A DNA stretch of 64,000 nt, from assembly GCA_014237405.1 (NCBI GenBank), contig JABZFO010000062.1, forward strand, positions 1-64,000, read 5' to 3'. The translations under genes and the position numbers were made by a program. The first letter of the stretch is position 1. Every line of letters starts with the position of its first letter. Of this stretch, positions 1 through 64,000 are shown piece after piece. Below the pieces are notes generated by a model. It was not told where the DNA came from. It worked only from the letters and a program-made list of their open reading frames with translations, and searched no databases. This DNA is from Desulfosarcina sp. GTDB taxonomy: Bacteria > Desulfobacterota > Desulfobacteria > Desulfobacterales > Desulfosarcinaceae.

Positions 1-560
1 CGGGCCACATCCTGGCGCCCGGTTTCATCGGCAACGTCACTGATGCCCTTGACCATGGCACACGGAATGCCGTATAGCCTGGCCACACGGGCCACGGCAG
101 CGCCCTCCATGTCCGCCAGCTCGCCGATACCGGCCAACCGGGCGCGCCATGCGGCGTCGAATACGGGCTGGTCGCAGGTGACCAGCCGGGCCGGCTCCAA
201 TTCGCTGAACCGTTGGGCGTCGCAGACCACGGCCTGCTCTCCCTGGCCGAACCGGTCGCAGTCACCTTCGACGGCGGCACTGATCCGAAAAAGATCGCCT
301 ACGGCCCAGCGGTTGTCCATGGTCAACCGACCGCAAAGGCCGGCATTGACCAGCACCGATACCCGATGGACCAGCACCAGGTGAGTTGCAGCAATGGTCG
401 CCGCCACTTTTCCCATACCGCTGATAACCGCGATGCATGGCGGATGGCCTTTACCAGCGGTCTGGAACAGAAAAAACGGCTGGGTTGCCAGCGGTCCGGC
501 GGACATTTGTGACAAGAACGGATCCGCTTCGCGCCGGGTGGCATAGACGATGCCCACCAT
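1..560 (-). CDS. mqnB: futalosine hydrolase (MqnB), C-terminus cut by window edge
   Basis: The minus-strand frame is open from an ATG at 560 to position 1, so the gene runs off the left edge after about 186 codons. The translation begins MVGIVYATRREADPF and carries nucleosidase-family landmarks: VISGMGKVAA, LVNAGLCG, and near the edge the ADMEGAAVARVA signature followed by KGISD, whose glutamate and aspartate are the substrate-binding and catalytic residues in MTA/SAH-type nucleosidases. Known role: MqnB cleaves futalosine to hypoxanthine and dehypoxanthine futalosine in the alternative menaquinone pathway. Its ATG shares one base with the TGA of the upstream mqnD gene (TGATG), implying translational coupling and supporting mqnB over a plain MTA/SAH nucleosidase. 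No deletion is evident in the visible part. Confidence 0.85.
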   Translation of the reverse strand, partial: MVGIVYATRREADPFLSQMSAGPLATQPFFLFQTAGKGHPPCIAVISGMGKVAATIAATHLVLVHRVSVLVNAGLCGRLTMDNRWAVGDLFRISAAVEGDCDRFGQGEQAVVCDAQRFSELEPARLVTCDQPVFDAAWRARLAGIGELADMEGAAVARVARLYGIPCAMVKGISDVADETGRQDVA

Positions 561-1276
561 CAGATGGCACCGGCGGCCCGAGCCATGGTTTCCAGCGTAT
601 CAATGGCCCGGCGGCCCCGGGCGGTCAGCTCCAGGCTGAAGTCGTTCACAAAAGTGCGGATATGAGCCCGGAGCACCGTGTCATCCAGCTCCTGGGCGTG
701 CTGCCGAATGTAGGGCAGTGCCTCATCCGGATTGGCCATGGCCCGCCGAATGCTTTTATTGACAGTCGCTTCTATCTGCTCGATAAGCGGTTCCCCCAGG
801 CTTTTCCTGGCGGCGATACCGCCCAAAGGGATGGGCAGCCCCGTCTTTTCTTCCCACCAGGCCCCGAGGTCCACCATCAGTGTGAATCCGGCAGCTTCGA
901 AGGTGAAGCGGCTTTCGTGAATGATCACCCCACAGTCAGCCCGCCCCGATGCCAATGCTTCGAAGATCTTATCGTAAGGGGCAAAGAGGCGGTGGCGCGC
1001 ATCCGGAGCCCACAGCCGGAACAACAGGTGGGCCGTGGTCCAACGACCGGGCAGGACGACTCGGCAGCGGTCGATCTCCGCTTGCTTCAGCGGCTTTCTT
1101 GCAATGAGCATCGGTCCGCAGCCGAACCCCATGGCCGCACCGCTGCCAAGCAGCCGATAACGATCTTTTGCTTTGAGCCAGGCGTAAAAAGAGAGCTTGG
1201 TGACATCAAAAGTACCGTTCAAGGCCAGACTGTCGTTGGGACAGGGCGAGTAGCCGAATGTCAGTTCCTTGACCAC
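560..1276 (-). CDS. mqnD: 1,4-dihydroxy-6-naphthoate synthase (MqnD) with an internal in-frame gap
   Basis: MqnD converts cyclic dehypoxanthine futalosine into 1,4-dihydroxy-6-naphthoate for menaquinone. The protein (238 aa) has the family start FGYSPCPND, the FDVTKLSF stretch, the GCGP loop, VIIHE near residue 140 and DLGAWWEEKTGLPIPLGG near 180. Family members are about 270-285 aa. Here FGYSPCPND is followed at once by SLALNGTFDVTKLSF, whereas relatives have about 30 residues between these motifs (the N-terminal helix and the LEDVE..NR region). The join lies near 1230-1234 and keeps the frame. The start is GTG at 1276 with no strong ribosome site; it sits 9 bases after the DegT gene. Enzyme function is doubtful if the gap is real; an assembly error is as likely. 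Confidence 0.85.
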   Translation of the reverse strand: MVKELTFGYSPCPNDSLALNGTFDVTKLSFYAWLKAKDRYRLLGSGAAMGFGCGPMLIARKPLKQAEIDRCRVVLPGRWTTAHLLFRLWAPDARHRLFAPYDKIFEALASGRADCGVIIHESRFTFEAAGFTLMVDLGAWWEEKTGLPIPLGGIAARKSLGEPLIEQIEATVNKSIRRAMANPDEALPYIRQHAQELDDTVLRAHIRTFVNDFSLELTARGRRAIDTLETMARAAGAI

Positions 1277-1285
1277 GGGACAATC

Positions 1286-2422
1286 CTACCGGTTGAAAAA
1301 CGCACCGATTTTCTCGACCACGTAGGCCTGTTGGGATTCGGTGAGTTCCGGGTAGATGGGCAGGGCCAGGGTCTGGTTGGCCGCCTGTTCGGAAATGGGG
1401 AAATCGCCGGCTTGATGGCCCAGCCCTGAAAAGCATTCCTGCAGATGCATGGGAACCGGGTAGTAAACCTCGGTTCCGATTCCCTGCTCACCGAGATAGG
1501 CCCGAATGTCGTCCCGACCGGCATCAACACGGATGACGAACTGGTTGTAGATGTGCCGGCTCTCTTTTTCCACCGGCAGATGAACCCGGTCCGTCAGACC
1601 GGCCGATTCGAACAGCCCCCGGTATCGTGCCGCATTGTTCTGACGCGCAGTGGTCCAGCCGTCCAGGTAGTCCAGTTTGACAGCCACAATGGCCGCCTGC
1701 AGGGCGTCGAGGCGGAAATTACCGCCCACCACCTGGTGATAATATTTGGGTTTGGAGCCGTGGACCCTGAGGGTTCTTAGCCGCTCACAGACCTGCGGAT
1801 CGTCGGCCGTCACGATGCCGCCGTCGCCGAAAGCGCCTAAGTTCTTGGACGGGAAGAAAGAGAAGCACCCGTAGTCCCCCATGCTGCCCGCCCGCCGGCC
1901 CTTGTATTCAGCGCCAATGGCCTGGGCGGCATCTTCAATAACTACCCACCCGTGGGCCGTAGCCTCTTCCAGAATGGGTTCCATATCGGCGCACTGGCCG
2001 TAAAGGTGAACCGGAACAATGGCCTTTACCGCTTTCAATACCTCTTCGTCCATCGCTGCCACGGCCTCTTCGAGTTTTTCCGGGGAGAGATTGTAGGTCT
2101 CCGGATCGATGTCCACAAAGACCGGTGTGGCCCCCACCCGGGCGATGGCACCCGTGGTGGCGAAGAAGGTATAAGGTGTGGAGATCACCCGATCCCCCGG
2201 CCCGATCCCGGCCGCCATCAGAGACAATACCAGGGCATCCGTTCCCGATGAGACCCCCACCGCATGGCCGGTCTGGCAGTAGTCGGCAATCTTTTTCTCC
2301 AGGGCCTCCACCTGGGGGCCCAAGATAAAGTACTGACTTTCGTAGATCTGTTCAGTAACTTCCAGAACCCGATCCTTAATGGTCCGGTATTGGGCCTTAA
2401 GATCCAACAGCGGTACTTTCAT
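1286..2422 (-). CDS. DegT/DnrJ/EryC1/StrS-family PLP aminotransferase
   Basis: A sugar aminotransferase-type protein (378 aa). The N-terminus VPLLDLKAQY, the GVSSGTDAL phosphate-binding loop, VIEDAAQAIGA with the PLP-ring aspartate and the FFPSKNLGAFGDGG motif with the Schiff-base lysine are all present, and the length is normal. Members usually transaminate nucleotide-linked keto-sugars for surface polysaccharides; the exact substrate cannot be read from the sequence. I take the ATG at 2422 rather than 2431 because an AAGGA stands about nine bases upstream of it and abuts the earlier codon. The gene lies first in a minus-strand run with mqnD and mqnB, 9 bases apart, so it may share their transcript although a link to menaquinone is not expected. 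Confidence 0.9.
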   Translation of the reverse strand: MKVPLLDLKAQYRTIKDRVLEVTEQIYESQYFILGPQVEALEKKIADYCQTGHAVGVSSGTDALVLSLMAAGIGPGDRVISTPYTFFATTGAIARVGATPVFVDIDPETYNLSPEKLEEAVAAMDEEVLKAVKAIVPVHLYGQCADMEPILEEATAHGWVVIEDAAQAIGAEYKGRRAGSMGDYGCFSFFPSKNLGAFGDGGIVTADDPQVCERLRTLRVHGSKPKYYHQVVGGNFRLDALQAAIVAVKLDYLDGWTTARQNNAARYRGLFESAGLTDRVHLPVEKESRHIYNQFVIRVDAGRDDIRAYLGEQGIGTEVYYPVPMHLQECFSGLGHQAGDFPISEQAANQTLALPIYPELTESQQAYVVEKIGAFFNR

Positions 2423-2444
2423 GGCGTGCATCCTTTTTTAGTTA

Positions 2445-2587
2445 GTGCCCATCCACAAACGGCATCTTTCGGCCCAGGCCGGTGTTCTCGCTCTTTTGAA
2501 ATCCTCGACGTAGCGCTGCTACGCCTCCGGTTTCAAAATCGCTGCGGCCTTGGCCTGAACCAAAATCTACCATTTGTGAACGGGCAC
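2445..2587. repeat. 143-bp palindromic element, copy 1 (MITE-like)
   Basis: The ends form terminal inverted repeats (GTGCCCATCCACAAACGG against GTGCCCGTTCACAAATGG on the other strand). The centre is a second imperfect palindrome in which TTTGAAA/TTTCAAA arms enclose CGTAGC and GCTACG. A near-identical copy of equal length lies at 6232-6374 in the opposite orientation, on the other side of dnaE. There is no reading frame. It fills the dnaE-DegT gap. This could be a non-autonomous transposon or a structured intergenic repeat. Confidence 0.75.
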
Positions 2588-2624
2588 TATTTAGTATCTA
2601 AATGGTCTGAAACAGTGCTCCCTA

Positions 2625-5600
2625 TCAGTTCCTGGAAAATTGACGGCCGTTGTTCCGGTGCCCGTTGAGGTCGCTGTTTCTCATGGCGCTGGCGGCGTCG
2701 CTGCAGCGGGTCTGCACTGCGTTATAGCCTAAAATGGCGTTGACCTCGCGGGTCATGGCGTCGCAGCAGCGGATGCGCAACGCTTCGGTCATGGAGATGA
2801 CGGCTTCTGCCTGATCCTTGAGGCAGATGTGTACAAAGCCTTTACAGGGGCCCGGATATCGTTTCAGCGTCCGGTGGACCCGTGTCAGGGTTTCCCGGTC
2901 CGTAATCTCGGAATCCACCATCAGCCGCACCTCCACGGTCCAGGTTTCTTCAGCCTGGTCCATGGGAATGATGGCATCGGCAAGGATTTTCACCCCGTTT
3001 TCCTCGACCTGGGCCGTGCCCTGAACCAGCACCACCGTATCCGATGTCAGCAGATCGGCGCACCCCGCGTATACGGAGGGAAAGACCACCATTTCCACGG
3101 TACCGTTCAGGTCCTCCATCGTGACGAACCCCATGAGTTCTTCCTTGCGGGTGCGGATCACCTTGGAACTGCTGATGGTGCCGCCTATGCGAACAGCACT
3201 CTTGTCGGCCACTTCCCGGATACTCAGGGTATCGACGTTGGTAAATTTCTCCAAGGTATCCTTGTACCGGTCCAGTGGGTGTCCGGTGACATAAAACCCC
3301 AGGGTCTCTTTTTCCTGTTGCAATTTCTCCCGATCGTCCCACTCGTCGATTAAGGGAATGGCCGGCAGGTTGATGGCCAGGTCTTCTCCGGCACCGGTGT
3401 CGAACAGGCTCATCTGGGCGCTGTTTTTCTCCCGTTGAATGCGCTGACCATAATCCAGCACCTCCTCAAGCACTGCCATGAGGCGGGAACGGTATATTCC
3501 GGTGGTATCCAGTGCCCCGCATCGAATCAGGCTTTCCAGCATCCGCTTGTTCACTTTGGTCAGGTCCACCCGCTGGCAGAAGTCGAAGATGGATGAGAAT
3601 GGTCCGTTCTCTTCACGCTCCTTGATGATCAGGTCAACGGCGGCTTCACCCACATTCTTGACTGCGGCCAGGCCGAATCGGATCCGGCCGTCGACGGCGG
3701 TGAACACCGTGCTGCTCTCGTTAATATCGGGTGGCAGCACTTCGATGCTGTGGGTCCGGCACTCGTTGATAAACTTGACAACGCCATCGATGGTGTCGAT
3801 TTCGCTGGTGAGCAGGGCCGCCATGAACTCGACGGGAAAGTGGGCCTTGAGGTATGCCGTCTGGTAGGCAATCAGCGCGTAGGCGGCACTGTGGGACTTG
3901 TTGAAGCCATAACCGCCGAACTTTTCGATCAGATCGAACAGCTCAGAGGCAATGGTTTTATCCACACCGTTTTTCACCGAACCACTGATGAACTTCTCCC
4001 GGTGTTTGGCCATCAAGGTTTCAATCTTCTTGCCGATGGCCTTTCGAAGGCTGTCCGCATCGGCCATGGAATAGCCTGCCAGCACGCCGGCCACCTGCAT
4101 CACCTGCTCCTGGTAGACCATGACCCCATAAGTCCCCTCTAGTATCGGTGCCAGGGCCGGCACCGGGTAGACCACTTTCTTGCGGCCGTGCTTGCGGTCC
4201 ACAAAGTCATCCACCATGCCGCTGTCCAGCGGCCCGGGACGATACAGGGCGACCAGAGCGGTGAGGTCGTCAAAGGATTCCGGGTGCAGGCGGACCAACA
4301 GGTTTTTCATGCCGCTGGATTCCAGTTGAAACACGCCGGTGGTGTCTCCGGCCTGGAGCAGGGCAAACGTTTTCTCATCGTCCAAGGACAGATTGGACAG
4401 ATCCAGAGCGGTTTTTCCCTGGGCGGCGATGCTCTTCAATGTGTCGTCGATGACGGTCAGGTTGCGCAACCCCAGAAAATCGAATTTCACCAGTCCGATA
4501 TCCTCGACCTTTTTCATATCGAACTGGGTGACCACCTCCCCTTTTTTCCCCTTGTACAGGGGCAGGTACTCCACCAGAGGCTTGTCGCCGATCACCACGC
4601 CGGCCGCGTGGGTGGAGGCGTGTCGGGAAAGTCCTTCCAGCGCCCGGCTGATGTCGATCAGTTCTGCGATGCGCGGGTCCGATTTCACCATCTCCGCCAG
4701 TTTGGGTTCTTCCTTCAGGGCCTTGTCGATGGTCATATTCAGACTGTCGGGAATCAGCTTGGCGATGGTATCCACTTCCGCCAGAGGGAGTCCCAGGGCC
4801 CGTCCCACATCCCGGATCACCAGCTTGGCCTTCATCTTGCCGAAGGTGATGATCTGGGCCACGTAATCACCGCCGCCGTAGCGCTGCACCACGTAGTTGT
4901 AAACCCGCTCCCGTCCGTGGATGCAAAAATCCACGTCGATGTCAGGCATGTTGATGCGCGACGGGTTCAAAAAGCGCTCGAAGATCAGGCCGTGCTCGAT
5001 GGGGTCCAGGTCGGTGATAAACAGGGCAAAGGAGACCAGGCTGCCGGCGGCTGAGCCACGGCCGGGGCCCACTGGGATGCCGTTCTCCTTGGCGTAGTGG
5101 ATAAAGTCGGCCACGATGAGAAAATAACCGGGAAAGCCCATCTCTTTGATGGTCTTAATCTCGTATTCCAGCCGCTCGCGATATACCGCTTCGTCCAGGT
5201 CCGGCTTTTTTTTCCGCACCACCGCCATTCGGCATTCGTAGCCCTCGCGCACCTGCAGGTCGAACAGCTCATCGGCCGTCTTCCCCGATTCGGCATCAAA
5301 CTGGGGGAAGTGATAGGTCTTGAAGTCGAACTCGATGTGGCAGCGGTCGGCAATGGCCACTGTATTGTCGATGGCTCCGGGGAAATCGGCGAAATAGCCA
5401 TTCATCTCCTCGGGCGACTTGAAGTAAAGCTGATCGGAATCGAAAACGAATCGATTGGAATCGGCGATGGTTTTCTGGGTCTGTATGCACAGCAGGATCT
5501 CGTGGGCCTTGGCATCCTGCTGATTCAGGTAGTGGCAGTCGTTGGTGGCCACCAGCGGGATGGAAAGCTTCCTGCTGAGTTCGACCAGGCCCTGGTTGAC

Positions 5601-6167
5601 CTTTTCCTGGGCCTGTATGCCGTTGTTCTGCAGTTCCAGGAAAAAATTATCCTCACCGAATATCTTCTGGTAGTAAAGGGCCGCTTCTTGGGCTCGGTCC
5701 ATCTGGTTGGCCAGAATATACTGGGGGATGTCTCCTTTGAGGCAGGCGGACAGGGCGATGAGACCTTCGGCGTGGGCGGCAAGCACCGCCTTGTCGATGC
5801 GGGGCTTGTAATAGTAGCCTTCCAGTTGGCCGATGGTGGCCAGCTGGCACAGGTTGCGATACCCCTGCTGGTTTTTGGCCAACAGCACCAGATGCCGGAT
5901 CCCCTCCTTGTCAAGGGGGGTCTTGTCGGCGATGGTGCGCGGCGCCACGTAGCATTCGCAACCGATAATGGGTTTGATGCCGGCGGAGGTGGCCTGCTGG
6001 TAAAAATCCAGCGCACCGAACATGGTGCCGTGGTCGGTAATGGCCACTGCCGGCATGCCGAATTCTTTCACTTTTCTGAACAGGTCCCCCAGCCGGATGG
6101 CCCCGTCCAGCAGGCTGTACTGGGTGTGGACGTGGAGATGGACGAAATCGGAAGTGGCTATGGTCAT
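2625..6167 (-). CDS. dnaE: DNA polymerase III alpha subunit
   Basis: The replicative polymerase catalytic subunit (1180 aa, normal length). An N-terminal PHP domain starts with HLHVHTQYSLLDG. The palm carries PDIDVDF, with catalytic aspartates, followed by the R..V..Y.....YV.QI region. The tandem helix-hairpin-helix, the OB-fold region (IGGTISSSKVIRTRKEE) and a short C-terminal tail follow. The stretch DGVVKFINECRTHSIEVLPPD is replaced by nothing unusual and no internal gap is visible. The ATG at 6167 begins a protein aligned from the first PHP residues; no clear Shine-Dalgarno site is seen. It follows guaB on the same strand but is separated from it by a palindromic repeat, and a second copy lies beyond its stop. 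Confidence 0.96.
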   Translation of the reverse strand: MTIATSDFVHLHVHTQYSLLDGAIRLGDLFRKVKEFGMPAVAITDHGTMFGALDFYQQATSAGIKPIIGCECYVAPRTIADKTPLDKEGIRHLVLLAKNQQGYRNLCQLATIGQLEGYYYKPRIDKAVLAAHAEGLIALSACLKGDIPQYILANQMDRAQEAALYYQKIFGEDNFFLELQNNGIQAQEKVNQGLVELSRKLSIPLVATNDCHYLNQQDAKAHEILLCIQTQKTIADSNRFVFDSDQLYFKSPEEMNGYFADFPGAIDNTVAIADRCHIEFDFKTYHFPQFDAESGKTADELFDLQVREGYECRMAVVRKKKPDLDEAVYRERLEYEIKTIKEMGFPGYFLIVADFIHYAKENGIPVGPGRGSAAGSLVSFALFITDLDPIEHGLIFERFLNPSRINMPDIDVDFCIHGRERVYNYVVQRYGGGDYVAQIITFGKMKAKLVIRDVGRALGLPLAEVDTIAKLIPDSLNMTIDKALKEEPKLAEMVKSDPRIAELIDISRALEGLSRHASTHAAGVVIGDKPLVEYLPLYKGKKGEVVTQFDMKKVEDIGLVKFDFLGLRNLTVIDDTLKSIAAQGKTALDLSNLSLDDEKTFALLQAGDTTGVFQLESSGMKNLLVRLHPESFDDLTALVALYRPGPLDSGMVDDFVDRKHGRKKVVYPVPALAPILEGTYGVMVYQEQVMQVAGVLAGYSMADADSLRKAIGKKIETLMAKHREKFISGSVKNGVDKTIASELFDLIEKFGGYGFNKSHSAAYALIAYQTAYLKAHFPVEFMAALLTSEIDTIDGVVKFINECRTHSIEVLPPDINESSTVFTAVDGRIRFGLAAVKNVGEAAVDLIIKEREENGPFSSIFDFCQRVDLTKVNKRMLESLIRCGALDTTGIYRSRLMAVLEEVLDYGQRIQREKNSAQMSLFDTGAGEDLAINLPAIPLIDEWDDREKLQQEKETLGFYVTGHPLDRYKDTLEKFTNVDTLSIREVADKSAVRIGGTISSSKVIRTRKEELMGFVTMEDLNGTVEMVVFPSVYAGCADLLTSDTVVLVQGTAQVEENGVKILADAIIPMDQAEETWTVEVRLMVDSEITDRETLTRVHRTLKRYPGPCKGFVHICLKDQAEAVISMTEALRIRCCDAMTREVNAILGYNAVQTRCSDAASAMRNSDLNGHRNNGRQFSRN

Positions 6168-6231
6168 GATTTAAAATTTGAAACGTTTAGAATTGGGGAT
6201 GAAATAAAGTTCACGATTCTTGGTTTAGGTG

Positions 6232-6374
6232 GTGTCCGTCCAGAAATGGTAGATTTTGGTTCAGGCCAAGGCCGCAGCGATGTTGAAACCGGAGGCGTAG
6301 CAGCGCTGCGTCGAGGATTTCAACTGAGCGAGAACGCCGGCCTGGGCCGAAAGATGCCATTTGTGGATGGGCAC
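6232..6374. repeat. 143-bp palindromic element, copy 2 (MITE-like)
   Basis: This is the inverted partner of 2445-2587: same length, roughly ten scattered differences, same terminal inverted repeats and same central hairpin built on CGTAGC/GCTGCG. It fills the space between the guaB stop and the dnaE start. The two copies in opposite orientation make dnaE the centre of a large inverted repeat, which could allow inversion or simply reflect independent insertions. It has no coding capacity. Confidence 0.75.
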
Positions 6375-6380
6375 CATAGA

Positions 6381-7847
6381 TCAATTGTCCACCCTATAGT
6401 TGGGGGCTTCCTTGGTGATAATCACATCGTGCACATGACTTTCACGCATGCCGGCTGCACTGATCTTCACAAACCGCGCATTTTGGCGAAGCGCTTCGAT
6501 TGCCCGGCAGCCCACATAGCCCATACCGGCTTTGAGCCCGCCAAGGAGCTGGTGGATGTTGGCGGACAGGGTTCCCCGGTAGGGCACCCGCCCTACGATG
6601 CCCTCGGGCACCAGCTTGTCGTCGGTTTCCTGTTCGGTCTGATAATAGCGGTCCTTGCTGCCCTTTTTCATGGCTTCTATGGATCCCATCCCCCGGTACA
6701 CCTTGTAGCTTCGGCCCTGGAACAGGATGGTTTCCCCCGGGCTCTCCTCGGTGCCGGCGAACAGACCGCCGATCATGATGGTGTGGGCGCCGGCACCGAT
6801 GGCCTTGGTGATGTCCCCGGAAAACTTGATACCTCCGTCGGCCACCAGGGGAACCCCGGTCTTTTCAGACACTTCCCGGCAGTTCATAATGGCGGAGATC
6901 TGGGGTACGCCGATGCCGGCCACAATGCGCGTGGTGCAAATGGAGCCCGGTCCGATGCCGATCTTGACGCCATCCACACCGGCGTCGATCAGCGCCTGCG
7001 CGCCTTCACCGGTGCCCACATTGCCCGCGATAAGCTGCATGGCGGGAAAATCCTCCTTCAGGCGCTTGACCGCCCGGATGACGTTGCCCGAATAGCCGTG
7101 GGAGGTATCGATAACGATTACATCGGCACCGGCCTTGAGCAGGGCCTCGGCCCGGGGCATCATGTCTTCACCCACACCGACGGCGGCACCCACCCGCAGC
7201 CGCCCCATGGCATCTTTGCAGGCATTGGGGTATTTTTTAATCTTCTCGATATCCTTGATGGTAATCATTCCGGTTAACCGCCCCTTTTTGTCCACCACCA
7301 GCAGCTTTTCGATGCGGTGCGCGTGAAGCAGCTTCTTGGATTCCTCCAGGCTGATACCTTCGCTCACCGTCACCAGTTTTTTGCTGGTCATGACGTCACT
7401 GACCTTTTTGGTCATATCCGTTTCAAACCGCAGATCCCGGTTGGTGACGATGCCCACCAGCTGATCGCCCCGGGTTACCGGCACTCCTGAAATGCGGTAA
7501 CGGGCCATCAGCGTCATCACCTCTTCAATGGGACTGTCCGGACCGATGGTGAGCGGGTCCACGATCATGCCGCTTTCCGACTTTTTCACCTGGTCCACTC
7601 CCATGGCCTGGTGCTTGATGCTCATATTCCGGTGGATAAAGCCGATCCCCCCCTCGCGGGCCATGGTGATGGCAGTCTGTGCTTCGGTGACTGTATCCAT
7701 GGCTGCACTGACGATGGGAATGTTCAGGGTCAGTTCACGGGTCAGGCGGGTACGGATATCGACATCCTTAGGAAGGATATCAGAATAGCCGGGCAACAGC
7801 AGAACATCATCAAAGGAATATGCTTCCTCTGCGATCAGGTTGGTCAT
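6381..7847 (-). CDS. guaB: inosine-5'-monophosphate dehydrogenase
   Basis: This enzyme oxidises IMP to XMP, the committed step to GMP, in the cytoplasm. The protein (488 aa) has the TIM barrel interrupted by two CBS domains (about residues 95-215), the flexible catalytic loop [11 protein letters not shown] with its active cysteine, the DGGI phosphate site, and GMGSIEAM with the following flap. Length and motifs are complete. I choose the ATG at 7847 because GGAGG stands seven bases upstream; the in-frame ATG at 7862 lacks such a site. The upstream region is shared with the divergent yciO-type gene. Confidence 0.95.
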
Positions 7848-8092
7848 GTTGATCCTCCGCATCCAAATGGAAGTTGGCCGGGTCGGCAGTGGTGATTATG
7901 GGTAACGTCCGTCAGTGGCCTGGCCGGACCTGCAGATGGGCCGGCAAAGGCCGAGAAGACGGGGGGTCGTACAGGTTTCGGCATACGGGCGATGGATCCT
8001 TAAAAGGAGGATCGTGTTAACGTCGGGCCTAAAACCGATTAATCGGGCAAACTAACAAATGAAGGCGGCTTTATCAATCTTTATTTGGCCGC

Positions 8093-8121
8093 TTGACACC
8101 CCCGACCGGCCGTAATAGATT
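8093..8121 (+). promoter_or_regulatory. sigma-70-like promoter for the YciO-type gene
   Basis: A perfect TTGACA at 8093-8098 is followed after 17 bases by TAGATT at 8116-8121 (4 of 6 matches to the -10 consensus). It points at the plus-strand gene starting at 8241. The 7848-8240 stretch holds no gene; it also must carry the guaB promoter on the other strand, which I cannot place. Confidence 0.55.
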
Positions 8122-8240
8122 TAAGCCTTTCGTTTTATGGGAAGCGGGCCGACGTGAGACGGATCCGGCAATTGAACGCATCGCCATCGGCCGTTGGCAT
8201 CCATCTCTCTCTTTTTACCAACAGGAGCTGTAACACCGCC

Positions 8241-8750
8241 ATGCTGCTTACCATCAATCCAGACAATCCCCAGCAGCGGCTGATCAGTCGGGTTGCGGAC
8301 ATATTGAAAAACGGGGGGCTGATCGCTTATCCCACCGATACCTACTATGGTATCGGGTGCGATATCATGAACAAGCGTGCCATCGAAAGAATCTACCTGC
8401 TCAAACAGCGCAACAAAAATCAGCCTTTCTTCATTCTGACAGGATCCAAGCTGGTTCCCAAGATCATGCTCACCAAACGCAAAACCGCCGGCATCCGTGT
8501 TCCCGCCAACAACATCTGCCTCACCCTTGTGGATGCCCTGAGCAACCCAGTGATTTCTACCAGTGCCACCATGCCCGACGGTGAGGTCTTTCACGACGCC
8601 TCCCTGATCCACGATCACTTCGGGTCAAGACTGGATGCGGTAATCGATGGCGGTCCGGTGGCGGGCATGCCCTCCAGCGTGGTTTCCCTGGAGGAAGATG
8701 TGCCGGAAATCATCCGTGAAGGATTGGGAGACGTCAGTCTGTTCAAATAA
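8241..8750 (+). CDS. YciO/YrdC/Sua5-family protein with an internal in-frame gap
   Basis: The fold binds ATP, bicarbonate and threonine in Sua5/TsaC, which make threonylcarbamoyl-AMP for tRNA t6A; the YciO branch is related, with a less certain role. Visible motifs are GGLIAYPTDTYYGIGCD (substrate pocket), KIMLTKRKTAGIRVP and NPVISTSAT, which fit YciO best. The protein is 169 aa against about 205 in the family. After QRNKNQP the sequence jumps to FFILTGSKLVPK, lacking the CPDL....YA.VDN.AYR..KR.LPGPYTF segment of about 33 residues; the join is near 8427-8436 and in frame. The ATG at 8241 has AGGAG 13 bases upstream; an in-frame codon at 8154 would add a tail unlike the family. Without the missing part the pocket would be incomplete, so read support should be checked. 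Confidence 0.85.
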   Translation: MLLTINPDNPQQRLISRVADILKNGGLIAYPTDTYYGIGCDIMNKRAIERIYLLKQRNKNQPFFILTGSKLVPKIMLTKRKTAGIRVPANNICLTLVDALSNPVISTSATMPDGEVFHDASLIHDHFGSRLDAVIDGGPVAGMPSSVVSLEEDVPEIIREGLGDVSLFK

Positions 8751-8756
8751 AAGACT

Positions 8757-9068
8757 TCAGCGGTTATTGAATCGTTCGAGCAACTGGCTGGCATCTCCCC
8801 GATCCAGGTCGTCCAGCGCAAAGTGAAGGGCCATTTCAGCCAGAGCGGATTTGTTTTCGATAGGCACGCCGTCGAGTTTCAACTGGTGAAATTTACGGGT
8901 AAACCGGTCCAGCAGGGTCTCTGAAAAATAAAAACCGGCCTTTCTTTTGGGAACCGCCGGTTTGGGAATCGCCGATTTGGATGCCGGGCGCCCGGTGGCC
9001 ACGGAAACCGGATCCAGGCGGGATTCGTCAAAAAAATCGGGTATGGTCTTGTTGTCTGATGCCGTCAT
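8757..9068 (-). CDS. small partner protein of ParA, possibly ParB/ParG-like
   Basis: The 103-aa protein is rich in lysine, proline and alanine in its first half (an unstructured, basic tail) and ends in a compact helical half (YFSETLLDRFTRKFHQLKLDG...NKSALAEMALHFALDDL) that resembles ribbon-helix-helix proteins of the ParG/CopG type. Its start lies 41 bases inside the parA gene, so the two are co-translated. In such pairs the small protein binds DNA and stimulates the ParA ATPase; that role here is inferred from position and shape only. Confidence 0.7.
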   Translation of the reverse strand: MTASDNKTIPDFFDESRLDPVSVATGRPASKSAIPKPAVPKRKAGFYFSETLLDRFTRKFHQLKLDGVPIENKSALAEMALHFALDDLDRGDASQLLERFNNR

Positions 9069-9822
9069 CGATCAACCTTTCTGCCAGTTTTCGGTAATCA
9101 TGTGCACCCGATGCACTGTTGGCAAATTCGAAAATGCTCTTTCCGTTGACCGGCGCCTCACACAAACGCACGTTGTGGTGGATGGGATCGCAGATCTGCC
9201 TGCGGAAAAGGCGCCGGAGCCGGTTGTAAATGTCATGGCTCTGACGGGTGCGGCGGTCGAACATGGTGGGCAGGATATACTTGAGCCGAAGGGATTTATT
9301 CAGTTGCTGGACGGAGACCAGGTACCCGAAGAACGTCTTCAGACCCTCCAGGGCCGGTCCCTGCAGAGCCACCGGGCACAGCACCTCGGTGGCGGCCATG
9401 AGGATGTTTACGCTCAAGACGTCCCAGCCGGGGGCACAGTCGAAAATCAGGTAATCCAGCCCGTTGTTTTTAGGTATCAGGCTCTGGCGCAATATGGCAT
9501 GCCGCCGGTCACGGGGCTGCTCCCCCAACCAGTTTTTAAGCTCCACCAACTTGATACCGCCGGCCAGCACCCATAAATTTTTGCGGGCCTCATGGATGGC
9601 CTCTTTCTTTAGGATCGTCCTGCCGTTGCCGTCGCGACCGGTAATGAACTCATACAGGCCGTGATGTGGCGCTACGCCGAGGAAGGTGGTGGTCTGCGCC
9701 TGGGTGTCGCAATCCACCAGCAGCACCCGCTTGCCCGCTAGGGCCAGCCCGTGGGCCAGGTTTACCGCCGTGGTGGTTTTCCCAACGCCACCCTTAGCCA
9801 TGGCCACCGCGATTTTTCGCAT
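9028..9822 (-). CDS. parA: ParA/Soj-family ATPase
   Basis: A 264-aa P-loop ATPase of the MinD/ParA group. The deviant Walker A KGGVGKTT stands at residues 10-17 with both the signature and the catalytic lysine, the switch motif LLVDCDTQAQTT near residue 38, and the Walker B-like DYLIFDCAPG near 130. ParA proteins form ATP-dependent dimers on the nucleoid and move cargo such as origins, plasmids or protein clusters. The partner gene overlaps its 3' end and no parB with a full HTH is present, so it is not the usual chromosomal parAB and may position something else or be a captured plasmid module. Length is complete. Confidence 0.88.
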   Translation of the reverse strand: MRKIAVAMAKGGVGKTTTAVNLAHGLALAGKRVLLVDCDTQAQTTTFLGVAPHHGLYEFITGRDGNGRTILKKEAIHEARKNLWVLAGGIKLVELKNWLGEQPRDRRHAILRQSLIPKNNGLDYLIFDCAPGWDVLSVNILMAATEVLCPVALQGPALEGLKTFFGYLVSVQQLNKSLRLKYILPTMFDRRTRQSHDIYNRLRRLFRRQICDPIHHNVRLCEAPVNGKSIFEFANSASGAHDYRKLAERLIDDGIRQQDHTRFF

Positions 9823-9859
9823 ACGCAGTCCTTATCCGGCACCAGATCCCAATTTCGGA

Positions 9860-10756
9860 TCACGGTCCCTCAGGCAGATATCGGTATTCGGCATAGATGC
9901 CGGGGTGAATGACCTTTGAAATCAAATCCGAAATCGATGAGGACATCAGGTAACGAAGCAGCGATAATTTTTTGTCACGGGCGTAAACCGGAACCACCGC
10001 TCCGTCGATACCACCCAATTTCCCTGCCCATTCAAGGGCATCTTCGAAGTTGCCAAGGCGGTCCACCAGTCCCCGCACCTTTGCATCTTCGCCGGTGAAA
10101 ATGCGCCCGTCGGCCACCTGTTCCACCTGGGCGCGGTCCATCTTTCTGCCTTCGGCAATGGCCGTGACAAATTGTTCGTGGATGTCGCTGGTAATGGATT
10201 GCAGGATTTCGCGCTCGTCGTCCCGCATCTCCCGGGTAGGCGACCCGGTATCCTTGTAGGGACCGCTCTTGATAACCACAGGGACCATGCCGATCTTGTC
10301 CAGCAGCTGCCGAAAGTTGGTGTACCCCATGATCACACCAATGCTGCCGGTGATCGTACCGGGGTTGGCCACGATGCCGTCAGCCGCACAGGCCACGTAG
10401 TAGCCGCCGGAGGCGGCCACGGCACCCATGGATGCCACCACCTTCTTAGTGGCGATGGTTTTTCGGATCTCGCGGTAAATCTCCTGAGACGGTCCCACGG
10501 CGCCACCGGGGGAGTCGATGCGGATCACGATGGCCTTGATGTCCTCATCTTCCCGGAACCGGCGGATACTCTCGATGGCACCCCGCGCGTCGGCGATAGC
10601 CCCTTCAATTTCAACGACCCCCACCGCCTCACCGCCGAAATCACCGGACGATCTCCCCATCCAGGCCGCCATGGCCATGATGCCAAGGGTAAGCACCGTG
10701 AAAATGGCAAATAACACCAGTAAGGAAAAAAGATAGGGATGACGTCTTGAAAACAT
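9860..10756 (-). CDS. sppA: signal peptide peptidase SppA, short form
   Basis: A membrane-anchored serine protease of the S49 family that degrades signal peptides. The 298-aa protein begins with a basic MFSRRHP and a single transmembrane segment (about residues 8-30). The catalytic domain shows VVEIEGAI, IDSPGGAVGPSQEIY, GAVAASGGYYVA with the nucleophilic serine, and GPYKDTGSP with the general-base lysine. This is the one-domain form common outside enterics. The start at 10756 has AAGGAA upstream; the longer frame to 10816 adds a tail without a signal. It lies downstream of rpsA on the same strand, the usual neighbour in delta-proteobacteria. Confidence 0.92.
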   Translation of the reverse strand: MFSRRHPYLFSLLVLFAIFTVLTLGIMAMAAWMGRSSGDFGGEAVGVVEIEGAIADARGAIESIRRFREDEDIKAIVIRIDSPGGAVGPSQEIYREIRKTIATKKVVASMGAVAASGGYYVACAADGIVANPGTITGSIGVIMGYTNFRQLLDKIGMVPVVIKSGPYKDTGSPTREMRDDEREILQSITSDIHEQFVTAIAEGRKMDRAQVEQVADGRIFTGEDAKVRGLVDRLGNFEDALEWAGKLGGIDGAVVPVYARDKKLSLLRYLMSSSISDLISKVIHPGIYAEYRYLPEGP

Positions 10757-10913
10757 GGCACGTTCCTTTTTTGGGAATACGCCCCGACAAGATTGAATAA
10801 TCCTCAGTCGATGCAATCACGGGACCATGGGCGGTGACTTGAGAAGGCCTGTCGGAAAGAAAGTAACGGATGGCAGCGGCCGTGTGAACGGTGCCCCGTG
10901 GTCCATGACAGAA

Positions 10914-10948
10914 ATGCCGGCGGGCCCTATCAGGCAAACCGCCGGCAT
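10914..10948 (-). terminator. hairpin after rpsA
   Basis: A perfect 10-bp inverted repeat (ATGCCGGCGG against CCGCCGGCAT) with a 15-base loop follows the rpsA stop by about 20 bases on the minus strand and is trailed by TTCTGT. The weak T-run means termination may be partial, letting some transcription continue into sppA. Confidence 0.5.
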
Positions 10949-10969
10949 TCATAGTCTGGGTCAACGGTT

Positions 10970-12901
10970 TTATTGTTCGTCGTTGTTGAGCTTTTCCTGC
11001 AGGTTCTCGCGAAGGATTTCGCCGAAACTAGAGGTTGCGGGCCTCATGTTGCTGACGTACTCGGTCAGCAGTTCCTGATCGTCTTCCATATCGAGCCGTT
11101 TGATGGAGAGACCGATGCGCCGCTCGTCACTGTTGATGTTCATGACTTTGGCGGTCAGCACCAACCCCACTTCAAACTGGCCCACCGGGGTTTTGATCTT
11201 CTCCTTGCTGATCTCGGAAACATGCACCAGCCCTTCGATGCCTTCTTCCAGTTCGACAAAGACGCCAAAATCCGTCACATTGGTGACGGTGCCGGTGATT
11301 TCCTTGCCCACCTCATAGCGCTCGGCGACCGTATCCCACGGATCGGCCTGCAACTGCTTGACGCCCAGAGAGAAACGCTCCTGTTCCTTGTTGATCTCCA
11401 GAACGATGGCCTGAATCATATCACCCTTCTTGTACATTTCAGAGGGGTGCTTGATTCGCTTGGTCCAGGAGATGTCGGAAATATGGACCAGGCCGTCGAT
11501 GCCCTCATCGATGCCGATGAACAGGCCGAAATCGGTGATGTTCTTTATTTTTCCTTCGATGGTGGTGCCCACCGGGTATTTGTCGCTAATCACATCCCAG
11601 GGATTGGGTGCGGCCTGCTTCATGCCCAGGGAAATCCGCCGGTTTTCCGGCTTGATATCCAGCACGATGGCGTCCACGATCTCGCTCACGGAAACCACCT
11701 TGGAAGGGTGGCGGACCTTGCGCGTCCAGGACATTTCAGACACGTGAATCAGGCCTTCGATACCCTCTTCCAGCTCTACAAAGGCGCCGTAATCGGTCAG
11801 GCTCACTACCTTACCGCTGATGCGCGAACCCACGGGATACTTTTCGATAGCGCTGGCCCATGGATCTTCAGTAAGTTGCTTCATGCCCAGGGAAACGCGC
11901 TCACGCTCCAGGTCTAGACTCAGGATCTTGACATTGATTTCGTCGCCCACGTTGAATAACTCGGACGGATGCTTGACCCGGCCCCAGGAGATATCGGTAA
12001 TGTGCAGCAATCCGTCCACACCGCCCAAGTCGACAAACACGCCGTATTCGGTGAGGTTCTTGACGATACCGGAAACCACTTTGCCTTCGTGAATGGTCGC
12101 CAGGGTTTTAGCCCGTTTGGCCTCGCGTTCCTCTTCCAGGAGAACCCTTCTGGAAAGCACGATGTTGCTGCGTTTGCGGTTGTATTTCAGAACTTTAAAT
12201 TCGAATTCTTTGCCGACCATTTCATCCAGGTTGCGAATGGGTCGAAGGTCCGCCTGTGAACCGGGCAGAAATGCCTGGACGCCGATATCCACGGAGAAGC
12301 CACCCTTGACGCGGTTGGTGATGGTTCCGGCAATGGTCTCATCGGCTTCGTGACGATTCTTGATGTCGTCCCAGACCTTGACCTTTTCGGCTTTCTCCTT
12401 GGACAGAACGACCACTTCATTCTCGTCGTCCCACCACTCCACCATCACTTCGACGGTGTCGCCCACCTGTGCGGTGACTTCGCCATCCTGTTCAAATTCC
12501 CGGATACGAATCTGGCCTTCTGATTTGTAGCCGATGTCTACCAGTACGTGGTCTTTGTCCACAGAGATGATTTTTCCGTTGACCACCTCACCTTCGGCAA
12601 AGCGCTTGAAGCTCTCCTCGTACATATCCATGAGCTCAGCCATGCTTTCGCCGGTAACACTGTCTTTCTCGATCGGTTCTTCGATTGCCTCGATCGGTTC
12701 TTCGATTGCCTCGATCGGTTCTTCGATTGCCTCGATCGGTTCTTCGGTTGCCTCGATCGGTTCTTCGGTTGCCTCGATCGGTTCTTCGGTTGCCTCGATC
12801 GGTGCTTCGGTTGCCTTGATCGGTGCTTCGGTTGATTCGATCGGTGCTTCGGTTGATTCGATCGGTTTTTCGGTTGATTGGTTGTCTACAAAGTTGTCCA
12901 T
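10970..12901 (-). CDS. rpsA: 30S ribosomal protein S1 with a repetitive acidic N-terminal extension
   Basis: S1 binds mRNA on the 30S subunit and helps start translation of structured leaders. The 643-aa protein carries six S1 (OB-fold) domains; typical cores are GEVVNGKIISVDKDHVLVDIG, ADETIAGTITNRVKGGFSVD and four canonical later copies with YGVFVDL, YGAFVEL, FGLFIGI and FGVFVEL, each ending in HI(T/S)D or HVSE. Ordinary S1 proteins are about 550-580 aa; the excess is a run of ten 7-residue repeats at residues 9-78 (see 12668-12877). The ATG at 12901 has a GGGGGT-type purine run upstream. The order cmk, rpsA, sppA on one strand is a conserved arrangement. Confidence 0.95.
   Translation of the reverse strand: MDNFVDNQSTEKPIESTEAPIESTEAPIKATEAPIEATEEPIEATEEPIEATEEPIEAIEEPIEAIEEPIEAIEEPIEKDSVTGESMAELMDMYEESFKRFAEGEVVNGKIISVDKDHVLVDIGYKSEGQIRIREFEQDGEVTAQVGDTVEVMVEWWDDENEVVVLSKEKAEKVKVWDDIKNRHEADETIAGTITNRVKGGFSVDIGVQAFLPGSQADLRPIRNLDEMVGKEFEFKVLKYNRKRSNIVLSRRVLLEEEREAKRAKTLATIHEGKVVSGIVKNLTEYGVFVDLGGVDGLLHITDISWGRVKHPSELFNVGDEINVKILSLDLERERVSLGMKQLTEDPWASAIEKYPVGSRISGKVVSLTDYGAFVELEEGIEGLIHVSEMSWTRKVRHPSKVVSVSEIVDAIVLDIKPENRRISLGMKQAAPNPWDVISDKYPVGTTIEGKIKNITDFGLFIGIDEGIDGLVHISDISWTKRIKHPSEMYKKGDMIQAIVLEINKEQERFSLGVKQLQADPWDTVAERYEVGKEITGTVTNVTDFGVFVELEEGIEGLVHVSEISKEKIKTPVGQFEVGLVLTAKVMNINSDERRIGLSIKRLDMEDDQELLTEYVSNMRPATSSFGEILRENLQEKLNNDEQ
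12668..12877 (-). repeat. ten tandem 21-bp units encoding (S/A)(T/I)E(E/A/K)PIE
   Basis: The units run head to tail inside the start of rpsA. Read from the N-terminus they change in steps: three STE(K/A)PI units, one ATEAPIE, three ATEEPIE and three AIEEPIE. Neighbouring units are most alike, which is the trace of slippage or unequal exchange. All are multiples of 21 bases, so length changes keep the frame. The result is an acidic, proline-spaced, probably unstructured tail. Confidence 0.92.
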
Positions 12902-13004
12902 TGACTGATGATTACCCCCTTAGCCTCTTTTATTTTACTGCAAATACCACCGCATACAGTATATCCCGTAATTCATACAGAAACCTAATGCAAAATGCAA
13001 TGAT

Positions 13005-13703
13005 TTATTTAGCATCGCGGCCCTTGCGGACACGCGCCATCATCAGGGCGACCACCTGTCGGGCGATTATGGCCGTCGAATCGATGATGACCGCGTCGCC
13101 GGCAGGCCTCAGGGGCGCAATATCCCGGCTGCTGTCGTTTTCATCCCGGCTGCGGATATCCTGCTCGATCTGTTCGAGGGATTGATTATTTTCTTTGCCG
13201 TATTGTTCGAAACGGCGGAAAGCCCGCTGTCGAACCGTGGCATCCAGAAAGAACTTGAGATCCGCTTCAGGAAAAACCACCGTTCCCATATCACGACCCT
13301 CGGCCACCAGGCCCCTGGTCCGCCCTATTTCCCGCTGAATATCCAAAAGGGCCTGTCTCACCATCGGGTGGGCCGACACCGCCGATGCCAGCATTGTAAT
13401 CTCCGGCGAGCGGATCCGGCCGGTGATATCCACACCATTCGAAACCAGACGGTTTTCCTCAACGCTGAGCTGCAATGTCCCACATACATCGCAAAGTCCT
13501 GGATCATCGTCCGGTGAGATGTCGGCCGCACGGACCTCGTAAGCGACGGCCCGGTATAAGGCCCCGGTATCCAGGTATCGATAACCCAGTTCCCGGGCCA
13601 GCATCTTGCTGACCGTGGTCTTGCCGGCACCGGCAGGCCCGTCGATAGTAATCAGCAGCAGTGGCTCAGGGGCCATTTTACGTTGCCTGTCCGAAACCTT
13701 CAT
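13005..13703 (-). CDS. cmk: cytidylate kinase
   Basis: Transfers phosphate from ATP to CMP or dCMP. The 232-aa protein has Walker A GPAGAGKTT near residue 23, the YLDTGALYRA substrate motif, the GRDMGTVVFP signature, RDENDSSR and the C-terminal IIDST; it is full length. Its ATG at 13703 overlaps the hisC stop (ATGA), so translation is coupled; an internal ATG at 13676, just before APEPLLLITIDG, is a possible alternative start that would match the family more closely. It precedes rpsA as in many proteobacteria. Confidence 0.94.
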   Translation of the reverse strand: MKVSDRQRKMAPEPLLLITIDGPAGAGKTTVSKMLARELGYRYLDTGALYRAVAYEVRAADISPDDDPGLCDVCGTLQLSVEENRLVSNGVDITGRIRSPEITMLASAVSAHPMVRQALLDIQREIGRTRGLVAEGRDMGTVVFPEADLKFFLDATVRQRAFRRFEQYGKENNQSLEQIEQDIRSRDENDSSRDIAPLRPAGDAVIIDSTAIIARQVVALMMARVRKGRDAK

Positions 13704-14803
13704 GGATCGTCTATTTGTGAGAGAACTGTTTCCAGCGCACGAAGAAAACGCCGGTTTTCCTCTTCAAGCCCCACGTTGATGCGGATATAGGTGGGGAATC
13801 CGTAAGCGCGCATGGACCTTACGATCACGCCCTGCCGCAGCATGTTTTCGAACACGGTATCCGCCGGCTGCCCCACGTCGATAAGAAAGAAGTTGGCCTC
13901 GGTTTTAAAGTAGGTCAGGCCCAGCCCGTCCAACGCGGCATACAGGTCGTCCAATCCTCGATGAACCAGGCCCACCGTCTGATGCAGAAACGCCCGGTCA
14001 TCCAGGGCCGCAGCCGCAGCCGCCTGAGCCATGGCATTGACGTTAAAGGGCTGCCGGACCCGGTTGAGCACCTCAGCCAGCGCAGCTGGCATGATGCCGT
14101 ACCCCACCCGCAGCCCGGCAAGACCGTATGCCTTGGAAAAGGTGCGAAGAGTCACCAGCGGACGGTCCAAGTCCGACGGCTGGCCGGTTTTCAGGCAATC
14201 GGGGTTTCTGGCAAACTCGATATAAGCCTCGTCCACGACCACCACCACGTCGTCCGGCAACCGGGCCATGAAGGCGTCAAAATCCCTCTGGGTGACCACA
14301 GTGCCTGTCGGGTTGTTCGGGTTGCAGACGAACACCAGCCGGGTGTCGGCTGTGACCTGACCGGCCATGGCGTCAAGATCCATGGTCAGGGCTGTCAAGG
14401 GCACGGCGTCCACCACGGCACCGGCGGCAGCGGCCGTAATATCGTACATGAGAAATGAGGGACGAGGCACAATCACCCGGTCACCGGGCCGGACAAGGGC
14501 CCGGACCAGCAGGGCGATAATATCGTCCGAACCGTTTCCGATCACCACATTCGCCGGCGAAACACCATTGGCGTCGGCGATCTTGCGGGTCAACAGGTGA
14601 CCGGCACCGTCCGGGTAGCGGTGAAGGTCGGCTAAACTTTTCTGAATGGCCGCCAACGCCTTTGGACAGGGTCCTAAGGGGTTTTCGTTAGAAGCCAGTT
14701 TGACCGAATCGCTGATGCCGTACTCTCGCTCCAGGGCCTCCAGCGGCTTGCCGGGGACATAGGGATCGATGGCCTGAATGTAATCGGGGATCGTCAATTT
14801 CAT
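13700..14803 (-). CDS. hisC: histidinol-phosphate aminotransferase
   Basis: A class I/II PLP aminotransferase (367 aa, complete). It shows KLASNENPLGPCPKA, GNGSDDII, VFVCNPNNPTGT, VVVDEAYIEFA and TFSKAYGLAGLRVGYG with the PLP-binding lysine. Known role: imidazole-acetol phosphate to L-histidinol phosphate with glutamate as donor; enzymes of this group sometimes also act on aromatic amino acids. It overlaps cmk by four bases. No other his gene is in the window. Confidence 0.93.
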   Translation of the reverse strand: MKLTIPDYIQAIDPYVPGKPLEALEREYGISDSVKLASNENPLGPCPKALAAIQKSLADLHRYPDGAGHLLTRKIADANGVSPANVVIGNGSDDIIALLVRALVRPGDRVIVPRPSFLMYDITAAAAGAVVDAVPLTALTMDLDAMAGQVTADTRLVFVCNPNNPTGTVVTQRDFDAFMARLPDDVVVVVDEAYIEFARNPDCLKTGQPSDLDRPLVTLRTFSKAYGLAGLRVGYGIMPAALAEVLNRVRQPFNVNAMAQAAAAAALDDRAFLHQTVGLVHRGLDDLYAALDGLGLTYFKTEANFFLIDVGQPADTVFENMLRQGVIVRSMRAYGFPTYIRINVGLEEENRRFLRALETVLSQIDDP

Positions 14804-14905
14804 GGTTTACCGCCGATTGAACAAAACAGCCGGGCGGCGAGCCCGGCCCTTAATACAAGAATGTCAACGTGCCGCAAATCACCACGGCATGGGGTTGATC
14901 TATTT

Positions 14906-15448
14906 CTATTTCTGGTTCCGGGCCGCCTTCTCGCCAGCAGCCACGGCGTCCATGTTCAAGGGGATCAGTTTGGGTTTCTTGCTGAACTCTTCTTTTATGC
15001 AATGCTTCAGGGTTTCCATGGGAACGATACCGCTTCGAGCCACGAAGGCGGAAAGGGACACGATGTTGGCGGCCTTGACGCTGCCCAGTTCCTTGGCGAT
15101 ATCCACCGCCGGCACCCGAAGCTCGTCTATATCGTCCCGGTTCGCCCCAAAGGCGATCAGCGAGCTGTTGATGAAAATGATCCCGCCTTTTTTCACCGTG
15201 GGGGCAAATTTTTCAAGCGAGGGTCCGTTCATGGCCACCAGGTGCAGCGGATTTTTAATTATGGGCGAACCGATGGGCCGGTCGCTGATCACCACGGTGC
15301 AATAGGCCGTTCCCCCCCTCATTTCAGGCCCGTAGGAAGGAATCCATGCCACCTCGAAACCTTCCTCCATGGCGGCATGGGCGAGAACCTTGCCGATTAA
15401 CAATATGCCCTGTCCACCGAATCCGGCAAACATGATTTCGCTCTGCAT
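14906..15448 (-). CDS. 2-oxoacid:ferredoxin oxidoreductase, gamma subunit
   Basis: The 180-aa subunit shows the family landmarks MFAGFGGQGILLIGKVLAHAA, WIPSYGPEMRGGTAYC and VVISDRPIGSP. It contributes to coenzyme A handling in the KorABCD/VorABCD enzymes that oxidatively decarboxylate a 2-oxoacid to an acyl-CoA while reducing ferredoxin. The start at 15448 has a strong AAGGAGG seven bases upstream, which excludes the longer frame to 15466. It is the last gene of a four-gene minus-strand operon (ferredoxin-like, alpha, beta, gamma). It is followed by about 100 bases without a gene before hisC. Confidence 0.92.
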   Translation of the reverse strand: MQSEIMFAGFGGQGILLIGKVLAHAAMEEGFEVAWIPSYGPEMRGGTAYCTVVISDRPIGSPIIKNPLHLVAMNGPSLEKFAPTVKKGGIIFINSSLIAFGANRDDIDELRVPAVDIAKELGSVKAANIVSLSAFVARSGIVPMETLKHCIKEEFSKKPKLIPLNMDAVAAGEKAARNQK

Positions 15449-15488
15449 TGTACCTCCTTCAGTCACGCCCGGCGTTGCGGATCTATGG

Positions 15489-16226
15489 TCATGCCGGAAC
15501 TTTGTAGTCCCCCGGTTGGTAGTATTCCAGCAGGGTCTTTTCGGTCCAGTCCACCGCTTCCACCGGGGTCATACCCCAGTTGGTGGGACAGGTGCTCACC
15601 ACCTCGACGAGGCTGAAGCATTTCTTTTCCATTTGATAGGTAAATGCTTGTTTTATAGCCTTTTTCGCCTTTTTGATATACTTGGGTTTGATGACGGTCT
15701 GGCGCGTGATATAGCCCGGAGTCTGCAGGGCGGCCAGCAGCTCGGCCATCTTGATGGGCATGCCCACCTCCTCCACGTTTCTGCCAAAAGGGCTGGTTGA
15801 GGTGCGCTGGCCCGGCATGGTGGTGGGGGCCATCTGGCCGCCGGTCATCCCGTAAATGGCGTTGTTGACGAAAATGGTGGTGAACTTTTCGCCCCGGTTG
15901 GCCGCGTGGATGATCTCTCCCATGCCGATGCTGGCCAGGTCTCCGTCGCCCTGGTAGGTGAACACCATCAGGTCGGGCCGCACCCGCTTGATGCCGGTGG
16001 CCATGGCCGGTGCACGCCCGTGAGCCGCCTCCTGAAAATCAAAGGTAAAGTAATTGTAGGCCAGTACGGCACAGCCCACCGGGGCGATGCCCACCGTGCG
16101 TCCCCGGATGCCCAGTTCGTCGATGGTTTCTGCCACCAGCCGATGGATCACGCCGTGGGTGCATCCCGGGCAGTAGTGGGTGTGGGCATCGGAGAGGGCC
16201 TCTGGTTTTTTAAAGGTCTTTCCCAT
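15489..16226 (-). CDS. 2-oxoacid:ferredoxin oxidoreductase, beta (TPP-binding) subunit
   Basis: The 245-aa catalytic subunit holds thiamine pyrophosphate. It shows HYCPGCTHG near residue 17, the TPP/Mg motif beginning GDGDLASIGMGEIIHAANRG, FVNNAIYGMTGGQMAPTT and a tail FSLVEVVSTCPTNWGM. An AAGGAG site precedes the ATG. The sequence is closest in style to the VorA/KorB group, so the substrate may be branched-chain 2-oxoacids or 2-oxoglutarate; motif reading alone does not separate these. Confidence 0.93.
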   Translation of the reverse strand: MGKTFKKPEALSDAHTHYCPGCTHGVIHRLVAETIDELGIRGRTVGIAPVGCAVLAYNYFTFDFQEAAHGRAPAMATGIKRVRPDLMVFTYQGDGDLASIGMGEIIHAANRGEKFTTIFVNNAIYGMTGGQMAPTTMPGQRTSTSPFGRNVEEVGMPIKMAELLAALQTPGYITRQTVIKPKYIKKAKKAIKQAFTYQMEKKCFSLVEVVSTCPTNWGMTPVEAVDWTEKTLLEYYQPGDYKVPA

Positions 16227-16280
16227 TTTACATGTACTCCTTGCTTGTGAGCCTGAAATCCGTTGAGGATTGTCGGTCGA

Positions 16281-17351
16281 TCAGGCAATTCGTTCCTTGA
16301 CCACGCCGATGACCTCTTCGGGGGTGGGGATATCGCCGCCACACTTGCCATACCAGCTGACCGGAAGCCGGCCCTTGACGCAGCACGCCACATCCTCCAC
16401 CATCTGCCCCATGCTCATCTCGATGCTCAGCACGTGGGTGCACGACGGCTTCAACGCCGCATCTTCCACGGCTTTAACGGGAAACGGAAAAAGCGTCTGA
16501 GGACGGACCATGCCCACTTCGATGCCGTCGGCTTTCAACATGTCGATGGCCGTGCGGCATACCCGGCTCATGGTACCGTAGCTGACGATGAGCCCCTTGT
16601 AGTCGCCGTCGGTATTGTAGGGTTCGGACATCACCTCTTCGACGCGCATGCGGTCATACTTGGCCTTTAGCGCCAGGTTGTTGTCGTTGAGCACAACCGG
16701 GTCCAGAAACAGGGATTTGACCAGGTTACGGGTGTTGCTCTTGCGGTGGTCCATACCGTTTGTGGCCCAGGCGTCCTTGTTGGACGGCTCGGATTTCAAA
16801 TGGTCGGGGAATTCCACCGGCTCCATCATCTGCCCGATGAGGCCGTCCCCCAGTATCATCACCGGATTGCGGTATTTTTCGGCCAGGGGAAAGGCTTTCA
16901 TCACCATTTCGACCGCCTCCTGGACGCTGGCCGGTGCCATCACCAGCAGACGGCAGTCACCGTGGCCGATACCCTTGGTGGCCTGGAGATAGTCCCCCTG
17001 GGAAGGCAATATGCCCCCCAGCCCCGGTCCGCCGCGCATAATGTTCACAAAGACCACCGGGCACTGGGCCGCGGCGATATAGCTGATGGATTCGCTCATG
17101 AGACTGATGCCCGGGCTGGATGAGGTGGTGAATACCCGGGCACCGGCGCCGGCGGCGCCGAAAAGCATATATCCAACGGCCACCTCGCTCTCTCCCTGTA
17201 AAAAGACACCCCCCACCTCCGGCATGCGGCGAACCAGATATTCCGCCACTTCGGACTGCGGGGTGATGGGATAGGCGAAGTAGTTCAGGCAACCGGCCCT
17301 GATGGCTGCTTCACCGATGGCCTCGTTACCCTTCATCAATACCTTTGCCAT
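16281..17351 (-). CDS. vorB: 2-oxoacid:ferredoxin oxidoreductase, alpha subunit (VorB/KorA-like)
   Basis: A 356-aa pyrimidine-binding subunit with the opening KVLMKGNEAIGEAAIRAGC, YPITPQSEVAEYL with the pocket residues, ESEVAVGYMLFGAAGAGARV, TSSSSPGISLMSE-type loop (TTSSSPGISLM here) and NIMRGGPGLGG. In reference annotation this pattern is most often called 3-methyl-2-oxobutanoate dehydrogenase subunit VorB, but 2-oxoglutarate is also possible. A GGAGGAG site precedes the ATG. In anaerobes such enzymes feed low-potential electrons from amino acid breakdown, or run in reverse for biosynthesis. Confidence 0.9.
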   Translation of the reverse strand: MAKVLMKGNEAIGEAAIRAGCLNYFAYPITPQSEVAEYLVRRMPEVGGVFLQGESEVAVGYMLFGAAGAGARVFTTSSSPGISLMSESISYIAAAQCPVVFVNIMRGGPGLGGILPSQGDYLQATKGIGHGDCRLLVMAPASVQEAVEMVMKAFPLAEKYRNPVMILGDGLIGQMMEPVEFPDHLKSEPSNKDAWATNGMDHRKSNTRNLVKSLFLDPVVLNDNNLALKAKYDRMRVEEVMSEPYNTDGDYKGLIVSYGTMSRVCRTAIDMLKADGIEVGMVRPQTLFPFPVKAVEDAALKPSCTHVLSIEMSMGQMVEDVACCVKGRLPVSWYGKCGGDIPTPEEVIGVVKERIA

Positions 17352-17373
17352 GGTGCTCCTCCGTTAACCGCCC

Positions 17374-17598
17374 TCAGGCGCTGGATGCTTCGGTTTCAGT
17401 GATGGTGATGGCCACATCCGGACACATGATGCAGCACATGGTGCAGTGGATGCAATCTTCCGGACGCGCCTGAAAGGCGGGGAAGTAGCCCTTCGTATTT
17501 ACATCGGGAGAAATTTCCAGAACATTTTTTGGGCATACGGTGATGCACAGGCCGCAGCCCTTGCACCGGTCCTTTTCGATGATGTGTTGATACGCCAT
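17374..17598 (-). CDS. 2[4Fe-4S] ferredoxin-like delta subunit
   Basis: A 74-aa protein with two cysteine clusters, CKGCGLCITVCPKN and CIHCTMCCIMCPD, each holding a 4Fe-4S centre. It passes electrons from the TPP subunit to free ferredoxin. The ATG at 17598 has AGGAG upstream and begins the normal MAYQHIIEKDRC; the frame to 17661 adds an unrelated tail. It is the first gene of the operon. Confidence 0.93.
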   Translation of the reverse strand: MAYQHIIEKDRCKGCGLCITVCPKNVLEISPDVNTKGYFPAFQARPEDCIHCTMCCIMCPDVAITITETEASSA

Positions 17599-17740
17599 TG
17601 ACTGCTGCTCCTTATCACGTGGAAATCGTGTTCCATTGAAGAATCGGCAACGCCTCGCCATTGAATTGCCGGCATGCCGGTGGTTCTAACGCGTGCCGCA
17701 TCTGGCAGTCCCGGGGCCGTTGTTGGCCGATTCAGCCTCT

Positions 17741-18445
17741 TTATTCCGATGGGCCAAGGGTTTCCGCCCGTTTCCAGGGTGGTACCAGCTGCCGTTTAAG
17801 CGCCAGCACCGGACAGTGGATATCCTTTTTATCCAGCCGGGTCAACAGTTCCGTCGGCGTGGTGATGAAAACCAGGGGCACGTTTCCGGCGTCGGCCACG
17901 TGTTTGGAAAATTCGTACCCCGCCAGGATATCCTGTTCCGTGGTCTCTTCCATGAGGTTGGCATTGCCGACGATACCGGTGATCACCATTTTGGCCTTGG
18001 CCTCGATCTCTTCCCGGATCCTCAGGCAACCGCTTACCGTATCAGTGTATGGACGATTGGGATTGATCACCTGAAGCACCTGTACCGCCTTCCCCTTCAA
18101 CGGATCGGCAAGCGCCGCCAGGACCGTTGCCCCCACATCGTCTCCCCCCACATCCAGCAGGGTCAGACCCGACGGATTTCTCAGCATACCGGCCACCTCG
18201 GGTGTGAGGATAGGCAGGTCTGCCTGCATATACTTAGCGGGCGGCAACACCACATCAATACCCAAGCGGCTGAGTGCATGACGGGCTTCACGGGTTCTGA
18301 AATAGGGATTCACCAGATCCAGATCCGCCAGCCGGACCGTTGTACCCTTCGCATTCATGTGAACGGCAAGGTTGATGGCAACCTCGGTCTTTCCACTACC
18401 GTATGCGCCAACAATGATGACGATACCGCTAAGTTCCAGTTTCAA
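17741..18445 (-). CDS. P-loop GTPase/ATPase of unknown role next to the oxidoreductase operon
   Basis: A 234-aa protein with Walker A GAYGSGKTE near residue 13, a switch-like DLDLVNPYFRTRE, and LTLLDVGGDDVGATVLAAL as Walker B. The opening resembles MinD/SIMIBI-class NTPases rather than a kinase. The start is TTG at 18445 with AAAGGA about 12 bases upstream. In Desulfobacterota such a protein often sits beside Kor/Vor operons, so it may help cofactor assembly, but that is inference from position. No substrate domain can be seen. Confidence 0.8.
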   Translation of the reverse strand: MKLELSGIVIIVGAYGSGKTEVAINLAVHMNAKGTTVRLADLDLVNPYFRTREARHALSRLGIDVVLPPAKYMQADLPILTPEVAGMLRNPSGLTLLDVGGDDVGATVLAALADPLKGKAVQVLQVINPNRPYTDTVSGCLRIREEIEAKAKMVITGIVGNANLMEETTEQDILAGYEFSKHVADAGNVPLVFITTPTELLTRLDKKDIHCPVLALKRQLVPPWKRAETLGPSE

Positions 18446-18701
18446 CGGACAACGGATCCTTTTTTTGTTGAACAGCGCCGGCCGGCAAATGGCGTAAACA
18501 TGCCAGAAGATGTCGGGATGGTGCGGCCTGTTTTCGGAAGATCAAACAAGAAATGAGCTACATATTTTCAAAATTCTGTTGTGTCAAGGGGTTTGGGCCC
18601 TCCCGATGGATTTCGTCTTTTACTGGCAGATGCAGTGTGGTAAAAACATGATAATCTCACTGACTCGCCAGGAACACAACCCCAGCAAAGGATCGATCCA
18701 G

Positions 18702-19877
18702 ATGACAGCGGTAAAGACCGGCCTCGATGTATTTTCAGAATCACCGCCCCCTTCGTTGAGGCACCAGCGCATGGGGCTGCTGTGCAATCCGGCATCGGTG
18801 GACAGCCGTTACGTCCATGCCCGCGAACGGATTCGTCGGGCCTTTCCGGGTCAGTTAAAAGCCCTGTATTCACCCCAGCATGGCTTTTACGCGGAAAGGC
18901 AGGACAATATGATCGAATCCGCAAACCGGTTGGATCCTGTTACCGGCCTGCCGGTGTTTTCCCTGTACGGGGACACACGCGTTCCCACCCGCGCCATGAT
19001 GGACCCCATCGACGTGATACTGGTGGACCTTCAGGATGTGGGTACCCGGGTCTTTACCTTTGTCTACACCCTCTGCCACTGCATGGAAGCAGCACGGCAG
19101 TACGGTAAGAAAATCATCGTCCTGGATCGGCCCAACCCCATAGGAGGGCTCCGGGTGGAAGGGAACCTGCTCACCCCCGACTGGTCATCATTTGTGGGCC
19201 GCTACCCCATCCCCATGCGCCATGGCCTGACCATCGGCGAACTGGCCGCCCTGTTCAACACCCGCTTTGACATCGGCTGCGACCTTGACGTGGTTTCCAT
19301 GCAGGGATGGAAAAGAGAGATGGTTTTCAGCCAGACCGGCCTGCCCTGGGTGGCACCGTCGCCCAATCTGCCCACACCGGCGTCGGCCATGGTCTACCCG
19401 GGCCAGGTAATCTGGGAAGGCACCAACATCTCTGAAGGCAGGGGCACCACTCAACCCTTCGAGCTGTTCGGCGCCCCTTTTTTAGCGCCCGATCGCCTGA
19501 TGGAAAAGATTGATGCGGCACTTTTATCCGGAGCGGTGCTCAGGACCGTTGAGTTTGAGCCCACATCCAACAAATGGGCAGGGCATCTTTGCAAGGGGTT
19601 TCAAATTCATGTCACCGATCCGGCGGTCTTTTCGCCCTACGCCCTCTCGATAGGCCTCTATCAGGCCATATACCAGACATACCCCGACCGGTTTGCCTAC
19701 AAGCAGCCGCCCTACGAGTACGAATACGAACGCCTGCCCATGGACTTGATTTTAGGGGACCGGCGGATTCGGTCTCAGATCGAAACCGGTACGCCGTTGC
19801 CGGATATCATTTCGGACTGGGAGGCCCCGCTGTCCGCATACACAAAGATGGTCAAAAAGATACATATTTACAGTTAA
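18702..19877 (+). CDS. DUF1343 protein, NamZ-like exo-beta-N-acetylmuramidase
   Basis: The 391-aa protein has the DUF1343 signatures GLLCNPASVD, LYSPQHGFYAERQDNM, SLYGDTRVPT, DLQDVGTRVFTFVYT and WVAPSPNLPT followed by EGTNISEGRGTTQPFE. In Bacillus subtilis the member NamZ cleaves non-reducing terminal MurNAc from peptidoglycan fragments. I start at the ATG at 18702 (AAAGGA eight bases before) since the homologous region begins there; an upstream frame from 18510 has no family similarity and no signal peptide. Without a signal peptide it would act in the cytoplasm on imported muropeptides. The MurNAc kinase-like fusion 3.3 kb downstream on the same strand fits this. Confidence 0.88.
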   Translation: MTAVKTGLDVFSESPPPSLRHQRMGLLCNPASVDSRYVHARERIRRAFPGQLKALYSPQHGFYAERQDNMIESANRLDPVTGLPVFSLYGDTRVPTRAMMDPIDVILVDLQDVGTRVFTFVYTLCHCMEAARQYGKKIIVLDRPNPIGGLRVEGNLLTPDWSSFVGRYPIPMRHGLTIGELAALFNTRFDIGCDLDVVSMQGWKREMVFSQTGLPWVAPSPNLPTPASAMVYPGQVIWEGTNISEGRGTTQPFELFGAPFLAPDRLMEKIDAALLSGAVLRTVEFEPTSNKWAGHLCKGFQIHVTDPAVFSPYALSIGLYQAIYQTYPDRFAYKQPPYEYEYERLPMDLILGDRRIRSQIETGTPLPDIISDWEAPLSAYTKMVKKIHIYS

Positions 19878-19899
19878 TCGGAAGGTCACGAAGACAAAA

Positions 19900-19925
19900 G
19901 CCCCGACCGGCAAGCCGATCGGGGC
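19900..19925. terminator. bidirectional hairpin between convergent genes
   Basis: GCCCCGACCGGC and GCCGATCGGGGC pair over 12 bases (one mismatch) with a two-base loop. On the minus strand it is followed by CTTTTGTCTT, a good T-run for the 19956-20237 gene; on the plus strand by AGCATTTTC, weaker but usable for the NamZ-like gene. Confidence 0.75.
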
Positions 19926-19955
19926 AGCATTTTCAAGTTCGGGGTGCAGAAGTGT

Positions 19956-20237
19956 TTATTTTTCGGCTTTCAGGGTTTCGACCTCTTTTTTGAGGTCATC
20001 GATCTCTTTTTTGTATTTCTCGGAATCGTCATCAACGGTGCCGACGTCTGCTGCACTGTCGTCCTTTTTCCAGGTATCTTTGAGTTCATCGAATCCCAGA
20101 TAGAGGGCAAGACCACCGCCGAGCAACAGCATCACCGGAAGCGCGCCGGCCAGAAGCTGAAGAAATTCACCAAACCATACCGACAGGCCGATCAGGCCGA
20201 GAACCGCTGCCACTGCTCCACCAATTAACGTTTTCAT
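19956..20237 (-). CDS. small membrane protein with a C-terminal coiled coil
   Basis: I do not recognise a family. The 93-aa protein has two hydrophobic segments (about residues 4-23 and 26-46), then an acidic linker and a heptad-like tail (SEKYKKEIDDLKKEVETL) that should form a coiled coil on the cytoplasmic side. GGAGGAT precedes the ATG by eight bases. It stands alone, with its own terminator. Similar small proteins are often envelope-stress or scaffold proteins, but no function can be claimed. Confidence 0.75.
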   Translation of the reverse strand: MKTLIGGAVAAVLGLIGLSVWFGEFLQLLAGALPVMLLLGGGLALYLGFDELKDTWKKDDSAADVGTVDDDSEKYKKEIDDLKKEVETLKAEK

Positions 20238-20581
20238 AGAGAATCATCCTCCTTTTGAATCTTTTTGAGTTATACTGAATAAAATGGCTTTGTCGGCCTA
20301 TCCATGCTGATGCCGCCACGTTGGCCCGACGTGCTTGGCAACTCTTTTCGCTATCTCCGGTGTTTGCCGGATAATTCGCATGCTCTGGAATATCAATGGA
20401 ATTTCAATTGGATAGCAACTTCATGACAATGCTATCAAGTTTTAAGGCAATAACATAGAAGCCGGGGCAGCGCAAGCATATTTTTCTCCGGTGAATATGG
20501 CGTTGCAAAGGGTCAGGGCTTCTGTTATTTTTTCGAAATATTACCAACACCCATCCTTTTGGAATCTAACATTCTCAAATT
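20238..20581. other. intergenic stretch, promoter region for two divergent genes
   Basis: This 344-base gap has no reading frame of note. A weak promoter-like pair for plsB is TTGGAT (20408-20413) and TGCTAT (20430-20435) 16 bases apart. Nothing else is recognised. Confidence 0.4.
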
Positions 20582-23221
20582 ATGAACAATCAAAAAAAAC
20601 GCCCTATTTCTTCAATTGTGCTGAAGATTCGCAAGTGGATCAACCGGCTGCTTAAAAATTCACACGACCATTATTTCTGCTTTCTGCCATCACCCACCGG
20701 CATCCTCTCCGCGTTTTTTCTTGACCGCCTGCTCTCAGGGGTTTTCATGGGTGGGGAACAGTCGGACATCGTCAAGAACATCCCCGATGATGCAATCATC
20801 GTCTATATAACCAAATACAAGAGCCGGTTCGAATTTCTCTTTTCCCACACCCGCTACCGGCAACTGCGCATGCCGGTGCCGCAGCTGGCCTTCGATTCCG
20901 ACATTTATTTCTGGCAGCCCCTGTCGCGGATATTCCGCATCTGTCTGGCCTACCTGGACGAACTGTTCCACCAGCGTCGGATCCAGAACCCCTACCGCAA
21001 CGATTACTACCAGCGCGCCCTTCTCACGTCGGGTTGTGCCATGCTCTCCCTGGTTGAAAAAAAAGGGTATTATCGCCGGTTCGTCAAGGAGAAGACCGAT
21101 CCGCTTGCCTACCTGATCGAGATGCAAAAAAAGATCGACCGGCCCATCTGCCTGGTGCCCCAACTGATGTTTTTCGGCAAGAAGCCGCTGCCGGCGGTAC
21201 CCGGTCTGGTGGACGCTTTTTTCGGCACCTCACAGCGTCCGGGAAAGTTGAGAAAGATCATCACCCTGGTCAGGTATCCCGGTAAAATTTTTGTTGAGCT
21301 TTCCCGGCCACTGAACCTGAGACAGTGGCTCAGCCAGTCGGTGCACACGGATAAAACCGTCGACTACCAGGCCCTTGAGCTGCGGCGCCAGCTCCTGCTT
21401 CAGCACAACCGCCACCGGCAGAGTATCACCGGGCCCATCTTGAAATCCAGCGAAGAGCTGAAAGAATCCATCCTCACCAGCCACCGGATGCGGACCTTCA
21501 TTAAAAAACATGCGGAATCCCGGCAGGAGCCGATCTACAAAATCAGAAAAAAGGCCGACGGTTATCTGGATGAAATTGCCGCGCGCTACAGCCCGGCCTT
21601 GATCCGCATCATGTCATCAGTGGTGGGGTGGATCATCAACTCCATGTTCGACGGCGCCGTCATCGACAAGGCCGGTCTGGCCCGGGTCAAGGCCATGTCC
21701 ATGAACGGGCCGCTGATTCTCATTCCCTGCCACAAGAGCCATATCGACTATCTGATCCTTTCCTACGTGCTTTATCATAACAACATGCCCTGCCCCCATA
21801 TCGCCGCGGGAAGAAATCTCTCCTTCTGGCCGCTGGGCCCCATTTTTCGCAGCGGCGGTGCGTTTTTTCTGCGCCGGACCTTCAGGGGGGCGGTGCTCTA
21901 TTCCCGGGTTTTTTCCGCCTATATCTACAAGCTGCTGGAAGAGGGGTTCAATATCGAGCTGTTTATCGAGGGGGGAAGGAGCCGCACCGGCAAACTGCTC
22001 ATTCCCAAACTGGGCCTCATCTCCATCCTTCTGGATGCCTACCGCAATGGCGCCTGCGAAGATATGATCGTCGTTCCCGTTTACATCGGCTACGACCGGA
22101 TCATCGAAGAGCACGCCTACGTTCACGAAGTGGAGGGCGGAAAGAAAGAGGATGAGAACCTCAGCCAGGTAATCCGTGCCCGGCGCTTCCTGAAAAAGCG
22201 GTACGGGAAAATATATATCAACTTCCACGACCCCATCTCCACCCGGGATCTGCTGGCCGACTCCCCGGTGTCCCTGGACCAGATGGTCCAAAAAGATGTG
22301 AACGCCCTGTGCCGAAACCTGGGCTGGCGCATCATCAATGCCATTGACAAGCAGACCGTGGTTACTCCCCACGGCCTGGTGGCCGCCGCCATCTTGAATA
22401 TTTCAAGGCCCCGCTTCACCCAGGAGGAGCTGATGGAGGCGGTCAATGCCTACCTGACATTCGCCACCACCCAGAATGCCAAGCTGGCAGACACGATCAT
22501 TCTCAACCCGGACGGCGCCATGGAATATGCCATCGACCGCTACCTGTCACGCAAACTGATCGAAAAGGCGCCCGGCAAAAAGGACTTGCCGGAAGATCAA
22601 GCCGACTACGTGGTGAACACCGCCAAACGTTCCCTGCTGGAGTTCTACAAGAACAACTGTATCTCGTATTTCGTACCGGCGGCCTTCACCGCACTGGCCA
22701 TCCTGAAAAAGGACGCCTTTCAGTTCAACGCCGCCGATCTGCACACCGAGTACCATTTTTTCCAGGATTTCTTCAAATATGAGTTTGCATTCGACCTGGA
22801 TCGGCCGCCGGTGCATGATGTGAGAAAAACCATCAAATCATTTATCGATCACGCCATGCTCATGCCCCACCAGACCATCCCCGACTGTTACCAGATTACC
22901 TCCTCGGGTTACCGAAAACTGAAACTGTTTGCCGCCTTTTTAAAGCCCTATTTCGAATCCTACCGAGTAGTGCTCCACTTTTTCAGAACCAACCGCAAGG
23001 AAAACCTGGAGTCCAAGGATAAGCTCAAAAAAATTCAGAGCCTGGGTCTTCAGATGGTTAAAACCAAGGAGATCGAACTGATCGAATCGGTGTCTAAGGT
23101 CAACTATGCCAACGGCCTCAGCTATTTTTTCACCAACGGCATCAGGAGTCATGAGGACGAGGCGTCCATCTCCTATTTCGAGACGCTCCTTCAGACCTAT
23201 TTAAATCTGTTGGGGCCATGA
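20582..23221 (+). CDS. plsB: glycerol-3-phosphate 1-O-acyltransferase PlsB
   Basis: The 879-aa inner-membrane-associated enzyme acylates sn-glycerol-3-phosphate to lysophosphatidate, the first phospholipid step. The acyltransferase motifs are present: I, CHKSHIDYL near residue 384 (HX4D); II, GGAFFLRR; III, IELFIEGGRSRTGK; IV, VVPVYIGYDRI. The N-terminal 250 residues and C-terminal 350 residues match the long PlsB rather than the short PlsY or PlsC types; it is somewhat longer than the E. coli enzyme (about 807 aa). The stop overlaps the start of the next gene (ATGA), so the pair is coupled. Confidence 0.94.
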   Translation: MNNQKKRPISSIVLKIRKWINRLLKNSHDHYFCFLPSPTGILSAFFLDRLLSGVFMGGEQSDIVKNIPDDAIIVYITKYKSRFEFLFSHTRYRQLRMPVPQLAFDSDIYFWQPLSRIFRICLAYLDELFHQRRIQNPYRNDYYQRALLTSGCAMLSLVEKKGYYRRFVKEKTDPLAYLIEMQKKIDRPICLVPQLMFFGKKPLPAVPGLVDAFFGTSQRPGKLRKIITLVRYPGKIFVELSRPLNLRQWLSQSVHTDKTVDYQALELRRQLLLQHNRHRQSITGPILKSSEELKESILTSHRMRTFIKKHAESRQEPIYKIRKKADGYLDEIAARYSPALIRIMSSVVGWIINSMFDGAVIDKAGLARVKAMSMNGPLILIPCHKSHIDYLILSYVLYHNNMPCPHIAAGRNLSFWPLGPIFRSGGAFFLRRTFRGAVLYSRVFSAYIYKLLEEGFNIELFIEGGRSRTGKLLIPKLGLISILLDAYRNGACEDMIVVPVYIGYDRIIEEHAYVHEVEGGKKEDENLSQVIRARRFLKKRYGKIYINFHDPISTRDLLADSPVSLDQMVQKDVNALCRNLGWRIINAIDKQTVVTPHGLVAAAILNISRPRFTQEELMEAVNAYLTFATTQNAKLADTIILNPDGAMEYAIDRYLSRKLIEKAPGKKDLPEDQADYVVNTAKRSLLEFYKNNCISYFVPAAFTALAILKKDAFQFNAADLHTEYHFFQDFFKYEFAFDLDRPPVHDVRKTIKSFIDHAMLMPHQTIPDCYQITSSGYRKLKLFAAFLKPYFESYRVVLHFFRTNRKENLESKDKLKKIQSLGLQMVKTKEIELIESVSKVNYANGLSYFFTNGIRSHEDEASISYFETLLQTYLNLLGP

Positions 23222-24816
23222 AGGCGCTGATACTGGCCGCCGGGTTTGGAACCCGGCTGGCACCCCACACCCGGACAATACCCAAAGCCCTGTTCCCAGT
23301 TGCCGGCATCCCGGTGCTGGAACGAATGATTACCAACCTGAAACAGGCCGGATGCACCGGTCTCGCGGTGAACGCCCACCACCTGGCCCACCGGATCCAG
23401 TCCTATCTGGCGGAAAACGATTTCGGGTTACCGGTAACCCTGAGCCACGAGCCGGAGATCCTGGGCACCGGAGGCGCCATCCGCCACCTGGCGGACTATT
23501 GGGACGACGGTCCGCTCATGGTGGTCAATGCGGATATCGTCACCGACATCAATCTGGCTAAAGTTTATCGCCGCCACCGGATGCACGGGGCCCAGGTAAC
23601 CCTGGTCATGCATGACCGGGCCCCCTTCAACCAGGTGTGGGTGGATGACCAGGATCGAATCGCTGGATTCGAGAGATTTTCCAACCCGGCGGACCATGGC
23701 CGCCACCGGAAAATGGCCTTTACCGGCATTCACGTCATGGATGCCGGTATTCTTCGGCGGATACCCGGCAACGGGTTCAGCGATATCATTTTCGTTTACC
23801 GGCAGATGCTCGACGAAGGCGTACCCATCCATGCCCATGTGGTTCAGAATCACTACTGGCAGGACATGGGAAGCCCGGATCGCTACCGGGATGCGGTGGT
23901 GGATGCCATGGCACCCGGGGTATTTCAATCGGCCTTCCCCGACTATCAGGCTGCTGCCATCCAATGCCGGCGATTGACCGGCGACGGTTCCGACCGCGGC
24001 TGGTTCCGCCTGACCGCCGGCCGGCACCGGCTGATCCTGGCGGACCATGGCATCACCACCACACTGCCGGGCGGACTGGTGTTCCTGGAAGATCTGGGGG
24101 ACTGCCATCTGCAGCAGATGGTGCAACAAACGTCGGGCACCAGCCGCATCGAAACGCTTTACCGGAAGGTCATCGACACCCTGCTGGACCTGACGATAAA
24201 GGCAGCGGACGGCTTTGACCCGGACTGGACCTGCCAGAGCCGGGCCTACGATATTTCGCTGATACTGGATAAGGAGTGCCGTTATTTTGTCGATGCTTTT
24301 TTGAACGGCTACCTGGAATTAGCGGTCGCCTATGACGATCTGGAACTGGAATTTGAACACCTGGCCCGATGCACCATCGACCACGGCGTCACCGGGTTGA
24401 TTCACCGGGATTTTCAATCCCGGAACATCATGGTCCAGGATGACCGGCATTATCTCATCGACTTTCAGGGAGCGCGAACCGGGCCGATCCAATACGATTT
24501 GGCCGCCCTGCTGATCGATCCCTATGCGAATCTGAATCGAAATCTCCGACAGCGGCTGTTGGACTATGCCGTCGAACAGGCGGCAGGGCGTTTGAAAGTC
24601 ACCCCGGCCCAGTTCATTCGGGGCTACCGCTTCTGCGCCGTCACCCGCAATCTTCAAATGCTGGGGGCCTTCGGGTTCTTGAGCCGGGTCAAACAGAAAA
24701 GCGCCTTTGAAAAATGGATTCCCGCTGCGGCAACCATGCTGCCCGGTCACATCCGCGCCGCCGATCCTCAGGCCTTTCCCAAACTGACCGCCATTGCCAA
24801 AAAGATTGGTTTTTGA
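23218..24816 (+). CDS. sugar-phosphate nucleotidyltransferase fused to an aminoglycoside-phosphotransferase-type kinase (MurU-AmgK-like), with a gap in the kinase
   Basis: Residues 1-240 form a nucleotidyltransferase: ILAAGFGTRLAPHT, PKALFPVAG with the catalytic lysine, VVNADIVTD and WQDMGSPDRY. Residues 255-530 form an APH/choline-kinase domain with GLIHRDFQSRNIMV (catalytic loop) and YLIDFQGA (metal site). In Pseudomonas the separate AmgK and MurU turn MurNAc into UDP-MurNAc, bypassing fosfomycin-sensitive steps; the fusion would do both. The kinase N-lobe is short: after ADHGITTTLPGG the chain goes straight to LVFLEDLGD, so the strand-helix part with the ATP-holding residues (about 40 residues in relatives) is missing; the join is near 24060-24077 and in frame. 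Kinase activity is doubtful as written. Confidence 0.82.
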   Translation: MKALILAAGFGTRLAPHTRTIPKALFPVAGIPVLERMITNLKQAGCTGLAVNAHHLAHRIQSYLAENDFGLPVTLSHEPEILGTGGAIRHLADYWDDGPLMVVNADIVTDINLAKVYRRHRMHGAQVTLVMHDRAPFNQVWVDDQDRIAGFERFSNPADHGRHRKMAFTGIHVMDAGILRRIPGNGFSDIIFVYRQMLDEGVPIHAHVVQNHYWQDMGSPDRYRDAVVDAMAPGVFQSAFPDYQAAAIQCRRLTGDGSDRGWFRLTAGRHRLILADHGITTTLPGGLVFLEDLGDCHLQQMVQQTSGTSRIETLYRKVIDTLLDLTIKAADGFDPDWTCQSRAYDISLILDKECRYFVDAFLNGYLELAVAYDDLELEFEHLARCTIDHGVTGLIHRDFQSRNIMVQDDRHYLIDFQGARTGPIQYDLAALLIDPYANLNRNLRQRLLDYAVEQAAGRLKVTPAQFIRGYRFCAVTRNLQMLGAFGFLSRVKQKSAFEKWIPAAATMLPGHIRAADPQAFPKLTAIAKKIGF

Positions 24817-24863
24817 TCTTATTTGAGATTTGGATATTGTAATTTTAAATGGGAGGTAACAAG

Positions 24864-25697
24864 ATGAAATCCTTAAAAATTATGATCAATGGCCTGCCGG
24901 GCAACGTGGCCTCAATTATCGCCGGCCATGCCTTACAGGACGCCCGGATCACCCTTTTGCCCCACTCTTTCACCGGTCCGGAAATCGAAGTCAGCCAATG
25001 CACTATCTCGGACACTGTCATCGAACTCATCAAGCCGGCCGAACGCGACAAACGCGTGGATGCCATCCTCAAAAAGTACGGCAATTTTATCAGCGTAGAT
25101 TACACCCACCCCTCGGCCGTCAACGACAATGCCGCATTCTACTGCAACCGGGTTTTGCCTTTTGTTATGGGAACCACCGGCGGTGATCGGGAAAAACTGA
25201 TCCAAACGGTGGTCAACTCAACAATCTGCGCTGTCATCGCGCCCAACATGGCCAAGCAGATTGTGGGATTTCAGGCCATGATGGAATACGCGGCCACCAC
25301 CTTTCCCGGCATTTTCAGCGGCTATACGCTGACCATCCGGGAAAGCCATCAGGCCGGCAAGGCGGATACCAGCGGCACGGCCAAGGCCATGGTCTCCTAT
25401 TTCAACCGGATGGGTGTCGTTTTTTCACCGGAAGCGATCGCCATGGAACGGGATCCAACGGTTCAACGCGAGCAATGGGGAATTCCCGAGGCCTACCTGT
25501 CCGGTCATGGATGGCATACCTATCGGCTGATGTCACCGGACAAGACCGTGGTCTTTGAATTCCAGCACAACGTGAATGGCCGCGACATTTATGCGGAAGG
25601 CACCATGGATGCAGTCTGTTATCTGGATCGAAAACTCAAAACGGGGGAAACCGGCCGGGCCTTTACCATGATCGACGTGCTTAAGGAAAACGGTTAA
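24864..25697 (+). CDS. dapB: 4-hydroxy-tetrahydrodipicolinate reductase family protein
   Basis: A 277-aa NAD(P)H-dependent reductase for lysine and diaminopimelate synthesis. It shows IMINGLPGNVASIIAGHA as the nucleotide fold, VMGTTGGDRE, IAPNMAKQIVGFQAMMEY and ESHQAGKADTSGTAKAM with the substrate K...SGTA motif. This is the long, plant-like branch (no second dinucleotide-type G-rich loop like E. coli GCxGRMG). GGAGG precedes the ATG at 24864 by eight bases; the frame to 24849 adds five residues. Being next to peptidoglycan-recycling genes suits a role in wall precursor supply. Confidence 0.86.
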   Translation: MKSLKIMINGLPGNVASIIAGHALQDARITLLPHSFTGPEIEVSQCTISDTVIELIKPAERDKRVDAILKKYGNFISVDYTHPSAVNDNAAFYCNRVLPFVMGTTGGDREKLIQTVVNSTICAVIAPNMAKQIVGFQAMMEYAATTFPGIFSGYTLTIRESHQAGKADTSGTAKAMVSYFNRMGVVFSPEAIAMERDPTVQREQWGIPEAYLSGHGWHTYRLMSPDKTVVFEFQHNVNGRDIYAEGTMDAVCYLDRKLKTGETGRAFTMIDVLKENG

Positions 25698-25751
25698 ACC
25701 GCAGGCCGGTATCCACCCCGGCCCGTTTTACCCCGAACGGACTGACCCCGG

Positions 25752-25800
25752 AAAAAAACACCCGCTGCTCGGCCATAAAAGCCGCCGCGGATGTTTGTTT
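25752..25800. terminator. bidirectional hairpin between dapB and alaS
   Basis: ACACCCGCTGCTCGGC and GCCGCCGCGGATGT pair around CATAAAA with a small internal loop. An A-run lies on the left and TTTGTTT on the right, giving a T-run in both directions. The two genes converge here. Confidence 0.65.
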
Positions 25801-25821
25801 GTACCGGGTTTTTTTAACGGT

Positions 25822-28449
<2,628 letters not shown>

Positions 28450-28481
28450 AACCATCTCCTAAAAGCTCTATCGCGGTACCA

Positions 28482-28497
28482 TGGCCCTGTCGGGCCA
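28482..28497 (-). other. short inverted repeat after recA
   Basis: TGGCCC and GGGCCA pair over a four-base loop between recA and alaS. It lacks a T-run, so it is more likely an mRNA-stability or processing hairpin than a terminator; recA and alaS can share a transcript. Confidence 0.3.
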
Positions 28498-28501
28498 GCG
28501 G

Positions 28502-29539
28502 CTATTTGTTGTCTGTTTTCTCCGTTTTCGCTTTCGCGTCAGGTGGCAGCAGGCCCACCGCCTCCCGCACTTTTACGTCTACGGTTTCTAAAAGATCGGG
28601 ATTGTCCTGGAAGAATTTTTTCACGTTTTCACGCCCCTGGCCGATGCGCTCGCCATTGTAGGAATACCAGGAGCCGCTTTTTTCAATGATGCCGGCTTTG
28701 ACGCCCACGTCCAGCAGGTCGCCAGCCCGGGAGATGCCCTCCCCGTACATGATGTCAAATTCCGCCTCTTTGAAAGGCGGGGCCATCTTGTTTTTAACCA
28801 CCTTGACTCGGGTCCGGTTCCCCACCACCTCCTGACCGTCCTTGATGGCGCCGATGCGCCGGATGTCCAAACGAACGGATGAATAGAATTTCAGGGCGTT
28901 GCCACCGGTGGTGGTCTCCGGGTTGCCGAACACCACGCCGATCTTCATACGGATCTGGTTGATGAAGATCACCGAGGTCATGGTCTTTCCGATGGTAGCG
29001 GTAAGTTTTCTCAGCGCCTGGGACATGAGGCGGGCCTGGAGCCCCATGTGAGAATCGCCCATCTCTCCCTCGATCTCCGCCCGGGGAACCAGGGCCGCCA
29101 CACTGTCGATAACCACCACGTCGATGGCACCACTTCGCAACAGCATATCGGCAATCTCCAGGGCCTGTTCGCCGGTGTCGGGCTGAGAGACCAGCAGTTC
29201 ATCGCAGTTTACCCCCAGTTTGCGGGCATAAATGGTGTCCAGAGCATGTTCGGCATCGATAAACGCAGCGATGCCGCCCTGTTTTTGTGCATTGGCCACG
29301 GCGTGAAGGGCCAGGGTCGTTTTCCCCGAAGACTCGGGGCCAAAAATTTCGATCACGCGGCCGCGGGGCAACCCGCCGATGCCCAGTGCCCGGTCCAGCT
29401 CGATGGATCCGGTGGAGATGACGGGAATGTTTTCAACGGGGCGCGCCCCCAGTTTCATGATAGCGCCCTTGCCGAACTGGCGCTCGATCTGCCCCATGGC
29501 GGAGTCTACCGCCTTGGCTTTATCCGGTGAAATGGTCAT
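28502..29539 (-). CDS. recA: recombinase RecA
   Basis: The 345-aa strand-exchange ATPase and SOS co-protease. Landmarks: Walker [30 protein letters not shown] as Walker B, the L2 region [19 protein letters not shown], and the lysine-rich C-terminus. The ATG at 29539 has GGGAGG seven bases upstream; the frame to 29683 would add a tail that belongs to the repeat in the leader. I looked for a SOS box and did not find one I could defend. The leader is taken up by a structured repeat at 29568-29733. Confidence 0.97.
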
Positions 29540-29567
29540 GCAATCCTCCCGTGTTGGTGACAGGGTG

Positions 29568-29733
29568 TAAGGGCCTCGGAAATAAATAAATCCACAGTCT
29601 TGCTTGTCTTTTGGCCCGTCTTCAGCGTTGCGCCAAAAGTCACGTATAATAAATATGCTCCCTTTGGCGCGCCTTGAAGACAAACCAAAATCCGGCGCAA
29701 TCTTTGCGGATTTATTTGTTTCCGCGACCCTAA
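29568..29733. repeat. nested palindromic element in the recA leader
   Basis: Outer arms: TAAGGGCCTCGGAAATAA on the left matches TTAGGGTCGCGGAAACAA read on the other strand from the right, continuing through AAATAAATCC. Inner arms GTCTTCAGCGTTGCGCCAAA and GTCTTCAAGGCGCGCCAAAG pair around a loop with TATAAT. A half copy lies at 40239-40288. The whole space between thpR and recA is filled by it, so recA transcription must start in or cross it. Confidence 0.7.
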
Positions 29734-29741
29734 GGAGTTTT

Positions 29742-30314
29742 CTAAATCGCCAGGCGCGATGTATGCAGCAGGGTGTGTTCGGCCCCGGCGGGTTTGAGAA
29801 TACTGTTAAAGAGCATCAGTCGATCTACCCGGAACGAATCGGACGCGACATCTTTCAAGGGTTCCAGCGATGCGCCGATCGTCTCCGCATCGACCCGCTG
29901 CCGGGTCCGGCCGATGGTCAAGTGGGGGTGAAAGCGCCGGGTCTCCTTTCTGAAGCCAACCGATTCCAGATCGGATTCAAGGGTTGTCTGAATCGCTCTC
30001 AGCCGGTCGAGGTCACCACCCAGGCCCACCCACAGTACACGGGCATTGCGAAGGTTCGGAAACACTCCCACCCCCATGGCTTCCAGCGAAAAAGATGGGA
30101 CCGACCCGGCGGCTGTGTCCATCTGAGCGGCAACCGCAGGAACCCGGGACGGATCGATGTCCCCAAGAAACTTCAGGGTTAGATGAATGTTCTTCGTCGC
30201 CACCCACCGGACGTTCATTCCCGGCGATTGAAGCCGCACCTGAATCTGTTGTAAAAAGACGGCCACCGCATCCGGGATCGGCACGGCAACAAAGGCGCGG
30301 AGGGTCTTTTGCAT
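29742..30314 (-). CDS. thpR: RNA 2',3'-cyclic phosphodiesterase (2'-5' RNA ligase family)
   Basis: A 190-aa member of the 2H phosphoesterase family with both HxT(x) motifs, HLTLKFLG near residue 44 and HPHLTIGR near residue 131, which bind and cut the cyclic phosphate. The known E. coli protein opens 2',3'-cyclic phosphates and ligates tRNA halves in vitro; the in vivo role is unsettled. AAGGAG stands five bases ahead of the ATG at 30314; the preceding GTG gives the 191-aa variant. Complete length. Confidence 0.9.
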
Positions 30315-30363
30315 CACGGCTCCTTTTCATACCGGTTTCCGCCATGGACGCCGGCTATGGGCA

Positions 30364-31533
30364 TCAGGCAGCGGGAAGGGTGAACTGAGGCTCGCCCAAT
30401 TCAAAAGTGCCCGCTGAAATCCATTGTTTCAGCGTCTCGGCAATCTGTCGGGCCTTGACCATGCTGGAAAGCGGAACCGTGGAGACCGTCTTTCCCTTGC
30501 AAGTGATGACGCCGCTTTTCAGCTCCGCATAGCTCACCTGGCCCAAATTGCTGGATCTCCCCTTGGGGTAATCGTTTCCGTAGTCCACAATCTGGGTAAA
30601 CAGTTCCGCGTCGGAAACCGCCGTGTATCTGGCCATCCCTTCATTGAGAATGGGGATGGGTACACCGAGCCCCACCGCCAGCGAGCACCCGTACCCCTGG
30701 ATGCTGACACCCACCAGCCAGTCCGGGCTCATCTGTTTCATGTCTCCCATTACCCACAGGGTGCCCGCCGGGGTCAGCGGGGTTCCGTTCTCGGCCCGGT
30801 TCACCCCGGGGCGGTGCTGGGTGCCGTGCCAGGTGACATAGCCGACGCCGCCGCCAAGAAAAATCCGTGTGCCCAGCCCGATGGTCCGGTAGAAGGGGTC
30901 GTTGAACAATGGGCTCATCTGGCCGGCCGAGCAGTAGTTGGCGTTGCCCGCCCTGGGCTTTAGGGCCCCCATGTAGGTGTAAACGGTTTTATTGGTGAGG
31001 TTGACCGCGCAGTTGTAGTTCTGGTATCCGTTTCTCGGGTTGCACAAGGTGGCCTGGGGCAATGATTTCAGGCTCACGGTCTTCTCATATTCCCGGCTGG
31101 GATAGCAGTCCGTACCATAGGCGGTGGCCTTGATATGAACCTTTTTGCCCGCCACCAGATCCTGGATAACGTGGCCGCCGCCGTAAAGGAATTCTCCGGG
31201 ATACACCTTGTTCAGCGGATCGTCTTCGCAGGATTCGGTGGCTCCGATATAGCAGTCCACCGCGGCAATGCCCCCGTATGCCGGTACATTGTTGATCCAC
31301 ACCTTGGCGGCCTTGGTACCCGGTGCCGAGTGACCGAAATTGATGAAAGCACCTGACGAACACATGGGCGCGAAGGTACCCGTGGTCACCACATCCACCT
31401 GGTGGGCGGCCTCTTCCGGGCCGTTGTCTGCAACGATGTCGATCATCTCTTCGGCGGTGACGACAACCACATCGCCGGACCTGATTTTATCGTTGATCTG
31501 CTGGTAGGTTTTCTGGACTTTAAAGGTTCCCAT
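30364..31533 (-). CDS. DUF39 homocysteine biosynthesis protein
   Basis: A 389-aa protein with family features VVVVTAEEMIDIVADNG near residue 22, TTGTFAPMCSSGAFINFGHS with the key cysteine near 57, PGEFLYGGGHVIQDL, RIFLGGGVGYVTWHGTQH and GYGCSLAVGLGVPIP. In sulfate-reducing bacteria and methanogens DUF39 proteins are needed for making homocysteine from aspartate semialdehyde and sulfide, an alternative to the metX/metZ route. A CBS pair or NIL-ferredoxin partner is common but not seen next door. AGGAG precedes the ATG. This is one of the better pointers to an anaerobic sulfur-metabolising host. Confidence 0.87.
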   Translation of the reverse strand: MGTFKVQKTYQQINDKIRSGDVVVVTAEEMIDIVADNGPEEAAHQVDVVTTGTFAPMCSSGAFINFGHSAPGTKAAKVWINNVPAYGGIAAVDCYIGATESCEDDPLNKVYPGEFLYGGGHVIQDLVAGKKVHIKATAYGTDCYPSREYEKTVSLKSLPQATLCNPRNGYQNYNCAVNLTNKTVYTYMGALKPRAGNANYCSAGQMSPLFNDPFYRTIGLGTRIFLGGGVGYVTWHGTQHRPGVNRAENGTPLTPAGTLWVMGDMKQMSPDWLVGVSIQGYGCSLAVGLGVPIPILNEGMARYTAVSDAELFTQIVDYGNDYPKGRSSNLGQVSYAELKSGVITCKGKTVSTVPLSSMVKARQIAETLKQWISAGTFELGEPQFTLPAA

Positions 31534-31547
31534 GCCGCCGTCTGCTC

Positions 31548-32921
31548 CTATCGGGGTCCCGCGTCATCGATCTTGGCGCTGATGTTGTTTTTAATCCACG
31601 CTTCGTCCCACCACTCTATCGGGTTTACATACGTCTGGTGAATCAGGATGCCGTAGTGCAGGTGGTCACCGCCCGCCAGGCCCGTCATGCCGGTCTTGCC
31701 GATGATCTCCCCTTTTTCGACCATCTGTCCGTCGGCCACATCGATTTGGCTCAAATGAGAGTAGAGGGTAAACAGGCCGAATCCGTGGTCGAGAACGACG
31801 GTGTTGCCATAGATGCCCTGTTCACCGGTAAATGCCACTTTCCCCCGGTTGGCCGCCGGTACCGGGGATTGGGCCGTGGATGCCAGGTCGATGCCCATGT
31901 GCACCTGCCGGTCGATCACCTTGCCGCCGTAGAAATAGGTCCGTTGATCGGCAAACCGGGCACGGTTGGCAGACCGGGGCAGGCGCAGAAAGGGCCCGTC
32001 CCACAGGATCTCTTTTTCCGTCTGCGCGGTGATCCGGTAGAAGGCCTCGTTGTCCCTGCGGCGCAGTTCCCGGTTGACTTTAAGAAAAAAGTCGAGTCGA
32101 CTGCCGTCGGATGATTCGGGAAAGTAGCGATCGAAATCGGGCATTTTGGCATTGAAAAAGGTGTCGGACAGATTGATAGCATCTTTTCTGAATGACCGGG
32201 CATTGATGTGATAAACCAGGCCGGCCGTGGACCGGTTGCCGGCAAAATCCTCTGCTGTGGCCGCCAGTCGCGTTCCCTTGCCCTGCTGGTAATCCAAGGC
32301 AAAAAAGGCCATGTAGATAGATGGATCGTTGAAGTGACCGGCGTATCCGGGATAGAAATGATCGCCCACCGTCACCCCGCTGACCGGGCAGTCTTCCGAA
32401 AGCCGGTAGAGCGCCACACCGCTGCCTCCCTGGGCCAGATTGTGGGAGCGGCTGATCAGGTCGATGGACGGTGCCTTGGTGTCGATCCGGATCTCCTTTT
32501 CCAGATAGACCTGGTTGCCCTTTCCCCACTTGCGCAGCGAGTAGTCCCAAGCCACCACGCGGATGACGCCCTTTCCGTCAGCCAGTCCCAGAGACTGGGG
32601 GGAGATCGTTGCTTTCACCTGCACCGACTTCTCCTTGCCGCCGGCAAAAAAACCGGCTGAAGGAAAGGTCCGCTGCAGGATTTCCACCTCCCGGCCATCA
32701 ACCAGCAGGCTCATCCAGACGCTTCGGATGCCGCTGCCGGCGTCGTCAACAGACACGGTAACAATGCGCGAGGCACCGATAAAGGGTGATTCGAGTCCAA
32801 TTTCAATGGCGGGGGCCGTGCCTTCCATGCGGATAATGGCCAGCCATACGGCAGGGATGCTGGCCAGCAGCACTACGATGACCACCAGGATCGGTTTGAA
32901 CGAGCGTCCTTTTTTATTCAA
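31548..32921 (-). CDS. membrane-anchored M23-family metallopeptidase
   Basis: The 457-aa protein has a short basic N-terminus and one transmembrane segment (about residues 11-29), an extended periplasmic region of beta-rich repeats, and a C-terminal LytM domain with VHMGIDLAS (first zinc ligands) and GDHLHYGILIH (HxH). It likely cuts peptidoglycan cross-links or activates amidases. The first codon is TTG at 32921 with GAAAGG before it; other starts would break the anchor. It ends 15 bases from the start of the DUF39 gene, hence probably one transcript, with no functional link evident. Confidence 0.85.
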   Translation of the reverse strand: MNKKGRSFKPILVVIVVLLASIPAVWLAIIRMEGTAPAIEIGLESPFIGASRIVTVSVDDAGSGIRSVWMSLLVDGREVEILQRTFPSAGFFAGGKEKSVQVKATISPQSLGLADGKGVIRVVAWDYSLRKWGKGNQVYLEKEIRIDTKAPSIDLISRSHNLAQGGSGVALYRLSEDCPVSGVTVGDHFYPGYAGHFNDPSIYMAFFALDYQQGKGTRLAATAEDFAGNRSTAGLVYHINARSFRKDAINLSDTFFNAKMPDFDRYFPESSDGSRLDFFLKVNRELRRRDNEAFYRITAQTEKEILWDGPFLRLPRSANRARFADQRTYFYGGKVIDRQVHMGIDLASTAQSPVPAANRGKVAFTGEQGIYGNTVVLDHGFGLFTLYSHLSQIDVADGQMVEKGEIIGKTGMTGLAGGDHLHYGILIHQTYVNPIEWWDEAWIKNNISAKIDDAGPR

Positions 32922-33005
32922 CGAAGTCTACCTTTCGTTGCTGTCCTTAAAATGGGGGACAATACCAGTTAAGCCACCGGTAATCAAGGCAAAGTTTTTC
33001 GTGGC

Positions 33006-33034
33006 TTGACTTTTTAACCTCCTGAGGATACATA
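33006..33034 (+). promoter_or_regulatory. possible sigma-70-like promoter for the kds-lpt operon
   Basis: TTGACT (33006-33011) and TACATA (33029-33034) are 17 bases apart, 40 bases ahead of kdsA. The -10 match is only three of six, so this is tentative. Confidence 0.35.
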
Positions 33035-33073
33035 AGAAAATATGATTCCAATTCTCCTGAAAGATAACATTGA

Positions 33074-33784
33074 ATGAAACCTGAAAGCCCTTTTTTCCTG
33101 GTCAGCGGACCCTGCGTCATCGAAGATGAGGCGGTCACACTGCGCATCGCCACCCGACTCAAAGAACTGACGGACAGCCTCGGCATTCCCTTCACCTTCA
33201 AGGCGTCCTACGACAAGGCCAACCGCACCGCCATCACCTCCTTCCGAGGGCCGGGCATAAGGGACGGCTTGCGGGTGCTGGCCAAGGTCAAGGAGACCCT
33301 TGCCGCGTTTCTTTGTCGCCAGACCGACCTGATCCTGGCGGTGGCAAAAACCGGCAAACCGGTGAATGTTAAGAAAGGCCAGTTTCTAGCCCCCTGGGAC
33401 ATGGTCAATATTGTCAATAAGATTCGCTCGGTTTCCAGCGTCCAGCCCATGATCACTGAACGCGGTGTCATGTTCGGATACAACAACCTGGTGGTGGATT
33501 TCAGGGGTATCCACATCATGCAGCAGACCGGATGCCCGGTGGTCTTCGACGCCACCCACAGCGTTCAACTGCCCGGCGGCGCGGGAACCCGTTCCGGCGG
33601 CCAGCGGGAGTTTGCCCCGGTACTGGCCCGGGCAGCCGTTGCGGCCGGTGCCGACGGCGTTTTCCTGGAAGTTCACGAAGACCCGGACAAGGCCCTTTGC
33701 GACGGCCCCAATTCGCTCCCTCTGGACCAATTACCCGGCCTGCTCACCCAACTCAAAGCCATTAAAACCGCCCTGACCGCTTGA
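33074..33784 (+). CDS. kdsA: 3-deoxy-8-phosphooctulonate synthase with an internal in-frame gap
   Basis: Condenses PEP and arabinose-5-phosphate to Kdo-8-phosphate for lipid A/LPS. The 236-aa protein has [57 protein letters not shown] and [10 protein letters not shown]. Family members are about 265-280 aa. The gap is between KVKETL and AAFLCRQTD, where relatives have a stretch of about 27 residues holding the strand with TD(V/I)HE and the helix before [10 protein letters not shown]. The join is near 33298-33305. The missing part forms an active-site strand of the TIM barrel, so the gene as written should be inactive although Kdo is essential in LPS-bearing cells; an assembly error is likely. 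Confidence 0.88.
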
Positions 33785-33793
33785 CATCTTCCC

Positions 33794-34312
33794 ATGACCG
33801 ACACCCGCCTGAAACAAATTTCTCTGATGCTGCTGGATGTGGACGGCGTACTCACCACGGGCCAGGTGATCTACAACGACGCCGGCCAGGAAACCAAAGT
33901 GTTTTATGTGCGTGACGGTTTGGGCATCCGCATGCTCATGGAAGCAGGCATCCAGGTGGGCATCGTCACCGGCCGCCGCTCCATGGCACTGGTGCACCGG
34001 TGCAGAAATCTTGGCATCAACCTGCTCAAAGACGGCATCCGCGACAAGGCTGCCGCCCTGGAAGAGATCCTGAAAGAGACCGGTGTGTCGGCCGCAGACA
34101 CGGCCTTTGTGGGAGACGACCTGCCGGACCTGCCCATCATGCGCCGGGTGGGGGTTCCCATCGCCGTCGGCGATGCCCACGACCTGGTGAAACAGGCGGC
34201 CGTTATGACCACCCGGGCAATGGGCGGCTGTGGCGCGGTGCGTGAAATCAGCGAACGGATCCTTAAAGCCAGGGGCGATTGGGAACCGCTGATCAAAAGG
34301 CTGTTTCCATGA
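33794..34312 (+). CDS. kdsC: 3-deoxy-D-manno-octulosonate 8-phosphate phosphatase
   Basis: A C0-type HAD phosphatase, 172 aa, normal length. It has LLDVDGVLTTG with the DxD nucleophile pair, VGIVTGRRS (motif II), the lysine in LLKDGIRDKAAAL and FVGDDLPDLPIM (motif IV). It removes phosphate from Kdo-8-P before activation by KdsB. It begins 9 bases after kdsA and its end overlaps lptC. Confidence 0.93.
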   Translation: MTDTRLKQISLMLLDVDGVLTTGQVIYNDAGQETKVFYVRDGLGIRMLMEAGIQVGIVTGRRSMALVHRCRNLGINLLKDGIRDKAAALEEILKETGVSAADTAFVGDDLPDLPIMRRVGVPIAVGDAHDLVKQAAVMTTRAMGGCGAVREISERILKARGDWEPLIKRLFP

Positions 34313-34878
34313 AGAACCGTCGCCTGATTCAGCGAGTGCTGCTGACCGTTGCCGTGCTGGCCCTGGCCGCCACCGTTACCGTGTTTATCGGTTACCGCCG
34401 GATGACCCGTAATCCGGAAGTGCTGTTGGATCTGGTGCAAAAAGAGGCGGACATGCAGCTCAACAAGATCCGCCAGACCGCCACGAAAAACGGTATTCGG
34501 GAGTGGCGACTGGAAGCGGAATCAGCCGCCCTGTTGGAAAAACAGAAAACCATGCTGCTGGCCAGGCCCGATGTGGAGTTTTTCATGGACGATGGGGACA
34601 ACGTGCACCTTACCGCCGATCAGGGAACCATTTACACCGACTCCAGCCGCATAAATGTCTCGGGGCAGGTGTCGGCCAACACCAGCCGTTACCGGTTCCG
34701 GACCGAAGCACTGAACTATGACCCAGCCGCAAGGGAACTTCGCGCCGATACGCCGGTAACCCTTTCCGGCCAGTCGTTCACCCTGCACGCGGACACCATG
34801 GCCATGAACCTGGAAACCAATATCACCCGTTTCGAAGGCGGTGTGGAAGGAACCATCAGTGAAGATCTTCAGTTTTAG
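34309..34878 (+). CDS. lptC: LPS export protein LptC
   Basis: A 189-aa bitopic protein: basic MKNRRLIQR, a transmembrane segment at about residues 10-30, then a periplasmic beta-jellyroll with LEAESAALLEKQKTMLLARPDVEFF and DGDNVHLTADQG. It passes LPS from the LptB2FG transporter to LptA. The ATG overlaps the kdsC stop (ATGA), and lptA starts inside its end, so all three are coupled. The ORF start at 34279 lies inside kdsC and is rejected. Confidence 0.85.
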   Translation: MKNRRLIQRVLLTVAVLALAATVTVFIGYRRMTRNPEVLLDLVQKEADMQLNKIRQTATKNGIREWRLEAESAALLEKQKTMLLARPDVEFFMDDGDNVHLTADQGTIYTDSSRINVSGQVSANTSRYRFRTEALNYDPAARELRADTPVTLSGQSFTLHADTMAMNLETNITRFEGGVEGTISEDLQF

Positions 34879-35425
34879 ATACCTGGCCGGTCTGGTGCTG
34901 ACAATGTTTTTTTGCCAGGTGCTGTTGCCCTGCCTGACCACCCAGGGCATGGCCGGTACGGATACCACGAAACCGGAAACGGCCGATCCGGAGGCGAAAA
35001 AGATCCATATTACCGCCCAACGGCTCATATCGGACACCGCTAACAACAATGCAGAGTTTATTGGACATGTACGGGCCAGCCAGGGAGAGACCCTGATCAC
35101 CGCAGACAGCCTCAAGATTTTCTTTTCCGGCACATCCGAAGCCGGTGAAGCTTCCCCGGCTCAGTCCCTGGAGAAGCTGGTGGCCACCGGAAACGTGGAA
35201 ATTAAATTCGACAATAGGCTTGCCGTCGCCCGGCAGGCAGTATATATAACAGCACAGCGCATGCTGATCCTGACCGGCCCGGGGGCCACGGTAACCAGCG
35301 GTGACAACACCATCACCGGTGAAACCATCACCTTCTACCGGGCAGATGGACGGTTTACCGTCGAGGGCGGATCCAACGGTCGCGTCAAGGCCGTCATCCT
35401 CCCGGAAGGATCAGGACTGGAGTAG
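34859..35425 (+). CDS. lptA: LPS transport periplasmic protein LptA
   Basis: A 188-aa exported protein. The N-terminus is a signal peptide (basic start, hydrophobic 8-25, cleavage around QGMAG), then the OstA fold: [39 protein letters not shown] and [12 protein letters not shown]. It bridges the periplasm with LptC and LptD. I choose the GTG at 34859 since AAGGAA stands upstream and the earlier codon at 34841 adds six residues of no similarity. It overlaps lptC by 20 bases. Confidence 0.87.
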
Positions 35426-35457
35426 CCCGTGAACGTGTGCCCCGTGGGAGACAGCTG

Positions 35458-36090
35458 ATGACCACCTTGTCCGTTCATGAACTGGTCAAAGTCTACCGGG
35501 GCCGGAAAGTGGTGGACCGGGTCAGCCTGGGCGTGAAAAGCGGTCAGGTAATCGGCCTGCTGGGGCCCAACGGCGCTGGCAAGACCACCACGTTTTACAT
35601 GACCGTGGGGCTGGTCAACCCGGATAGCGGCCAGGTATTTCTTGATGATATGGACATCACGGAAGACCCCATGCACATCCGGGCAAGAAAAGGGGTCGGG
35701 TATCTGCCCCAGGAGGCCTCCATTTTCAGGAAGCTGACCGTCCGCCAGAACATTCTGGCGATTCTGGAGACCCTGCCCCTGGCCCGCCAGCAGCGCCATG
35801 AACGCACCGACAGCCTGCTGGAAGAGCTGGGTATTGCCCACGTGGCGGACTCCAAAGCGGCGGTGCTTTCCGGTGGCGAGCGCCGCCGCCTGGAAATCAC
35901 CCGGGCCCTGGCCACCGAACCGGCCTTTATGCTGCTGGACGAACCCTTTGCCGGCATCGACCCGCTGGCGGTGATCGACATCAAAAAGATCATTGCCCAT
36001 TTAAAGGACCGGAACATCGGCATCCTGATCTCCGATCACAATGTCCGCATCGCCAGGCGGATATACTTAGGAGACGAATTCAGACTCTAA
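35458..36090 (+). CDS. lptB: LPS export ABC transporter ATPase LptB with an internal in-frame gap
   Basis: A cytoplasmic ABC ATPase powering LPS extraction. It shows Walker [14 protein letters not shown], the Q-loop region [13 protein letters not shown], the signature [11 protein letters not shown], Walker [14 protein letters not shown] and the H-loop ISDHNVR. Relatives are about 235-245 aa; here the chain (210 aa) goes from DHNVR straight to [13 protein letters not shown], dropping the C-terminal segment E(T)L..CDRAYI...G..L..GTPEEI of about 25 residues. The join is near 36045-36053 and the frame is kept. The ATG at 35458 follows GGGAGA. Since lptB is essential in LPS bacteria, the gap is suspicious. 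Confidence 0.9.
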
Positions 36091-36091
36091 T

Positions 36092-37525
36092 ATGGCACTT
36101 GAACTCAGACAACAACTCAAACTGACCCAGCAGCTTATCATGACCCCCCAGCTGCAGATGGCAATCAAGCTCTTGCAGCTGAACCGGCTTGAACTGGTTG
36201 ACACCATCCGACAGGAGTTGGAAGAAAATCCCACTTTAGAAGAAGTACAGGAGACGCCCGACAGGTCCAAGGAGGGCGAACCTGAAGAAGCGCCTGCCGC
36301 CGTCGTCGAAGAGGCCCGGGAAGTCACCATCGACGAGAAGATCAACGACGAAATCGACTGGAGCAATTACATCGACGAGTACAACTCGCCGGGAAAAGTC
36401 AATTTCGAATCCGAAAGCCGGGAAGCCCCCCAGTACGAAGCCTTCGTCTCCTCCAAGGAATCACTCAGCGACCACCTGTTGTGGCAGCTGTTAATGCTGT
36501 CGCCCACCGATATCGAGAAACAGGTGGGTAGCCTGATTATCGGCAGCCTGAACCGGGACGGGTATCTGCAGCTGTCCGTCGAAGAGCTCTACGAGCAGAG
36601 CGGCGTTTCCATTGAGATGGTGGAAGATGTCCTGGAAACCATGCAGTCCTTTGATCCGGTGGGGGTTTGTGCCAGAGACCTGCGGGAGTGCCTCCTGCTC
36701 CAGACCCGGCTGCTGAAGCTGGAAAACAGCCTGGTGGCAGACATCATCTCTGATCACCTGAAGAATCTGGAAAACAAAAATTTCAAAGCCATTTGCAAGG
36801 CTCTGAAAGTAAAATTGAAGGATGTCGTTGCCGCGGTCACTGTCATCCGGGCGCTGGAGCCCAAACCCGGACGACAGTTCAGCGAGGAGACGCCACACTA
36901 CATCATCCCGGACATCTACGTCTACAAAAGCGAAGGTGATTTTGTCATCGTCCTTAACGACGACGGCATGCCCAAGCTTCGGGTCAACCCCTTTTACAAA
37001 CGGGCCATCACCCGGAAGAACGAGGTCAGTGCCGATGCCAAGGATTACATCCGGGACAAGATGCGATCCGCGGCCTGGCTCATCCGCAGCATCCACCAGC
37101 GCCAGAAAACCATCTACAAAGTGATGGAGAGCATCCTGAAATTCCAGCGCGACTTTTTCGAAAAGGGGGTGGTCTATCTGAAGCCCATGGTGCTCAGGGA
37201 TGTTGCCGAAGATATCGGCATGCACGAATCCACCATCAGCCGGGTGACGACCAACAAGTACGCCCACACCCCCCAAGGCATTTACGAACTCAAATATTTT
37301 TTCAACAGCTCCATCAAACGGATGTATGGTGAGGATATCGCTTCGGCCAGCGTGCAGGCCAAAATCAAAAAGATCATCGAAGGGGAAAACCCCAAAAAGC
37401 CTTATAGCGACAGTAAAATGGCCGAGTTACTTGAGGCGGACAATATTGACATCGCCCGTCGTACGGTGGCCAAGTACCGGGAAATGATGGGCATTTTATC
37501 CTCCAGCAAGCGAAAGCAGTTTTAA
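36092..37525 (+). CDS. rpoN: RNA polymerase sigma-54 factor
   Basis: The alternative sigma factor used with enhancer-binding ATPases. The 477-aa protein has the glutamine- and leucine-rich N-terminal region I (LRQQLKLTQQLIMTPQLQMAIKLLQ), an acidic region II, the core-binding region III and the DNA-binding end with an HTH and the RpoN box ARRTVAKYRE near residue 455. Complete. The ATG follows the lptB stop by one base, so it is likely co-transcribed with the lpt genes, the usual order in proteobacteria. Confidence 0.95.
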   Translation: MALELRQQLKLTQQLIMTPQLQMAIKLLQLNRLELVDTIRQELEENPTLEEVQETPDRSKEGEPEEAPAAVVEEAREVTIDEKINDEIDWSNYIDEYNSPGKVNFESESREAPQYEAFVSSKESLSDHLLWQLLMLSPTDIEKQVGSLIIGSLNRDGYLQLSVEELYEQSGVSIEMVEDVLETMQSFDPVGVCARDLRECLLLQTRLLKLENSLVADIISDHLKNLENKNFKAICKALKVKLKDVVAAVTVIRALEPKPGRQFSEETPHYIIPDIYVYKSEGDFVIVLNDDGMPKLRVNPFYKRAITRKNEVSADAKDYIRDKMRSAAWLIRSIHQRQKTIYKVMESILKFQRDFFEKGVVYLKPMVLRDVAEDIGMHESTISRVTTNKYAHTPQGIYELKYFFNSSIKRMYGEDIASASVQAKIKKIIEGENPKKPYSDSKMAELLEADNIDIARRTVAKYREMMGILSSSKRKQF

Positions 37526-37648
37526 TGGCTTCCCCAACAATCGGCCACCTGTTTCTCATCCCCCCTGTTCTTAAACCGGCAGGTGGTATATTTGAAACCG
37601 GCTGACCGTCCCTGCCAACAGGAATTTGCAAAAAGGAGGCACCCCCAC

Positions 37649-38173
37649 ATGAATACATCCGTCAGATTCAAGAACCTCGAACCCTCCGATGCCCTCAAAG
37701 CCTATGTCCGCGAAAAGCTGGACCGAATGGAGAAATACTTCAACGGCCCGGCCGAAGCCAGTGTGGTCCTGTCCATTGAAAAGTTTCGCCATAGCGCGGA
37801 AATCAATATCATGGGAGACCGCCTGACCATCAACGGCAAGGAAGAGACCGAGGAAATGTATTCAGCCATCGACATGGTGCTGGACAAGCTGGAGGTCCAG
37901 ATAAAAAAAAGTAAACAGAAAAGCCGGGATTACCGATCCAAGGGGAAAACCAGTCCCATGGCATCCGCGCGAGAGGTTGATGAAGAAGCTGGCCAGCCCC
38001 GGGTACGGGTCCGCAATATCGAATACAAACCCATGGATGTGGATGAGGCGGTGATGCAGATGGATCTGATTAAAGACAGTTTCCTGGTGTTCACCAATGC
38101 CCGATCGGAGGCGGTCAACGTGCTTTACCGGCAAAAAGACGGCAACTACGGATTGATCCAACCCCGGGCTTAG
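37649..38173 (+). CDS. hpf: ribosome hibernation promoting factor, long form
   Basis: A 174-aa protein with the N-terminal S30AE domain (MNTSVRFKNLEPSDALKAYV...EKYFN) and a C-terminal dimerisation domain (KPMDVDEAVMQMDLI...DSFLVFTNA...VNVLYRQKDGNYGLI). Long HPF dimerises ribosomes into inactive 100S particles in stationary phase. GGAGG stands nine bases before the ATG at 37649; the longer frame to 37583 has none. It lies after rpoN, the classic location. Confidence 0.93.
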   Translation: MNTSVRFKNLEPSDALKAYVREKLDRMEKYFNGPAEASVVLSIEKFRHSAEINIMGDRLTINGKEETEEMYSAIDMVLDKLEVQIKKSKQKSRDYRSKGKTSPMASAREVDEEAGQPRVRVRNIEYKPMDVDEAVMQMDLIKDSFLVFTNARSEAVNVLYRQKDGNYGLIQPRA

Positions 38174-38222
38174 CAGGGATTGAAAAACGTCATGGGCGTA
38201 TGCAGGACAAGGCATCATTTGT

Positions 38223-38310
38223 AATTTTTAATTTTAAATTATGAATTTTGAATTAATGTATTCTGTCTATTTTTTAAATGATCGAATACCTTCATTTAAA
38301 ATTAAAAATT
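38223..38310. repeat. AT-rich inverted repeat between hpf and ptsN
   Basis: AATTTTTAATTTTAAAT (38223-38239) pairs perfectly with ATTTAAAATTAAAAATT (38294-38310), 54 bases apart, in an otherwise GC-rich region. It holds no gene. It may end hpf transcription, act as a processing hairpin or simply be a dispersed AT repeat. Confidence 0.55.
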
Positions 38311-38375
38311 CATAATTGGATTTCCGCAACCAACGCTTAAAACAGCCAGAAGATGCCCGATCGGGTGATACAGCA

Positions 38376-38834
38376 ATGAAGATATTGGATGTCATCGACA
38401 AAGAAGCGATCCTGGTGGATCTGAAATCCAGGGATAAAATCGGTATATTAAATGAACTGGTGGCCCCTGCCGCCCGCATCACCGGCATCGACCACAACGA
38501 TATGGTGCGGGTGTTGATGGAGCGGGAACGATTGGGCAGCACCGGCATCGGCGGCGGCATCGGTATTCCCCACGGCAAGCTTAAAAAACTGGAGAAGCTG
38601 GTTCTTGGATTCGGCTTGAGCCGACAGGGGGTGGATTTCGAGTCCATGGACGGTCGCCCCACCCACCTGTTTTTCCTGCTTATCACCCCCGAACACTCCA
38701 CCGACCTTCACCTCAAACTGCTGGCCCGCGTCTCCCGGCTGCTTAAAAAAGAGCCGTTAAAAGAGATGATGATGAAGGCCACCAGCGCCGATGAGATCAT
38801 CGCCATCATCGGTGAGGATGATGACGATTTTTAG
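38376..38834 (+). CDS. ptsN: PTS nitrogen-regulatory EIIA protein PtsN
   Basis: A 152-aa EIIA-Fru-like domain with the phosphorylated histidine in GIGIPHGKLKK and a standard C-terminal helix. In the PTS-Ntr system it signals between nitrogen, potassium and carbon status. The ATG at 38376 begins the family-type MKILDVIDKEAI; an earlier frame from 38316 adds unrelated residues. It sits between hpf and rapZ as in E. coli. Confidence 0.9.
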   Translation: MKILDVIDKEAILVDLKSRDKIGILNELVAPAARITGIDHNDMVRVLMERERLGSTGIGGGIGIPHGKLKKLEKLVLGFGLSRQGVDFESMDGRPTHLFFLLITPEHSTDLHLKLLARVSRLLKKEPLKEMMMKATSADEIIAIIGEDDDDF

Positions 38835-38892
38835 CCACATGCCGGGCATCAGCCACCATCTGCACTCCCCATAGTCATATGAGAACCGCGCT

Positions 38893-39768
38893 GTGAAACA
38901 GACACCCATCACCATCGTCACCGGAAGAGCTGGCTCCGGCAAAAGTACGGCTCTGGCCGCGTTTGAGGATTCGGGCTACTACTGCGTGGACAACATGCCC
39001 GTTGCCTTGTTGCCCGGGTTCCTGGATTTATCCATGGGCAATGCCGACACTTTTGCCGGTTTGGTATTCGGCATGGATCTCCGGGAAAACGGTTTTATCC
39101 GTCAGTATGAATCCATCCTCGATGTTTTGAAGGGCATGGGATTTCACTTTCGGATCATCTTTCTCGAAGCCGATGAAAAGACCTTGTTGAAACGATACAG
39201 CCAGACCCGTCGGCGGCATCCGCTGGCCATGGACAAAGGCGTTCACGACGCGATTCGAACAGAGAAAACCATACTGGCATCGCTGCGCCGCAAGGCCCAC
39301 CACATCATCGACACGTCGGATCTGAATGTCCACGATCTCAAGGCCATCATCCGGAAGATGGCCGACACCGTCACGCAACGCGGCCCAATGAACGTTCAGG
39401 TAATCTCCTTTGGATTCAAGTTCGGACTACCGATTCATGCGGACCTCGTCATGGATGTCCGGTTTTTAAAAAATCCCTATTTTGTGGAGCCGCTTCGGCC
39501 GTTGAGCGGAGAAACGGAAAAAATTCGATCTTTTGTCTTGAATAATGATCAAACCTGTTTATTTTTAAAAAAATATTTCGATCTGTTGGACATTTTGATT
39601 CCCCAATATGAAGATGAAGGAAAATCATACCTCACCATTGCCATCGGCTGTACGGGAGGTCGTCATCGCTCCGTCGTGATCGCCAGACAATTGTGTGATC
39701 ACATTATGGCATCGGGTCGAAAAGCGGAACTGACCCATCGAGACATTGACAAATCCCTTTCACCATGA
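38893..39768 (+). CDS. rapZ: RNase adaptor protein RapZ
   Basis: A 291-aa protein with Walker A TGRAGSGKST near residue 11, the DNMPVALLP stretch, and the C-terminal RNA-binding domain with SFGFKFGLP and IGCTGGRHRSV. In E. coli RapZ delivers the sRNA GlmZ to RNase E and controls GlmS, hence amino-sugar supply. The start is GTG at 38893. Complete. The neighbours (ptsN before, EIIA after) match the enteric order. Confidence 0.93.
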   Translation: MKQTPITIVTGRAGSGKSTALAAFEDSGYYCVDNMPVALLPGFLDLSMGNADTFAGLVFGMDLRENGFIRQYESILDVLKGMGFHFRIIFLEADEKTLLKRYSQTRRRHPLAMDKGVHDAIRTEKTILASLRRKAHHIIDTSDLNVHDLKAIIRKMADTVTQRGPMNVQVISFGFKFGLPIHADLVMDVRFLKNPYFVEPLRPLSGETEKIRSFVLNNDQTCLFLKKYFDLLDILIPQYEDEGKSYLTIAIGCTGGRHRSVVIARQLCDHIMASGRKAELTHRDIDKSLSP

Positions 39769-39820
39769 AAGAGACATCCGGTTTCGTTACCCCAACTTAC
39801 CAGATGAAAGACAGGCAGAT

Positions 39821-40234
39821 ATGATTGGCGTTTTAGTGGTTACCCATTGCCGGCTTGGAGATGCACTGCTGGAGGCGGCGGATTTCATCCTTGGCGAACG
39901 GCCCGAGGCCATGACCGCCGTGTCCATCGACCTGAACGAAAATGCGGACAAGTTGCGCAACAAGATTGCCGACGGGATTAAGCAATTAAAAAACGACGAC
40001 GGGATTCTGATTCTCACGGACATGTTCGGGGGGACCCCGTCCAACCTGAGCTACTCGTTTCTCGAAGAGGGCCGCATCGAGGTGATATCCGGGGTCAATC
40101 TGCCCATCCTGATCCGGGCGGCCAGCGCCCGAAAAAATCAGACGCTTTCGGAACTGGCAGCCAATCTTGAAGCGTTCGGAAAAAAAAGCATCTCCCTAGC
40201 CAGCGGGATATTGAAGGGAAACAAAAGGGGATAG
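39821..40234 (+). CDS. mannose-type PTS EIIA domain protein
   Basis: A 137-aa EIIA-Man fold starting MIGVLVVTHCRLGDALLEA with the phosphohistidine, then ILILTDMFGGTPSNLS and VISGVNLPIL. Standalone EIIA-Man proteins after rapZ in delta-proteobacteria likely work in regulation rather than sugar uptake, since no EIIB/C/D genes follow. The ATG at 39821 has an AGACAGG upstream; the longer frame to 39746 is not family-like. Confidence 0.87.
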   Translation: MIGVLVVTHCRLGDALLEAADFILGERPEAMTAVSIDLNENADKLRNKIADGIKQLKNDDGILILTDMFGGTPSNLSYSFLEEGRIEVISGVNLPILIRAASARKNQTLSELAANLEAFGKKSISLASGILKGNKRG

Positions 40235-40238
40235 CCCG

Positions 40239-40288
40239 GCCAAAAGACAAGCAAGATGGTGCAATTAATTTTTTGCCGAGGCCCTAAG
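40239..40288. repeat. half copy of the recA-leader repeat
   Basis: Read on the minus strand, this 50-base stretch matches the left arm of 29568-29733: TTAGGGCCTCGG, an A-rich stretch, then TCTTGCTTGTCTTTTGGCC. Only one arm is present, so it cannot form the full hairpin. It lies between the EIIA gene and gapA. Confidence 0.65.
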
Positions 40289-40332
40289 CAATTGACAATC
40301 GGTTTTTGGCGTTAACCTAAAAGGAGGGAAAA

Positions 40333-41337
40333 ATGAGCATCAAAATCGGCATCAACGGCTTTGGCAGAATCGGTCGCGTAGTATTTCGGGCCGCCATGAA
40401 CCATCCCGACGTGGAGGTCGTGGCCATCAATGATCTGACCGATGCGGCGACCATGGCCTACCTGCTGCAATATGATTCGGTCCATGCCAAATTGGATATG
40501 GACATCAAAGCGAAAGACGGCGCCATCGAGGTCAACGGCAAGTCCATCGCCTACACGGCCATCAAGGATCCTGAAAAGCTGGCTTGGAAGGATTACGGTG
40601 TGGACATTGCCTGCGAATGTACCGGCCTTTTCAGAAACCGCGACAACGCGGCCAAGCACCTGACCGCCGGCGCCCGCAAGGTGATCATATCCGCCCCTGC
40701 CCAGGATCCGGACATCACCATCGTCATGGGTGTCAACGCCAACAAGTACGACCCCAAGCAGCACCACATCATCTCCAACGCATCGTGCACCACCAACTGC
40801 CTGGCACCGGTGGCCAAGGTACTGCTTGAAAATTTCGGCATCAAAAGCGGACTCATGACGACCATCCACTCTTACACGGGCGATCAGCGCCTGCTGGACT
40901 TCCCCCACAAAGATCTCCGCCGGGCCAGAGCCGCCGCCTTGTCCATGATCCCCACCACTACCGGTGCGGCTAAAGCCGTGGCCCTGGTGCTTCCCGAGCT
41001 GGAGGGCAAACTCAACGGCCTGTCCATCCGGGTACCCACCCCCAACGTCTCCATTGTCGATGTGGTGGTCAACGTGGAAAAAGCTGGCGTCACGAAATCC
41101 GATGTCAATGAAGCACTCAAGGAAGCTGCCGAAGGAACGCTCAAGGACATCCTGGGATACAGTGATCTGCCGCTGGTCTCCACGGATTTCAATGGCTGCC
41201 CACTTTCATCGATCGTTGACGCGCCGACCACCCATGTAGTGGATAACCTGGTCAAGGTGCTCTCCTGGTACGACAACGAAAGCGGCTACTCCAACCGTAT
41301 GGTGGATCTGTCCGCCATGATCGGCAAACAGCTGTAG
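40333..41337 (+). CDS. gap: glyceraldehyde-3-phosphate dehydrogenase, type I
   Basis: Interconverts GAP and 1,3-bisphosphoglycerate with NAD+. The 334-aa protein has IGINGFGRIGRVVFRA (NAD fold), the catalytic cysteine in SNASCTTNCLAP, the base histidine region TIHSYTGDQ and the closing SWYDNESGYSNR. Complete. AAGGAGG precedes the ATG. A TTGACA at 40292-40297 may be a -35 element, but its -10 is unclear. It is followed by tpiA and secG, a common order. Confidence 0.95.
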   Translation: MSIKIGINGFGRIGRVVFRAAMNHPDVEVVAINDLTDAATMAYLLQYDSVHAKLDMDIKAKDGAIEVNGKSIAYTAIKDPEKLAWKDYGVDIACECTGLFRNRDNAAKHLTAGARKVIISAPAQDPDITIVMGVNANKYDPKQHHIISNASCTTNCLAPVAKVLLENFGIKSGLMTTIHSYTGDQRLLDFPHKDLRRARAAALSMIPTTTGAAKAVALVLPELEGKLNGLSIRVPTPNVSIVDVVVNVEKAGVTKSDVNEALKEAAEGTLKDILGYSDLPLVSTDFNGCPLSSIVDAPTTHVVDNLVKVLSWYDNESGYSNRMVDLSAMIGKQL

Positions 41338-41355
41338 CAAAGGAGATTATAACCA

Positions 41356-42031
41356 ATGAGCAATCGCATACCACTGATTGCAGGCAACTGGAAGATGCAC
41401 AAAACAGGTTCCCAGGCCGGGGAGGCCGCCAGCCAGTTGAAACGCCTGGTCGAAAAAGCCACGGACGTGGAGGTGATGATAGCCCCCACTCACACCGCCC
41501 TCTATCAGGTGGTCCAGGCGCTCAAAGGCAGCGCCATCGCCCTGGGTGCCCAGAATCTTTACTGGGAGAAACAGGGCGCATTCACCGGTGAAATATCATC
41601 GGAGATGCTGGTGGATGCCGGTTGCAGCCATGTTATCATCGGTCACTCCGAACGGCGACAGTTCTTTGGCGAAACCGATGCAACCGTTAATCGGAAAATT
41701 CAGGCCGCTCTTTCGGCGAGTCTTATCCCGGTGTTCTGCATTGGTGAAACAGAGGCGGAGCGCGAGGCCGGCGAGACATTTTCCGTACTTGACAAACAGG
41801 TTCACCGCCACCAGAGAACAGGCCCAGGAGGTTCATCAGTTTATCCGGTCACTGCTCGAAACACTGTTTGGGAAGCCGTTTGCCAGTGCCGTTCGCATCC
41901 TTTACGGAGGAAGTGTAAAACCGGATAACGTCCGGGCACTCATGGAGATGCCCGATGTGGACGGCGCCTTGGTAGGTGGGGCCAGCCTGGACCCCGAAAC
42001 GTTCAGCAAACTGGTATTTTTTAATCATTGA
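41356..42031 (+). pseudogene. tpiA: triosephosphate isomerase with an internal deletion and frameshift
   Basis: The first frame reads MSNRIPLIAGNWKMHK (catalytic lysine), then [22 protein letters not shown] (catalytic histidine) and stays normal to [10 protein letters not shown]. It then leaves the family and stops at 41928. A second frame resumes with [19 protein letters not shown] and [12 protein letters not shown]...[10 protein letters not shown] to the stop at 42031. Between the two parts relatives have about 30-35 residues including the YEPVWAIGTGK loop with the catalytic glutamate, so roughly 100 bases are absent near 41800-41810, with a net frameshift. The gene as written cannot work, but central metabolism makes a real loss unlikely. 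Upstream GGAGA precedes the ATG. Confidence 0.88.
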
Positions 42032-42055
42032 TTGAACCGTAAAAGACGATAACCA

Positions 42056-42382
42056 ATGTCCATATTGTTGATAGTCATTCATGTGGTTGTATGCATCGCC
42101 CTGATCATGATCGTGCTGCTCCAGACCGGCAAGGGCGCCGACATGGGCGCTGCCTTCGGCGGCGGCTCCAGCCAGACCCTGTTCGGGAGTACCGGGGCGT
42201 CAACCTTTTTAACTAAAGCAACCACGGTAGCCGCCGTCGTATTCATGCTCACTTCCCTGACCCTGGCCTACATGGCCGGCGATAAGGTCACGAAATCGGT
42301 GGTTCCGGATACCCAGGTGCCCATTCAACAGCCGTCGCAGACGGAAAACGATGCTGCGGACGCCGGTTCGAAATCAGAGTAA
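42056..42382 (+). CDS. secG: Sec translocon subunit SecG
   Basis: A 108-aa two-pass membrane protein: hydrophobic residues 2-22 (LLIVIHVVVCIALIMIVLLQ), the conserved QTGKGADMGAAFGGGSSQTLFGS loop and a second segment at 53-75, with a polar tail. It helps SecYE move proteins. Its 25-base gap from tpiA suggests one transcript; the tRNA follows. Confidence 0.93.
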   Translation: MSILLIVIHVVVCIALIMIVLLQTGKGADMGAAFGGGSSQTLFGSTGASTFLTKATTVAAVVFMLTSLTLAYMAGDKVTKSVVPDTQVPIQQPSQTENDAADAGSKSE

Positions 42383-42399
42383 AATAAAATTGCAAGCAT

Positions 42400-42486
42400 G
42401 CCGAGGTGGTGGAATCTGGTAGACACGCTATCTTGAGGGGGTAGTGGCCAACGGCCGTGCGGGTTCAAGTCCCGCTCTCGGCACCA
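42400..42486 (+). tRNA. tRNA-Leu (anticodon GAG)
   Basis: An 87-base class II tRNA with encoded CCA. The acceptor ends GCCGAGG and CTCGGC pair; the anticodon stem CTATC/GGTAG holds the loop TTGAGGG (anticodon GAG), a long variable arm follows, and the T arm reads GGGTTCAAGTCCC. The 3' part is intact. Tyrosine integrases of the type found just downstream commonly use the 3' end of a tRNA-Leu gene as attachment site, so this marks the left boundary of the island. Confidence 0.95.
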
Positions 42487-42501
42487 GACATCTCTTTTTA
42501 A

Positions 42502-42537
42502 GAGCGGTTTCAGTAGGTTACTGGAACCGCTTTTCAT
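42502..42537 (+). terminator. hairpin after the tRNA
   Basis: GCGGTTTCAGT pairs with ACTGGAACCGC (one mismatch) around a five-base loop, followed by TTTTCATTT. It ends the secG-tRNA unit and overlaps the last codons of the converging integrase gene. Confidence 0.75.
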
Positions 42538-43787
42538 TTATATGCAAAAATATGCGTTTTTCGTACAGGGTTTGGACCAGCATCGAGCCCCTTTTCCACA
42601 CCCAACAGTGCCGCTTCAAGATCCCGCCTCCCCTCCCCCGGCGTCCAGTGACAATAGATGTCCATGGTAATGGAAATTGAACTATGTCCCAGCTGGCGCT
42701 GGACATAACCCGGACTCTGATGCGCCATGAGCAGGACAGTGGCATAGGTGTGCCGCAGATCATGGGGGTTGCGGATCCTTAACCCGGCTTTTTTGCACAC
42801 CCGCTTTAAAAGCATCTGAATTTTCCGCTGACTGTATGGCCAAGGCCCATTCTCGTCAGGGTCGATGAAAAGCAGATCCACTCGTCCTCCCCCCCTGCCC
42901 GCTTTCAGTAACTTTTTTCGAAGGTGCACCACATATTTCTGAAGCTCTTCTGCGAGAAAGGCCGGCAGGTCAACGAGTCGGTTATTACCGGACTTCGGCG
43001 TTTTGAACGATTTGAGCTTGTACCCTTGAGAAACAAAATAAGTCATTTTAGCAAAATCAAGATGCTCAAATCGCATGGCCAGAACCTCGCCGAGCCTCAG
43101 GCCTGCATAGGCCATGACCTTCAGAATCAGCTGCTGGTCCCACGGGCAAAATAGCTTAGCGCAGGAAAGAAACAGATCCCGGTCTTGCCGATTAAACGGA
43201 TCGGAAGGCCTCAAGTACCGCTTTTTCTTTGGCGGCAGAATCTTTTTCAGCAGGCCGGCAGACGGGTTGGCGTTAACAATCCCGTCGTCAACCGCTTCGT
43301 TAAAAATGCCGCTGATCACCGTGTGTATCAGTTCAACGGTTTTTGGGGATCGTTTCACCCGGCGAAGGTGCTGCTTAATATCGGTCCTTGTGATTGCACC
43401 GATCTGTTTTCGATAACAGGCGTGTGGCCAGACGTGCAGCTTCAGGATGGAATCGTAGCGATCATAGGTCCCTTCCTCCCAGCGGCTGGCATTTTCCTCC
43501 AACCACTTTTTGCTGTAGTCAGCGAATACGGGCGTACCAGATACGCTATCCAATTTTTTTCTCGCTTGTCCGCAGTTTACAGCTTGCCTGGCAATCCGTT
43601 CACCCGCCTTGATGGCCTTTGCCAGTGACTCACGACCAGATCCGATGGTTTTGTTTTTCCGATATCCCAATTTGTCAATGAACAAAATCCATTTACCTCT
43701 GCCGTCTTTTCTAACCAGTATACCTTTGGCAATATGGTAAATGGGTCCATGCGCTCCTGCCTTCGGTGAATATTTTCTCCAGGGCAT
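42534..43787 (-). CDS. tyrosine recombinase / integrase
   Basis: A 417-aa site-specific recombinase. The catalytic residues are present: R231 in AYAGLRLGE, H342/R345 in PHDLRHTYAT, H368 in LGHSSISIT and the nucleophile Y378 in MDIYCHW. The N-terminus is an arm-type DNA-binding domain, then the core-binding domain at about 85-190. It is oriented toward the tRNA, the usual geometry when the attachment site is at the tRNA 3' end. Its ATG is 80 bases from the excisionase-like gene. Such an enzyme drives both integration and excision of islands and prophages. Confidence 0.94.
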   Translation of the reverse strand: MPWRKYSPKAGAHGPIYHIAKGILVRKDGRGKWILFIDKLGYRKNKTIGSGRESLAKAIKAGERIARQAVNCGQARKKLDSVSGTPVFADYSKKWLEENASRWEEGTYDRYDSILKLHVWPHACYRKQIGAITRTDIKQHLRRVKRSPKTVELIHTVISGIFNEAVDDGIVNANPSAGLLKKILPPKKKRYLRPSDPFNRQDRDLFLSCAKLFCPWDQQLILKVMAYAGLRLGEVLAMRFEHLDFAKMTYFVSQGYKLKSFKTPKSGNNRLVDLPAFLAEELQKYVVHLRKKLLKAGRGGGRVDLLFIDPDENGPWPYSQRKIQMLLKRVCKKAGLRIRNPHDLRHTYATVLLMAHQSPGYVQRQLGHSSISITMDIYCHWTPGEGRRDLEAALLGVEKGLDAGPNPVRKTHIFAYK

Positions 43788-43872
43788 CAGTTACCCCCCT
43801 TTCTTCGGGCCCTGGCTGCATAATCGCAGATCAACGGTACCAAACGCCCAAAGGTAGATCAAGAGGACAGAT

Positions 43873-44094
43873 CTATATTGCCTGGAAAGTTTCATCCACC
43901 ACTTGCCTAAAATCCGGTGATTCTTGGTTTGCATTATTTCGAAACTGCTGCATCCATTGATTGAACTCTTCCAGATCAATCAAGATTTTTCGTCGCACCC
44001 TGTAGTGCGGCATTCCCATTTTTATGTAATTTCGCAAGGTGGCGACCGAAAGCGAAGCGCTTGTTGAAAGCGTTTTTAAATCGACGAGTTTCAT
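43873..44094 (-). CDS. excisionase-like / MerR-type HTH protein
   Basis: A 73-aa protein starting MKLVDLKTLSTSASLS with the winged helix pattern SLSVATLRNYIKMGMPHYRVRRKILID, typical of AlpA/Xis-type proteins. The start at 44094 has GGAGA upstream and excludes the longer frame to 44115. It lies just ahead of the integrase, as expected for a directionality factor or regulator of the integrase. Confidence 0.75.
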   Translation of the reverse strand: MKLVDLKTLSTSASLSVATLRNYIKMGMPHYRVRRKILIDLEEFNQWMQQFRNNANQESPDFRQVVDETFQAI

Positions 44095-44115
44095 CTCAGT
44101 CTCCTTGTAAAACAT

Positions 44116-44796
44116 TTAATAGGCCTCACCTGATTGATCCCCACGCCCCTCTCCCGGACGCTTAAAGCTTAATGTTTCCTGGAAAATACACACATCCAAC
44201 ATGATCATAGGGGGGGAAGGGGCCCCAATCCCGGGGTTTCATATTTCATGGTTTGGCTTTGTTCTATCCGATCCATGCCTGATGGAATCTCAGTGATTGT
44301 GGCAGATGCTAAGGGCTCAGTTTTTTCCAACAGCTGATTTGAAATGCACACCACTGGATCACTCACTTGTACGTTCCCTACTTTTCCGGTAAGCAATGAT
44401 CGCTTTTCCCATATTTTAGCGCAGCCCATTTATCCATAATTGCCAATAATCGCCATTTTTAGGCCTGTAGAATGTCCGAGTAATTTTACATATAAGGGTA
44501 TTATCGGACCTAACACCAATTCCATTTTTACGAAAAGCGGCAAAAATGGCAGTAAAGGGTCGTTTGCAGATCTGAAATAAAGCTCTTTTTGATGTTTTTT
44601 TCATTTGTTCTTATTTTCCCATAATTGCTGATATCTGCTGAAAACTCGCGAAAACCAGCTTTCTGCATCAGAATTTTGATTCGATGAAACCGTAAATCAA
44701 TCCATTTACAAGCAATCTGGAGATAATGGGCTCTTCCTTTAAATCGAAGCCAATTGATCATCATGCGCCCTTTCTTAGTAATACTGCAACTGCCCC
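44116..44796. other. region without a confident gene
   Basis: Several short overlapping frames exist on the minus strand (44205-44429, 44416-44604, 44528-44800). None shows a domain, and their starts are unsupported; the last begins with TTG directly over the stop of the helicase gene. The stretch contains GGGG-rich patches near 44210-44235. It may hold one small unknown gene or be decayed. Confidence 0.4.
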
Positions 44797-44800
44797 TCAA
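44528..44800 (-). CDS. short unknown ORF after the helicase gene (doubtful)
   Basis: The 90-aa frame (MRGSCSITKKGR...) starts TTG inside the helicase stop and is basic. I see no family signature. It is listed only because it is the longest frame in the gap and lies in operon position. Confidence 0.2.
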   Translation of the reverse strand: MRGSCSITKKGRMMINWLRFKGRAHYLQIACKWIDLRFHRIKILMQKAGFREFSADISNYGKIRTNEKNIKKSFISDLQTTLYCHFCRFS

Positions 44801-46173
44801 AATGACCTGGCCGCAACACCCATGAGCCGATACGATTTCAGCCTGCTGTTTAAAGAGGCCTTCAACACATTCGGCTGATCGAGGTAATCGTAGATAATCG
44901 CACCCTTAACGATGTCTGAGCCGTACAATAGGTTTCCTACAACCTGAACCAGGTGGCCGTGAAATTTTAATGGCGCCGCGATAAAAAGCCGCTTGATGGA
45001 CCTGACAGACAGATATGGGATAGATTTTTGGGTAATCAGAAGCACCGACACCTGTCGTTCATCAAATAAGGCCTGGATCTGTTTTTTCTGTTTTTCGGGA
45101 GTTTGACCGGTGATGATGGCCACCTTTTTTTTTCGCGCCGACTTCAACCTTTTTTGAATACGCTCCAAATGTTCTACCCTTTCAGCCACGACGACCGCTT
45201 GATTGGCAAATCGTGCAGTCTCAGCCAGAATATCTTTGACGATCATTTCGTTCCGGTTTTCGTCACAACACAAGGCAGCCATCATTTTGCCATAGTCGTT
45301 TTGGTAAAAATAATCGAAGCCGGTACGTTGCACCTGGTAAACCGGACGTATCGATGAAGAAGGCTTTTTGGGCACTTGAACTTCGGCAACCACCGGCCCG
45401 AGATAAGCTTTCATTACATCATCCAATCCATCCAAGCGCCGCCGCACACACGAAAGCCCTATCATAAAAGGGCTCTTGAAGTTGGCGACGGCATCCGTGA
45501 ACTGTTTGAGATTGGCGTGGTGGCAATTGTCCACAATCAAAAAACCGACTTTGTTTTCTAAATCCGGCACGAATGGATACAATGATCGATCAATGGCCAG
45601 CGTGAATTCTTTGTCGATCTCTTTTTGACCATTGCCGATAAACCCGATTTGACGATCTGAAAGATTAAGAAATGTCTTGGCCATCTCTTTCCACTGGTAT
45701 AGCTGGTGGCGGGTTTTCACTATAACCAGTGCGGAGACTTTGCGCTCGGCAACCAGTTTGAGTACCAACATTTTTTTACCAGCCCCCATCGCCCCTTGTA
45801 GGATGCCCACAGGTTCATTAAGAAGTGCTGACAAAACGCTTTTCTGACCATTGGTTAAAATCCCTTTAAAAACATAGGGCACCTGGGGATAGCTGTCGTG
45901 GTGTTCATTTATTTCAAATGTAATTCGATTCAGGTGTAACGTCTTGATCAACGTGGTCAAATATCCCTTAGGGATGGACAAGCGATCATTCCGTCTACAA
46001 AAACAGTTTATCGTAGGCGAGAGATGCTCGGTGCTACTCCCGAAGCGAAGGCGCTTTTCATACAATGGGTTACGATACGTCAGACTATCTATTATCTTCT
46101 GAACTATTTGACCGGGAAGCCCGGATATGGGGAACTCGACGTGGCGGCCAATCACGACTGGGAGGTTTTGCAT
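44797..46173 (-). CDS. TOTE-type SF2 helicase region with all catalytic motifs altered (pseudohelicase)
   Basis: The 458-aa protein follows the layout of the helicase part of TOTE conflict-system proteins: a leader LSIPKGYL.. and FKGILTNGQKSVLSALL before motif I, then VIVKTRHQLYQW, VDNCHH, SCVRRRLDGL and YDYLDQ. Each catalytic motif deviates. Motif I is GAMGAGKK (residues 127-134) instead of GxGK(T/S); motif II is VDNCHH (214-219) rather than VDECHH; motif III is SCV where TAT is usual; motif VI is QVVGNLLYG (410-418) lacking both arginines of QxxGRxxR. The frame is intact for 1.4 kb, which argues that the fold is kept for binding rather than ATP hydrolysis. No primase domain is fused. Family assignment is inference from motif layout. 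Confidence 0.65.
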   Translation of the reverse strand: MQNLPVVIGRHVEFPISGLPGQIVQKIIDSLTYRNPLYEKRLRFGSSTEHLSPTINCFCRRNDRLSIPKGYLTTLIKTLHLNRITFEINEHHDSYPQVPYVFKGILTNGQKSVLSALLNEPVGILQGAMGAGKKMLVLKLVAERKVSALVIVKTRHQLYQWKEMAKTFLNLSDRQIGFIGNGQKEIDKEFTLAIDRSLYPFVPDLENKVGFLIVDNCHHANLKQFTDAVANFKSPFMIGLSCVRRRLDGLDDVMKAYLGPVVAEVQVPKKPSSSIRPVYQVQRTGFDYFYQNDYGKMMAALCCDENRNEMIVKDILAETARFANQAVVVAERVEHLERIQKRLKSARKKKVAIITGQTPEKQKKQIQALFDERQVSVLLITQKSIPYLSVRSIKRLFIAAPLKFHGHLVQVVGNLLYGSDIVKGAIIYDYLDQPNVLKASLNSRLKSYRLMGVAARSF

Positions 46174-46437
46174 GTGGGTTCCCCTTTCATTTTAGATTCG
46201 ATACAGGACATCGCTTAATTGACGGATCTCCGCTAGTGACGATGTGACACCTACTACCCTGTATATATTTACAATATTTATTTCTGTCACCGTCACCGCC
46301 CCTGACTGAAAAACCTATATTGTGAGCCATTTGGAACTAGTATTAATATTGCGATATTATATATATTTTTTATTTTGATAGTGAATAGGTGACAAGGTCA
46401 ATTATTCACTATCTTTTTAATAAGTTTGGCGTCACCA
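46174..46437. promoter_or_regulatory. AT-rich gap with GTCACC hexamers and a hairpin, candidate origin
   Basis: The gap between the helicase and primase genes is very AT-rich (46340-46380) and holds GTCACC or GGTGAC at 46286-46291, 46292-46297, 46388-46393 and 46431-46436, with one more at 46463-46468 inside the primase end, and related GTGAC at 46236-46248. GATAGTGAAT (46377-46386) and ATTCACTATC (46404-46413) form a 10-bp hairpin. Iterated short sites plus AT-rich DNA next to a primase-helicase gene are features of small replicon origins; this is a hypothesis. Confidence 0.35.
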
Positions 46438-48942
46438 TCAATCTTGAAAATCCTGTGTCGCTGGTGACGGCAATCCAAATGCATCGCATTGCACCCCGCG
46501 CGAATAACAGTAGTCGACAGGGATCAAGATACCCCTCGGACGTCTGCCGCCAATGCGACGTTGTGTTTTTTTTGCGCCATCTATTCGGGCAAGAATGGTT
46601 CCGATTCTAAGTCCCTTGAATTGAGAATTCCAAAGCAATTTTCGGGCAACGACATCAGGCACGATAAAAAGACCATCCCCACACGATGTAATTCCGTTGG
46701 CGCATAAACTGTCAGCGATGTTTGTTGAACTGGCCGCTTCGGGGATGAGTTGCGAAACCGATCGATCAGAAACAAAAAACTTAACGTCTCCTGATTCATC
46801 CACCTTTTCCATCGTAAGATGAACCGTTGAGGACAATATGGTATCAAAAACGTTGTCTTCATCATCAGGGATGGCATCCTGCTGCTGGATCTTATAATCT
46901 TCGAGTGTGTCTTCCATCAGCGTCGCTAAACAGGTACGGCTATCTTCTTCGCGTGCTGCAATCATGGAAAGAGGTACGGCGAAGCTTTCATGCAGTCTGT
47001 TGGAAATTCCATGAATCGGTTCCACACTTTTAACCAATTCTCTTGAGCGGTATGAGGCCCAGAGCACATAAGCCAGGATCCGTTCACGAAGCGCTCCACT
47101 TTCTTCTAATGAAGGGATAATGGGCATACGGCTTTGATCCTTTTTCGTTTCAATACAAATGAACCGTGATTCTTCTGCGGATCGCGCCAATCCCATCTCA
47201 ATGCTGGCAAAAAGAACCATATGGCGAAGGCTGTAGTGGATTGCTTTTTGAGTGGTGGTGCCTTTCGGGATGATCCCACCCCTATTTGCACTTCTGATGA
47301 CCTCGATAATTTTATCCCTTGAGTCGGTTTTCTCAAATTCATCTATCATGTATAAACTGGCACTATAGCCAATGTCCTGCCGAAACGCTGCCTCGGTGAG
47401 TGTTTGCCCCTCCCGCCTCATGCTAAGCGCTCCGCCCAGCCTTTCGAGTAGTTCAATAAGTGTGGTCTTTCCAGTCTCAGAGCCACCGGAAAGCCATAGA
47501 TGAGGCCGCCAGTCCCAAATTTTTTGAATCCACTGGGCTAAGAACCATCCTGCAATCAGGAAAGCTGTTGATTGTCCGACAAATCCCCAGCGGTTTATCA
47601 AAACCAACAGTTCTTCGACGATATCAAAAGCAAAATCATAGTTCATTCCTTCCAGTTTTTTCTTAACGGATTGGAAACGAACCCATCTTTTGGCTTTTAT
47701 TCTCTCAATTACCTTTTTGTTTATGATCGTTTCTTCATATTGGGATATCCGTTCACCGTTCCAAATAAATGCGTCGCAGCCATTAACAATCAGCAAAGCA
47801 TCATTATCGATCAGGTGAACGCCTTGCCCCAATAAAGCCAACTGGCCCATCTGGTTTTTTGCCGCTTCCTTTATGATATAAGCCTTCAATATTCTAAATG
47901 GAATTTTTCCATCTTCCGGAGATTTCTCTCTCAGATACACCCGGCGATCGACTTCATCCCCCCCTATTTGCAGCATCTTGTCGAAAGTGAGATCCCTGAG
48001 GCTTACTGAGTATATTTTCTTATTGGTAGTACTTTCCAAAACAATCCTTTCTGCTTCATCCTCACCATGAATTTTAAAGGCATCGAATTTAAAAACGTCT
48101 TCCTGCTTTTTATGATTGTCATGGTTACTCAATTTTGCCGCGTCTGGTATGACGGGTAGCGATTCGAGCATCATTTGTTTAAACTTTTCGACTGGATTTG
48201 GATCCGCCCTTAATACTTCATCGACATCCTTGAATCCTTCCGGAATTATCACTATTTTAGGAGTACCCCTTCCAGCTAAAATTGCATTTGTATATTTTTT
48301 GGTATACTGCCGACCGGCATCATCGTTATCAAAGCATAGATAGAATGTCTTTTGGTTGGCGTTTTTGCGTAGCCATTTTAGTATGTTGGACGTATTGAAA
48401 TTGCCAAGCGTGCAAACAACAGATTCCCAACCAGCTTTGCCGGCTACGGACAATAAATCATTTTCTCCCTCTACGATGACGATCGTGGACGTGGATGTAA
48501 GATTATCCTGGCCAAAACACAGCCAACCAGGAACGGCGCATGATTTTTTTATCTGATACCTATATTTACCTGACGGATCTTTAATACTGAAATGACCAAT
48601 TTCTCCTTCAACATAGTGAGGAAACACATACATTCCAGATGCAATGACAGGCCTTGTAGAATTACCGGTTGTCTTTGCCAATCCGATTGAAATCAAATCG
48701 TTAATATCCTGCCCCAGTGATTTTATGTGGCCGATCAAGTCACCCGAAGCAAATCCCACAAGAAACCTATTCAAACAATCCATGGAATGACCCCTCTCAT
48801 CGATCAGATATGAAAGCGCATCTTTTTTCTCTAAAAGCTTTTGATGATAGTATGTAGCAACAGCTTTTCTAAGTTGACCATAACGATGATCAGATTTTTC
48901 AGCGTCTTTATCTGGTTTTTCTGTAGTAAAAGGGTGTTCCAT
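46438..48942 (-). CDS. TOPRIM primase-helicase of a mobile element
   Basis: The 834-aa protein has a TOPRIM primase (EGEND at about 158-162 and DNDDAG at 205-210) and a C-terminal P-loop ATPase with SGGSETGKTTLI (486-494) and YMIDEFEKTD (531-540). The order fits a primase fused to a replicative helicase, as in phage satellites and integrative elements. Its zinc-binding domain is absent and is found on the small gene upstream. The start is ATG at 48942. It likely starts replication of the element after excision. No deletion is apparent. Confidence 0.82.
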   Translation of the reverse strand: MEHPFTTEKPDKDAEKSDHRYGQLRKAVATYYHQKLLEKKDALSYLIDERGHSMDCLNRFLVGFASGDLIGHIKSLGQDINDLISIGLAKTTGNSTRPVIASGMYVFPHYVEGEIGHFSIKDPSGKYRYQIKKSCAVPGWLCFGQDNLTSTSTIVIVEGENDLLSVAGKAGWESVVCTLGNFNTSNILKWLRKNANQKTFYLCFDNDDAGRQYTKKYTNAILAGRGTPKIVIIPEGFKDVDEVLRADPNPVEKFKQMMLESLPVIPDAAKLSNHDNHKKQEDVFKFDAFKIHGEDEAERIVLESTTNKKIYSVSLRDLTFDKMLQIGGDEVDRRVYLREKSPEDGKIPFRILKAYIIKEAAKNQMGQLALLGQGVHLIDNDALLIVNGCDAFIWNGERISQYEETIINKKVIERIKAKRWVRFQSVKKKLEGMNYDFAFDIVEELLVLINRWGFVGQSTAFLIAGWFLAQWIQKIWDWRPHLWLSGGSETGKTTLIELLERLGGALSMRREGQTLTEAAFRQDIGYSASLYMIDEFEKTDSRDKIIEVIRSANRGGIIPKGTTTQKAIHYSLRHMVLFASIEMGLARSAEESRFICIETKKDQSRMPIIPSLEESGALRERILAYVLWASYRSRELVKSVEPIHGISNRLHESFAVPLSMIAAREEDSRTCLATLMEDTLEDYKIQQQDAIPDDEDNVFDTILSSTVHLTMEKVDESGDVKFFVSDRSVSQLIPEAASSTNIADSLCANGITSCGDGLFIVPDVVARKLLWNSQFKGLRIGTILARIDGAKKTQRRIGGRRPRGILIPVDYCYSRGVQCDAFGLPSPATQDFQD

Positions 48943-48973
48943 GGGGCTTCCTTTGCTGACTGACTAATACGCT

Positions 48974-49261
48974 TCAAGTTGGTATATTCATATTTTCTGC
49001 AACTGATCTGGCCGCTTCGAGGTTGTTGTTATAATTTCCTATTAATTTTTCGTAACTGATCACGTCACCTGAAACCTGACAGGAGAAACAATAAAAGGTT
49101 TCATTATTATATACAGTCAGACATTCATTATGGTTGCATAAAAAACATGGATTTACGCGGTGAGTGTTAGTACCTACACGCGTTATCTTGTAACCTTCAT
49201 TTCTAATAATATATTGAAGAAGAGGAACCTTCTGTTTTATTGTCTTAAATAGATTTTCCAT
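48974..49261 (-). CDS. CHC2-type zinc-finger primase domain on its own gene
   Basis: A 95-aa protein with CFLCNHNECLTVYNNETFYCFSC, the cysteines arranged as in the N-terminal zinc domain of DnaG-type primases, then VSGDVISYEKL. It lies 31 bases upstream of the primase-helicase gene on the same strand, so the two should act together: the zinc domain finds the start site on DNA. The DNA is AT-richer than the chromosome. Confidence 0.75.
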   Translation of the reverse strand: MENLFKTIKQKVPLLQYIIRNEGYKITRVGTNTHRVNPCFLCNHNECLTVYNNETFYCFSCQVSGDVISYEKLIGNYNNNLEAARSVAENMNIPT

Positions 49262-49619
49262 TTGGCCACACCCATTTTTTTATGAGACATTCCTTGTCTT
49301 AATGAATTTTTTTGTACGTTTTTCAAAAATTCTGACAAGATTACACTCCACAGTCATGTTTTACTGCAACAACTCACTAAAATTCATTTTCCTGTCACCA
49401 TATTTAGTTAAATCTCATTTTGCCGATGCAGTTTCTATCTTTATTCGATCGTGTAAATTAAGAATTTTCTCACAAACATATGACATGAAATAATCCTTAA
49501 AGGGGGTCAGGGGAAATAAAATCAAATGATAACGTTACGCAACTATAGGGGTTGATTGCTCTGAATTCTTTGCCAATATTGGAGGGGAATATTTATCCCT
49601 CACAGCACAAAGGTTAAAA
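49262..49619. other. AT-rich intergenic stretch
   Basis: This 358-base gap holds no convincing gene. The plus-strand frame 49302-49493 is AT-rich and without a family. A patch AGGGGGTCAGGGGAAATAAAA begins near 49501, resembling repeat ends seen near transposase remnants; I cannot confirm this. Promoters for the zinc-finger gene must lie at the left end. Confidence 0.3.
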
Positions 49620-49913
49620 TTAATGAAGATATTTCTTTGGGATATAACCTGCCAAGCTCGCATCAGAAACTTCGCGAATGATATAGCCGTTTTCCTTTAG
49701 TTGACAATTTATGTCATCGCAGTGGGAAACTCGATGCCCATTACCCGCTCCGAACTCACTTGACACTGCCCCATGGAAAATTAATGAACCACAACTAGGA
49801 CACCTAAAAATTAATTGTTTTCCTAAGCCTGTTCTTATTGCAGCAAAGATTGGTCCAAACTTTTTATAACCTAATATAATTGCACCATTAATTTTAGACT
49901 GGTTGTTATTCAT
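49620..49913 (-). CDS. small zinc-ribbon protein of phage/island type
   Basis: A 97-aa protein with RCPSCGSLIFHG and GHRVSHCDDINCQ: two cysteine pairs plus histidines that should hold one zinc. Proteins with the pattern CPxCG...HG...GHR..HC are frequent in prophages and islands, with unknown role. The ATG overlaps the stop of the HTH gene (TGATG), so they are coupled. Confidence 0.65.
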   Translation of the reverse strand: MNNNQSKINGAIILGYKKFGPIFAAIRTGLGKQLIFRCPSCGSLIFHGAVSSEFGAGNGHRVSHCDDINCQLKENGYIIREVSDASLAGYIPKKYLH

Positions 49914-50140
49914 CAACTAATCCTTTCTTTATGAAAATTTATCGTTGGCCAGATTTCATTTATCGGTACTGCTAACGCATTTGACAACTTATTCATCTCT
50001 GGCATTCTCGGTGGAGCTCCTTGCTCGATTACTGAAATTCGACTCTCTGCTATTCCTGCTGCTAAAGCCAACTTCCATTGTGGCCAACTGATACGATGCC
50101 GAACTTTTCTAAGGTTGTTCATTATTAAAAATTCTTCCAT
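49913..50140 (-). CDS. Cro/CI-type HTH regulator
   Basis: A 75-aa protein with an HTH_3 core: WPQWKLALAAGIAESRISVIEQG...PRMPEMNKLSNALAVPINEIW. The start at 50140 has GGAGGAG upstream; the frame to 50173 adds a tail. It lies head of the small gene run and probably represses the element's promoters. Confidence 0.8.
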   Translation of the reverse strand: MEEFLIMNNLRKVRHRISWPQWKLALAAGIAESRISVIEQGAPPRMPEMNKLSNALAVPINEIWPTINFHKERIS

Positions 50141-50173
50141 TGGTATCTCCTCCTTTCGATCGTAAAATAACAA

Positions 50174-50567
50174 GAAGAAGATGAAGTGTCCATGCAGGAA
50201 AAATTAAAAAAAATGACTTTTTCTGCAAATTTTAAAGATAGGTTGTAAATTGAAGTCAGTAGAATTGAATTGCCGGATCGGAAAAACTACCCGCGTCCAC
50301 CATTTAAAGTGGTGGCTTAATGCCATTGTTACTAATCGAGGGCACTGAATTTAATAGTCGGAAATCGTTATCGTGAACGTGGAAAGAAGGAAGTTGAAGG
50401 ATCAGAAGGAAAAATCACTGGAATTAACTTTACGAATAAAGAAATCCAGGAAATTTTTAATATAGTAAAGATAATTAATAGATTAGTTATCGAGGTGTAT
50501 TATACTCATAACACTATGATGTTGATGGAGGTTTCTAATACAAATAAGAATAACTATGAGGCCTGAA
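50174..50567. other. intergenic stretch with an IS200/IS605-like hairpin
   Basis: This 394-base gap has no gene. Around 50299-50318 CCACCATTTAAAGTGGTGG forms an imperfect hairpin followed by CTTAATGCC, similar in form to the ends of IS200/IS605-family elements; no transposase is present. The left part should contain the promoter of the HTH gene. The right part is very AT-rich. Confidence 0.3.
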
Positions 50568-51494
50568 TTATTTGATGAAAGAGTGCCAATCAGGAAATAT
50601 CAAATCCTTATCACCCTCAGGATTATCAACAGCTACTGTCCTCATTGCTTCATTTCTTTTAAGGCATGATTCTATAGGGCTTCTATCTGAATTAACTGAC
50701 CAAAATATGTCTCTGTAAAAGTTATAAGCATTTTCATACGAAATGCTATTTTTAACTGATATGCATCTTGATATAAAAGATTCATTTCTACTATTTTCAC
50801 CCAATATTTTTTGTTCATGTAAAAAATTGATGATCTGTTTGTGTTTTATTTTTTTTCCAGCATTTTTATGAAGGTAAAAAACAAGTATCTTCCTGGGGAA
50901 ATTAGTACCCCCATGAGGGACAAATGATTCTGAGCTTTTTCTTTCTAAATCCGCTTTATCAATTATCAAGTTGGGATGTGATCTTAACATTGTAATCAAT
51001 GATCTTCTATTAACGTCCAATTCGCGTGCTGCCCTTTTAAATTCTTTTAAATCAATTGGAAAATATACACCTATCATATCACCGGTTATTTCTTCAACAA
51101 TCGAATTTCCTTTAATATCTGAACTCAATTCATCATATTCTTTTTTATCCATCTCCTCATATTTTAGAATAGGTTTATCTTGAATAAGATCATATTGGTT
51201 GATAGTTCCTAAATTTATCCTCCTTTGCAGTTCGCATTCTTCACTATTAATTAGTATGCCCATTAAAACTTTCCGACTTAAATTTAAATATTTAGCGGCT
51301 CTTTTAATTTCATCAAAACGTAAATATTTTAGGTCCTTGCGAATTTTCATCATAATTCTATAGGTTCCTAACCCAATAGCAATTGTATTTCTTGATGTTA
51401 GTTTGATAAGTGTTTTAGTATTTTTTTCTTCTTCAATTCTGTAAATTTTTTCCAAATTTTCAGCTGAAAAAAACAATTTATCTAATATCTTCAT
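50568..51494 (-). CDS. unknown AT-rich island protein
   Basis: I do not recognise this 308-aa protein. It is basic and helical, with two regions (FDEIKRAAKYLNLSRKVLMGIL and LKEFKRAARELDVNRRSLITML) that look like duplicated HTH-type units of about 25 residues, each followed by a stretch ending in LINS/LRSH. That suggests DNA binding. Base composition is far more AT-rich than its neighbours, a sign of recent transfer. GAGGTG precedes the ATG. It stands alone between the mobile-element genes and the nuclease-helicase gene. Confidence 0.6.
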   Translation of the reverse strand: MKILDKLFFSAENLEKIYRIEEEKNTKTLIKLTSRNTIAIGLGTYRIMMKIRKDLKYLRFDEIKRAAKYLNLSRKVLMGILINSEECELQRRINLGTINQYDLIQDKPILKYEEMDKKEYDELSSDIKGNSIVEEITGDMIGVYFPIDLKEFKRAARELDVNRRSLITMLRSHPNLIIDKADLERKSSESFVPHGGTNFPRKILVFYLHKNAGKKIKHKQIINFLHEQKILGENSRNESFISRCISVKNSISYENAYNFYRDIFWSVNSDRSPIESCLKRNEAMRTVAVDNPEGDKDLIFPDWHSFIK

Positions 51495-51643
51495 GAATTC
51501 ACCTCACTAATCTATGTTTTTGGTTTTGTACTCCCCATAAAATTAAGTACGCCGGTTAACTTCCTAAGCCGATCTTTCCGAAGCAATAATCGGTACTGAA
51601 TTCTTAGATTCTAAAATGGAATGCTGGGTTCGTAGCCTACCGT

Positions 51644-54627
51644 TTAATTAAGCGACAGGTAACTTATCTCACCATAACACACCCAGTGAATGGCTACACC
51701 AACCATGAACAAGCCCACGCCTTCAGAAGCAGCCCTGGCATAGCAATCCAGCTGAGGCCAATACCGCAGAAATCGCTCTTCACGCTCATCGGTTTCATCC
51801 GATTTGTGATCGATAATCCAATACCCGTCGTTCGTTTCAAACAACAGATCGATCGTACCATTGATGACACTACCGGCCTTGTCCGCCGCCACAATAGGTA
51901 CTTCCCACCTGGCGCGCTCTGCGGGAAGGAACTTCCTGGCATAATAACTCAAGGGCACGGTGAACGATAAGACCACGCTCGGCACCCGAAGAAAGCGTCA
52001 ATTCTACAGGAGGGCCGTACTCAATGGTCGTGACCGCCAAAGGCTCCTGCCCCATTTCCTGGCCGTGAAGGCTCGATGGGGTTAAAAACGCCGGGGTCAA
52101 GTGTGCTGGGGGTGGTTCGGCCTGCAGCGCCCTTCTGCCTAAAACGGGAAGCGTGCTCGACAATGGCGTTGCCGGTTGTTCAAAATCCGCAGGTGGTTCT
52201 TTGTCGGCGGCGGTCACCCGGCAACCAAAGGATGTGTCGCCGACCCACATCTGGTTGGCCTCAAGCCGCATTTTGGCAGTATCGCACAGCAGATGCCAGA
52301 ACGTGTAGCGTGTGCTTGATGCCAGGTTTTGCGGCCACTCCAGTAACAGCTGTTCTCTTGCTCTGGTCAGGGCCACGTAAAGCAGATTCAGCCCTTCCTC
52401 GCGAGCCTTGGCGTCCAGTCTGCTTTCAAAGCGTTAAACCCGTGTACGCAATGTCCAGGCTCGGCAGGCGGCCTTTGACATCCCGATCCAGAGTCGTCAC
52501 AACGACAATCGGCCACTCCATGCCTTTGGCTGCATGCCAGGTGACCAACTGGACGGCTTCTTCGTCGTGCACGTGGGGCGCCGGCTGGCGGTCACCATTC
52601 TTTTCTTCCAGGATACGTCGCAGCCATGCGAGAAAGGTTTTTAAACCGGCCCCGTAAAAGCCGCCTCCCGCCAGTGCCTCCCGATCGGCCTTTACAAATG
52701 CGTCAGCCTCGGCTTGGAATCGCAGCAGGTTGGCGCGCGCCTGTCCGGCATCGGGCCAGGTCGAGATGACGTCATAAAGCGCCATGGCGTCTATTGTTTG
52801 AGCCACCAGTTCTTCTACGCCCAGGTCGTCCTGGTCGTTGGCGATGGTCTCTAATAGATCCAGCAACGGCAGATTAAGCCGCTCTCCCTTCATCAAGGTG
52901 GCTGTTGCCGAACTTAAGTCGTCATTTCCCAATTCGGTCACCGCCAGGTACAAAGCGGCATGCCTGTCACCGGGATCCGCCACCAGACTCAAGCCATGAT
53001 ACAACAACTGGACGGGCCGGCTCGAAAACCAGCCGTCCTGCTCCAGTTGCGAACGGATCCCGATGGCGGTCAGCACTTCGGCGTAGGTTTTCAATCGGTT
53101 GTGGGTCAGTCCGAGGATGGCGATATCCTCGCCGCGCACCGGCCGGTGTTGTTTCAAGCGGGGATCATAAACGAGCGTTCGATTGTCGGACAGGATGGCT
53201 TTGATGCGCGCGGCGACGTGTTGGGCCTGAACCTTGGCATTGATGCCTTTGCCTTCGAAGGAAATTGCATCCAGCGCCGACAGCTGGCTGGTAAAAGGAG
53301 CTTGAGGCACAAGGCGGGTGTAATGGTCCCCGAACATCCTGTCACCAATGGCGTTGACAACCTCCATCAAAGGCGCCTGGGAGCGCCAGTTGCTGTTCAA
53401 CGGCTGGCATTGCTCACGATGCTGCACCATCAAACTGCGCATCAGCCGGGGATCGGCCGACTGAAATCCCATAATCGACTGCTTGACATCCCCCACAACG
53501 AGGGCCGGCACCCCCTGCTGGTGCAGTCTCCAGAGCAAGGAAAACTGCAGGGGGTTGGTATCTTGAAACTCGTCGATGACCAGACAGTCGAATCGCCGGG
53601 CAGCATGTTCGCGCACCTCGGGGATGTCGAGCAGTTGCCGGGCCAGGTCGATCATGTCAGTATAGTCGATAATACCTCGATCCCGTTTGCGTTGGGCATA
53701 ATCGGCCAAGGCGTCCCAGGCCGATTCCAAAAGCACCGCCGCGTGCTGTTGGGCATCGGCCAGCGGTCCCGGGTGCGTGCACAGCTCACCGGCATGGGCT
53801 TTCACCTCGCGGGCCAGGTCCTGATAGTCGGCCGGCAGCTGCTTGTCGGTCTTAAACACCTTGAGTTCTTGCAACTTTTTCCAGAGCAACCAGTTAAAAT
53901 CCAGCGCCGACGTACCGTCCGCTTCTTGAAGCCAGCGAAAATCTGCTTCGACCGCCGTTTTAGCGCTATCGGACTTTACGAAGTCACGCATGCAGGTGGG
54001 GTACTTTTTCAGCAGACGCCCGATGCTGCGCCTCAACGGTATGGTCAGCACGTCGGCAGCTTCCGTGGGACCGTAGGTCTGCTCGATGAAGCGCAGTGCG
54101 TGACCCAGGCGAGAAGAACGATGCAAATCACCGCCGATCACCCGCAGCATCTGTACGCATTCCAGAATCCGGTTGCGAAACAGTCCGGCACTGTCGGTCT
54201 GGCTGACGAAATCATAGCGGTAGCCGAACAACTCCAGCCGGCGGCTGATGCTTTCAATTCGCTCGATCCTGGCGATGGCCTTGCGTAGCAGCAATCCCTC
54301 TTCGTCTTCCCCCAACAGGCGGGAGGCGGGGCAGCATTGGGCTTCGAAGGCATACTCCACCAACAGCCGGTTGCCAAAACCGTGGATGGTGGTGATGAAC
54401 GACTGGTCCAGCCGCAGGGCATCCTCTATTCGATCACGGGCCATCAGCGTGGTTCGAATACGGTTACGCAGCTCGCTCGCAGCCGTCTCGGTAAAAGTTA
54501 CCGCGGCGATGCGATCCGGTCTCACCATGCCGGACTCCACCCAGTCGGCCAGCTGCTCCTTGATCCGGTAGGTCTTGCCGGACCCCGCACCAGCCGGAAC
54601 CATAACCAACGATGGCAGCCTGCTCAT
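51644..54627 (-). pseudogene. AddA-like UvrD-family helicase-nuclease, split by two gaps
   Basis: Three frames join into one protein. The first, from ATG 54627 (overlapping the addB stop as ATGA), has VPAGAGSGKTYR (motif I), VIDEFQDTNPLQ (II), VVGDVKQSIMGFQ (III), SNWRSQAPL (IV) and LVTWHAAKGMEWP (V); it stops near 52426. The second frame resumes at NLLYVALTRAREQ (VI) and ends in GLIVHRALELLCQ. The third carries WEVPIVAADKAGSVI, NGTIDLLF and WIIDHKSDE, the PD-(D/E)xK nuclease core. At both joins (near 52430 and 51940) family sequence is missing with a frameshift. AddA unwinds DNA and cuts one strand in the AddAB end-processing enzyme. Joined, it would work with the upstream AddB-like gene. 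Confidence 0.78.
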
Positions 54628-57104
54628 GATTTTTCCTCCACGGCATGCATAAACAATCGCAGCAACGGGCTGTTGTCCAGCGCGTAGATCGGAATGCTGG
54701 CATGCTTGTCCCACCAAATTTCATCTTCAGTGGTGTTGAGACGCACCTTGCCGATGCGGATCTCATCCAAACGTTTGTCCAAATGCTGCATGGCTTCAGA
54801 GGAGATGTCGGTATTCAGGATCTCCAGTCCGGGTGTGGTTCCTTGTACTGCAATGGTGCTGTCGGACAGTGCGGTCAAATCGTTCATGAGGTAATAGACC
54901 ACTCCGATATCCGCCGGTGAGGTTCCAAACGCCGGCAGGCCGCCGGTTTGAATCATCAGGCGGTAAAGGTGGGCCTGCAGGTCGAAGCGGCTGCGCATGC
55001 GCTTGCGGCGTTTGGCGCTGGAGGATTTTTTATAATCCACGACCAGCAGCTTGCCGGATGGCAACTGCAACACCAGGTCGCTTTGGCCCCTTATGGGAAT
55101 CTTGTTGTAATCTCCCCGTAACCACTGTTCGGTGGCCACCACCCTGGCGCCCCAGGACGCCAGCAAATCCCGCCAGCGCACCGCGGCTTCAACGATCTCT
55201 GTTTCAAGCTTGAGCCGTTCAACCCGCCAGTCCGGGCTGCGCAGGAACGGAGCCAACTGCAAGGTCAGTTGCTTCAGAAGCGTTGGTGCCTGCTGGCGAA
55301 TGGCATCGGCATCGATCAATGGCTGGTCCGCGGGAAAGAGTTCCTCGAACACCCCATGGGCCAGTGTCCCGGCGGTCATCGGGTCCAGGCTGTCCGTCGA
55401 CCACTCCCTGGGTTCGCAATGCAGTCGTCTCAGCAGCCAGGCAAAAGGCGATACCATACGGGCTCATCCGCAGCTGCGATGGACAATTCGTGGATTTGAT
55501 TGCGGTCATCCCGCCGGTCGAGTTCCAGTACCATGTCATCGGGTTCAAGGCCGAAGCGGCGCGCCAGGAAAACCAGGCTGCTGGAAGGTTCCAGGGTGTC
55601 GCCGGCAGCGTCCCGGCGAGAAAATAGAATGGTGAGGTTGTCTGTGGCCGCTGAAATCTGACGGGCAAAAAGATTACGTTGCCGCTGCCTTGCTTTCTCG
55701 GCGGTGATCACCGGCCATCCGCACACGGCCACGCTTTCCCATTCAGCTTCCGTCAGCACGGCCGAGGCCCTGCCCCCACCGGGGAAATGACCATCGTTGA
55801 ACCCGAGCACCAACAGATGTTTTACCGTACGCCAGGGCTCTCGGCCTTCATGAAAAACCACAACTCCCTCTTGCCAATAGTGCCGCTCGTCAACGGTGTG
55901 AAGGGACTCGGGCTGGGTTGCGGAGAGCAGGCGCTCCCATTGCAGGTCAGTCATGCCTTTCAGGGTGCTTAATAGCAGATCCACACAAACCAGGGCACGC
56001 TGCCGATGATCAGGCAGCCTGTCGCCGGCTTCCAGCAGCCGTCTGAAGGTTTTCAAATGTTTTTGCAGGTCTGTAGGTGTATCAGCGCCCTGGTCAACCA
56101 GATCCATCAACCGTCTCGAATCGGCATCGAGCTGCCTGTTTTTAAGCAGCACATCCCCGTTCATCACAGCCTGGGCGTACTCCTGGCCATCGGAGGCGAA
56201 CCGCTTCTTTACCCAGGTCGCGGTGCCTTATGGAACGCTCCAGGCCGGAAAGGGGCAGGCCGCAGCGGTCGAATACCGTCTCCACCGTCTGAACTGTGAA
56301 TTCATCGCGGGGCAACAAGATGCCGTAATTGCAGGCCTCGCCGCCATGGACCAGCGTTTTTTGGATAATACCTGCCGCCACCTCGATTTCCTCCAAGCGA
56401 TCGCGGACGGCCAGCACGCGCAGGCTGTTATCCGACTGGACCGGTTCATCACTGGGTTGGTACAAGGATCGGGCGGCCGACAGCGCGGATCTTGAGGTTT
56501 TCACTGCCTCCAGTGCTTCGGTCAGCAAGATCTGCAAATCGTTGTTGTTAGGTGGTGCATCTTCAGCCAATTTAGCCAAAACAGCTTCCTGCCAGGGGTT
56601 CAATTCCGGAAAGCCCGGTAGGTGGTATAGCCGCAATGGACGAAGCGGAGGTTGGTCGACTTTCAGGAGATCGCTCATCACCTGGAAATGGTCGGGGAGG
56701 GTATCGATTGTTTCAAGCAGGCTGTAAAGCTGGCAAAGGCGCTGTTGACAACGGGAAGGCTGTGGCAGCCGATTTAGAAATGTCGGCCAATCTGCATTGG
56801 GGCCAGCACCTTCTATCAGACGTTTCAATGCGGCATCCAGTTCCGCTAACGTTTCTAATGGCGCAACTTCCAGGCTGCCTGCCCAGAAACCATTGGGATG
56901 TCGGGCGGCGCATTCAGCGAGTTTTTCGGGCCACGAGGAGGAATTTAGTGGCAACAGATAGGCAGCATGCGCCTGGGCCATCAATTCTGCCCATGATCCG
57001 GCAATTCGATACAGGCCCGGGGCTTTGTAGGACAAAAACTTTCGAACCCTCCGGCTGCTTGGACCGTCAGGCGTGAGAAGAAAATCGACCACGATATTTT
57101 TCAA
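54624..57104 (-). pseudogene. AddB-like nuclease subunit, split by two gaps
   Basis: Three overlapping frames make one protein. The first (57104-56142, TTG start with GGGAG upstream) is the inactive helicase-like N-terminus up to IRHRDLGKEAV. The second resumes at SDGQEYAQAVMNGDVLL and has HLLVLGFNDGHFPGG. The third starts VSPFAWLLRRLH and includes GTLAHGVFEELF, RGQSDLVLQLPSGKLLVVDYKKS, the PD-(D/E)xK core. Joins lie near 56200 and 55455; in each, a stretch of relatives' sequence is missing and the frame changes. It lacks a full set of helicase motifs, as AddB does. I also see no clear iron-sulfur cysteines. It should pair with the AddA-like gene that overlaps its stop. Confidence 0.72.
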
Positions 57105-57158
57105 AAAAATCTCCCTGCCTACGTTGAATTTGCGTTTAATTTCAGTCTATTTTCATGA

Positions 57159-58742
57159 TTAAACCATGTCCTTATCTACGTAATAACCACTTATATTGAG
57201 AATTTTTTCGTTAGCTACCAAATCTTCGACCGCACCAGGCGGGATGATTTCACCAATGTCGATGCAGGGAAAGCTTAAACCATATGCAACTGACATTCGG
57301 TGATAATCTCGCGGCGGTATATCTGCAGTTTCAAGATTTACAGGTTTGGGTAGCTGCTTTTGATCAAATCCGGAAAAGGCCGCGTGGGATAACCGTTTTT
57401 GTGCATGAGGGATAATGTTTTTATACATACCAATCTGCGAACCACCGCCGCATAAAAAAACTGGCAATCCTTCCTGCCATGCCGGTGAATTAGGGTTTCT
57501 CCTAAATCTTGATTCTTTGATCACTTTACGAACAACCCTGGAGCATTCAACCATGAATTCTTCGTTGTTTTTCCGATAATCCCTCAAAGCCTCCCGCGAA
57601 AGAGCTGGAAAATACTTTTCAATATTTGGAAGGGGGGCAATTCCGTCATAGGCCAAACCGAGGGTTCTTAGTGCTTTCTGTCTGAAGTTTTCGGCCTCAG
57701 CAGTACTAATAAATTTTCTTATGATCGTCTCAGCACATGCTATCCTGTAGTTGTGAAAGATCGATGCGCCGAGTTTTTCCACCTCAGCGACTAAAATTGT
57801 ATAAAGATCTTCACCGTCGCTCTCGTGTATAATAAAGTTAGACACGTCAATAGTTGTAGCCCCTACGTCAACAATCAGGTACATCCCGTCTTGACGCATT
57901 GGCGAACGAGCGTAACCAACTACCTGGGCGATAATTTCAGGAATTGAGCAGATATTATCCGGATGTAGTTGCTGCGCCTCCTCATCGAATATATTTTCTG
58001 AGAGCTGACGATCTGCAGAGACCATGGCGATTTTCACTTCGCTCACATTTATCTCGTCAACTGGCTTCAATGTTAGGTTCCACCCGGCCAACGCCAGTCG
58101 CTCCATCTGACTTTTAAGAATTTTATCAGCATAGCTTCGGGACGACATACCGATATTTAACTGCCAATCGATCTTAACGCCTTGATAATCAGAACGTTTC
58201 TCTTGCCAGAACCATTCTCTAATTTTCCGTAGCACCAGTCCGATATATGCGCTTGTGGCTTCAGCTGCCGTCAATGTGACACCATTAAAAGGACCGATCG
58301 ATTGGTCGGGGTTCTGAAGAAATTTTATCTTGAGAGCGTCAAATAATTCACCACCTTGGCCTAAAATGAGATTGCCATCATAGTCAACAGCAATTGCAGT
58401 CGGCAGTAAATAGGGGTTGCCGGCACATCCCACACCATTAAAGGGAACCGCATAGGCTTTTTTTAACACTCCGTCCTGGATGATAACTTTGGTACAGGAT
58501 GTTCCAAAATCAAAGCCGATTACGATGTCAGTTTCTCTGGTAGGGTTTTTTCCATACATCTGCCATGAAAGTTTTGTTGACTTGCGCTGCCCACCTTCCT
58601 GGAATTGCTTTGTTGCTGGTTTTTTTGGCGACACATAAGGCTCGATTTCTGCTGAAACGGTCACCTCATCAGATTGTTTTGAATCTTTAATAGACGTTTC
58701 GGAAACACTAAGAAGCCTCTTAATAAATTTGAACAATCCCAA
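57159..58742 (-). CDS. Hsp70/actin-like ATPase coupled to the SNF2 helicase
   Basis: The 527-aa protein shows the actin-fold phosphate-1 loop IGFDFGTSCTKV (about 75-86), phosphate-2 LIVDVGATTIDVSNF (about 284-298) and the adenosine motif VFLCGGGSQIG (about 455-465). It lacks the long DnaK peptide-binding domain and has a 65-residue polar N-terminal extension. Its TTG start lies 23 bases inside the SNF2 helicase gene with AAGGAG at good distance, so translation is coupled. The role is unknown: it could be a nucleotide-driven switch for the helicase or a chaperone of the complex. Hsp70-like proteins in defence islands are known to occur. Confidence 0.75.
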   Translation of the reverse strand: MGLFKFIKRLLSVSETSIKDSKQSDEVTVSAEIEPYVSPKKPATKQFQEGGQRKSTKLSWQMYGKNPTRETDIVIGFDFGTSCTKVIIQDGVLKKAYAVPFNGVGCAGNPYLLPTAIAVDYDGNLILGQGGELFDALKIKFLQNPDQSIGPFNGVTLTAAEATSAYIGLVLRKIREWFWQEKRSDYQGVKIDWQLNIGMSSRSYADKILKSQMERLALAGWNLTLKPVDEINVSEVKIAMVSADRQLSENIFDEEAQQLHPDNICSIPEIIAQVVGYARSPMRQDGMYLIVDVGATTIDVSNFIIHESDGEDLYTILVAEVEKLGASIFHNYRIACAETIIRKFISTAEAENFRQKALRTLGLAYDGIAPLPNIEKYFPALSREALRDYRKNNEEFMVECSRVVRKVIKESRFRRNPNSPAWQEGLPVFLCGGGSQIGMYKNIIPHAQKRLSHAAFSGFDQKQLPKPVNLETADIPPRDYHRMSVAYGLSFPCIDIGEIIPPGAVEDLVANEKILNISGYYVDKDMV

Positions 58743-61700
58743 TGCAGATCTCCTTCTTGTGGTGTTTCAAAATCCGGCGTTCTTGGATTTCTCTCAGCTT
58801 TTGGTCAACCCGGCTTTTCATGGCGGTTATACGCCCTTTGGTCATTCGCGCTATCTTTTCGTTGCCGATCTGCCTCTGCAGTATGGCGTTTAATTTTTCC
58901 AACTGTCTTTCCAAATGTCTTTTAAGAGCCTTTTCCTGAACATCGGCACGGTCATTGTTCTCCGCTTCGATCCGGCGGATAAATCGATCGTAACTATTTT
59001 CGGCGTTTTCCTGACATTGTTCGACGTGTTCATGGAGATCGGCCGTTTGGACTTTCGTCGTCGGTTGCAGCCAATCCCTTCCGCTCCTTGCAGATACGGT
59101 GATTAACTTTTCCCCAATATCCTCTGGCAAAAACTCCTGAGAATTTCCAAGAGTATTAACTGATACATGTAGTTTTTCGATTGCCCGAATACCTAAGACC
59201 GACCACCGTTCAACCACGAACGCATAGACACCACGGGGTAGCTCCGGCATCTGTTCATGTTCCAATGAGACACTCACAGGCGAATAATAACTAAAATCTG
59301 ACGCACCAATGCGATCGCTAACAAAGCGGACCAAAGGATGCATTTGGTTAATGGTTTCGACAAGACCTGGCCGACGATCAGCAACCTGATTCTGAAAAAT
59401 ACACCGAACCGTGGAGGGGTATACGGAACCAAGACGTGTCTTGCCTCGAAGGTGGGCTTTCGTCAAAAACTGATCGAGATCGAATTTGGCTTGAGCTGAC
59501 AGTTTCACCTTAAATTCGAGTTCATCTGCTTTGAGCTGTAAAAACTCAGATCCTTGGTACTCGCGGACAAAAAAATCATAAATATAGTTCCAGATATCCT
59601 CGCTTGATATGTTGCGCTGGAGTTCGCGAGCAGCCTTAACCTGATTCAATATGTAGTCCCCGTGGGCAACTAGGTCTACCGCCTCGTTTTCCAGCCGTTC
59701 ATCCAGGTTCAGCAAGATGGATATGGCCTGCTCGGTTTGCTCGATCCTGGATTCCTCTTGCTCAGCTGTCAGGTTCCCGGTAAGCAAATCATCGGTTAGC
59801 TTTCGGATTTGATCACCCAGGATCGCTTCGAGTCCACCCAGCGCTTGTTCGAAAATCCCGAGGCGTTCGTACAACCTAGTGTATATCCGTTCGTCAATGG
59901 TATCGGCATATAACAAGTTCCAGATGGTTATGGTTGGCGACTGTTGCCCCAGGCGATCGATACGCCCAATCCGCTGCTCGACTTTCATGGGGTTCCAAGG
60001 CAGGTCATAATTGACAAGAAGCCTTGAAAACTGAAGATCTACACCTTCACTGGCCACTTCCGAGGACAAAAGAACGCTTGGGCCGTCCGCTTTTTGAAAC
60101 TGATCAAGGATATCGTTTTTGTCAATTCCCTGCCCCCCCATGAGCACGACACTGGAAATACCGTCAGCCTCCAGACGCCTGCTAAGATAGCGTAGTGTGG
60201 GCCTGAAGTAGGAAAAAAGCACAATTTTCTCTTTTGGGTGTTGGTTCAAGTACCTGGTTAGCATCTCCTTGAGACGGTTATATTTGGAATCGTTGGCACG
60301 AATGGTATTTAAATTGCCCATTTCGTGCGCATTTTCGACCAACACCCTCGTCAGTGGACCTAAGTCGGGACGGTTGTTGCCGTTGTTAAAACCCAGGTCT
60401 TCGTAAAGCTGTTCGTCATCGACAGAGCCTCTACGCAACCATTGCTCCAGAGCAGCTGGCATGGAACTGGACATCTGGCGCTGAGGCGTCACCAGCAAAA
60501 ACCCTTCTGGCCCGTCATATTGGAGTGCGTAATTGCGGATCAATTCAGTTACGAGTTTGTAAAAACCTCTCTCTTCGGAAGACATCGGCACCACTTCCGC
60601 CACAACCTCTCGCACTACACGCCACTCAGTCACATCTCGCTTGCGGGTACGATTCACGAGGCGACCCAATAGATTTATGGATTCGAGTCGATCCGCCAAT
60701 ACCGTTCGATACTTCCGATCGAGCAAATCCGCTTCCGATGGTGGACTATCGATAATACCTTGTATCTGTCTGTTGTTTTCGAAATATGGGGTTTCTTTGG
60801 CGGCGGCAAGCATTGTCAACAGTTGTACCTGATCGATATTGCCGGCCAAAATTTGATCTCTTGCCCGAACAAGGGGTTCGTTGGCCTGTAGGATTTCTTC
60901 GAAAACATGAGGCTGGTTGAAGGTATCCTCGTCTACAAGATTGAGCAATTGATAAAGGTCCGCGCTACGCAAATGGACGGGTGTCGCTGAAAGCAAAACG
61001 ACATGCTCCGAAACCGAACGAAGCAACCGACCTAGCTTGGAAGTCATGCTTTCAGGGTTTCTCAAATAATGAGCCTCATCTACAATCAGCAGATCGAACA
61101 GAGGCTCCTCATATTGGCTGTCATCCATCATTCGAGCAAGGGTCGATGCCGCATCTTGCCCGCCATCGTCTTTTGACCAGCCTCTTCTCGGGCGAAGCCC
61201 CTGCATACTGCAGATCATGGCGTATTCCAGCCGCTCGCCCAGCCTGTAATCTTGAATCTGCTCAAGCACCTCTGAAGCACCCAGGATGTCTCCATCTATG
61301 CCAAAACGACGTCGCAATTCAGTCTTCCATTTTTCCCGCAACATTGCCGGACATAGCACCATTACGCGACGGATATCAAAACGGCTTCTCAGCTCGGTCC
61401 AGATCAAACCGGCTTCAATGGTCTTGCCGAGGCCTACCTCATCGGCAACTAAAAGACCGTTACCAGGTGCATCTAAAAAGTTGAGCACCGGCTTGAATTG
61501 GTAAGCATAAAAGTCGGTGTTGGTTGTGTCCATACTGTAGATCAGATTGGCTAATCGGCCGGTGAGTCGGATATGGGTAATCCCCCCGCGCAAATCCTTG
61601 GCGCGGCCGAACTTGCCTTGCCCTAGTAAATCTAAAGGATCATAATCTTGTGCGGAAATCACTTCAAGGTAGGAATCTCGTTGGTATTCTGCCCCTTCGG

Positions 61701-61842
61701 GAAAACGAACTTGCCAAAGGGTCTTTCCTGCACGTTGGCGGGTTCTTCCAGTAATTACACCGACGCGACCTGGGTCTGACTTTAACCTTACAATTGTGCC
61801 GGGTTCAAAATTTTCACCATGATTGTCATTATTATCATCCAT
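58720..61842 (-). CDS. RapA/HepA-like SNF2 helicase
   Basis: A 1040-aa protein. An N-terminal KOW/SH3-like domain (EPGTIVRLKSDPGRVGVITG) is followed by the SF2/SNF2 core: LLVADEVGLGKTIEAG (motif I), LLIVDEAHYLRN (II), VVLLSATPVH (III), IVLFSYFRPTLRYLSR (IV), SSEVASEGVDLQ (V) and VEQRIGRIDRLGQ (VI). A long coiled-coil C-terminus (ERQLEKLNAILQRQ...) ends the protein. SNF2 proteins move along double-stranded DNA; DISARM-type DrmD is a SNF2 member, but the partner set here is different. It is full length with no gap. The start is ATG at 61842, 85 bases after the PLD-like gene. Confidence 0.88.
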   Translation of the reverse strand: MDDNNDNHGENFEPGTIVRLKSDPGRVGVITGRTRQRAGKTLWQVRFPEGAEYQRDSYLEVISAQDYDPLDLLGQGKFGRAKDLRGGITHIRLTGRLANLIYSMDTTNTDFYAYQFKPVLNFLDAPGNGLLVADEVGLGKTIEAGLIWTELRSRFDIRRVMVLCPAMLREKWKTELRRRFGIDGDILGASEVLEQIQDYRLGERLEYAMICSMQGLRPRRGWSKDDGGQDAASTLARMMDDSQYEEPLFDLLIVDEAHYLRNPESMTSKLGRLLRSVSEHVVLLSATPVHLRSADLYQLLNLVDEDTFNQPHVFEEILQANEPLVRARDQILAGNIDQVQLLTMLAAAKETPYFENNRQIQGIIDSPPSEADLLDRKYRTVLADRLESINLLGRLVNRTRKRDVTEWRVVREVVAEVVPMSSEERGFYKLVTELIRNYALQYDGPEGFLLVTPQRQMSSSMPAALEQWLRRGSVDDEQLYEDLGFNNGNNRPDLGPLTRVLVENAHEMGNLNTIRANDSKYNRLKEMLTRYLNQHPKEKIVLFSYFRPTLRYLSRRLEADGISSVVLMGGQGIDKNDILDQFQKADGPSVLLSSEVASEGVDLQFSRLLVNYDLPWNPMKVEQRIGRIDRLGQQSPTITIWNLLYADTIDERIYTRLYERLGIFEQALGGLEAILGDQIRKLTDDLLTGNLTAEQEESRIEQTEQAISILLNLDERLENEAVDLVAHGDYILNQVKAARELQRNISSEDIWNYIYDFFVREYQGSEFLQLKADELEFKVKLSAQAKFDLDQFLTKAHLRGKTRLGSVYPSTVRCIFQNQVADRRPGLVETINQMHPLVRFVSDRIGASDFSYYSPVSVSLEHEQMPELPRGVYAFVVERWSVLGIRAIEKLHVSVNTLGNSQEFLPEDIGEKLITVSARSGRDWLQPTTKVQTADLHEHVEQCQENAENSYDRFIRRIEAENNDRADVQEKALKRHLERQLEKLNAILQRQIGNEKIARMTKGRITAMKSRVDQKLREIQERRILKHHKKEICIGIVQIY

Positions 61843-61926
61843 TTGGCCAAATGGTCCTAATTACAATAGTAATTTCTATATAAACGAGATTAGAAAGCAT
61901 TAACTTTCGCACCATATGTCCTTCAT

Positions 61927-63192
61927 TTATTGTTTCGCTTCACCAGCAGCTTTGAATTCACTGTATGCTTTATCCCAATCTACATTTGGGAAAGCTATTT
62001 TAATCGAATCAAAAAAATCTTTCTGATTTAATGTTTCGAAAGTCACATCTTTAAATCGAACTATGAGCTTCATTTCCTTGGTAAGCGATTCTGATTTTGG
62101 GAAGCAACGCTCCAATTCGGAATTTAGCCATCGTTTAGCATCTTCATCAGATGGATTCCCATTCAAAGATTGACCGATTAGCTCGTCAGGTGGGGTTTTA
62201 ATGACTATGGGAAGATAATAATCAACAATCTGCTGGCGTGAGCCATCAAGCTGTTCCTGAAGTTTTTCTTTAACATTTTTTTTATAAGCATCAAGCTTTT
62301 CGCGAAATTCTTCTAATCGCTTATTCAAATATGGTTTGACGGATTTCAGCACCACTCTTCCGTGGTCCTTGCCTAAGGATGGCGTGAGGTTATTACGTAT
62401 GTCATTAAGCTGATTTTCAAGTGCCCTAGACGATAGTTTGCTGTTCCTTTCAATCAACTCGATGGTTGTCCGCAAGCGACCTTCCAAATCTGTGCTTCCT
62501 CCAAGTTTCAGGATACTCGGCGGTATCACCAACCGGTGTCTCTGAATGGCGGCGCCCGATAGGATCAGATCAACATATTGGATATATGGCTGGAACACAC
62601 TCACCTGCCGCGCAACATCAAACTTAACCGGAGGTGCTGTTTTCAAACTATTATCTACCTGGTTGAATTGCTCATTTCTCACTTGGATGGAGCCAACTTC
62701 AACGGGGAGTTCGGCAATCCGTCTTTTTTCCTCTGGGGTTGTGGCCATTGCTACGGCTATCTCTTTGGCAACTGGCGATAGTCTTGCTTGCGCCTCTGCC
62801 GCTTGGTCATGGGAGAGGCGCAATGCGTTGAGGGCGGCATCGTTTTCGGACTCAGCCTCAAGGTAAAGCGGGGTTGGAGTGAAAATGTAACCCTCGCCGT
62901 CGACGATCAACAAGGCGCTACGAAGCCCAGGTGCATGATTCACAGTAACGCCGACTTTGCGTAAACGCCTCACCGCATCGATGACACCGTAGCCCATGCG
63001 CATCACTCGCTCATCGAAATCAACACAAACAGTAAGCATTTCCGGTCCTAGCCTTTCCGCCACGTTGACCATCGAATCGGCTGGTTTGGCTTGAATACCT
63101 GGCCCGGCGTAGCACACAGAGTGCTTGGTGTTTCTAATCATCTCGGCAATACGGGTTGAGGACAAATGGCAGAACAGTGTGTTGGTCTTCAT
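61927..63192 (-). CDS. PLD-like fold protein lacking the HKD motif, with a coiled-coil C-terminus
   Basis: The 421-aa protein has a PLD-like N-terminal layout: AEMIRNTKHSVCYAGPGI, VCVDFDERVMRMGYGVIDAVRRLRKVGVTV and then LRSALLIVDGEGYIFTPTPLY where active phospholipase-D-type nucleases have H.K.....D and GS.N. The residues for catalysis are replaced (L-R-S instead of H-x-K), so it should be inactive as a nuclease. From residue 290 on it is charged, helical and predicted coiled coil. The ATG at 63192 has GAGG upstream; the frame to 63258 adds a tail. It lies between the S24 protein and the helicase, so may be a structural or DNA-binding subunit. Confidence 0.6.
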   Translation of the reverse strand: MKTNTLFCHLSSTRIAEMIRNTKHSVCYAGPGIQAKPADSMVNVAERLGPEMLTVCVDFDERVMRMGYGVIDAVRRLRKVGVTVNHAPGLRSALLIVDGEGYIFTPTPLYLEAESENDAALNALRLSHDQAAEAQARLSPVAKEIAVAMATTPEEKRRIAELPVEVGSIQVRNEQFNQVDNSLKTAPPVKFDVARQVSVFQPYIQYVDLILSGAAIQRHRLVIPPSILKLGGSTDLEGRLRTTIELIERNSKLSSRALENQLNDIRNNLTPSLGKDHGRVVLKSVKPYLNKRLEEFREKLDAYKKNVKEKLQEQLDGSRQQIVDYYLPIVIKTPPDELIGQSLNGNPSDEDAKRWLNSELERCFPKSESLTKEMKLIVRFKDVTFETLNQKDFFDSIKIAFPNVDWDKAYSEFKAAGEAKQ

Positions 63193-63268
63193 ACAGCGGC
63201 CTCTATTTATTCGGGAATTGACAGAGCATCTCGATATAACCGGAACAATTGTCACCAATACTTACGAT

Positions 63269-64000
63269 CTACCCAAGCACCTCTAAAAACTCTGCAACCA
63301 CCTCAATTTTACCCTCGTCCTCACAGGTCAATTCAATGGGGGTGAAGTCCGGGTTACGCGGCTTTAAAATAATCTTCAGGTGGCGCCAGCCACCGTCATC
63401 AGATGCGATCTTTTCGCTCTTATAAATCTTTACCGTGTATCGTTCTCCGGTTTCAGGGTCTACCTCGTCGCTTAATTGGACAACGACCGTCCTGTCCTGG
63501 CGTGTCCCAGTGACAGGTGTCGAAAACAGGCAGTACGACTTGTCAGGGATCAAGGGCTCCATTGATTTGCCAACGACTTGAGCGACAAACATCCCAGGTC
63601 TAATTCGGCGGTGCGTATCGATTTCAACCCACTCCCAACTGTCATGGTCAAAATGCTGTGGATCGCTGAACGCACCGGCAGCAAATTTGAGGGGGACAAG
63701 AGGAACGCAGGTGCTGAAGTAGTTCTCGGATTTTGGGTGGACAAGCCGATATACAGATCTCGTTTCTAATCTGGTTTTCTTTTCTGCGCGACCAAACCAA
63801 CTGGTATCATCCTTAATCGAATTCCTGATGTCATCCGCACGCAAGTACCCGGCCAGTCGACGAAAGTGCCTGATCATTGCACCTTGGTCGTCCAAATCTG
63901 ATACAGCGATTTCTATGACCTCGTACCCGTTGTTTCGGAGCCAGGTTCGTATTCTCTGGTCCTTTTCTGCGGTTTTGGTATTTCCGTGGATATGATTGCT
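63269..64000 (-). CDS. C-terminal part of a larger protein: nuclease-like segment fused to an S24 (LexA-like) peptidase; N-terminus off the right edge
   Basis: The frame is open to the window edge, so the gene is partial and the TTG at 63893-63895 is not a real start. The first 55 visible residues (NTKTAEKDQRIRTWLRNNGYEVIEI, then SDLDDQGAMIRHFRRLAGYL) resemble the C-terminal VSR/PD-(D/E)xK-like segment found at the ends of DEAD/DEAH-DUF1998 helicases. Then come 150 residues with the S24 layout: FVAQVVGKSMEPLIPDKSY with the serine and YTVKIYKSEK with the partner lysine. S24 peptidases self-cleave on RecA-DNA signals in SOS regulation. A fusion of this sort would link damage sensing to a nuclease-helicase. 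The upstream helicase identity is inference, since it lies outside the window. Confidence 0.7.
   Translation of the reverse strand, partial: SNHIHGNTKTAEKDQRIRTWLRNNGYEVIEIAVSDLDDQGAMIRHFRRLAGYLRADDIRNSIKDDTSWFGRAEKKTRLETRSVYRLVHPKSENYFSTCVPLVPLKFAAGAFSDPQHFDHDSWEWVEIDTHRRIRPGMFVAQVVGKSMEPLIPDKSYCLFSTPVTGTRQDRTVVVQLSDEVDPETGERYTVKIYKSEKIASDDGGWRHLKIILKPRNPDFTPIELTCEDEGKIEVVAEFLEVLG

Follow-up and report, generated by a model that had tools for sequence, protein, structure and literature searches.

Six genes at the right-hand end of this stretch of Desulfosarcina DNA probably belong to a restriction system of the ARMADA class, which is carried on an integrative element at a tRNA-Leu gene and has been enlarged by accessory modules. 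The six genes are only the 3' end of a longer operon, whose upstream part lies on two other contigs of the same metagenome-assembled genome, C95 and C167. (The window, that is, the whole stretch that was analysed, is 64,000 bp of contig C98.) An earlier note, made from the letters alone, had taken the six genes for a system that could not be placed; C95 and C167 supply the genes by which ARMADA is defined (SNF2, methyltransferase, and YprA). The relevant features are:

42400..42486 (+), tRNA-Leu(gag), the likely integration target
42534..43787 (-), tyrosine integrase, adjoining the tRNA-Leu gene
46438..48942 (-), Toprim-domain protein of the island, probably a primase/helicase
51644..54627 (-), AddA-like UvrD helicase with C-terminal PDDEXK domain, in three frames (54627-52426, 52376-51870, 51985-51644)
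54624..57104 (-), AddB-like protein with C-terminal PDDEXK nuclease, in three frames (57104-56142, 56167-55430, 55457-54624)
57159..58742 (-), Hsp70-like (ASKHA) ATPase with phosphate-1, phosphate-2, and adenosine motifs
58720..61842 (-), SNF2 helicase, DrmD-like, with Walker A, DEAH, and motif VI
61927..63192 (-), PLD-like protein of 421 amino acids; no HKD motif here, and fold unconfirmed
63269..64000 (-), last part of the gene for a YprA-family (ArmC-like) helicase, coding for the end of its nuclease-like region and for its S24 domain
63305..63688 (-), S24 peptidase domain (span of Pfam PF00717)
about 63674-63682, 63563-63565, and 63428-63430 (-), Ala-Ala-Gly, serine, and lysine of the S24 domain (computed by hand from the reading frame)
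beyond the window, to contig position 64639, the same YprA helicase gene with its MZB domain, continued by homology on C95

A longer operon on three contigs

All of the genes listed from 51644 to the end of the window are on the minus strand. A check of the open reading frames bore out the description of six genes on a single strand with tight or overlapping joins: the SNF2 and Hsp70-like genes overlap by 23 bases, and an ATGA at 54624-54627 is common to the stop codon of AddB and the start codon of AddA. The remaining gaps, from reading frame ends and checked ATG codons, are 76 bp (YprA C-terminus to PLD-like), 84 bp (PLD-like to SNF2), and 54 bp (Hsp70-like to AddB). The tRNA island of the earlier note is there, as a single tRNA gene with the integrase and the Toprim protein beside it. 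A search of the genome for a second copy of the 3' end of tRNA-Leu returned only the tRNA itself, and the right-hand attachment site was not found.

When the contig was extended to the right, as had been suggested, 639 more bp were gained before C98 ends. A domain scan showed that these add an MZB (MrfA-type, DUF1998) zinc domain before the nuclease-like region and the S24 domain. The first gene is a fusion of S24 and nuclease-like regions, as claimed, but it is truncated in the window and forms the C-terminus of a YprA-family helicase. The contigs C95 and C167 carry genes for a WYL regulator, a RecD-like helicase, a SNF2/RapA-like helicase, a large methyltransferase, and AbiEi/AbiEii. C95 also bears about 1,400 N-terminal residues of the YprA-family helicase; its DEAD and Helicase_C domains and the MZB domain on C98 together make up the domain set of that family. 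The earlier note's statement that there was no methylase or DrmB holds for the window only, as both the methyltransferase and a zinc domain of the DrmB type are found a short way beyond it.

We infer the contig joins as follows. Two reading frames of C95 align to residues 45-588 (59% identity) and 616-1446 (54%) of an 1801-aa protein from an intact core locus, G286, and the C98 piece aligns to residues 1518-1800 (48%) of the same protein. The ends of C98 and C95 do not overlap, and about 71 codons are missing between them, so this join rests on homology. For the other join, one methyltransferase profile was matched in order, its positions as far as 1270 by C167 and those starting at 1268 by C95, and the facing ends of these contigs have an inverted 18-bp sequence in common. 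Seventeen bases of it, with at most one mismatch, occur at 9 places in the genome, and 7 of these 9 loci end about 100 bp past the match. Contig ends at a repeated sequence are as expected from a multicopy insertion element, and the methyltransferase gene (ArmB) is apparently interrupted by one. The ArmA and ArmB genes overlap on C167; the AbiE genes sit between ArmB and ArmC, given the join across contigs.

The ARMADA core and its neighbours

The available text of a preprint by Bell and colleagues (2025; PMC12458937) gives the ARMADA core as SNF2, methyltransferase, and YprA genes. In G286, the three core genes are adjacent, uninterrupted, and 46-59% identical to those of our operon (50% for ArmA and 46% for ArmB). 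Synechocystis B12 has the core genes in the same order, and Natrinema has a trio with like annotation. Against the ARMADA genes of E. coli ATCC 8739, which we identified by content and place, the values are 28% for ArmA (E = 1e-48), 22% for ArmB (E = 4e-27), and 37% for ArmC (E = 4e-37). PADLOC names the ArmA candidate, a 1058-aa protein of C167, as DrmD and also as BrxHII, and the methyltransferase as type IIG/DrmMI, with no match of the latter to PglX at E ≤ 1e-10. In a tree of 15 YprA-family rows, the window's helicase grouped with those of G286 and G213 (100/100), and this group was split from the Druantia helicases, on the ARMADA side (100/100). This tree is small and has long branches, and the window's row fills 39% of its columns; it tells the ARMADA side from the Druantia side but not Type I from Type II. 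A helicase from contig C100 of the same genome was entered as the outgroup and grouped with E. coli ArmC, so the tree is without a true outgroup. (C100 carries an ArmC-ArmD-like pair.) ARMADA helicases end in a Vsr-type nuclease domain; the nuclease-like C-terminal region of the helicase here has no Pfam nuclease match and is kept in G286. The GajB-like ArmD with a RelE domain that follows ArmC in ARMADA Type II is absent here, and AddB-AddA stand there instead.

The SNF2 protein of the window matches the PADLOC profile PDLC02623 (926 bits) and scores 413 bits against NCBIfam DISARM_DrmD (cut-off 610). The reading of its neighbour as an actin-like ATPase stands: it is an Hsp70-like ATPase with intact motifs, and the ASKHA phosphate and adenosine motifs are invariant in the alignment. 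The best Foldseek match of its model is DnaK (E = 9.5e-14, with a TM-score of only about 0.4), and a profile search found no PDB sequence relative at E ≤ 0.01. No substrate-binding domain is evident in the model, in which residues 1-69 and 509-527 have low confidence. The two genes adjoin in all 16 assessable close relatives, and BREX, type I RM, and type III RM loci also contain the pair; a viral scan with the SNF2 alignment gave 80 loci.

The self-cleaving peptidase domain was also rightly named, as far as residues can tell: the Ala-Gly site and the Ser-Lys pair are kept in all five aligned S24 proteins. Because these are the residues of LexA and UmuD, the S24 domain behind the nuclease probably cuts itself off. 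S24 is a C-terminal appendix not just of ArmC-like helicases but also of HsdR and Schlafen-group-3 helicases. The AddB and AddA genes and their ATGA join were confirmed, but not as intact reading frames, since each is in three pieces. A domain scan and motif check found the UvrD helicase and PDDEXK nucleases that AddAB requires. We rejected the idea that the pair is the host's chromosomal AddAB: the best match in 30 relatives was 35% over about 130 residues. The nearest relatives found are plasmid pairs (39%), and all three of the plasmids opened have a WYL gene near the pair.

The label of "dead PLD-like" subunit was not confirmed. The protein lacks the HKD motif, had no Pfam PLD match at E ≤ 1 or E ≤ 5, and had no PDB sequence relative in a profile search. 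Its structure model is poor (mean pLDDT of 61.8) and had no Foldseek match at E ≤ 0.001; LarE took the top ranks, and PLD6/Zucchini entries came 19th, 38th, and 47th (E = 0.27-0.44, probability 0.69-0.97). With a poor model and no sequence or structural match, we set the PLD fold aside as unproven. Homologues recur in other loci, including one (48%) that Acinetobacter towneri carries between its pglX and pglZ genes. A viral scan with the protein alone gave 20 pattern matches, none of them a relative, while the alignment found 4 relatives.

These genes could instead be a defence island of independent modules on one strand, sharing transcription but no joint mechanism, and we think this quite possible. 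The earlier note had made its proposal depend on whether this exact set is already named and whether it co-occurs elsewhere, and the answer is split. Sub-modules recur (SNF2-Hsp70, AddB-AddA, PLD-like, and S24-helicase fusions), and the SNF2-Hsp70 pair, AddB-AddA, and the core each turn up without the others. Neither a set of 89 loci nor one of 21 held the six genes together a second time; no other locus examined had the full combination. Furthermore, G286 is without AbiE, the PLD-like protein, the second SNF2, the Hsp70-like ATPase, and AddAB, which implies that the add-on genes may be neighbours rather than parts of the system. Against independence are the tight joins of the window part. Also, in one locus (L026), the SNF2-Hsp70 pair is inside, not beside, the BREX operon, which suggests that its embedding is functional.

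Proposed working and condition of this copy

For the ARMADA-class system, we propose the following working from gene content, homology, domain residues, and pair recurrence. ArmB would mark host DNA; unmarked phage DNA would be acted on by ArmA and ArmC, whose nuclease region would cut it. Cleavage of S24, perhaps on RecA-coated single-stranded DNA, would switch the helicase-nuclease between restrained and free states. The second SNF2 protein and the Hsp70-like ATPase would be an ATP-driven pair that remodels DNA-protein complexes, and the PLD-like protein would be their putative non-catalytic partner. AddB-AddA would degrade broken DNA as the element's own RecBCD-like end processor. The AbiEi/AbiEii and RecD-like genes may be further embedded modules, and the operon would begin with the WYL regulator.

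The copy studied here is probably impaired, given the apparent interruption of the ArmB gene and the frame breaks in YprA, in AddB (two), and in AddA (two). Hence the locus might be decaying and non-functional, with an insertion in the methyltransferase followed by the frame breaks; we regard this as a real if somewhat doubtful alternative. One housekeeping gene of this contig, an apparent tpiA, is frame-broken too, which suggests sequence or assembly error rather than decay; either damage or mis-assembly may account for the state of the locus. Also against decay, the PLD-like, Hsp70-like, RecD-like, and both SNF2 genes are uninterrupted, and catalytic motifs are kept where checked.

A broader reading joins the modules, and we offer it as a tentative and rather unlikely one. 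The DrmD-like SNF2 and the Hsp70-like ATPase would be a portable engine (of ARMADA, BREX type I, type I RM, and type III RM systems). S24 would be a portable self-cleaving C-terminal switch on restriction helicases (ArmC-like, HsdR, and Schlafen-group-3), making their activity depend on single-stranded DNA or on the SOS state, and the operon's AddAB would put the system out of reach of phage inhibitors that act on the host's own end processor.

If the ARMADA-class reading holds, it shows how large defence operons grow by absorbing small portable modules, of which the SNF2-Hsp70 pair and the self-cleaving S24 on restriction helicases are singled out, and the S24 domain would tie restriction directly to DNA damage signalling. 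ARMADA with its own AddAB would also make it testable whether YprA defence helicases need a RecBCD-type partner. There is a precedent for such a partner, as Druantia III depends on RecD and its synergy with Zorya II depends on RecBCD (available text of PMC13192584).

Comparison with known systems

The earlier note could not place the locus with confidence in DISARM, BREX, Zorya, or Druantia. Profiles and the tree likewise keep it out of DISARM, BREX, and Druantia, and a probable placement was found, in the ARMADA class. Zorya core genes did not turn up. Like Druantia III, the operon has a YprA-family helicase (available text of PMC13192584), and DruE3 is the best profile in PADLOC 2.0 (a 2023 version that predates the name ARMADA) for the helicase pieces and the G286 relative, but we reject a Druantia-like system with this helicase as DruE and the rest accessory as very unlikely, because the helicase is across the 100/100 split from four Druantia-side helicases plus G362, and ArmA- and ArmB-like genes are present.

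BREX was rejected because a scan of the operon's proteins found no BrxA, BrxB, BrxC, or PglZ match. One likeness to BREX type I is in the SNF2-Hsp70 pair, which in a Desulfocapsaceae MAG is flanked by brxC and pglX (54% and 36% identical), and another is in the PLD-like homologue of A. towneri; the terms "hsp70," "askha," and "s24" have no mentions in the available text of a 2026 BREX survey (PMC12839542). With DISARM, the operon shares a DrmD-like SNF2 and a DrmMI-like methyltransferase (by PADLOC) and an MZB/DUF1998 domain. We rejected DISARM because the helicase and MZB align as parts of a single protein, which is also their arrangement in G286, rather than as separate DrmA and DrmB genes, and because the PLD-like protein has no DrmC match at E ≤ 1.

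The AddB-AddA pair resembles AddAB in its UvrD helicase and two PDDEXK domains and differs in that it is not the host's own, its closest relatives being found on plasmids. The Ala-Gly site, the serine, and the lysine have known roles in the S24 peptidases LexA and UmuD. All three are kept here, but in a C-terminal appendix of a restriction-type helicase.

Among open-licence PMC papers, we recognised none on the SNF2-Hsp70 pair, S24-restriction fusions, or operon AddAB. CoCoNuT CnuD is also an Hsp70-like ATPase in a restriction operon, but it goes with McrBC-type GTPases and a predicted targeting of RNA (available text of PMC11090510), whereas here the ATPase is a separate gene adjoining a SNF2 helicase.

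As for ARMADA itself, the main text of PMC12458937 has no mentions of "hsp70" or "s24." The available text of that preprint agrees with our operon in the gene order ArmA-ArmB-ArmC (a SNF2/RapA-like helicase, then a methyltransferase, then a YprA helicase), in a mobile element that sits at a tRNA gene (in E. coli, tRNA-Phe and tRNA-Leu), and, for Type II, in the UvrD helicase gene downstream. By the same text, features found here only are S24 on ArmC, the AbiE pair between ArmB and ArmC, the PLD-like protein, the second SNF2 with the Hsp70-like ATPase, and AddB-AddA in place of ArmD.

The operon and its probable continuation on other contigs

The operon is represented in the window by six genes.

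Genes of the operon in the window, in order of transcription
63269-64000, minus strand, C-terminal end of a large S24-domain protein
61927-63192, minus strand, PLD-like protein (421 aa)
58720-61842, minus strand, SNF2 helicase
57159-58742, minus strand, Hsp70-like protein
57104-54624, minus strand, AddB
54627-51644, minus strand, AddA

The earlier note had described a 23-base overlap between the SNF2 and Hsp70-like genes and an ATGA join of AddB and AddA, and both were borne out. At a distance of 8-9 kb from these genes, an integrase lies beside tRNA-Leu. Extending the contig (C98) to the right, as the earlier note had proposed, shows that just 639 bases remain. They encode an MZB zinc domain, by which the first gene's product is recognizable as the C-terminal part of a YprA-family helicase.

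When the N-terminal helicase of a relative on a Synechocystis plasmid served as query against this MAG, contig C95 matched (53%, E = 4e-160). The pieces from C95 and the one from C98 line up one after another along a single 1801-aa protein of another genome, G286 (residues 45-588, 616-1446, and 1518-1800). Between the two contigs about 71 codons are absent, with no overlap of the ends; homology is the basis for joining them. C95 also encodes, upstream of the helicase, AbiEii, AbiEi, and the C-terminal part of a large methyltransferase. The rest of the methyltransferase is on C167, where an SNF2 helicase gene overlaps it; C167 also has a RecD-like helicase (PADLOC PDC-S68, 1697 bits) and a WYL regulator. 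An ARPP-1 protein (PF20208, E = 3e-90; L231:12551-13588) adjoins this regulator, and upstream of the operon, three tandem tyrosine-recombinase-like ORFs (L231:14792-17995) resemble, by eye, a recombinase trio.

METHYLTRANSFERASE is probably interrupted: at the ends of C95 and C167, the methyltransferase similarity ends and an inverted 18-bp sequence starts, which ties the two contigs together. With at most one mismatch, 17 of these bases occur at 9 places in the genome, and 7 of the 9 loci end about 100 bp beyond. A multicopy insertion element at which contigs break would give such a pattern. Common to both flanks are the bases AATAT, or fewer, depending on the element end chosen. The assembled population probably carries the interrupted form of the methyltransferase.

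AddB and AddA each span three reading frames (two breaks), and the YprA helicase has one frame break. Full-length homologues from Novosphingobium (903 and 1049 aa) align through the AddB and AddA breaks over the whole stretch. The frame breaks might reflect decay of the locus, as the interrupted methyltransferase would suggest, but an apparent tpiA on the same contig (window 41356-42031, identified by eye) is also split over two frames, which suggests indel errors in this contig and makes sequence error likely.

The SNF2-Hsp70 pair

The window's SNF2 helicase matches PADLOC's DrmD model over its whole length (PDLC02623, 926 bits); its score against NCBIfam's DISARM_DrmD, 413 bits, is below the 610-bit cut-off. 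An Hsp70-like gene lies beside SNF2 in all six plasmids examined (the best 6 of 9 matches; two are near-identical Sphingobium loci) and in 10 of the 11 closest genome loci (SNF2 E ≤ 8e-132, among 80 listed), nine found by tblastn and one (L032) by clustering. The eleventh, L033, ends inside the SNF2 gene and is not assessable. Thus, among the matches listed, the two genes are adjacent in 16 of 16 assessable close relatives. The other 69 genome loci, many with short flanks, gave no tblastn match to Hsp70 at E ≤ 1e-4. Across the phylum sample, 9 of 395 genomes have an Hsp70-like match, Desulfosarcina sp. included; seven of the eight others were examined, and SNF2 is adjacent in five and not in two.

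The settings vary. The pair lies inside BREX, between brxC and pglX (L026); directly 3' of a type III methyltransferase and followed by an ArmD-like helicase (L035); or directly 3' of hsdR (L032). L033 follows PDC-S68, and in L023 and L036 the Hsp70-like gene precedes SNF2. In genome G337, WYL, SNF2, and Hsp70 genes are consecutive (L239:8127-14013); this WYL protein and the one on C167 share 53% identity. The Hsp70-like protein keeps the phosphate and adenosine motifs (nine-row alignment). The best match of its structure model (mean pLDDT 75.8) is DnaK (E = 9.5e-14), with TM-scores of only ~0.4.

S24, PLD-like, and AddB-AddA components

The G286 and Synechocystis helicases align without the S24 domain; both end before it. 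The domain is also found on HsdR of G323 and on Schlafen-group-3 helicases of G052 and G122. All five proteins aligned (five other loci with matches were left out) share, without exception, an Ala-Ala-Gly, the Ser of VVGxS, and the Lys of YTxK; we take these to be the cleavage site and the catalytic pair of LexA/UmuD. An HsdR-type protein elsewhere in the genome (C34, L222:4137-7775) also ends in an S24 domain, with 55% identity to that in the window. In two genomes, a MazG-like ORF, identified by eye, is directly 5' of a Schlafen-group-3 helicase with S24 (L224:6642-9494, L225:7257-10052).

The PLD fold of the 421-aa protein is putative. The protein occurs in only 3 of 395 sampled genomes, this one included. 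A 48% identical relative is flanked by pglX and pglZ in an Acinetobacter BREX system, and the G313 relative follows an SNF2 gene. Four relatives on IMG/VR viral contigs (L260-L263) are 55-59% identical. An SNF2 gene precedes two of them; the other two come after an ATPase gene in a methyltransferase cluster. Phages or satellites may thus carry such defence genes. No such neighbour was seen for the Caballeronia and G386 relatives.

All 31 genomes compared (Desulfosarcina sp. and 30 relatives) have UvrD-type matches. The best outside its own genome is just 35% over ~130 residues, which rules out AddB-AddA as the lineage's own copy. Plasmid matches comprise 19 records at E ≤ 1e-30, with identity up to 39%. 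In the three plasmids examined, the gene order is AddB-AddA, and a WYL gene is nearby: immediately upstream, one gene further upstream, or divergent.

Proposed mechanism and comparison with ARMADA

Most likely, the whole locus would be a methylation-guarded helicase-nuclease restriction system. ArmC, the YprA-family helicase, would cut DNA; AddAB would degrade the cut DNA; the SNF2-Hsp70 pair would remodel; and S24 self-cleavage would control the helicase-nuclease. What the analysis shows is the parts list, and each step is our inference. According to PMC13192584, RecD is required for Druantia III and RecBCD for its synergy with Zorya II, which makes an AddAB carried by the operon plausible.

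The earlier note had called for a search for co-occurring homologues. Single parts were found, but the full composite was not, among the matches listed at 89 loci (9 plasmid, 80 genome) searched with all operon proteins or at 21 further loci. Because searches were seeded on single genes, rarer composites may exist. Among the 89, only the Synechocystis plasmid has the ARMADA core, in the same gene order and without the SNF2-Hsp70 pair, PLD-like gene, or AddAB.

In PMC12458937, ARMADA is defined by an SNF2/RapA-like helicase, a methyltransferase, and a YprA helicase. The operon has the same three core genes, spread over C167, C95, and C98. They are adjacent and uninterrupted in G286 (50% identity for SNF2, 46% for the methyltransferase, and 48-59% for YprA), and a Natrinema plasmid has a trio annotated helicase-methyltransferase-helicase. 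The core also matches genes of E. coli ATCC 8739 that we assigned to ARMADA because of their content and their location between tRNA-Phe and Zorya: ArmA (28%, E = 1e-48), ArmB (22%, E = 4e-27), and ArmC (37%, E = 4e-37). PADLOC, which predates ARMADA, names the helicase DruE. In a 15-row tree with long branches and no true outgroup, it groups with G286 and G213 (support 100/100) and is split from Druantia-side rows (100/100); the tree does not resolve Type I from Type II. On C100 (32000-42116, L279), an ArmC-like (32%) and ArmD-like (35%) gene pair may represent a second, Type II-like ARMADA system in this MAG.

Two portable modules in the locus deserve study of their own. The locus is real, probably damaged, and best read as a composite of the ARMADA class.
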